From positions 1-26,645 of the IMG/VR virus record IMGVR_UViG_3300032561_000109: DNA of 26,645 bases; one strand, 5' to 3'. The notes under the pieces are model-generated. The model was given only the letters and a program-made list of their open reading frames with translations, did not search any database and was not told the origin of the DNA. The stretch comes from a virus. Positions 1 to 26,645 of this stretch are shown here, piece after piece (the stretch's first letter is position 1; every line of letters starts with the position of its first letter). Both the position numbers and the translations under genes were made by a program.

Positions 1-734
1 GGTACATTGCAAATCCTTCCATCTAGTTCAGCCAGAGTGACTTCTTTGGCAAATACAGCACCATCTACCGTCTGACGGCATAAACCTTCCCAAACGGTGT
101 TGTAGGCTTCTCTATCCCTACTAAATAGGGCATCTTTTTCAAGTCTTAAAACATCAGGAAACCAAGGATTGTCTTGCCAGTTAACTTTGACTGTTTTGCA
201 GTTATCAGGTGGATTTAATACATATCGCTGATATACAGGGTCAGTTTCTAGCTCAGGATTGAATGTAATCCATATTTCTGAATCAGGCGTTCTTATTGTA
301 GGAATAAGAATTTCAAGACTTCGATCACTTACGGTTTGCGCTTCTTCTATCCAAACGTGAGTGCTTCCCTCATAAGATTTTATATTTGCTGGATTGTTTT
401 TTAAGCCTACAAAGTTAAATTCTGTGCCATTTTTGCCTCTAATTTGGTTTTGAGTAACTTCATAAAATGACTCTAGTTTCATAGCTATGATTTGGTCTGC
501 CAATAATCTATGAACAGATTGAGCAATAGAATTTTGAAACTCACGAGCACAAAGAACTCTAATTGTTTTTTTAACACCTATTACAAGCAAAGCCCTGGCA
601 TATCCCCAAGATTTTCCAGACCCTCGCCCACCATAGGCCACTTTAAAGCGTGATGGCTCGAATAGAAACTGTAGCTTGATTGGAAAATCAACCGCACTAA
701 CTGCTTTCCTAATTTCTGGTGTGATTTCACTCAC
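1..734 (-). CDS. terL: Terminase large subunit, C-terminus cut off by window edge
   Basis: ATPase/nuclease motor that packages phage DNA into the prohead. About 244 N-terminal codons are visible. The Walker A motif GGRGSGKS is at residues 35-42, the Walker B-like HVWIEEAQ at about 126-133 with E130/E131 as the acidic pair, and a TFNPE coupling motif follows near residue 156. This matches the PBSX/Terminase_3 type. The C-terminal nuclease domain lies beyond the left edge. The start is GTG at 734, because a stop lies three codons upstream in frame. It overlaps the end of the small-terminase gene by 8 bp, which suggests coupled translation. Portal and capsid genes would be expected next. Confidence 0.95.
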   Translation of the reverse strand, partial: MSEITPEIRKAVSAVDFPIKLQFLFEPSRFKVAYGGRGSGKSWGYARALLVIGVKKTIRVLCAREFQNSIAQSVHRLLADQIIAMKLESFYEVTQNQIRGKNGTEFNFVGLKNNPANIKSYEGSTHVWIEEAQTVSDRSLEILIPTIRTPDSEIWITFNPELETDPVYQRYVLNPPDNCKTVKVNWQDNPWFPDVLRLEKDALFSRDREAYNTVWEGLCRQTVDGAVFAKEVTLAELDGRICNV

Positions 735-1014
735 TTGGCTTTATAAACCTGACTTCAATAGCTTGTATCAAGTTATTACCTTCTGCATCTTCTATGCTTG
801 TAGATTGATGAGCTTTGCCGTCAACTCTGTCCATAATCTCTTTGACAGCCCATGCTTCACCCTCTTGAGCAGAGTCAACAAGAGTTTCAACAATCTTTTC
901 TAGCTTTTGTGGATTCTGAGTCAAGTGCCTTTTAATTTGATCAAAGAACAGCTTATTCTTGGTATTGTTTTTATTACCAAGAGGCGCACCTACTTTTTTT
1001 GACTCAATTTCCAT
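727..1014 (-). CDS. Terminase small subunit-like protein
   Basis: Small 95-residue protein directly upstream of the large terminase and overlapping it by 8 bp, so it is the probable DNA-recognition partner of the packaging motor. The N-terminus has a short basic GAPLGNKNN stretch. The C-terminal half has the sequence AWAVKEIMDRVDGKAHQ, a pattern I associate with small terminases and DUF5681-type phage proteins. The start ATG is at 1014. No enzymatic motif is seen. The assignment rests mainly on position plus this motif. Confidence 0.7.
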   Translation of the reverse strand: MEIESKKVGAPLGNKNNTKNKLFFDQIKRHLTQNPQKLEKIVETLVDSAQEGEAWAVKEIMDRVDGKAHQSTSIEDAEGNNLIQAIEVRFIKPSE

Positions 1015-1035
1015 GTATTTGATTCTGTTGTTTTT

Positions 1036-1218
1036 TTACGACAGACTTATGTCAGGTTCAACAATAGTTTCTTTGTCTGACTGTTGTTTTTTTGCAACAT
1101 CCATCTGAGCTTGAGCAATAGCGTTAATACCATCTATGAGGTTCTTGCTATACACATAAGGTAATTGTCCTAATGCTTGTAGCAATTCGTTTACTTGTTG
1201 TATTGTAAAAGTAATCAT
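1036..1218 (-). CDS. Hypothetical 60-residue phage protein
   Basis: Small protein of unknown function in the packaging operon, 21 bp before the small-terminase gene and 2 bp after the preceding gene. It has a hydrophobic, helix-prone N-terminal half (TIQQVNELLQALGQLP) and a charged, glutamine-rich C-terminus. No signal peptide, transmembrane segment or metal site is seen. Tight packing and consistent orientation support a real gene. I do not recognise a named family. Confidence 0.6.
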   Translation of the reverse strand: MITFTIQQVNELLQALGQLPYVYSKNLIDGINAIAQAQMDVAKKQQSDKETIVEPDISLS

Positions 1219-1220
1219 TC

Positions 1221-1370
1221 TTATACTCTCTTAGCTTTAGTTTTCTTAGTTGCAGCACGTTTCTCGCTATACGCAATTGCAACAGCTTGCTTTACTGGCT
1301 TACCAGCTTCTACTTCGGCTTTAATGTTTGACTTAAATGCTGCTTTGCTGCCTGATTTTTTGAGAGGCAT
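1221..1370 (-). CDS. Possible in-frame internal gene, 49-residue basic protein
   Basis: Within the 106-residue gene an ATG at 1370 is preceded by a near-perfect Shine-Dalgarno AGGAG at a spacing of 7 bases, in the same frame and with the same stop. The product would be the basic MPLKKSGSKAAF...KAKRV module alone. Free-standing proteins with this pattern are common in phages (recalled, not searched). Seen: the ribosome site and the ATG. Inferred: both a long and a short form are made. The alternative is that the site is a leftover from a fusion of two genes. Confidence 0.4.
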   Translation of the reverse strand: MPLKKSGSKAAFKSNIKAEVEAGKPVKQAVAIAYSEKRAATKKTKAKRV

Positions 1371-1541
1371 GGTTTTGCTCCTAGTTGTAGCCTTTTTAAG
1401 GCCTGGTTTACGTTTAATTTCGTCATTAATAGGGAAATGCCACGCATTAGATGGCTTTACAGGTTCAGGCTCTACTTGGTCTTGCATCCATTTCCAAATG
1501 GCTTGTAATCTATCCCAAATTTTGCGTAATGTACTATACAT
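1221..1541 (-). CDS. Hypothetical basic protein ending in a small-phage-protein module
   Basis: A 106-residue protein of unknown function. I chose the ATG at 1541 because a purine-rich GGGGAAAA ribosome site lies just before it and it begins 8 bp after the GroES-like gene ends; a longer frame from 1592 would lie inside that gene. The N-terminal part (MYSTLRKIWDRLQAIWKWM) looks like an amphipathic tryptophan-rich helix. The last 49 residues, starting MPLKKSGSKAAF, resemble a small basic protein often found alone in phages (pattern AGKPVKQAVAIAYS). The second part also has its own start signals, listed separately. The C-terminus is strongly lysine-rich. Confidence 0.65.
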   Translation of the reverse strand: MYSTLRKIWDRLQAIWKWMQDQVEPEPVKPSNAWHFPINDEIKRKPGLKKATTRSKTMPLKKSGSKAAFKSNIKAEVEAGKPVKQAVAIAYSEKRAATKKTKAKRV

Positions 1542-1549
1542 TTTTTCCC

Positions 1550-1867
1550 CTATTCTACCCAGCAAACATCTTGCCAGGACATTAACACGCATTTTTCACC
1601 TTCGTGAACGATTGGCGTGAATTTAAGATATTCCTCTTTAGGATCATCATTCATAGTTCCAAAGCGGATTCTTGCACCTATTTCTATTGGCATTGCTTCT
1701 CTACGCTCGGCAGTTAGCTTCTTACCAGGGCCTACTGCCACTACTGTTCCCATGTTCTGCGCTTCCTTGTTATCTACAAAGATCACATCGCTTAAAACAC
1801 GAACATCTGGGCGGACTATAATCTTGTCCCCCAGAGGTTTAAATGTTGTAAAATTTACTTCAGCCAT
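1550..1867 (-). CDS. GroES-like co-chaperonin (Cpn10)
   Basis: A 105-residue protein with the layout of GroES. It starts with FKPLGDKIIVRPDV, followed by a loop ending in NMGTVVAVGPGKK, then IEIGARIRFG and a C-terminal strand region ending KCVLMSWQDVCWVE. GroES caps the GroEL chamber, and the mobile loop carries a hydrophobic tripeptide; here VIF (in LSDVIFVDN) sits in that place instead of the usual IVL. No GroEL-like gene is seen, so it would act with the host chaperonin, probably on virion proteins, like T4 gp31. Its place in the packaging operon, upstream of terminase, fits this. The length is close to the usual 95-105 residues. Confidence 0.85.
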   Translation of the reverse strand: MAEVNFTTFKPLGDKIIVRPDVRVLSDVIFVDNKEAQNMGTVVAVGPGKKLTAERREAMPIEIGARIRFGTMNDDPKEEYLKFTPIVHEGEKCVLMSWQDVCWVE

Positions 1868-1937
1868 TTCAATATTACCCTATTGTTGTGGTTATACAGC
1901 TTGTAGGGAATTACCGTTCCCTATGAGCTGTAGCTTT

Positions 1938-2153
1938 TTAACGGTAGCCGTCTTTTTTGTGCTCGTAGCAAATGCCAGCAGTACGACCTGTATTGAACTC
2001 TTTGTCAGAGCCAATTTTATCTTCTTTGCCCATTGCAACACCACCACGCATAGACTTAGATTTGCGCTCACCTGACATATCAGATGATGTTGCGCCTTTA
2101 GGTTCTTTTTCGCCTGATGCGCCTTTAGCTGCTTTATGATCCATGATTCCCAT
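1938..2153 (-). CDS. Hypothetical charged, low-complexity protein
   Basis: A 71-residue protein of unknown function. I prefer the ATG at 2153 over one at 2180 because AAAGGA precedes it at suitable spacing. It is rich in Lys, Gly, Ser and Glu (KAAKGASGEKEPKGATSS, ERKSKSMRGGVAMGKEDK) with no hydrophobic core, so it is probably disordered. It lies between the VRR-NUC-type gene and the GroES-like gene in the same orientation, with 70 bp of non-coding sequence after it. Low complexity weakens the call, but start signal and context support it. Confidence 0.55.
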   Translation of the reverse strand: MGIMDHKAAKGASGEKEPKGATSSDMSGERKSKSMRGGVAMGKEDKIGSDKEFNTGRTAGICYEHKKDGYR

Positions 2154-2201
2154 GACTTTTCCTTTAAATGGGGTTAACACTCTACGAATAATAATACTAT
2201 T

Positions 2202-2486
2202 TTACGACTTTTCAAGAGTTTTTACGAGATTTATTACGCCTTCAATGTCGTGAATTCTGCTAACTGTTCCTTGCCAATTCTTTAAAAATTCAAGCTGGGA
2301 CTTTGTATAAGGAGCAGAAGCATCACGTTTTACTTCAACTAAAACTGTTTTGCCGCTTTTATGGCTTACTACCAAATCAGGAAACCCACCAGCAACACGG
2401 CTAGTATCAAATACCGAGCATCCCATATCCCTGAGCTTTTTAACAACAATAGAATGGTTTGAGTCAACTCTTTTAGCATAAGTCAT
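2202..2486 (-). CDS. VRR-NUC-type (PD-(D/E)XK) nuclease
   Basis: A 94-residue small nuclease. Seen: GGFPDLVV, then VLVEVKRD, which together give the D...ExK signature of the PD-(D/E)XK fold, then YTKSQLEFLKNW and a closing region typical of stand-alone phage VRR-NUC proteins. Members of this family cut structured DNA such as Holliday junctions or flaps; here it may debranch DNA before packaging (inferred from being first in the packaging operon). The start is ATG at 2486, just downstream of an AT-rich divergent intergenic region. The length is normal for the free-standing form. Confidence 0.8.
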   Translation of the reverse strand: MTYAKRVDSNHSIVVKKLRDMGCSVFDTSRVAGGFPDLVVSHKSGKTVLVEVKRDASAPYTKSQLEFLKNWQGTVSRIHDIEGVINLVKTLEKS

Positions 2487-2543
2487 TGATTATATATAAT
2501 TATGTGTTAGTGTTTCATTACTTTATACCAAAAGGGGAAGATT
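2487..2543. promoter_or_regulatory. Divergent intergenic region, AT-rich
   Basis: 57 bp between two divergent genes, so promoters for both directions are expected here. It contains TATATATAAT at 2491-2500, which gives TATAAT-like hexamers on both strands. I could not place a convincing -35 partner at normal spacing, so no exact promoter is assigned. AAGGGGAAG at 2532-2540 is the ribosome site for the plus-strand gene. Confidence 0.4.
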
Positions 2544-3290
2544 TTGAAGATTCTGCTGCTTGATATTGAAACATCGCCTAATGTGGCGCACGTTTGGGGA
2601 ATATGGCAACAAAACGTAGGTCTTTCCCAACTTCTTGAGTCATCATACACTATGTGCTATTCAGCTAAATGGCTAGGTGAAGAAGCTATTTACTTTGACT
2701 CTGTATATGGAAGTACGTCTAAATCAATGCTAGAAGGCATACACGGCCTTTTAGATGATGCGGATGCAGTCTGCCATTACAACGGCACAAAGTTCGATAT
2801 GCCCACGTTAAACAAGGAATTCTTGCTTCATAAAATGCCACCGCCACCACCTATGAAACAGATAGATTTGCTAAAAGTGGTCAAAAGTCAATTTAGGTTT
2901 CCAAGTAACAAACTTGATTATGTAGCGCAGCGTTTAGGATTAGGCAAAAAGAAAGAGCATGAAGGCCATACGCTATGGATTAAATGTATGGCTAATGATA
3001 AAAAAGCATGGGCCACCATGCGTGAATACAATATTCAAGATGTTTTATTGCTTGAAAAGTTGTACAACAGGTTGCTTCCTTGGATTAAAACTCCAGTAAA
3101 TAAAACAATTATGATAAAAGATAGGGATGGATTTGTATGCCCTACTTGCGCTAAACCTTCATTATTAAGTAAAGGCTATCGTTATACGGGAACAGGAGCT
3201 TATCAGCGTTATCAATGTAAGGCTTGTGGTGCATACTCAACCGACACTCGTACTGTAATTCCCCACGCAAAACTTAAACACCTCGCATGA
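2544..3290 (+). CDS. DEDDy 3'-5' exonuclease-like protein with zinc ribbon
   Basis: A 248-residue RNase H-like/DnaQ-fold protein. Seen: DIE at residues 7-9 (ExoI, D7/E9), HYNGTKFDMPTL with D85 (ExoII), and YNIQD with Y162 and D166 (ExoIII, DEDDy type). The C-terminal 55 residues hold CPTC (199-202) and CKAC (225-228), a four-cysteine zinc ribbon. The fold is known from proofreading and RNA-trimming exonucleases; the true substrate is unknown. The start is TTG at 2544 with GGGGAAG just upstream. No polymerase gene is next to it. It ends 4 bp before the SprT-like gene, forming a two-gene plus-strand unit between minus-strand operons. Confidence 0.85.
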   Translation: MKILLLDIETSPNVAHVWGIWQQNVGLSQLLESSYTMCYSAKWLGEEAIYFDSVYGSTSKSMLEGIHGLLDDADAVCHYNGTKFDMPTLNKEFLLHKMPPPPPMKQIDLLKVVKSQFRFPSNKLDYVAQRLGLGKKKEHEGHTLWIKCMANDKKAWATMREYNIQDVLLLEKLYNRLLPWIKTPVNKTIMIKDRDGFVCPTCAKPSLLSKGYRYTGTGAYQRYQCKACGAYSTDTRTVIPHAKLKHLA

Positions 3291-3294
3291 TGGC

Positions 3295-3645
3295 ATGAAA
3301 CTAAACCCTCAAATACTCGAAAACATATATTCAATGTTATGGACTTGTGAGCCATTTACAAAATGGAAACTTCCGTTGCCAGAAGAAGTTAAATTTATAG
3401 TTGATTATGACCCTGACACAATGGGTACATATATTTATGGAGATGACGAACATGAGCATTTAGTGACTATTTCAGCAGCTAGATGCGGTCATTTGGATAC
3501 AGTCATTAGAACAATGGCCCATGAAATGATACACATGAGTAGGTCAGGCACTATTACTGATGCTTGGTTAAAGCATGATGCTACTTTTCGCAGAAGGGCG
3601 CATAAGATTTCGCAAGAATTGGGCTTTGATTCTCTTGAGCTTTAA
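3295..3645 (+). CDS. SprT-like zinc metalloprotease
   Basis: A 116-residue protein with the HExxH motif HEMIH at residues 76-80 (H76, E77, H80) and a third likely zinc ligand H94 in KHDATFRRRAHKI, followed by a closing helix ending LGFD. This is the SprT-like pattern, known in SPRTN/Spartan, which cleaves proteins crosslinked to DNA. The C-terminal zinc ribbon of bacterial SprT is absent, so it is a minimal catalytic domain. It starts 4 bp after the exonuclease stop. Its 3' end overlaps a minus-strand gene by 65 bp. Substrate unknown. Confidence 0.8.
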   Translation: MKLNPQILENIYSMLWTCEPFTKWKLPLPEEVKFIVDYDPDTMGTYIYGDDEHEHLVTISAARCGHLDTVIRTMAHEMIHMSRSGTITDAWLKHDATFRRRAHKISQELGFDSLEL

Positions 3646-3757
3646 CTAACTTTTCTATTTCTCTAGCAAATCTATAGCGTGTATTCCATTCATTAGCACT
3701 AGCTACGCCTCGTAATCCTAACGAATACCAAGCATTTTCAATTTCTTCATCGGTCAT
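3581..3757 (-). CDS. Hypothetical 58-residue protein (MTDEEI type)
   Basis: Small gene starting ATG at 3757, inside the last codons of the HNH gene (overlap 3747-3757). It reads MTDEEIENAWYSLGLRG... and contains ARFAREIEK-like residues (RYRFAREIEKLV). Short phage proteins with an MT(D/N)EEI start and an FARAIE motif are common; function unknown. Its last 65 bp overlap the 3' end of the SprT-like gene on the other strand. It is the last gene of the leftward early operon. The overlap coupling and family-like sequence support it. Confidence 0.6.
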   Translation of the reverse strand: MTDEEIENAWYSLGLRGVASANEWNTRYRFAREIEKLVKAQENQSPILAKSYAPFCEK

Positions 3758-4028
3758 TTAACAATTCGTGGACTTTCTCAAGTAGCGTATCCTGCGTAAC
3801 GTTCCATTTAGCTTCAAAACCCTTTCTACCCAATCCGTGAACGCCAGAGTTTCCACGATGGTGTTCTGGGCATAACGGAAGGACATCGGATGCAGACCTC
3901 GGCTGACCAAACCGCCTGTAGTGATGAAGCTCGGCTGGACTGTCTTGCACCCCAAAGGCGGTACGACACAAAATACATCCGAGTCTGGCAATCTTATCAA
4001 GAGCGATTTTCTCATTTCTAGTGGACAC
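3747..4028 (-). CDS. Ref-like HNH nuclease
   Basis: A 93-residue protein with two zinc-binding pairs and an HNH-type core: C18xxC21, HH at 35-36, then LPLCPEHHRGNSGVHGLG with C53, H56, H57 and H64. The spacing and the VHGLGRKGFEAKW ending resemble phage P1 Ref (recombination-enhancing RecA-dependent nuclease) rather than a homing HNH enzyme. Start is GTG at 4028, overlapping the upstream gene by 11 bp; the stop overlaps the next gene. Its presence in an early recombination/replication setting fits. RecA dependence is not shown by sequence. Confidence 0.7.
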   Translation of the reverse strand: MSTRNEKIALDKIARLGCILCRTAFGVQDSPAELHHYRRFGQPRSASDVLPLCPEHHRGNSGVHGLGRKGFEAKWNVTQDTLLEKVHELLNDR

Positions 4029-4182
4029 TATTGTGACTAGCCCAATCTTCTAACTCTTGTGCTGTTTCTGTAATAGAACAAGCAATTAAATATGCTTCTG
4101 TTTTTTTATTTTTTAATACTGCATTAAGAAAAGATTTAGTAAGTCTATTTAATTTAAGTAATGAGTCTGCGTAATCTGTCAT
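4018..4182 (-). CDS. Hypothetical 54-residue helical protein
   Basis: Small gene starting ATG at 4182 with an ATGA overlap with the upstream gene, and ending 11 bp inside the HNH gene start. It begins MTDYADSLLKLNRLTKSF and ends ETAQELEDWASHNSVH. It is helix-prone with no metal or membrane motif. I recall similar short proteins in other AT-rich aquatic phages but know no function. Coupling at both ends is the main support. Confidence 0.6.
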   Translation of the reverse strand: MTDYADSLLKLNRLTKSFLNAVLKNKKTEAYLIACSITETAQELEDWASHNSVH

Positions 4183-4505
4183 GTTGTCATCTTTTCAATA
4201 TGTCTGTTAGAGGCTTCTTGTGTACGCCAAGCCTCAAAGCGCATTTTTGCTGCTTCCAACTGCCATTTTAATTTTTCTACTTGTTCTGTTGCTACTCCAA
4301 TAGCTTTGCATAACTCTTGGTATTCAGGGCTTCTATAGGCTTCCATTTCTTTAGCTGCCATGCTAGAACCTTCTGCTTGGGCCATTTTAATAGAACGTAA
4401 TGAATGTTTAAATGACTCTAATTGTGCAAGTTCGCCTTTAGCTTTTGCATAATCAGGGGCTGTTTTATAAATAAATTCAACTGAATCATGTGGATCATAG
4501 TTCAT
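4179..4505 (-). CDS. Hypothetical coiled-coil-like protein
   Basis: A 108-residue protein. I place the start at ATG 4505 because it forms an exact ATGA overlap with the stop of the small membrane-protein gene; the longer frame to 4553 would lie inside that gene. The sequence is long-helical and charged (KAKGELAQLESFKHSLRSI, TEQVEKLKWQLEAAKMRF), suggesting a coiled coil with a break around PEYQELCKAIG. No catalytic motif. Such proteins sit in the early operons of many phages without known role. The stop overlaps the next gene by ATGA. Confidence 0.6.
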   Translation of the reverse strand: MNYDPHDSVEFIYKTAPDYAKAKGELAQLESFKHSLRSIKMAQAEGSSMAAKEMEAYRSPEYQELCKAIGVATEQVEKLKWQLEAAKMRFEAWRTQEASNRHIEKMTT

Positions 4506-4648
4506 TTTAAGTTTAACCAAAGGCCAGTTTGTCCAATAGCATAGCCAATCCAAATTACTGCATTAGCTGTAGCCCCTTTTTGAAACTGTAGAACTCCTGT
4601 GACTAAATACCCAAACCCTGTTGCCCCAACAATGTATTTTTCCAACAT
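4502..4648 (-). CDS. Small two-helix membrane protein
   Basis: A 48-residue ORF reading MLEKYIVGATGFGYLVTGV... with two hydrophobic segments (about 6-19 and 27-43) split by a polar QFQKGATAN turn, so a likely hairpin inner-membrane protein. GGGGGA upstream at a 6-base spacing favours ATG 4648 over ATG 4654. It starts 46 bp inside the preceding gene and ends in an ATGA overlap with the next. Role unknown; superinfection exclusion or membrane modulation are only possibilities. Confidence 0.6.
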   Translation of the reverse strand: MLEKYIVGATGFGYLVTGVLQFQKGATANAVIWIGYAIGQTGLWLNLK

Positions 4649-4836
4649 TTCCATTCCCCCATGTTGCCTAGTTTGTATTGCGTATAAAAATCATCTAGTA
4701 ATACTTTACTAAAGTTTTTGTCTGTAATGTAATCTCTAAACCAACTTAATCCTTTTTTGTGGCGTAAGTGCAACAAATACCTTACAGCGCATTTATGCTT
4801 GTGTTCTAGATCGCAGTTCCCTTTGTTTGATGACAT
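4603..4836 (-). CDS. Hypothetical 77-residue protein
   Basis: Small basic protein beginning MSSNKGNCDLEHKHKCAVRY, with a helical middle and a GNMGEWKCWK motif. An AAGGA lies close before ATG 4836. It begins 44 bp inside the DUF1376 gene and overlaps the next gene by 46 bp. Short phage proteins with a C..R..L...QxxxGNxGEW pattern occur beside replication genes (recalled; not verified). Four cysteines and several histidines would permit zinc binding, but the spacing is not a recognised finger. Function unknown. Confidence 0.55.
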   Translation of the reverse strand: MSSNKGNCDLEHKHKCAVRYLLHLRHKKGLSWFRDYITDKNFSKVLLDDFYTQYKLGNMGEWKCWKNTLLGQQGLGI

Positions 4837-5593
4837 AATCCTTCATTTCGTAGTAGCTTCCAAAACGAGCTAATTTTGGGTCTTTACCGCACTCAATTTT
4901 ATATGCTTCTTCAATTTGCTCATTTGTTACTAACGGAAGTTGTTTGTGTCTAGTAACTTCTTCTTTTACCCACTCAGCTTTGAATCCTACCCAACTGCGT
5001 TCACAACAAGTTTGCAGGGCATCTGAGAGAGTTATTTTAGCCTTTTCAGCCTCTCGTATCAAACCTTTCAAAGCCGTGTCTGTAAGAGGCTTTTTGGCAG
5101 CTTTACGGACTTTTAAATAATCATTCCATAAAGACACATCAACACCTTTAGGTGGTGCTATGTTTTTATTAGTTGTTGTTAAAGGTAAAGGTGATGGTGA
5201 AGGTGATGGGCATTGCTTAAGCATTGCTTGTGCATTGCTTGTAGCATCATTTTCTTGTTTATCCCATCTAGCTTGTGCGCCTTTTAAAGCCCTATCGTGC
5301 ATTTTGGCTTTATTTTGCATTGCAAGGTTTAATTCTTTTTCAACTCTAGCGTGAATCCAATAACCATCTGAAATGCTAAAAAATTGCTTAAGCATTGCTT
5401 TAGCATTGCCCCAAGCATCAGGCGATAATTTAGAAATCTGAGCTAAAACTTGATCATTGTCTGGCAATCGACCAGATCGCCAATAATCCATAAGAAGCAA
5501 TAAATATGCTCCGTGCTGTTCGGTGGTAAGTCTAGCTGTATCTGCTAGATAGTCCCCAATATAAAGGGGCATCCATATATCTGCTTTTTGCAT
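4793..5593 (-). CDS. DUF1376 (YdaU-like) replication-type protein
   Basis: A 266-residue protein. The N-terminus (WMPLYIGDYLADTARLTTEQ, followed by YLLLLMDYWRSGRLPDND) is a clear DUF1376 domain to about residue 110, a winged-helix-like domain found where phages encode replication initiators. A Pro/Ser linker PSPSPSPLP lies at about 130-138, and a C-terminal domain has WNDYLKVRKAAKKPLT, ALKGLIREAEKA and RSWVGFKAEW, as in phage O-like initiators. Start is ATG 5593 with GAGGAA at 5-base spacing. The gene carries two iteron clusters, like the origin in lambda O. No helicase gene is seen nearby, so the helicase may be from the host. Confidence 0.75.
   Translation of the reverse strand: MQKADIWMPLYIGDYLADTARLTTEQHGAYLLLLMDYWRSGRLPDNDQVLAQISKLSPDAWGNAKAMLKQFFSISDGYWIHARVEKELNLAMQNKAKMHDRALKGAQARWDKQENDATSNAQAMLKQCPSPSPSPLPLTTTNKNIAPPKGVDVSLWNDYLKVRKAAKKPLTDTALKGLIREAEKAKITLSDALQTCCERSWVGFKAEWVKEEVTRHKQLPLVTNEQIEEAYKIECGKDPKLARFGSYYEMKDYVIKQRELRSRTQA
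5210..5240. repeat. Iteron cluster 1: three 9-bp repeats, 11-bp period
   Basis: GCATTGCTT occurs at 5210-5218, 5221-5229 and 5232-5240, spaced exactly 11 bp, in the DNA for residues about 118-128 of the DUF1376 protein, just before its Pro/Ser linker. An 11-bp period is not a multiple of three, so it does not come from an amino-acid repeat. About one helical turn per repeat is typical of initiator-binding iterons. Function inferred. Confidence 0.65.
5381..5410. repeat. Iteron cluster 2: three related repeats, 11-bp period
   Basis: AAATTGCTT (5381-5389), GCATTGCTT (5392-5400) and GCATTGCCC-type (5403-5411) again lie at 11-bp spacing, 171 bp from cluster 1. They encode residues about 62-71. 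Both clusters are in the same reading frame and encode NA(K/Q)AMLKQ, so a duplicated peptide partly explains the likeness between clusters, but not the 11-bp period inside each. Confidence 0.55.
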
Positions 5594-5707
5594 ACAATTC
5601 CTCTGTCAAAGGTAGTCAAAATAGGGTGGACTTGGCAGAGAAGTGACTAAGTTCCTTTTTGGGTCAAGTAATGAGCTTTTCCCTAGCCTGTCCATAGATT
5701 TTACTAC

Positions 5708-5929
5708 TTATTTCTGTTTTTTAGTTCTTTTTTGGGCAACTGCTTTAGCCCTTGCAATAGTAGGCGAGCCATCTTTTTCGGGTGTAATTCGGTATTCATC
5801 AATTGCTTTGGTAAGGATACTAACAAGACCCCATTGGACAAGGGTTTCAAGCCCTTCTTTGTCAAAGTCAACTTGAGCGTTGGCTGATCCATCTTCGTTT
5901 TCCTTAATGATTTTTACAATTATCTTCAT
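5708..5929 (-). CDS. Hypothetical 73-residue acidic-then-basic protein
   Basis: Protein of unknown function starting ATG 5929 with GGGGGA at 8-base spacing and an ATGA overlap with the upstream gene. It begins MKIIVKIIKENEDGSANAQV, with DFDKEGLETLVQWG in the middle, and ends in a lysine-rich tail KAVAQKRTKKQK. Phage proteins with a DFDEEG-type motif and this size are common in early regions (recalled). No metal or membrane motif. About 114 bp with no supported gene follow before the DUF1376 gene. Confidence 0.6.
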   Translation of the reverse strand: MKIIVKIIKENEDGSANAQVDFDKEGLETLVQWGLVSILTKAIDEYRITPEKDGSPTIARAKAVAQKRTKKQK

Positions 5930-6084
5930 TTTGTTGATCCCCCATAAATTTGATGATCCATATAGTTTAATCGTTCTCTAAGTTGTGATAATTCTTTTGT
6001 TAAAAAATCAGCCCTGTATTGTAATTGTTTAATTTCTTCTTCTGCTCTTGCAAGCATTTTAAGTAACATTTCTTCTCTGTTCAT
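5926..6084 (-). CDS. Hypothetical 52-residue coiled-coil protein
   Basis: A short ORF starting ATG 6084 in an ATGA overlap with the Cro-like gene, and ending in an ATGA overlap with the next gene. It reads MNREEMLLKMLARAEEEIKQ... with heptad-like leucines (LQYRADFLTKELSQLRERL), so a likely dimeric coiled coil. Function unknown. The double overlap is strong support for translation. Confidence 0.65.
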   Translation of the reverse strand: MNREEMLLKMLARAEEEIKQLQYRADFLTKELSQLRERLNYMDHQIYGGSTK

Positions 6085-6314
6085 TGTAGTTCGGGCCAAA
6101 TAATGTGCCAGGACTTAGGAAATATATCCTTGCGAGTGATTAAACCATGCGACTCTTTTTCAAGGGTTGCGCCTAAAAATGCAAATTGCGATGATGGTAT
6201 GTTGTTTTTTCGCCACATTGATACAGCATTTGGTGAAATACCTACCAATTTAGCAACTTTTGTAGTACCACCTAGCAAATCAATTATTGCTGAATCTGTT
6301 AGTTTTAGCTTCAT
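6081..6314 (-). CDS. Cro-like HTH regulator
   Basis: A 77-residue protein with a helix-turn-helix at about residues 14-36 (GGTTKVAKLVGISPNAVSMW) and a C-terminus ending FPKSWHIIWPELQ, as in small Cro/YdaS-type phage repressors. It is the first gene of the leftward operon and faces the rightward recombination operon across a 112-bp control region, the usual place for Cro. No Shine-Dalgarno sequence is visible, and a -10-like TAAGAT lies 6 bp before ATG 6314, so the transcript may be leaderless. It probably represses one or both divergent promoters (inferred). Confidence 0.8.
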   Translation of the reverse strand: MKLKLTDSAIIDLLGGTTKVAKLVGISPNAVSMWRKNNIPSSQFAFLGATLEKESHGLITRKDIFPKSWHIIWPELQ

Positions 6315-6320
6315 TCAATT

Positions 6321-6349
6321 ATCTTACATCGTATGTCGTTATTTTGCAA
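6321..6349 (-). promoter_or_regulatory. Candidate leftward promoter (leaderless Cro-like gene)
   Basis: On the minus strand: -35-like TTGCAA (6344-6349), 17-bp spacer, -10-like TAAGAT (6321-6326), each 4 of 6 matches. Transcription would start near 6314, the A of the ATG. An imperfect palindrome ACAT-cgt-ATGT at 6326-6336 overlaps it and could be an operator. Confidence 0.45.
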
Positions 6350-6356
6350 ATAGTTC

Positions 6357-6384
6357 TTGACAGCCTATGAAATATGCTTACAAT
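6357..6384 (+). promoter_or_regulatory. Strong rightward sigma70-type promoter
   Basis: TTGACA (6357-6362, 6 of 6) and TACAAT (6379-6384, 5 of 6) at 16-bp spacing. The start would be near 6391, giving a leader of about 36 bases to ATG 6427, with AAGGGGA as the ribosome site. It drives the recombination genes and shows that host RNA polymerase can read the early region. Confidence 0.8.
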
Positions 6385-6391
6385 CAATTTT

Positions 6392-6407
6392 ATAGCAATT
6401 TCGCTAT
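6392..6407. promoter_or_regulatory. Inverted repeat at rightward start site, operator candidate
   Basis: ATAGC (6392-6396) and GCTAT (6403-6407) flank 6 bases, exactly at the predicted start site of the rightward promoter. This is a plausible Cro-like operator or a 5' hairpin. Short repeat, so moderate confidence only. Confidence 0.4.
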
Positions 6408-6426
6408 GTATCTAAGGGGAATTTAG

Positions 6427-6627
6427 ATGGGTGAATTAAATCAACTAATGATTGAAATGGAAGAACGCTTAGAAATGGCGTTGGATAACATGGAGCATGG
6501 CACATACTTAGCACAAGACGATATAGATGTTATTCGTGCAGCTTGTGGCAAACCTAACAACAAACGCAATGTATTACTTCAGTCTGTATTTAACGACTTT
6601 GGCAATATTTTTAGGAGCGCACCATGA
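6427..6627 (+). CDS. Hypothetical 66-residue protein
   Basis: First gene of the rightward recombination operon, behind a strong promoter and AAGGGGA ribosome site. It is acidic and helical: MGELNQLMIEMEERLEMAL, then an AQDDIDVIRAACGKP motif and FNDFGNIF near the end. Small phage proteins with this DDI(D/E)VIRxACG pattern occur directly before ERF-type genes (recalled). Overlaps the ERF gene by ATGA. No known function; translational coupling suggests a role near recombination. Confidence 0.65.
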   Translation: MGELNQLMIEMEERLEMALDNMEHGTYLAQDDIDVIRAACGKPNNKRNVLLQSVFNDFGNIFRSAP

Positions 6628-7070
6628 ATCAATCAGAGTCAATCGCTAAATTAGCAACTGCTTTGTCAATTGTTCAGGGAAAACTTACTCATGCTAAAAA
6701 AGATTCAGCAAATCCGTTTTTCCAGTCTAAGTACGCTGATCTTGAGTCTGTGTGGGATGCTTGCCGTGATCTTTTGGCTGCAAACGGCCTTAGTGTTATG
6801 CAATTCCCTGGCGAGTTTATTGACGGCACAATGTCAATGACCACAGTTTTAGCTCATAGTTCTGGTGAATGGATTGGTCAAGAAATGTCTATGCCAATAG
6901 TTAAAGCTGATCCGCATGGAATTGCATCGGCCATAACATACATGAGAAGGTTATCGGTAGCATCGGTAGTAGGGGTTGTGCCTGGAGATGATGATGATGG
7001 AAATTCAGCTTCAGGAGTAGTAAACAAATCTAGTTCAGCAATGAAAACCATAGCCAAAGATATTTTATAA
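6624..7070 (+). CDS. erf: ERF-family single-strand annealing protein
   Basis: A 148-residue protein with the ERF core: LATALSIVQGKLTHAKKDSA near the N-terminus, NPFFQSKYADLESVWDACRD at 27-46, and ADPHGIASAITYMRRLS (about 95-111) followed by acidic PGDDDDG. ERF of P22 anneals complementary single strands during recombination and genome circularisation. It is shorter than many family members (about 200) and lacks a long C-terminal part. It works with the RecB-like exonuclease downstream and perhaps the SSB-tailed protein next to it. Confidence 0.9.
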   Translation: MNQSESIAKLATALSIVQGKLTHAKKDSANPFFQSKYADLESVWDACRDLLAANGLSVMQFPGEFIDGTMSMTTVLAHSSGEWIGQEMSMPIVKADPHGIASAITYMRRLSVASVVGVVPGDDDDGNSASGVVNKSSSAMKTIAKDIL

Positions 7071-7080
7071 AGGAAACAAC

Positions 7081-7341
7081 ATGGCATATATACCTAAAGA
7101 AGGATCAGGAAGTCTATTTAAAAATGATCGCAAAACAACCGACAATCACCCTGATTACACAGGCACAATTATGGTGGCTGGTAAAGAAATGTGGCTTTCG
7201 GGTTGGGTTAAAGAAGGTAAAAAGGGTAAGTTTTTTAGTATTTCAATTGGCAAAGAAAAATTATCTATGGGATTTAAAGCTGCTGGATCGGATGAGTTAC
7301 CTAAATCTGATCCTTTTATTGATGATAGTGTTCCTTTTTAG
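7081..7341 (+). CDS. Small protein with SSB-like acidic tail
   Basis: An 86-residue protein preceded by AAGGAAAC. The N-terminus is SGSLFKNDRKTTDNHPDYTG; the middle has short beta-strand-like pieces (KEMWLSGWVKEGKKGKFFSI). The C-terminus is DPFIDDSVPF, very like the DDDIPF tip by which bacterial SSB recruits partners. I infer a small OB-like single-strand DNA-binding protein or an SSB mimic. The place between ERF and the exonuclease supports this. The fold itself cannot be shown from sequence by eye. Similar proteins are often listed as hypothetical in phages. Confidence 0.6.
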   Translation: MAYIPKEGSGSLFKNDRKTTDNHPDYTGTIMVAGKEMWLSGWVKEGKKGKFFSISIGKEKLSMGFKAAGSDELPKSDPFIDDSVPF

Positions 7342-7350
7342 GAGATAGTT

Positions 7351-7557
7351 ATGCAGAACCAAATTAAAGACATTATTGAAACTAAATACACGGAAAAAGT
7401 ATGGATGGGTGTCAATGTTGATGAAGAACAACAACTCATTAGTTTTAGACCTGAAGATTTAGCATCAGTCATTAAGGCGGTTCTGCTTGTTGCAGCAGAC
7501 TTATGCGTATTTCAAGAAGATAGCATGAGAATTACTAACTACTCTAAGGGCATTTAA
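7351..7557 (+). CDS. Hypothetical 68-residue protein
   Basis: Small protein of unknown function in the recombination operon, preceded by AGGAGA at good spacing. It begins MQNQIKDIIETKYTEKVWMG, has a mixed strand/helix look, and a hydrophobic helix SVIKAVLLVAADLCVF that is too polar at its ends for a clear membrane span. Its stop overlaps the next start (TAATG). No family recognised. Confidence 0.6.
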   Translation: MQNQIKDIIETKYTEKVWMGVNVDEEQQLISFRPEDLASVIKAVLLVAADLCVFQEDSMRITNYSKGI

Positions 7558-7802
7558 TGGCCTGCAAAAACTGTAAATTTTATGTATTTATGCAAAATGA
7601 TATGCTTGGTGCTTGTAAGCTCAATCCTGTTGTGGTTAATAAATCGCCATCAGATTGGTGCGGTCAAGAAATCCCAGCAAAATATGAAGCAACAATAGTT
7701 CCAGATGCACCTTTAGATATAAAATTTGTATATGACATCAACACGGATGAAGTAAAACCAAAAAGGGGAAGAAAAAGTGCTAATAAAGGACAGCCAAAGT
7801 GA
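7557..7802 (+). CDS. Hypothetical four-cysteine (zinc-binding?) protein
   Basis: An 81-residue protein with C3xxC6, C20 and C35 in CKNCKFY, GACKLNPVVV and WCGQ, a spacing seen in a class of small phage proteins thought to bind zinc or an iron-sulphur cluster. The C-terminus is basic (KPKRGRKSANKGQPK). It starts on a TAATG overlap and its end overlaps the exonuclease gene by 26 bp. Function unknown; DNA or RNA binding is a guess. Confidence 0.65.
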   Translation: MACKNCKFYVFMQNDMLGACKLNPVVVNKSPSDWCGQEIPAKYEATIVPDAPLDIKFVYDINTDEVKPKRGRKSANKGQPK

Positions 7803-8544
7803 GTCGGGCCATTGGTATGACAAGAATGGCAATCCAGCCTATGAAATTATTGGTGCGAATGGAAAACAAAGGAACACAACCTTACGAGATGCTAAAAAAC
7901 TCGGTTTATTGCCCAGCGTTACCACAGTCATCGGAGCAGTTGCAAAGCCAGGACTTAACAGATGGCTTCAAGAACAGGCCATCCTCGCTGCACTTACATT
8001 ACCTCGCTTAGAAGGCGAAAAAGAGTCTGATTGGCTTAGTAGGGTATTAAACGATAGCAAAGCACAAGGAAAAGATGCTGCGGCAAGAGGAACTGCCATT
8101 CACAACATCATTGAGAGCTTCTTTGACGGCATTTTGCTAGAATCAGTACCTACCTATTGCCGTAACGTAGAAAACGCCTTACAAGCCGCTTATGGGGCTA
8201 GAGCGTGGCTTCCTGAACAGTCTGGTAGCCATGAGCTAGGATTTGGTGGAAAAGTCGATTTACACGCCAAAGCAGACAAGATTAAGGGTGTGCCAGGGGT
8301 GGTTGTAGATTTTAAGACTAAAGAAGTCCCTTTGGATAAAGTCGTACCCTATGACGAGCATATCATGCAAATGGCGGCATACCGTGAAATGCTTGGTTTA
8401 GAACACGCTCGATGCGGAATTATGTTTATAAACGGATTGACCAATGAAGTGAAATTGTGCGAAATTCCAGAAGATGAGCTGCAAAAGGGATTAAAGTGCT
8501 TTTTTCACTTATTACGCTTTTTTCAGTTAAAATCGGGACTATAG
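7777..8544 (+). CDS. RecB-family (PD-(D/E)XK) exonuclease
   Basis: A 255-residue nuclease with the RecB/Cas4-type motifs in order: GTAIHNIIE with H109, GFGGKVDLH with D161, VVDFKTK with D178 and K180, and QMAAYREM with Q198 and Y202. These are the metal and catalytic positions of the family. As lambda Exo partners Bet, it probably resects DNA ends to give single strands for the ERF protein. Start is GTG at 7777 with AGGGGAAG upstream; the 26-bp overlap with the preceding gene is typical. Last gene before a non-coding region. Confidence 0.85.
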   Translation: MLIKDSQSESGHWYDKNGNPAYEIIGANGKQRNTTLRDAKKLGLLPSVTTVIGAVAKPGLNRWLQEQAILAALTLPRLEGEKESDWLSRVLNDSKAQGKDAAARGTAIHNIIESFFDGILLESVPTYCRNVENALQAAYGARAWLPEQSGSHELGFGGKVDLHAKADKIKGVPGVVVDFKTKEVPLDKVVPYDEHIMQMAAYREMLGLEHARCGIMFINGLTNEVKLCEIPEDELQKGLKCFFHLLRFFQLKSGL

Positions 8545-8550
8545 AATTTA

Positions 8551-8606
8551 TGGGGCTGGCATTGGTGATCCCCCGCCAAAAATCCTTCCGTGAGGTGTCA
8601 GCCCCA
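8551..8606 (+). ncRNA. Strong RNA hairpin after the exonuclease gene
   Basis: TGGGGCTG (8551-8558) pairs perfectly with CAGCCCCA (8599-8606). With G-U pairs the stem extends to about 13 base pairs around a 30-base loop. It begins 6 bases after the exonuclease stop. No U-run follows, so it is not a standard terminator. It may protect or process the mRNA end, or be part of a small RNA. Confidence 0.45.
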
Positions 8607-8610
8607 CCCT

Positions 8611-8626
8611 GTTGTAAAAATACAAC
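8611..8626 (+). terminator. Second small hairpin, possible weak terminator
   Basis: GTTGTA-AAAA-TACAAC is a perfect 6-bp stem with a 4-base loop, 4 bases after the larger hairpin, followed by an A/T-rich stretch rather than a clean U-tract. The stem is weak. It could end transcription together with the first hairpin. Confidence 0.3.
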
Positions 8627-8648
8627 ATTCAAATTATTTTTAAGAATA

Positions 8649-8662
8649 TTGACCTAGATCAA
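8649..8662. promoter_or_regulatory. FNR/ANR-box-like palindrome
   Basis: TTGACCTAGATCAA differs at one arm position from the FNR-type consensus TTGAT-N4-ATCAA. A -10-like TAAATT (8685-8690) lies about 29 bp from its centre, the spacing of an activator overlapping the -35 region. If used, transcription would begin near 8697 and read the small-gene operon. Alternatively TTGACC is simply a -35 with TCAAAT at 17 bp. Confidence 0.35.
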
Positions 8663-8697
8663 GATTTTTATTCAAATTCTGTACTAAATTACATACA

Positions 8698-8764
8698 TCA
8701 GGTCAACGACACTATTCAGCTCTATGGCTCTTAGAGATTTCAGACTAAAAAGACTTTGACCTGA
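8698..8764 (+). promoter_or_regulatory. 9-bp inverted repeat in leader of small-gene operon
   Basis: TCAGGTCAA (8698-8706) and TTGACCTGA (8756-8764) are perfect inverted copies with 49 bases between them, followed by a T-rich stretch and then GGGGGAAAT before ATG 8787. As RNA it would form a leader stem with a large loop. As DNA it gives two AGGTCAA half-sites, a third copy being in the palindrome at 8649. Confidence 0.45.
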
Positions 8765-8786
8765 CTTTTTTAATTTTGGGGGAAAT

Positions 8787-8891
8787 ATGAAAGCAACTTT
8801 AATAGAATTAGCATTAGGTGGCCTTATGGGTCTGGTTATTGCAATTGTTATTTTTGGTGTTAATTATTTACGGACAGGGTATGTAATATGA
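8787..8891 (+). CDS. Small single-span membrane protein
   Basis: A 34-residue ORF behind an excellent GGGGGA ribosome site, overlapping the next gene by ATGA. It consists almost entirely of one hydrophobic helix (LALGGLMGLVIAIVIFGVNY) with a short charged end LRTGYVI. First gene of the plus-strand small-gene operon. Function unknown. The strong start signal and overlap make it more than a chance ORF. Confidence 0.6.
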   Translation: MKATLIELALGGLMGLVIAIVIFGVNYLRTGYVI

Positions 8892-9106
8892 TTGATAAAT
8901 CTGAATTTACTATCCGAATGATGGAAACCCTTAAAAATAGGGAAATGTTCAAAAATAGAGCGCAGATTACTTTATTACTAGAACGCAGGGGTAAAACTTT
9001 AGAAGCAAAACGTAAACTAATAATGATTGCTAATTCGCCATTGTTCTATGCTTTTGGATATGAATACAACGCTCAAGAAGGAAGAAATTATGGTTTTGGA
9101 TACTGA
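8888..9106 (+). CDS. Hypothetical 72-residue basic protein
   Basis: Starts on the ATGA overlap with the small membrane-protein gene. The sequence is basic and helical in the first 45 residues (SEFTIRMMETLKNREMFKNR, ERRGKTLEAKRKLIM) with an aromatic tail FGYEYNAQEGRNYGFGY. No recognised family or catalytic motif. Its last 17 bases overlap the next gene, and that gene's ribosome site lies within it. Confidence 0.6.
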   Translation: MIDKSEFTIRMMETLKNREMFKNRAQITLLLERRGKTLEAKRKLIMIANSPLFYAFGYEYNAQEGRNYGFGY

Positions 9107-9338
9107 ATTTGACGTGCCTGATAGGGCTAATTACAAGTGCTATAAGTTAGGCAATGTAATGTATATACCTCATTATGAGTTACCTGGTGTGTTTGTAGGC
9201 CCTAGTAAACGTAAAGAAAGCAAGTTTATACGAGCAGATTACGTTGCACGACACTTCTATAAAAGTGAGCTTGTAAAGATGGGTGCTACAGAACATATTG
9301 AGCAGCTTTGGACAACTTCAGCAAGGGATCAAAAATGA
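9090..9338 (+). CDS. Hypothetical 82-residue protein
   Basis: I chose ATG 9090 because AAGGAAG precedes it at normal spacing; a longer frame from 9027 would start deep within the previous gene. The sequence has strand-like segments (KCYKLGNVMYIPHYELPGVF) and a basic middle (PSKRKESKFIRADYVARHF). No family recognised. The stop overlaps the next ATG by ATGA. Confidence 0.55.
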   Translation: MVLDTEFDVPDRANYKCYKLGNVMYIPHYELPGVFVGPSKRKESKFIRADYVARHFYKSELVKMGATEHIEQLWTTSARDQK

Positions 9339-9550
9339 GTTTATGGGATGAAGCTGGCGAACTTGAAAAAATCGCTAATCAAATAAGCTGTTTAGGCAAT
9401 GTTTTAGAGTTAGTTGCTGAAAAACTTACAGAAAATACAGAAAGTGGCACTCTTTGGCTTTGTAAAGATGTTTGTGTCAATATCTCTGAGCGTTTAGATA
9501 AAAGCATGGTTGCTCTGTTAAACATGGACATGGACAATAAAAAGAAATGA
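9335..9550 (+). CDS. Hypothetical 71-residue acidic helical protein
   Basis: Starts at ATG 9335 in an ATGA overlap with the previous gene, with AAGGGAT upstream; an in-frame start at 9308 would be inside that gene. It reads MSLWDEAGELEKIANQISCL, then a long acidic helix with regular leucines and a final NMDMDNKKK. Probable helical bundle or coiled coil. Three cysteines have no metal-site spacing. Function unknown. Confidence 0.55.
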   Translation: MSLWDEAGELEKIANQISCLGNVLELVAEKLTENTESGTLWLCKDVCVNISERLDKSMVALLNMDMDNKKK

Positions 9551-9846
9551 ATAATGAACCAGTAGCGTGGATGCACAAAGAAAGCGGTCAAGTATTTGCT
9601 GGTATGGGAAGCCCAATAAAACCTGATGATTTTATTCCACTCTACACCCATCCAGCAAAGACTTATGAGGATGCCATTGAGGAGTGCGCTCAAAGAGCAG
9701 AAGCCTATGCTTACATGAGTCCAAACTTTACGGCATTGGCTGGAGAATTAAGAGCAATACTAAGAAAGGCACAAGAGAATCCATTACAAGATAAATTAGA
9801 TGCTATTGCTAATAAAGTTGTTTTTGGAAAGGCACAAGAGAAATGA
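9547..9846 (+). CDS. Hypothetical NNEPVAWM/IPLYTHPA protein, copy 1
   Basis: A 99-residue protein starting on an ATGA overlap. It shares two motifs with the protein at 10303-10602: NNEPVAWM (N-terminus here) and IPLYTHPA (about residues 30-37), plus the ending RAILRKAQ. The PVAW...PLYTHPA pair is widespread in small phage proteins and around DUF551-like sequences (recalled), with no known function. Between the motifs the sequences are unlike. Its C-terminus repeats FGKAQEK after an earlier LRKAQEN. Confidence 0.65.
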   Translation: MNNEPVAWMHKESGQVFAGMGSPIKPDDFIPLYTHPAKTYEDAIEECAQRAEAYAYMSPNFTALAGELRAILRKAQENPLQDKLDAIANKVVFGKAQEK

Positions 9847-10121
9847 GATTAACGACTGAAAAGGTATTAAACGATATTGGAGAGTACTTACAAGAAAACA
9901 TAGAACTGCCGTGGGGCACAGCTCAAGTAATTCTCATGGAGGCTCAGGAAGTCATTGAGAGTCAGCGTAAGCAGCTTGTACATCTTAACAAGATGGTTGT
10001 CTGGGCTGAAGACATTACTATGACAGGCACTCAATCTGAAGAGTATGAGAACGGATTTTGGGACGCAGTGCAGTATGTTAAGACAATACAGTCGCAGCAC
10101 GGACTTACAGGGATGAACTAA
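9843..10121 (+). CDS. Hypothetical 92-residue helical protein
   Basis: Starts on an ATGA overlap with the previous gene. It begins MRLTTEKVLNDIGEYLQENI and continues helix-rich with a leucine/isoleucine middle (AQVILMEAQEVIESQRKQLV) and an aromatic acidic part (EYENGFWDAVQYV). No known motif. The stop overlaps the next start (TAATG). Its role is unknown. Confidence 0.6.
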   Translation: MRLTTEKVLNDIGEYLQENIELPWGTAQVILMEAQEVIESQRKQLVHLNKMVVWAEDITMTGTQSEEYENGFWDAVQYVKTIQSQHGLTGMN

Positions 10122-10306
10122 TGGCGGATATAACAATGTGTCGAGATGAGACCTGTAAGAAGCGAGAGAGGTGTTATCGCTTTACTGCTAGAGCTACACC
10201 AGAGTATCAGTCTTACTTTGTGGATAGTCCTAGAGAAGGTAAGGATTGTAAATACTTTAGTGATAACGAAGATAAAACTAAACGATTAAGAAAGAACTGT
10301 GAATGA
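10121..10306 (+). CDS. Hypothetical small cysteine-motif protein (MADITMC type)
   Basis: A 61-residue protein reading MADITMCRDETCKKRERCYR, with C7, C12, C18 and C43 (in GKDCKYF) as possible zinc ligands. This MADITMC...CYR...C.YF pattern is a recurring small phage protein type; no function known to me. Tail is basic. Starts on TAATG overlap, ends in ATGA overlap with the next gene. Confidence 0.65.
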   Translation: MADITMCRDETCKKRERCYRFTARATPEYQSYFVDSPREGKDCKYFSDNEDKTKRLRKNCE

Positions 10307-10602
10307 ACAATGAACGCAGTCTTGCTAAAGAAATAACAGAAGGTTTAAAGGCACTTGAGGCTATGCGAAACAATGAACCAGTAGCGTGGATGTTGCTAGG
10401 ATTGGAAGACCGCAAGCCAAAGTTAATTAACTTACAGGTGATTGACCATCTTGAAGGCACATGGATTCCACTCTACACCCATCCAGCAGACCTAACAGAT
10501 GAGGAAATAAATGAAATTGTTTGGCAACAAAACTTATTGCTTGGCAATGATGATTTAAGAAAGTTTGCTAGAGCAATACTAAGAAAGGCACAAGGAAAAT
10601 GA
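10303..10602 (+). CDS. Hypothetical NNEPVAWM/IPLYTHPA protein, copy 2
   Basis: A 99-residue relative of the protein at 9547-9846: NNEPVAWM at about 23-30, IPLYTHPA at about 55-62 and the ending RAILRKAQGK. It differs by an extra 22-residue helical N-terminus (ERSLAKEITEGLKALEAM) and a middle DLTDEEINEIVWQQN. Shared DNA runs at both motifs suggest local duplication of the gene ends rather than chance. ATGA overlap at both ends. Confidence 0.65.
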   Translation: MNNERSLAKEITEGLKALEAMRNNEPVAWMLLGLEDRKPKLINLQVIDHLEGTWIPLYTHPADLTDEEINEIVWQQNLLLGNDDLRKFARAILRKAQGK

Positions 10603-10814
10603 TTGATTTTCTAAATAACGGCAAAGTCTTAATTAGTTCTAGGTATGACGAAAACCCACTTAAACCACGTTATATAGAACACGATTCAGATATGCTTGAA
10701 TTGCAAAAGTGGCTTATTGGTGATCCTTATAAGCTGCGCTTTGAATACTGGTGCAATGTGGCCTATATTTTTATACTTTGTTTTATAGTTTTAATAATTG
10801 CACTTAGAAATTGA
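10599..10814 (+). CDS. Hypothetical protein with C-terminal membrane anchor
   Basis: A 71-residue protein: about 50 polar residues (MIDFLNNGKVLISSRYDENP, then LELQKWLIGDPYKLRFEY) followed by one strong hydrophobic segment (VAYIFILCFIVLIIAL) and RN at the end, so a tail-anchored inner-membrane protein with its N-terminal part in the cytoplasm. Overlaps both neighbours. Function unknown; a membrane-located host-takeover or exclusion role is only a guess. Confidence 0.6.
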   Translation: MIDFLNNGKVLISSRYDENPLKPRYIEHDSDMLELQKWLIGDPYKLRFEYWCNVAYIFILCFIVLIIALRN

Positions 10815-11239
10815 AGCCATTTAGCCAATATTTACACGATAAGTATGATGCGCCTGCTCGTAAAGCTGTATCCGACTGGATACAAATGAAATGGGGCGTA
10901 GAGTGTAAAGATAACCCTAATAAGTATGGAGTTGACCTAATCGTTTGTCGATCAGATGTTCCAGTTGGTGCGCTTGAGGTAGAAGTTCGACAAGAAGGTT
11001 TTGATCAATTTGGTAGTATTCATAAAGCGCAACGTAAAGACAAGCTAACTCTAGGCAATCTGCCTGTTCTATTTTTTGCTTTAACTCACGACTTACATCG
11101 TGCTTATTGGGCAAAAGTAAGCTCTTTAGAGAATTGCCCATTAATTGAAGTTCCTAACAAATATGTTGCTAAAGGGGAGTTATTTTACGACTGCCCCATC
11201 AAATTATTTAAAATAGCTGAATTAACAGACTTATTTTAA
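10811..11239 (+). CDS. Possible PD-(D/E)XK-fold protein
   Basis: A 142-residue protein, largest of this operon. It has YGVDLIVC with D42, then GALEVEVRQ with E56 and E58, which has the strand-acid-strand look of a restriction-endonuclease-type active site (D...ExE; the usual lysine is replaced by glutamate, seen in some families). HKAQRKDKL follows at 71-79. Start is TTG at 10811 overlapping the previous stop (TTGA); no Shine-Dalgarno is seen, so translation is probably coupled. Function not certain: a nuclease, or a fold relative without activity. Its stop overlaps the convergent minus-strand gene. Confidence 0.5.
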   Translation: MKPFSQYLHDKYDAPARKAVSDWIQMKWGVECKDNPNKYGVDLIVCRSDVPVGALEVEVRQEGFDQFGSIHKAQRKDKLTLGNLPVLFFALTHDLHRAYWAKVSSLENCPLIEVPNKYVAKGELFYDCPIKLFKIAELTDLF

Positions 11240-11439
11240 TACTTCCTCATATTAGGCAAAGGAGCTTCTTTTTGGCTTGCTTGATGTGGATGGTGAGCTT
11301 TCTCCATAGGCAAAGCAATATGTTTGTCTAGCTTCTTTTCTAAGCGATCTACACGATCTTCTGTGCGATGCTCAGAGTCTTTAACATAATGACCTGTTTT
11401 TGTAGATTTTTGCTTATGTTCTTTAATTTCAAATGCCAT
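11236..11439 (-). CDS. Hypothetical charged 67-residue protein
   Basis: Last gene of the late operon. ATG 11439 is chosen because GGAG lies 7 bases upstream; a TTG at 11451 gives a longer form. The sequence is highly charged (EIKEHKQKSTKTGHY, RTEDRVDRLEKKLDKHI) with a probable short coiled coil, then HHPHQ and a basic end. No family recognised. It overlaps the endolysin gene by 11 bp and the facing plus-strand gene by 3-4 bp at the stops. Confidence 0.55.
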   Translation of the reverse strand: MAFEIKEHKQKSTKTGHYVKDSEHRTEDRVDRLEKKLDKHIALPMEKAHHPHQASQKEAPLPNMRKY

Positions 11440-11956
11440 TTGCTTCTCCAATCATATTTAATGCGTTAAATTTTACATCTTCAACTCGTTTGATCCAACC
11501 TTTTCCAAATACAGGGAATGTTTTAAGGCTTTCATAAAAGTTAATTTTACGCTGACTAAACGCATCTACAATATCTTCTGGCTTTTTTTGATCTAAAAGT
11601 TGCATAGTTCTTGGGCCAATAGTGCCATCAGGCATACATTGTATGGCTTCTTGTAAGAGCTTTACAGCCCTTCCAGGCCCCATGTTGACTGCTGCATCAA
11701 ATAAGCAATAATCAACGCCTATAGGCAGTTGTGGTGCGTAGCAAGCCATCCAATACTTAGCCTTATAAAGTCCTGATACTTGATCAACTGTAAGATTACG
11801 CATAATTTTGTCATCTACAGGATGACCTAGCCATTCTTCAAGAACTCTTTGAGTTACTCCTAAATTAGTAACTCCACCTGGGTCTTGGCTATTATTAACA
11901 TAGCCACCTTCTGATTTAAGAACTAAATCAAGGCATTTATCAAAGTTATTTTGCAT
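11429..11956 (-). CDS. Endolysin, glycoside hydrolase family 108 type
   Basis: A 175-residue muramidase-like lysin. The N-terminal domain has LVLKSEGGYVNN with E16 as the catalytic acid, then DPGGVTNLGVT; the C-terminal part has VKLLQEAI...DGTIGPRT, a peptidoglycan-binding domain of the type that follows GH108. It cuts the cell-wall glycan at lysis. No signal peptide, so it depends on the holin. Start is ATG 11956 with AGGA at 5 bases; overlaps the Rz-like gene. Confidence 0.9.
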   Translation of the reverse strand: MQNNFDKCLDLVLKSEGGYVNNSQDPGGVTNLGVTQRVLEEWLGHPVDDKIMRNLTVDQVSGLYKAKYWMACYAPQLPIGVDYCLFDAAVNMGPGRAVKLLQEAIQCMPDGTIGPRTMQLLDQKKPEDIVDAFSQRKINFYESLKTFPVFGKGWIKRVEDVKFNALNMIGEANGI

Positions 11957-12377
11957 CTAATCCTGCTTGTTCGTTAATCCAGCCTTGAAGGGCTATTAAT
12001 TGGGTTGTCGTGTCGGCGCATTGCTCGGCAACAAGTAAAAGGTTATGGGTTTCGCCATTAATTGTGATGGTGGCTGTGCCATTGGTGGACATTGCACCGC
12101 TATTGGTGTTGTTGAGCATCCCGTGATAAAAATTGTGAACATTACTAAGATTAGCGTTGTACGCATCTGTTACTCCTCTATTTATTAATTCTTGTTCTTT
12201 CTCTTTTGCTTTATTTTCAGCAATCTGTTTTTCTGCAACAATCTTGACTCCATCTTGGAAATCAACAAAGCGCAAATGCTCCACATAAAAGCCGCCACTA
12301 AAACCAGCGAATAAAACAGCCAAATATATGTAAATTTGGACACTTGAACCGCCTAAAAGAGAAAGAATAAAATTCAT
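11946..12377 (-). CDS. Inner-membrane spanin subunit (Rz-like)
   Basis: A 143-residue protein with one N-terminal membrane span (about residues 13-33, IYIYLAVLFAGFSGGFYV), then a charged helix (VAEKQIAENKAKEKEQELI) crossing the periplasm, and a C-terminal CADTTTQLIALQGWI pattern seen in phage Rz-like proteins. It fuses the inner and outer membranes together with the nested Rz1 at the end of lysis. ATGA overlap with the holin gene upstream. Confidence 0.8.
   Translation of the reverse strand: MNFILSLLGGSSVQIYIYLAVLFAGFSGGFYVEHLRFVDFQDGVKIVAEKQIAENKAKEKEQELINRGVTDAYNANLSNVHNFYHGMLNNTNSGAMSTNGTATITINGETHNLLLVAEQCADTTTQLIALQGWINEQAGLDAK
11996..12166 (-). CDS. Outer-membrane spanin lipoprotein (Rz1), nested in Rz
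   Basis: A 56-residue gene completely inside the Rz-like gene in another frame. ATG 12166 has AGGAG upstream at 6 bases. The N-terminus MRTTLILVMFTIFITGC is a lipoprotein signal with lipobox ITGC (modified Cys at residue 17), followed by a proline-rich mature part (CPPMAQPPSQLMAKP) as in Rz1. It would sit in the outer membrane and pair with Rz. Too short for a 60-residue ORF cut-off, but signal, lipobox, proline content and location agree. Confidence 0.85.
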   Translation of the reverse strand: MRTTLILVMFTIFITGCSTTPIAVQCPPMAQPPSQLMAKPITFYLLPSNAPTRQPN

Positions 12378-12610
12378 TGTGGATCAGGCTCTGCACCTGC
12401 CATGTGTTTACCTGCTACCGCAGCAGCTCCTGAGCCTGATACGATGCCCAAAGCACCAGCAAGCTCAGTAAGACTAATTTCGTGTCCTGCGTGGATTAAA
12501 TAGATTGCTGCGCCTGCAACAACTACAAAACCCAACATCCACGCCCAACGAGCAATGTCATGGGTTTTATTATCTTTACCTGTCAGAATATGGGTAATGA
12601 TTTCGTTCAT
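12374..12610 (-). CDS. Holin-like membrane protein
   Basis: A 78-residue protein in the lysis cassette. It starts ILTGKDNKTHDIARWAWMLG, a pattern found in phage holin-type proteins, then one clear span (about 26-43) and a second weaker, glycine/alanine-rich one (about 47-68), ending AGAEPDPQ. It could form the membrane lesion that lets the endolysin out. Overlaps both neighbours by ATGA. The preceding gene is a second holin candidate, so which is the holin and which an antiholin is unclear. Confidence 0.65.
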   Translation of the reverse strand: MNEIITHILTGKDNKTHDIARWAWMLGFVVVAGAAIYLIHAGHEISLTELAGALGIVSGSGAAAVAGKHMAGAEPDPQ

Positions 12611-12816
12611 TTTTTATTCAAAAATAAATCAACAAAAATAGTAATAAATCCACCAACTACTGATGCTACTCCCATTAATGCCCAAAGCGATCCTTTAGAG
12701 CGTTCTGCCATAGCCAAAAGAATTTTGACGTCTTGGCGAATTTCAGACATTTCTTTTTCCATAGCCTCAACTTTTTGCCACATTACCCCAACTTTAACTG
12801 GATCAATGTCAATCAT
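12607..12816 (-). CDS. XhlA-like membrane protein, second holin candidate
   Basis: A 69-residue protein from ATG 12816; a longer frame to 12882 lies inside the collar gene and is less likely. It has an acidic-helix N-terminus (MWQKVEAMEKEMSEIRQDVK) and one C-terminal span (LWALMGVASVVGGFITIFVD), the layout of haemolysin XhlA/phage holin-associated proteins. It starts 1 base after the collar gene stop and overlaps the next gene by ATGA. It may act as holin or modulate it. Confidence 0.65.
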   Translation of the reverse strand: MIDIDPVKVGVMWQKVEAMEKEMSEIRQDVKILLAMAERSKGSLWALMGVASVVGGFITIFVDLFLNKK

Positions 12817-12817
12817 A

Positions 12818-13570
12818 TTAAGTCTTATAAATGTAGCAAAGTGCGTAATAAGGTGGCAAATTACCACCTGTAGGGCTAACACCTGATGCAGCGTTAGTTG
12901 TAGCTACAGTAATGCCTGTTGTAGCTGAATCCATACCATGCGCTGTTGAGCCAAAGAAATTATTAATACCTGTTGGTAAATAACCAGCATCGCCACCAGC
13001 ACCACCAGAGTTTGTTCTTGTGCTATGAACGTGTCCTGGGTCTGTAACAACAGAAGTAGCTGTATGAGTATGGCTTGCTAAAACTGCATCTGCTGAACCA
13101 CCTGTTTGACCTACTACATAACTGTTTCCTGCACCTAATACAAATGAATTGCGTAAATCAGGAGTTCCGTTTGTGCCATCGCAAAGCTGAAATCCACTAG
13201 GAATTGAGCCTGCTGAACCTGACCAAATTAAAATACAACCTGTAGGAACTGAAGTGCCGCCACCACCGCCTGATGATGTAGGAATACCATATAAATTATC
13301 TAATGTTTGAACAATAACGCCAGCAGACGTTTGAATTTGCATTTTGTACGAATAGCCAGCAATCATCCAAACTTCACTAGGGGTTTGCCCTGCTGAATTT
13401 AAAACAATAGGGTTTGTATTAGGAATTGAGCCACCATTGTCACTATAGGTAGCTAATGGCGTAGATGAGCCAGCTTGATAAGTGTAGATTAGACCACCGC
13501 TTAGAGGTAGTCCAGTAGAACCAAAAAACGTAGTTCCATTACCTACTGGTGATAGATTTACTGTTGCCAT
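12818..13570 (-). CDS. Tail fibre/collar-domain protein
   Basis: A 250-residue virion protein. The N-terminal part (NLSPVGNGTTFFGSTGLPL, then IYTYQAGSSTPLATYSD) is a capping motif usual in podovirus tail proteins. A glycine linker at about 102-107 leads to a phage collar domain: CILIWSGSAGSIPSGFQLCD, then TPDLRNSFVLGAG, HTHTATSV and the ending NLPPYYALCYIYKT. Such domains bind the host surface. TAATG overlap with the ejection protein gene before it. It may be a short tail fibre or tip protein. Confidence 0.85.
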   Translation of the reverse strand: MATVNLSPVGNGTTFFGSTGLPLSGGLIYTYQAGSSTPLATYSDNGGSIPNTNPIVLNSAGQTPSEVWMIAGYSYKMQIQTSAGVIVQTLDNLYGIPTSSGGGGGTSVPTGCILIWSGSAGSIPSGFQLCDGTNGTPDLRNSFVLGAGNSYVVGQTGGSADAVLASHTHTATSVVTDPGHVHSTRTNSGGAGGDAGYLPTGINNFFGSTAHGMDSATTGITVATTNAASGVSPTGGNLPPYYALCYIYKT

Positions 13571-15633
13571 TATTGAGTGCCTTTTTCTTTTTGTACTTGT
13601 TGCAAATAAGATTCAAATGAAGCTAATGGAATCTTTCCTGCGCCCATTTTTGATGGTGTTTGTAATAAATTACGAATTGCCGTATTTCCAACACCTTTTT
13701 CTAAATATCTAGCAAAGGCTGGATTGTGTAAACCAGTTTGCAACGCTTTAGGAATTAAATACGCACTTGCTCCCACGCCTAATGCTTTTCCAATATCACC
13801 TTCTTTTGCATAATCATAAGCAGCCAATGTTGTAGGAATAGCGGCTTGAGCAGCTAATCGTTTTGCTGTACCGCTATTAGGGCCTTTTTCTGGAAGAATG
13901 GCTTTACCAGCTTGAGCTAATTTTGCTAATTCTGGATCATCTTGATAAAAAGCATTACGTTTGCCTTTTGTTGTTAAAGAGTTATATAGCAAAGATGGGC
14001 TTACATGGCCTTCTTCTGCATCTTTTAATGCAATATCTTCAATTTTTTTCATGTTGCCATATTGCTTATTAGTGGTTTTTAATAATGCAATATCGCCTTC
14101 TTTACCAAATTTTTGAACTGTATTGCTTAAACCTTCTAATAATTTGTCTTTTAATTCACCAGCATAATGAGCAGATAAACCACCTTGTTTTTCCAAAGCG
14201 TCTAATTGACGTTTAAATGCTTGATATTGTTTTCCTTCTAAATGTCCCATATTGGCTTTAGATTTATCAATAATATCATTAACAATATTAGTTACAGCGT
14301 GTTCACCTTTTGGTAATATTCTTTCTGCTTCATTTTTTAAATCAGACAATTCATTGGAAAAATTTCTAGTTACTCGAACACCATTACGTTCAAATAATTG
14401 ATCGTAATTTTCACCTAAACGTGTTTTGGCATTTTGAATAATTTCTGGCGTAATATGTTCAGCATCTTCACCCATTGTTTTTGATATTGCTTTTGTATAA
14501 GCATTATTTTGAACATGAGAAAATGCTTGATTTTCAGCACCAGTAAATGGATTGTCTGAAGTAATTCGTTTTGCAAATTTCATAACTTTTGAACCAGTTG
14601 CTTGTGCAGCATCTAATGGAACACCTGCATCTTTAAGAACTTGAACTGATTTTTGACCAATTTCGCTTAAATTTTTAACAATAGGTTGTGCAATTCTACC
14701 AATTGCGTTTACAGCACCTTGACCAGAACCGCCTAAAGCAGCTCCCGAAGCAATATCAAATGCTTTGCTTTCCTCTGGTAATGTAGGTTGAACTGCGCCC
14801 ATAGTAGCACCAGTTAACGCTGCTTTCCCAATAGTACCACCTGGTAATGCAATAGCTTGCCCCAATTCACCCGCCACGTTTCCTAACATACCAGGCGTTG
14901 TTTCTAGTAATGGTTTATTAGCTTCTCTTTGTGCCAATATTTCAGCAAATCTCTTTTCGCCAACTTCTTTTGCAGAAGGCAATCCTAATTTTTCAGATGC
15001 AGCTTTAGAAAATTCAGGAAAAGCTTTTTCTAATTGTTGTGCCAATGGATCTAAAACTTGACCTATTCCAGTCATGGTGGTTTCGCCAGAAGCCTTTAAT
15101 CCTTTTAAAAACAAATCAGCTTTGCTTAATCCTTTAAGATTAGCAGGCAACTCTTTGGTAACTTGTTCTGATTTAATTGGCTCGGAAAGTTCTACTTCTG
15201 ATGGGTTAATTGGTTCATATCCAGAAACACTAACAGATCCAGAAGTTTCAACTTTTGAAGGATCAATCGGTGGCAATTTCATAGATACTTTTTGCAAATA
15301 TCCTTTGGTTTCTTCAGCTGGTGGTGCTTCCCCCATAGACACCGCTTTGCCAGCTTTTGATCCACCATTGTAATGAGCTACTGCCGCTCTAAAACTTCCA
15401 TATTGCTTTTGTAAATCTGACAAATATTGAGCTGCGCCATGAGCAGAACTAACAGGATCAGATACATCTACACCATAAGCCTGAGCTGTTGCTGGCATAA
15501 ATTGAAAACGACCTTTTGCTCCTTTAGGACTTGTGGCATCATCTTTTCCGCCACTTTCAACAGACTCAACTGCTGATAAAGCACCTTCTGGCAAACCATA
15601 TCTTTGCTCAAGAGAAGCGTAAAGGTTATCCAT
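13570..15633 (-). CDS. DNA-ejection protein with lytic transglycosylase domain
   Basis: A 687-residue internal virion protein. The N-terminal 110 residues are an SLT domain: ALSAVESVESGGKDD with E26 as the catalytic glutamate, GAKGRFQFMPATAQAYGV and AVAHYNGG. The middle and C-terminal regions are alanine-rich and helical, with a glycine/alanine-rich, possibly membrane-inserting stretch around AALTGATMGAVQP and LGVGASAYLIPKALQ. Such proteins leave the head with the DNA and open the cell wall. It follows two other ejection-type genes by tight or overlapping junctions. Confidence 0.85.
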   Translation of the reverse strand: MDNLYASLEQRYGLPEGALSAVESVESGGKDDATSPKGAKGRFQFMPATAQAYGVDVSDPVSSAHGAAQYLSDLQKQYGSFRAAVAHYNGGSKAGKAVSMGEAPPAEETKGYLQKVSMKLPPIDPSKVETSGSVSVSGYEPINPSEVELSEPIKSEQVTKELPANLKGLSKADLFLKGLKASGETTMTGIGQVLDPLAQQLEKAFPEFSKAASEKLGLPSAKEVGEKRFAEILAQREANKPLLETTPGMLGNVAGELGQAIALPGGTIGKAALTGATMGAVQPTLPEESKAFDIASGAALGGSGQGAVNAIGRIAQPIVKNLSEIGQKSVQVLKDAGVPLDAAQATGSKVMKFAKRITSDNPFTGAENQAFSHVQNNAYTKAISKTMGEDAEHITPEIIQNAKTRLGENYDQLFERNGVRVTRNFSNELSDLKNEAERILPKGEHAVTNIVNDIIDKSKANMGHLEGKQYQAFKRQLDALEKQGGLSAHYAGELKDKLLEGLSNTVQKFGKEGDIALLKTTNKQYGNMKKIEDIALKDAEEGHVSPSLLYNSLTTKGKRNAFYQDDPELAKLAQAGKAILPEKGPNSGTAKRLAAQAAIPTTLAAYDYAKEGDIGKALGVGASAYLIPKALQTGLHNPAFARYLEKGVGNTAIRNLLQTPSKMGAGKIPLASFESYLQQVQKEKGTQ

Positions 15634-16790
15634 TATTTATATTCCCAAGACTTGCCACCATCGTAACTTACAACATCACGCCCTTTGTATTTACCAAAAG
15701 TAGCATTTTTTTGTTCTTTAGATGTAACAGTATTTTGTTTTCCTGCAAAATTTTGCAAAATGTGTTGTTGCACTTCTGAAACATGGGTATCTGGATTTAA
15801 TGTACCTGTTTTGGCTTTTTCAAGCAAAAATTTCTGTTCTTCAATAGGAATAGCATTTTGTTTACGTGTAAATTCAAAGAAACGCTCTAAAGCTCTTGGA
15901 TCGCTACCAATATCAGGATTATCACGAATGTATCTGTTAATAGATTCAGCAGTACCAGGCGTTGCTGTAGCAGCTTGAATTACAGTTTGAGCAATAAACT
16001 TGTTTAAAGATTGAGCAGCAGACAAATCACCTTTAGCTACTTTATCAACCAAGTCTTGTGGTGCTCCTACAGCCTGTAATTTTTGTGCTACATCTACATA
16101 TGTTCTTGATCCAGCACCAGGCTTAAACTCTTTCATCAAGTTCTCAGCTTCATTTAAACGCATTTCATTTTGAGTTGCGCTTGCTACACGAGTTGTTAAA
16201 TCTTTTTGATAATCACCGAAATTGGCCACGCCAACATTTGTCGGTGTTAAATTTTGACCACTTGCTTGCATTGGAGCTGAAACAGTTCCAGCAGCACGAT
16301 TTGTCAAAAATGGCGTACCAGCAGCATTAGTATTAAATTGTGGCAACGCAGCAGCATATTGTTCAGCACCGCTTGCACCTTGCCGTCTAATGTTAGACAA
16401 CAATTTTTTGTAACCTTCTACATCGCCTTTATCTATTAATTGATGGGCTTGATCTACAGCACCACCCTCTTTTAATAAATCTGGATTTACAGTTTTAAGC
16501 CATTTTTCTGTTGCTTCTAATTCTTGTTTAATGGCTTTGGAATCACCAATTTTATAAGCCTCTGAATTTTCAAGACCTGTTAAAGCTCCATTAGCAATTT
16601 GTCTTTGAGTATTTGCAAGACCAAGTTGCGAAGCTTGTGTTGTAGCTTGTTGTTGTTGAACAACCAAAGGGTTAACTTGTTGAGCTTGTTGGTATCCTTG
16701 AACACCACGAGCAATATTGACTAAATCACCCAAAGACATTCCTTGGGGTTGTTGTAAATTGCCTATTACGCTTGGGTCTAAACCAGCCAT
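15633..16790 (-). CDS. Internal virion/DNA-ejection protein
   Basis: A 385-residue protein of the ejection cluster. It begins MAGLDPSVIGNLQQPQGMSL, is rich in glutamine and alanine early (VVQQQQATTQASQLGLANTQ) and then helical and mixed-charged. No enzyme motif. AAGGA precedes ATG 16790, and the stop overlaps the SLT protein gene (TAATG). The position between the short N-rich protein and the SLT protein is that of P22 gp20/gp16 or T7 gp15-type proteins. The role is inferred from position. Confidence 0.65.
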   Translation of the reverse strand: MAGLDPSVIGNLQQPQGMSLGDLVNIARGVQGYQQAQQVNPLVVQQQQATTQASQLGLANTQRQIANGALTGLENSEAYKIGDSKAIKQELEATEKWLKTVNPDLLKEGGAVDQAHQLIDKGDVEGYKKLLSNIRRQGASGAEQYAAALPQFNTNAAGTPFLTNRAAGTVSAPMQASGQNLTPTNVGVANFGDYQKDLTTRVASATQNEMRLNEAENLMKEFKPGAGSRTYVDVAQKLQAVGAPQDLVDKVAKGDLSAAQSLNKFIAQTVIQAATATPGTAESINRYIRDNPDIGSDPRALERFFEFTRKQNAIPIEEQKFLLEKAKTGTLNPDTHVSEVQQHILQNFAGKQNTVTSKEQKNATFGKYKGRDVVSYDGGKSWEYK

Positions 16791-16801
16791 TTTTTTATTC
16801 C

Positions 16802-17554
16802 TTAATCATTTGTAGAAATTAAATTTCCTACTGGTTGACTATAATCAGGGCCGTTTACTGTTCCAGTATAAGGGTTGTTAATTACGCCATTAGTTTTATT
16901 ATTGCCAATCAAATTGCTTAAAGCATATAAATTACCTGCATTTTGAAGCCCGCCAGAAATAGCATTGGCAGAGCCTATTGTTCCAGCTGCTTGGGCATTA
17001 GCAATACCTTGCGTAATATTTGAAATATTTGTTCCAATGCCAAGCTGTGCGTTTGCAGACCCTTGAACTGCATTTTGACCAATACCAGCTAATTGATTAG
17101 CATTGTTTAAAACATTGGTTCTTTGCGTTTGATAGTTATTAAATGCGTTTTGATAAGCCGTGCCAGCGTAATTTTGAGTGTAATCTTGTAGGGCTTTTTG
17201 AGCATTACCGCCAACTATGCCGCCTGTAGCATTATTAGTCTGTTGATTTCCTAATTGCCCTTGTTGTAGCTGAAAAGCATAATTAGGCGCAAGATTAGCA
17301 TTTAAATCTTGGTTGTTAAACTGATTGGTCAAATAGCCTGAATTAGCCATCTGATTGATGGCATTTAAACCTAATTGGCCTGTTTGCTGATATGGGGTAT
17401 ACATACCCGATACTTGTTGACCAATTTGTAATAATTGGTTTTGAGCGTTCTGACCCGCATTAGCTTGTGTATTAGCTGCGCCTTGAGCTGCATTACTCCC
17501 TATAAGGGCAGAACCCAAACTTGCTACTCCACCTATCGCTGCACCGATACCCAT
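16802..17554 (-). CDS. DNA-ejection (injection) protein, gp14/gp7-like
   Basis: A 250-residue protein. The N-terminus is a small hydrophobic glycine/alanine-rich region (GIGAAIGGVASLGSALIGSN), then a sequence rich in Asn, Gln, Gly and Ala with YTPYQQTGQLGLNAINQMA, a signature of this class of podovirus injection proteins. Such proteins form part of the channel through which DNA enters the cell. First of three consecutive ejection-type genes. C-terminus (NPYTGTVNGPDYSQPVGNL) is low in charge. Confidence 0.75.
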   Translation of the reverse strand: MGIGAAIGGVASLGSALIGSNAAQGAANTQANAGQNAQNQLLQIGQQVSGMYTPYQQTGQLGLNAINQMANSGYLTNQFNNQDLNANLAPNYAFQLQQGQLGNQQTNNATGGIVGGNAQKALQDYTQNYAGTAYQNAFNNYQTQRTNVLNNANQLAGIGQNAVQGSANAQLGIGTNISNITQGIANAQAAGTIGSANAISGGLQNAGNLYALSNLIGNNKTNGVINNPYTGTVNGPDYSQPVGNLISTND

Positions 17555-17589
17555 AATTTCTCCAATCTAATACCTTAATTGTCTCATTT

Positions 17590-18036
17590 TCACAACAGTT
17601 TCGTAAAGACTTTATCCACAAACTTGTACCCCAAATACTCAAAAAGAGCTGAATTGTCTGAATGAACCTTTGTGTTGTAAATTACCCTGTTAATTCCTTG
17701 ATTTTTTAATGTTTTTTCTGCAAATTGAAACAATTTCAAACCAGTTCTGCCTTTTCTGTATTCTTTTTTTAAAAAATAAATATCTTCAAAGGCTGTCAAA
17801 CAAGTTCTGTAATGCAAGTGTGGGGCTATAAAAAAGATAATGTAACCTATTAATTCTTCATTATCTTTACAAGTAATAAATTTAAGTCTATTAATGTCTA
17901 ATAAAGATTTATAAGCATCCCAGTCAGGATCAAGAGGAAACTCCTTTGTTACAGATAATTCCTCATAATGGTCTTTAATAACTTCCTGTAATTTAGGTAA
18001 GTTCTCAAGCCAATCGTCATCTTTATATTCAAACAT
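17590..18036 (-). CDS. GNAT-family acetyltransferase
   Basis: A 148-residue protein with GNAT features: DNEELIGYIIFFIAPHLHYR (strands 2-4), FEDIYFLKKEYRKGRTGLKL with the acetyl-CoA pyrophosphate-binding loop near R94-G99, and the closing VIYNTKVHSDNSALFEYLGY region. It transfers acetyl groups; substrate unknown. GNAT genes of this type are found among structural genes of many podoviruses and may modify a virion or host protein. It overlaps the preceding gene by 8 bp. Confidence 0.85.
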   Translation of the reverse strand: MFEYKDDDWLENLPKLQEVIKDHYEELSVTKEFPLDPDWDAYKSLLDINRLKFITCKDNEELIGYIIFFIAPHLHYRTCLTAFEDIYFLKKEYRKGRTGLKLFQFAEKTLKNQGINRVIYNTKVHSDNSALFEYLGYKFVDKVFTKLL

Positions 18037-18265
18037 TGTAATAAGGCACTTTATAAGGCTTACCTTGAACAGTAATATTGATAAAACCTTGCGGATTACT
18101 AGGCAAAGTACCTGTACCTTTAGTAGCGTTAGTAGCAGAGCTAAAGTTTAATAAGTTTAAAAACCATTGCTGCCATGCCCTTGTAGGCATTTTTGTCTGA
18201 TCGTCAACTAAAGGGGTTACAGGATAGGGATTGCCCTGAGTTGATCCCCAAATATCATTTGCCAT
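18029..18265 (-). CDS. Hypothetical small virion-region protein
   Basis: A 78-residue protein beginning MANDIWGSTQGNPYPVTPLV. I chose ATG 18265 over a TTG one codon upstream, because the TGATG junction with the gp10-like gene and AGGGGA upstream fit it. It contains PTRAWQQWFLNLLN, a motif I know from small podovirus proteins at this position, and ends in a beta-like FINITVQGKPYKVPYYNV. Likely a tail-associated or assembly protein; function not known. Confidence 0.6.
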   Translation of the reverse strand: MANDIWGSTQGNPYPVTPLVDDQTKMPTRAWQQWFLNLLNFSSATNATKGTGTLPSNPQGFINITVQGKPYKVPYYNV

Positions 18266-20661
18266 CAATTTTCCCCTTCTGATGCTTTTAAGTTAGCAGA
18301 TACTATTACGGCCTTAACAGGATCAGTAACAACTACTTCAAAAATACGATCCCTTGACCATCCAAGTCTGCGCCATATTGCACGATTAGTATATTTACCA
18401 ATTCTGCCAATGCCTGTCCAATGCTCATTACTCCAAGTTGAGCCACCATCGTTTGACCAACGTAGCATAGCTTGTGGATTGGTAGTGTCAAAAGGGACTA
18501 CTACGCTGCCTGGCTGAACAATTAATACGTTATTAGGTGTAACTGAAATAACAATGCCTGGAGCAATAATATAAGGCGATTGAACTGTTGTTGTTTGTCC
18601 TGGAGTTGGCGGGTAAACAGTTAATGTATTGCCATAAGCAATAGTTATGCTATTACCTGCGGCAATTGTATAAGGTGATGGTTCATAAGAATTTGTTGAT
18701 GTATTTACATAAATAGGAGCAGGTGTTCCTGTAGTTGTAGCAATTGAGCTATTGTTTGCGCCAGCCGCTATTCCTGAAAGCCCTACTCCTGGCTGAAATT
18801 GAATCTGAAATTCATCAAAATACTGACGTTGTAAGTCTGTAACTAAATGAGGTGCTCTACGCAATCTGCGAATTTCATCACCATTATCAGTATAGTTTGT
18901 AGGGTCTAATTGGTAAATATGACCATTTTCCCAATCGCCAACTAATACGGAATCATTAAATACAGTAGCGCAGTTAGAACGATGACGATGATAGATATTG
19001 TTTGTATCGACATATAACCATTTGTGCCAGAGTTGTGTAGTAACGTCATAAGCCCATGTTAAATCAATTGTAGGGAATGAAAGCACATAGACTTCGTGAC
19101 CTTCAAGCTGATATGTATAAGCTACAGCATCTTCAACATATTGGTTGACTAAGGTGTTTTCTACAGCGTGGGTTGAAATTCTTTGTGGGAAATAGCCATT
19201 CATCATTACAATTTCTGATTGCCCACGATTATTTTTAGCCAAATATGCAAAAGAATTGCCAAGTCTAGCTACAGAAAACTTGGCTGCTAAACCATGTTGA
19301 CTAGAACTGCCTGGAATTCTTTGAAATGGAAATGGGAATGTTCCTACATCAGACCATACTTCTGAAGTAGTTTCACCCAATAGATAGACTTGACCATGAT
19401 CTGTAATTAAAGATACTAAATTATCAGGCCCAGTAAACTTGCTTGCATAACTTAAACCATAAGTAATTGGGCTAAGAAGATTAGAAGCTGCCCATTGTTG
19501 GGTATTAGGATCGTTGTAAACAAAGTAATTATCTACAACATCGACTGAAGAACCGCCTGTAAAAGCACCATCAGAACTAGGTAATACTGAAAACTGAACG
19601 GCATACATTGTTTCAGACGAAACAGTTTGACTAAAATTAATAAGATAGTTACCTGTATCGCCTGTGCCTGTGCCTGTTGTAAGCGTTAGGGTTAACCCTG
19701 TGCCAGCACCATTTGTACTTGTAGATGCAGGATTTAAAGGAACAGATGTATAAGCACCAGCAAACGTCATAGAAAGCCCTGAAACCACGCCACCTGTCGT
19801 TATTGCTGTTACTTTGTATGTAGCTGGGCTACTGCCATAAACACCGCCCAAAACCGTTATAAGGTCATTTAAAGCGTATCCTGTACCACCGCTTGCAATG
19901 GTTTGACTTAATACTGTGCCAGAGCCTAAAGCGGTAATAATAGTATTAGGGGTAACCCCTGTGCCTACGATTGTTTGACCTGGGTATAAAACACCACTTG
20001 TTACGGCTGTAACAGTCAAAGACGTTGTCCCAATAGAACCTGTAAAGATTGCTCCACCGCCATTAGTGTTTAAAAGCTGGGATGTTGATATGGTGTATGA
20101 AGTATTAATGTTATATGTGCCTACACCGCCTGATCCTGAACCAAAGCTAGTAATAACCGTTTCTAAACCTATTCCTACGCCATATAAAGATTGACCTACT
20201 TTAATTGTTCCTTCTCTGACTTGAGAAACAGTTAGAGTAGTTCCTGAAATTGTGCCTGTAAATGAACAAGCATCAGGCTGAGAAATTCTCCATGTATAAC
20301 GATAAGTTCCGTCAACAATATAAACGTTAATACCGTTATCTGTAATGCCTACTTGACCTGTACCGCTATTTAAAATACCAATTACATAAGGCACATAAGA
20401 AGAATCCATTGCATAAACATATTGACCGCAAACTGCGACCATGTATGTTCCACCAGCTAATGTTCTCATTCCCCTAACAGGGGATTGCGCTGATAACGCT
20501 ACAATTGAAGTGAGGCCAGGAGTAGGATATAAAGCAACAACGCCTCTTGAACCTTGAGCTTTAGTTGGGTCAATTTCAGGCCGCCAATTGATACATTCTT
20601 GGCTGTCTTGATACAAAGATGGTGCTTCGTAACTAGCCCCAACAAAACCAAAATCTGCCAT
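18265..20661 (-). CDS. Packaged-DNA stabilisation protein, P22 gp10-like
   Basis: A 798-residue tail-hub protein. Ends typical of the family are seen: DFGFVGASYEAPSLYQDSQE at the start and, from about residue 365, GSSVDVVDNYFVYNDPNTQQ and later a beta-propeller-like body. gp10 plugs the head-tail channel in P22. Between about residues 130 and 355 lies an inserted region of two copies of a small beta domain (pattern FTGxIxxTxLTVxxVxxGxI...GQxIxGxG), the second itself split by a GGTGY-type domain at about 250-335. It begins at TAATG overlapping the homing endonuclease stop, whose last codons hold its ribosome site (AAGGAT). Confidence 0.85.
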   Translation of the reverse strand: MADFGFVGASYEAPSLYQDSQECINWRPEIDPTKAQGSRGVVALYPTPGLTSIVALSAQSPVRGMRTLAGGTYMVAVCGQYVYAMDSSYVPYVIGILNSGTGQVGITDNGINVYIVDGTYRYTWRISQPDACSFTGTISGTTLTVSQVREGTIKVGQSLYGVGIGLETVITSFGSGSGGVGTYNINTSYTISTSQLLNTNGGGAIFTGSIGTTSLTVTAVTSGVLYPGQTIVGTGVTPNTIITALGSGTVLSQTIASGGTGYALNDLITVLGGVYGSSPATYKVTAITTGGVVSGLSMTFAGAYTSVPLNPASTSTNGAGTGLTLTLTTGTGTGDTGNYLINFSQTVSSETMYAVQFSVLPSSDGAFTGGSSVDVVDNYFVYNDPNTQQWAASNLLSPITYGLSYASKFTGPDNLVSLITDHGQVYLLGETTSEVWSDVGTFPFPFQRIPGSSSQHGLAAKFSVARLGNSFAYLAKNNRGQSEIVMMNGYFPQRISTHAVENTLVNQYVEDAVAYTYQLEGHEVYVLSFPTIDLTWAYDVTTQLWHKWLYVDTNNIYHRHRSNCATVFNDSVLVGDWENGHIYQLDPTNYTDNGDEIRRLRRAPHLVTDLQRQYFDEFQIQFQPGVGLSGIAAGANNSSIATTTGTPAPIYVNTSTNSYEPSPYTIAAGNSITIAYGNTLTVYPPTPGQTTTVQSPYIIAPGIVISVTPNNVLIVQPGSVVVPFDTTNPQAMLRWSNDGGSTWSNEHWTGIGRIGKYTNRAIWRRLGWSRDRIFEVVVTDPVKAVIVSANLKASEGEN

Positions 20662-21293
20662 TAGATTACATCCTTATAGGCTTTACCATCACGAATTCTA
20701 CGAATGGTGGACTCTCCAACCCCATATTCTCTAGCAAGCATAGCAATATTCCTATAGCCAACACGTTGACGGATTTCTAATACTTGTTCAGAAGATAAAA
20801 CACGCTTAACAAAAATAGGTTTGCCAGATTTAGCTTGGCTCATTTTTTTCTTAGACTCTTGCGATACTTTTTTACCTAACTTATTTTTGTTCCCAACTTG
20901 GGAATGTGACATTTTTTGGCGAGATTCTTCTGTATGTTTTTTACCCTTAAAAGTCATTCCCCAAGTTAAAAACCCATGATTGTTACCTTTTAACTTAGAT
21001 TTATGTTCTTCTGTATGTTTATAACCAGATACACCTTCACCGCCATTAGTATGGTTAACTAATTGAATACCACGTCTGCGATAAATATCAATACATTCCA
21101 TTTCAGCAAGAAAAGCTAATTCTTCATTTAAATGATCTGCAATCTTTTCAGCAACAAAACCATGCTTTGCAACTACACGATGCCAATATTGATTACGCCC
21201 TTTGCTTTGATTTAAGCGTGTGCCTTTGCCTTTGCCAACATAGAATATTTCGTTGGAGTCAGCTTTGCGGTGTTGATATATATAAAATGTCAT
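20661..21293 (-). CDS. GIY-YIG homing endonuclease with NUMOD motifs and HTH
   Basis: A 210-residue free-standing homing endonuclease. The N-terminal GIY-YIG domain has YIYQ (4-7) and YVGKG (18-22) as the two half motifs, R26, an acidic pair in AEMECID near E66 and LVNHTNGGEG. NUMOD3-type DNA-binding motifs follow (YKHTEEHKSKLKG, KKHTEESRQKMSHS, KVSQESKKKMSQAKSG), then a C-terminal helix-turn-helix VGYRNIAMLAREYGVGEST. It spreads by cutting unoccupied copies of its site. It lies between the gp4-like and gp10-like genes, which are adjacent in P22-type phages. Confidence 0.9.
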   Translation of the reverse strand: MTFYIYQHRKADSNEIFYVGKGKGTRLNQSKGRNQYWHRVVAKHGFVAEKIADHLNEELAFLAEMECIDIYRRRGIQLVNHTNGGEGVSGYKHTEEHKSKLKGNNHGFLTWGMTFKGKKHTEESRQKMSHSQVGNKNKLGKKVSQESKKKMSQAKSGKPIFVKRVLSSEQVLEIRQRVGYRNIAMLAREYGVGESTIRRIRDGKAYKDVI

Positions 21294-21324
21294 GGGCTAA
21301 TTATGCACCACTCAAGATCGAACC

Positions 21325-22296
21325 TTAGCGGAAGAAGCCCCCTGAAAGTATAAAACCTGCGTCCTTTTGGCGTGAAGCTAACATAGCATCAGCAAAACGA
21401 GCAGATTGAACTGGGCGCATATTAGTGCGTTTAACTGTTGCTTTAGCTTGTGCTGCAAAGCCATTAATCATTGTTATTTGTGTTGCTGAAGCCTTGCCAT
21501 ACATAGGCATTAAACGTTCTGCCAAACACCATCTGAGTGCCATTGTGTAGCCTTGTGGCAAATTAATATCATCATAAATGGTGGTAAATTCGCTAAAAAT
21601 ATTATCAGCAAATATGTGCATTTCACCTTGCGATGGATTGGGCCATACAAAGATGTTACCTAGTGTTTCTGTAGGTTGGTAGTAAAGAGCTTTAGGCCAC
21701 GGCCCATTTAAAGTCTTTAAACCAATCATTTGGTAATCTTCTACGTTTAAGATTGAAATTGGATAATCTAAACCACCATTAACAATAGGTATGCCATTAG
21801 AGTTTGTATTGATACGCACAAACGCTGAATTAATGGTTAATGGGCGTTGATAGTAGCCTGTAAACGTCAAACTAGATAAGCTCTGTGGAATATTAACTAG
21901 ATATGTTCCTACTTCGTTTACGTTGCCACCTGCACCTGTTAAAAACTGAACAATCTTAGTACCAGCAGTTACGCCTAACCCTGTAATAGTTTGACCTATT
22001 GATATGCCACCTGAGTTAATTGCAGTAATAGTTAAAATATTGGCTGCAATTGAGCCTACAAAACTACATCCCACTTGACCGCCTGGGCCAATAGTATATT
22101 GAGTTTGACCTGGTGTTATAGGAAAGATGATTTCATTTTTATAAAAAACCATCATATCTTCATTAGACCATTGCCCAACCATATCATTGAGCATATCAAA
22201 AGCATCTTGGACTGCATCAGCAGATGGTGTTTCACCTGCCTCTAATGCGCCAATATCTTTTAATGCACGACTGATAATGTCTAGGGCTTTAGCCAT
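21325..22296 (-). CDS. Head-completion/tail accessory protein, P22 gp4-like
   Basis: A 323-residue protein. The N-terminus ALDIISRALKDIGALEAGET with DMLNDMVGQWSNEDMM is typical of the gp4 family, which forms the ring between portal and tail; the later part (YYQRPLTINSAFVR, then PKALYYQPTETLGNIFVWP) also fits. At residues 77-145 a beta domain of the same type as in the gp10-like protein is inserted between IGPGGQ and YYQRPLTI. TAG(G)T-like ribosome site upstream is weak. Followed by the homing endonuclease after 31 bp. Confidence 0.85.
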   Translation of the reverse strand: MAKALDIISRALKDIGALEAGETPSADAVQDAFDMLNDMVGQWSNEDMMVFYKNEIIFPITPGQTQYTIGPGGQVGCSFVGSIAANILTITAINSGGISIGQTITGLGVTAGTKIVQFLTGAGGNVNEVGTYLVNIPQSLSSLTFTGYYQRPLTINSAFVRINTNSNGIPIVNGGLDYPISILNVEDYQMIGLKTLNGPWPKALYYQPTETLGNIFVWPNPSQGEMHIFADNIFSEFTTIYDDINLPQGYTMALRWCLAERLMPMYGKASATQITMINGFAAQAKATVKRTNMRPVQSARFADAMLASRQKDAGFILSGGFFR

Positions 22297-22298
22297 AA

Positions 22299-23261
22299 TT
22301 AGATACCTACTTTAGCGTTCAAAGCTGTAATTTGTGCTGCTTGTGCATCTACTTTTGCGGATAACTCTTTAACTGCGTTTACCAATAACCAAGTGATTTC
22401 AGTAGCGTCAAACTGTTTAACATCAGTATTTAATTCATCAGTTGGATTTAGTTTTACTGAATAAGTGCTTACAGTATTAGGCAATACAGTTTGAATTTCG
22501 TCAGCAATAACACCTAGACCAGCTTGACCTTTGTTTGTATGGGCTAAACCATTGTAAGTCCATGTCTTAGGGTTTACCTGTAGGATTTTTTCTAAACCAT
22601 CTGTAAATGGTTGAATGTTATCTTTTAGACGAATATCAGATGGATTGTTCCAAGTTGTGCCTGATGATTTTTGTGCAATAGGGCCATTAATAATAATATC
22701 GCCTGAACCATCAAGTTTTAATGAGCCAGCACCATTACACAAAATCTCTGTATAACCAGCGTTAATATCCATACCAAAACCAGCAGTAGAACCAATTTGT
22801 AGTCCTGTTGTAGCTACAACTGTACCTGAGCAAGATAGACCGCCACAGCTAACTACACTTGAAAATGTTGCGCTACTTAGACTTGCGCTAGAAATAGCAG
22901 TAGCAGGGGATGTTGATGCCCAACCAGAGCCTGTAGAAGTCAAGAAATTGCCTGAAGAACCTGTAGAAGTAAGCCCTGTACCACCGCTTGAATATAGCAA
23001 TGTGCCACCTAAAACTACGTTTCCTGAAGCTGGAGTGCTAGGAGTCAATCCTGTAGAACCACCTGAAACAGTAGTAACTGCGCCACCGCCACCGCCTGAG
23101 AATGTCAAAGTTCCTTGAACTGTTAGGTTCTTAGGAATGGTAATGTTTTGTGAAGCATCAATGTATAAAGCAGATTGACCGCCTGTTTGTAACTGTAAAG
23201 TACCGCTAGAATCGGCTGTTTCAACAATACCAGCAGAAGAAGCGTTAATAGTAGATGACAT
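22299..23261 (-). CDS. Tail fibre/spike with S74 intramolecular chaperone
   Basis: A 320-residue fibre protein. The N-terminal 200 residues are a repetitive glycine/serine/threonine-rich shaft (GGTGLTSTGSSGN, QSALYIDASQNITI). From about 200 a peptidase S74 domain follows: NNPSDIRLKDNIQPF with S208 and K213 as the catalytic dyad, then GQAGLGVIADEIQTVLP and a C-terminal helix (NAVKELSAKVDAQAAQI) that forms a trimeric coiled coil. The domain helps the fibre trimerise and then cuts itself off. AGGA at about 9 bases upstream of ATG 23261. Confidence 0.9.
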   Translation of the reverse strand: MSSTINASSAGIVETADSSGTLQLQTGGQSALYIDASQNITIPKNLTVQGTLTFSGGGGGAVTTVSGGSTGLTPSTPASGNVVLGGTLLYSSGGTGLTSTGSSGNFLTSTGSGWASTSPATAISSASLSSATFSSVVSCGGLSCSGTVVATTGLQIGSTAGFGMDINAGYTEILCNGAGSLKLDGSGDIIINGPIAQKSSGTTWNNPSDIRLKDNIQPFTDGLEKILQVNPKTWTYNGLAHTNKGQAGLGVIADEIQTVLPNTVSTYSVKLNPTDELNTDVKQFDATEITWLLVNAVKELSAKVDAQAAQITALNAKVGI

Positions 23262-23263
23262 GG

Positions 23264-23575
23264 TTATAGTCCTATATTTGGTTTAAAGGTTGGTTTAACC
23301 CAAGGCAAAATGCTTTTTTCGCTATTTAATGCTTGCAATTGCTGTTCTAGGTTAGATTTTATGATATTTGAGCCATTTTTACTAGCTTCTTCTTCTATCC
23401 ATTGGATAATGTAGCGTTCTTCTAGTTCATTAAATGGCACTTTATTTCGCAATTCAATAAACTTCCATTCGCCTTGAGTTTCTACTGTATTTTGATTATC
23501 TGATAAAGATGCAAAATAATGCGCTGAAATTAACGCATTATCGTTAAAAACAATATCCGTTATTTTCCAATTCAT
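23264..23575 (-). CDS. Small tail-region protein (DUF7936-like)
   Basis: A 103-residue protein whose pattern, WKITDIV near the start, VETQGEWKF, PFNELEERYIIQWIEEEAS and a closing LEQQLQALNSE...LPWV, resembles the DUF7936 family of small tail-region proteins (recalled; needs a profile search). It may be an assembly or fibre-attachment protein. Start on a TAATG overlap with the gene before; located between the two fibre genes. Confidence 0.6.
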   Translation of the reverse strand: MNWKITDIVFNDNALISAHYFASLSDNQNTVETQGEWKFIELRNKVPFNELEERYIIQWIEEEASKNGSNIIKSNLEQQLQALNSEKSILPWVKPTFKPNIGL

Positions 23576-23982
23576 TAACTAGACCAAGTTGCTATAGGTG
23601 CAGTAGGAAAAGTTGCTGGTGTTGTTGTAGCATTTACACCAAGGTTACGAACAGTTGAACGATAAGCTAAGAACTCAGCTTGATTAGTCAAATAAGGATT
23701 AGATACTGCTGGGTCTGCAACACTAGCTACTGCTGTCCAATCTGTAGCCGTTAGCAATGTAGAAGCTGTAGCTGAGTTTTGGGCTTGGATTTGTTTTCCT
23801 TCCCATACTGGATAAGCGGCATCAAGTTGTGCTTGTGTCGGCTGTGCACCTAGCTTTTCTGTGTTCCAAGATAGGATTTGATTAGCTTGTCCTTCTGGCT
23901 GACCAGTTTGATAGTCACCAGCGGAATAAGGGATATTGTTTACTGATAAGTAAGCAATGATTTCTGAGTTTAAGTCTGCCAT
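23575..23982 (-). CDS. XkdW-like/tail-assembly protein
   Basis: A 135-residue protein. The N-terminus IIAYLSVNNIPYSAGDYQTG with ILSWNTEKLGAQPTQAQLDA, followed by ATDWTAVASVADPAVSNPYL and AEFLAYRSTVRNLGVN, is the pattern of XkdW/tail-fibre assembly-type proteins, many acting as fibre chaperones (function not sure). AAGGAAA 6 bases before ATG 23982. Between the long fibre gene and a DUF7936-like gene. Confidence 0.6.
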   Translation of the reverse strand: MADLNSEIIAYLSVNNIPYSAGDYQTGQPEGQANQILSWNTEKLGAQPTQAQLDAAYPVWEGKQIQAQNSATASTLLTATDWTAVASVADPAVSNPYLTNQAEFLAYRSTVRNLGVNATTTPATFPTAPIATWSS

Positions 23983-23994
23983 GATGTTTCCTTG

Positions 23995-26645
23995 TTAAGA
24001 TGAGATGCCGTAGAGGGATGCTGAACCTGTCATTGTTCCTGATGCAGAAACAATCCTGATTGCTGAATAAGAATTTGTATCACCAGTTAACATACCAGTA
24101 CCACTACAACTATTAACATTTATAGTTCCAGTTGGAATTCCAATTTGAAATGTAACACCTTTTACATCAGTTGAAGAAGTAGATTTTATATTGCTAATAA
24201 AAATTTGTCCTACTGATGGTCCGTCAGGGTCAGAAGTCAAATAAGTGGCAGGAGCAATACTAACTCCAGAACCATTGCCATAATTTACGGCTACTGAAGT
24301 TAAAGCATCTCCTGCTGGTGATTGTGATGTAGCAGTTTGCAATAACATTGTGTATGAATAATTTGATGTATTCCAAGTAGGTCCTGCTGTACCAAATTGC
24401 ACATATTGATTTGTGTTTGTAGTCCATTGAAGGCTTTTTAATATAATTAAATAATTACTATATGTATTTAAACCTGTCCATTGAATAGATGTTGCGGAAC
24501 TAACAGTCTGTGTACTAATCAAGGTCATGGCACTACCACCGCCAGGAGCAGAACTAACCCAAGCAGTACCATTAGAAGTTAATACATTACCTGATGAGCC
24601 TGGTGATGTTAAACCTGTACCACCATACGTTGTTGTCAAAGCATTTGTAGGAGTTAAATTAGTTGATGTTAAAGCCCCTGTAGAAGGGTTAAATTGCAAT
24701 TTAGTAGAAGAAGTATTTTCCCCTGTAATTGTTCCACTTGTTGCGCTTGTAAATGTTAAATAACGAGTAGCATTAGTTGTTGTGTCATCAGTAATTGTTA
24801 TGCCTGATGTAACTGTAGTCCATGTAGGAGCTGCTGAACTACCATTTGATGTTAAAACTTGACCGCTTGTGCCGTAACCTGTTGTGCCACTTAATGCAGG
24901 GGTTGTGCCTAAGTTTGTAGATAAACCAATAGCACCACTAGCATTGATTACATGGGCAGATTGACCTGTTGTACCCCAAGCTAGATAGGTTTTATAACCA
25001 TTTCCAGAGCCAACAGCAATGTCACCATCGTGACCTGAGAAATAAACGCCATTGTTAATACTAAAGAAATCACTAGGTGTAGATGCGCTAAATACTGAGG
25101 AGTTCATACCAAACTCGCCATAATATGTAGAGTCTGTGCCTAGATCATTGCTTAATACATAGTTTGTAGATGCGCCAGCCGTACCTGATTTGTTTTGTAC
25201 CAAAAACTGTAAATAATTACCTGATACAGTTGCACCACTAGCAAAAGAAGCATTAGCAGCATTAAACGATAAAACAGGTGTAGTGCTAGTAGTTGAGCTT
25301 AAAGAAGCATAAGTAAATGCACCTGTTGAAGCTGTTGTAGCACCGATAGATACACCATTTAAAGCACTAACAGTAGTGCCTAAAGAAACAGCAGTAGAAC
25401 CAAAAGTAATAGAACTATTTGTTAACTGGCTATTTGCTATGCTTCCTAAAGTACCACCTAAAGTTAAACTTCCGCTAGAAGTTACTGTACCTGTAAGAGT
25501 AATGCCGTTTACTGTTCCTGTACCGCTTACTGATGTTACTGTGCCAGTTGTAGGAGTTGTCCAAGTAGGAGTTCCTGCGCCTGCGCTTGTTAATACTTGA
25601 CCGCTTGTGCCTGCGGCAGTAAACGCTGTTACGTTTGGTGCTGACTGATAATGAATTTGTCCTGCTGCGCCACCAGCTATGTTTGTGGCATTAGTAGCAT
25701 TAGTTACTGCTGTTGTACCAATTGCTGTAGTTATTTGCGATGCTGTAGCGGCTGTAAATGCTGAAGTGCCATTACCATAAGCAAGACCAGTTAAAGTAGC
25801 AACGCCTGTACCGCCATAAGTTGCACCAATTACTGATGCGTTCCAAGTGCCAGCAGTTAACGTACCAACGCCTGTAATGCCTGTATATGAGCCACTAATA
25901 TAGCTTGAGCCTATTGTACCGCTAGTAATTTGACTTCCAGCAATTGCAATACTTGTATTAGTTACGCTTGATACTTGACCTGAAGCGTTTGTAACAAAAA
26001 CAGGTACGGCTGATGCAGAACCGTATGTTCCTGCTGTGCCTACAGGAGTAATGCTAAATGCTGAACCTGTAAGTGTTAACCCTGTGCCTGCTGTGTATGA
26101 ACCTGACGTGGAAAAATTACTCCAAGTCATATTGGTAGTACCTAATGTACCGCCAGGTTGAGCTAAGTTATACCAAAGCGTTCCTGCTTGTGCGCCACCG
26201 TCTACAAAAATCATTGCGCCTACATATTGCGCCCATGTAGTTGAGCCTGGAGCATAAGTCCAAGCACCTGTAGAAGCTACATAAATGCCGTTTTGAGAAG
26301 ATGTTGTTTGATTCTTAACTAAGACTATGTTACCTGCCGCTAAAGCGACTGTATCGACTGTTTGAAGCCCTGATAACGTAATGTTGGCTGTAGTTGCTGC
26401 TTGTGCAGGCTCTTTCCAACTAATACCTAAAGCAACTGTATCAACATACAACTTATTAGCAATGTCTGTAGAGCTTGAAGGCGTTGTTGAAATTGTGCCT
26501 GTAGTTGTAGCTATATTAGTAAAAACCCCTGTACTAGGGGTTGTAGCACCAATAGTCGTACTATCAATCGTACTATTTGTAATGGTTGCATTAGTTACCG
26601 AACCACTTACAGGGACAGTAAATGGTACGCCCTGACCAATAAACG
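23995..26645 (-). CDS. Long repetitive tail fibre, N-terminus beyond right edge
   Basis: At least 883 codons, open to the right edge (no in-frame stop upstream of the TTG at 26451 as far as 26645), so it is partial at the N-terminus. The protein is Ser/Thr/Gly-rich with fibre repeats such as YGGTGVATLTGLAYGNGTSA and three copies of a GQVLTSxGxxxPxW pattern, the last in GGTGLTSPGSSGNVLTSNG. The visible N-terminal part has DIANKLYVDTVALGISWKEP, a common fibre motif. The C-terminus (about 150 residues, from ISTQTVSSATSIQWTGLN) is a compact beta domain, probably the receptor-binding tip. Confidence 0.85.
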   Translation of the reverse strand, partial: FIGQGVPFTVPVSGSVTNATITNSTIDSTTIGATTPSTGVFTNIATTTGTISTTPSSSTDIANKLYVDTVALGISWKEPAQAATTANITLSGLQTVDTVALAAGNIVLVKNQTTSSQNGIYVASTGAWTYAPGSTTWAQYVGAMIFVDGGAQAGTLWYNLAQPGGTLGTTNMTWSNFSTSGSYTAGTGLTLTGSAFSITPVGTAGTYGSASAVPVFVTNASGQVSSVTNTSIAIAGSQITSGTIGSSYISGSYTGITGVGTLTAGTWNASVIGATYGGTGVATLTGLAYGNGTSAFTAATASQITTAIGTTAVTNATNATNIAGGAAGQIHYQSAPNVTAFTAAGTSGQVLTSAGAGTPTWTTPTTGTVTSVSGTGTVNGITLTGTVTSSGSLTLGGTLGSIANSQLTNSSITFGSTAVSLGTTVSALNGVSIGATTASTGAFTYASLSSTTSTTPVLSFNAANASFASGATVSGNYLQFLVQNKSGTAGASTNYVLSNDLGTDSTYYGEFGMNSSVFSASTPSDFFSINNGVYFSGHDGDIAVGSGNGYKTYLAWGTTGQSAHVINASGAIGLSTNLGTTPALSGTTGYGTSGQVLTSNGSSAAPTWTTVTSGITITDDTTTNATRYLTFTSATSGTITGENTSSTKLQFNPSTGALTSTNLTPTNALTTTYGGTGLTSPGSSGNVLTSNGTAWVSSAPGGGSAMTLISTQTVSSATSIQWTGLNTYSNYLIILKSLQWTTNTNQYVQFGTAGPTWNTSNYSYTMLLQTATSQSPAGDALTSVAVNYGNGSGVSIAPATYLTSDPDGPSVGQIFISNIKSTSSTDVKGVTFQIGIPTGTINVNSCSGTGMLTGDTNSYSAIRIVSASGTMTGSASLYGISS

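Follow-up and report, generated by a model that had tools for sequence, protein, structure and literature searches.

The DUF1376 (YdaU-family) protein encoded in the window, by which we mean the whole 26,645-base stretch of viral DNA that was analysed, very probably initiates phage replication from an origin contained in the gene that encodes it, in a manner resembling lambda O and ori-lambda. This reading, drawn from sequence comparison and structure prediction, rests on DNA-level constraint in the codons concerned, on motif classes that follow the N-terminal domain, on the exchange of whole cassettes between relatives, on an AT shift at synonymous sites, on the predicted fold, and on the helicase or loader genes that neighbour the gene in relatives. 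From these data we infer that the protein binds the iterons, opens the strands and recruits a helicase, that the site functions as an origin and that a second repeat cluster has a role. The features are collected in Table 1.

The protein matches PF07120 over aa 7-88 (E=5.7e-23; 81.5 bits against a Pfam gathering cut-off of 30.1). Among the PHROG families, the primosomal protein family phrog_6451 (3e-37) covers its N-terminus, and the replication initiation O-like family phrog_678 (2e-16) matches aa 130-215. AlphaFold2 gave a mean pLDDT of 86.5 for the full-length protein and 89.3 for the domain alone. The predicted winged helix consists of helices 24-40, 47-54 and 58-71 and strands 73-75 and 78-80, and a long helix (aa 82-116) joins it to a linker that is devoid of secondary structure in the model, with pLDDT below 50 at aa 124-129 and 137-141. 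A Foldseek search against the PDB returned mainly winged helices (MarR, NadR, BusR, CRP and DnaD) at weak E values of 0.03-0.5, and a sequence search for a relative of solved structure found none. DUF1376 was the sole Pfam match at E up to 0.01; neither the lambda O N-terminal domain nor an iteron-plasmid Rep domain was matched. By analogy with O-like proteins, the C-terminal part may recruit a helicase or its loader.

Table 1 Observed, predicted and proposed features of the DUF1376 gene (positions in the window)
Feature	Position	Strand	Basis or remark
DUF1376 (YdaU-family) gene, 266 aa, proposed replication initiator	4793..5593	-	Pfam and PHROG
Helical C-terminal part, aa 153-266, proposed helicase/loader recruiter	4796..5137	-	AlphaFold2 and PHROG
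Disordered inter-domain linker, aa 117-152	5138..5245	-	AlphaFold2
Right border of exchanged cassette (left border is the start codon)	5153..5187		Gene nt ~406-440; blastn between relatives
AT-rich stretch, candidate unwinding element	5154..5193		Up to 73% AT; coding strand almost G-free
Hexamer array CACCTT/CACCAT (Ser-Pro repeat)	5180..5206	-	Period-6 score 12; gene nt 387-414
Iteron cluster 1, GCATTGC cores at 5210, 5221 and 5232	5210..5240	-	Proposed initiator-binding sites of the origin
Cluster 1 on the coding strand, ACAAGCAATGC ACAAGCAATGC TTAAGCAATGC	5210..5240	-	
Lone GCATTGC core between the clusters	5317..5323	-	Overlooked in the original prediction
Winged-helix domain, aa 12-80	5354..5560	-	AlphaFold2
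Codons of helix 58-71, winged-helix recognition-helix position (assigned by analogy)	5381..5422	-	AlphaFold2
Iteron cluster 2, cores AAATTGC, GCATTGC and GCATTGC at 5381, 5392 and 5403	5381..5411	-	Recognition-helix codons

Two trios of repeats lie within this gene, each with an 11-bp step throughout. Their positions and spacing agree with the original prediction. GCATTGCTT occurs exactly at four positions (5210, 5221, 5232 and 5392), and the remaining copies in cluster 2 are degenerate (AAATTGCTT at 5381 and GCATTGCCC at 5403). The GCAWTGC core is a palindrome around W. A count over the full record revealed that this core is concentrated in the gene, with six of its eight occurrences at 5210-5409 (Poisson P ~3e-14 against the rest of the record). 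A one-mismatch scan of the whole window gave 18 matches where 13.8 were expected, which is unremarkable alone; it is the clustering and phasing that carry the repeat signal. Cluster 1, which had been placed at the border between the domain and the linker, indeed falls in codons of the disordered linker in the AlphaFold2 model. The statement that coding cannot explain the period needs care, since three 11-bp units make 33 bp and close in frame. When the protein was fixed and codons were resampled from window usage, 12 of 5000 trials produced an 11-bp repeat that was as good as that of cluster 1. The lone core at 5317 shows no obvious phase with either cluster.

The constraint is not confined to this gene. 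A search of viral, phage, plasmid and genome collections with conserved DUF1376 patterns yielded 354 DUF1376 ORFs, which were reduced to 173 non-redundant genes, a set that is no census of the family. Synonymous codons were permuted within each gene, with the protein and the codon counts held, and p up to 0.01 was taken as significant. By this measure, period 11 was significant in 44 of the 173 genes (25%; 1.7 expected), compared with 5 of 378 neighbouring ORFs (1.3%) that served as control. Other periods were significant in 17 genes (period 7), in 20 (period 23) and in 0-2 (periods 8, 10 and 13), and the majority of significant non-3 repeats lay at aa 105-135 counted from the domain start. 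The 11-bp repeats were found chiefly in the linker that follows the domain.

The genes with GCAWTGC (class I) number 51 and hold 200 copies, in which the core is read in all three codon phases and is spaced at 11, 12 and 23 bp. Neighbouring copies have an identity of 0.83-0.98 over the core and of 0.34-0.51 over the spacer, with 0.70 at the central W, and the class I linkers contain 145 GCAWTGC where codon permutation leads one to expect 30. The use of all codon phases, together with the retention of cores but not of spacers, argues against both peptide selection and slippage. When synonymous sites were compared in relatives, the DNA repeats were found to be retained beyond what the peptide requires. 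Relatives that keep the peptide but lose the 11-bp repeats were also sought, and this is not the pattern that we saw; in this position, other classes carry other repeats and other peptides. Slippage in a tolerant linker, which would make the repeats functionless, is suggested by the microsatellite-like hexamer array next to the iterons and by the tolerance of disordered linkers for expansion. We regard it as hardly credible, because the cores are conserved and the spacers are not, because the same core occurs in distant genes such as that of Plectonema phage L165, because motif class follows the N-domain, and because sites also lie within the codons of a folded helix.

These helix codons hold the second cluster. 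In the helix-3 region (aa 50-75) of the 51 class I genes, GCAWTGC occurs 24 times against 4.5 expected (reached in 0 of 200 permutations). The corresponding region of class II genes contains AACGNNCGTT 12 times against 1.6 expected (again 0 of 200), its copies being CGTTG at steps of exactly 11 bp, and in genes that are not of class II, the helix-3 region is not enriched in the class II motif. Class-matched sites are thus enriched 5-8 fold in recognition-helix codons. In addition, the helix-3 DNA resembles the gene's own linker (score of at least 13) in 25 of 167 genes; among mismatched pairs the share is 2.4%, and control segments give 1-2 genes. The match is in the same codon frame in 20 of these 25, and in gene L344 it extends to 29 of 29 identical nucleotides. 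The enrichment and the resemblance to the own linker together indicate that both clusters are class-matched and are related by in-frame copying.

It might be argued that the linker copies the recognition-helix peptide for the sake of protein function and that the DNA repeats are a by-product, and the helix/linker likeness in a common frame is what such a duplication would leave behind. A caveat of this kind had accompanied the original prediction. The in-frame peptide shared by the two clusters is real and recurs in other classes, but duplication fails as a full explanation: with the peptide fixed, codon permutation still leaves a strong excess at both clusters, which places the constraint at the DNA level, the linker copies stand in three codon phases at 11- and 12-bp spacing, and the layout is kept in classes with unrelated peptides. 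We therefore consider it very improbable that the peptide is the sole cause. A more speculative possibility, which we advance tentatively, is that the origin is self-seeding. The DNA of the recognition helix would itself be a binding site, from which the linker origin would be built and refreshed by in-frame copying of codons; binding specificity and origin sequence would thus be matched within one gene and would diversify and be swapped together.

The motif classes, which we defined by eye from the same 173 genes, include at the same place CGTTSAACG (23 genes), TGCAAATGCA-like repeats, TGCGwwCGCA, ATCGCAATGCG, AACCAWN heptamers and others, and 67 of the 173 genes fall outside every defined class, many with degenerate versions. 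The class follows the N-terminal half of the protein. Of 174 pairs with N-domains at least 70% identical but unrelated C-termini, 165 have the same iteron class; of 312 pairs with C-termini at least 70% identical and N-domains below 50% or unrelated, 35 do, the random expectation being 27%. The blastn alignments delimit the exchanged segment. The DNA of genes L010 and L018 aligns at 90% identity as far as the start codon and again, at 91%, from nt 440 onward, and L010 and L040 are 95% identical before the start codon and 92% after nt 429-440, both pairs being unalignable in between, so that three different cassettes are found within nearly the same flanks. Conversely, the gene in the window and its relatives L017, L029 and L257 are alike from the N-domain through the iterons and the array, as far as nt 406-429, and diverge beyond this point. 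Hence the N-domain travels together with its repeats as a single cassette. In a rhizobial class (L167, L212, L220 and L248), TGCAAATGCA-like repeats are followed by a conserved GTGATACG(C/G)GCG, with no hexamer array.

Since module borders lie just past the array in several pairs, the repeats could be conceived as a recombination site for swapping initiator halves. That seems scarcely plausible, as the repeats stay with the N-domain and are not the same in the cassettes that were exchanged, which leaves no shared crossover sequence. A recombination site is accordingly disfavoured as the main role of the repeats; the peptide-only and slippage explanations are disfavoured by the codon permutation and the core/spacer pattern.

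The sequence next to cluster 1 may also bear on initiation. An AT-rich stretch adjoins the cluster on its C-terminal side, and a shift of this kind is visible at synonymous sites in relatives. In 96 genes of high GC3, this value falls from ~0.75 to 0.38 over the linker (aa 110-150) and then recovers, and serine is encoded by TCA at a frequency of 0.35 in their linkers versus 0.09 elsewhere. Tandem arrays of 5-8-bp units, mostly of 6 bp, lie near the iterons in 127 of the 173 genes (hexamer-type in 107), with G making up 5.8% of their coding strand, and in class I the array begins 0-34 bp past the last core. The choice of codons in these arrays is not random, since period 6 was significant in 62 of the 173 genes under the synonymous-codon permutation. 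The hexamer array always keeps one codon phase, so that peptide selection or slippage could explain it, and codon phase, being single, was uninformative as a test. One might guess that the array has a role in unwinding or in helicase loading. Arrays of the types TCACCT, ACAGAT and AACCAAG are found beside the iterons in most relatives, and the type tends to follow the iteron class.

The paired sites are equally restricted at the level of whole genomes. Exact pairs of GCAWTGC at 11 bp occur in 10 of 15 class I phage records, at 13 places which, when assigned to genes by hand coordinate arithmetic, all lie within the DUF1376 gene; we had looked for a motif common elsewhere in relatives and did not find it so. 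Directly downstream of the gene, 10 of 70 relatives encode a DnaC-like loader, 9 encode a P-like loader, 6 a primase/helicase and 5 a DnaB helicase. Provided that these family counts do not overlap, the next gene is of helicase or loader type in ~30 of the 70; examples are L165, where DnaB follows, and L166 and L170, each with a loader. In the window, neither a helicase nor a loader could be recognised among the genes beside the DUF1376 gene, and this phage may use host functions, or the gene may be missing from the record. Cumulative GC skew, proposed earlier as a check, gave no support to an origin here: the sign change near 5-6 kb coincides with a change of gene orientation, which confounds it, and the minimum of the record lies near 23 kb. 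We therefore set GC skew aside as origin evidence.

Autoregulation is common among winged-helix proteins, and the iterons could instead be operators at which the DUF1376 protein blocks its own transcription, with the origin located elsewhere. A protein bound at cluster 2, well inside the gene, could indeed act as a roadblock. This alternative is unlikely, given that no GCAWTGC lies upstream of the gene, that the linker sites adjoin an A/T-shifted stretch, and that a helicase or loader is often encoded next, as at lambda ori. Autoregulation and origin function are compatible and not exclusive.

An origin within the initiator gene could work as follows. The N-terminal winged helix, likely as dimers, would bind short near-palindromic iterons (here GCAWTGC), which are one helical turn apart in the linker codons, on one face of the DNA. 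The assembled complex would then open the adjoining G-poor, AT-rich tract, and the C-terminal part would recruit either the loader or the replicative helicase itself, in the way that lambda O acts at ori-lambda. Cluster 2 may be bound by the same protein, which could form a larger complex, loop the DNA to cluster 1, or throttle transcription of the gene in autoregulation.

Origins inside initiator genes are already known. In lambda and in Stx phages, as described in PMC7466680, iterons lie in the middle of the O gene with an AT-rich tract on their C-terminal side. DUF1376 genes share with lambda O the division of the initiator into a DNA-binding N-terminal part and another at the C-terminus, mid-gene iterons followed by an AT-rich tract and, in many relatives, a helicase-loader gene downstream; in the same repeat scan, lambda O gave periods 20 and 23 at aa 117-141. 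They differ in iteron spacing (11-12 bp, against 20-24 bp in lambda) and in the Pfam family of the N-domain, even though the C-terminal part does match the O-like PHROG family, and they have many motif classes, with arrays of hexamers or heptamers adjoining their iterons. It is thus more appropriate to propose that the DUF1376 protein works like lambda O than to count it as a member of that family. For lambda, the text consulted mentions neither a class-matched second cluster nor copying in frame. SPP1 gp38 likewise binds direct repeats inside its own gene (oriL), and that system also has an AT-rich element for unwinding and a helicase of the DnaB type with a loader; the likeness is one of description, and the text of PMC6316719 consulted reports neither a DUF1376 domain nor this layout. 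The novel elements here are palindromic iterons at 11-12-bp spacing, a second cluster of them and a cassette that can be swapped. Our search of the open-licence literature found neither a report of an origin inside a DUF1376/YdaU gene nor any function given for the family, DUF1376 being named in five papers, once in each.

The same family includes ydaU of the E. coli K-12 Rac prophage (b1359, NC_000913; L371), which is followed by ydaV. The reported origin of the Rac prophage is oriJ. The ydaU linker contains TGTT cores at gene nt 392, 425, 437 and 448 (spacing 33, 12 and 11) and, after them, a short ACAGAT/AAAGAT run (gene nt 392-460 region). These iterons are weak, since three TGTT were equalled by 34 of 2000 permutations, and oriJ is not annotated in the Rac stretches viewed. 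We offer the ydaU linker as a statistically weak prediction for oriJ and a concrete candidate for the Rac origin. As a search seed, ydaU retrieved near-identical E. coli copies of little diversity.

The analysis gives a testable function to DUF1376/YdaU, a widespread uncharacterised family of phages and prophages, and would make the replication origins of many phages predictable from sequence alone. The co-evolution of initiator and origin could be studied naturally on the matched combinations of N-domain and motif class. The second cluster raises a question that lambda does not, namely why a recognition helix should be encoded by DNA that contains its own site. Elsewhere in the record, two ORFs among the structural genes were noted by eye: the start of one (20661-21293) resembles a GIY-YIG type nuclease, and a small one (17590-18036) resembles a GNAT acetyltransferase.
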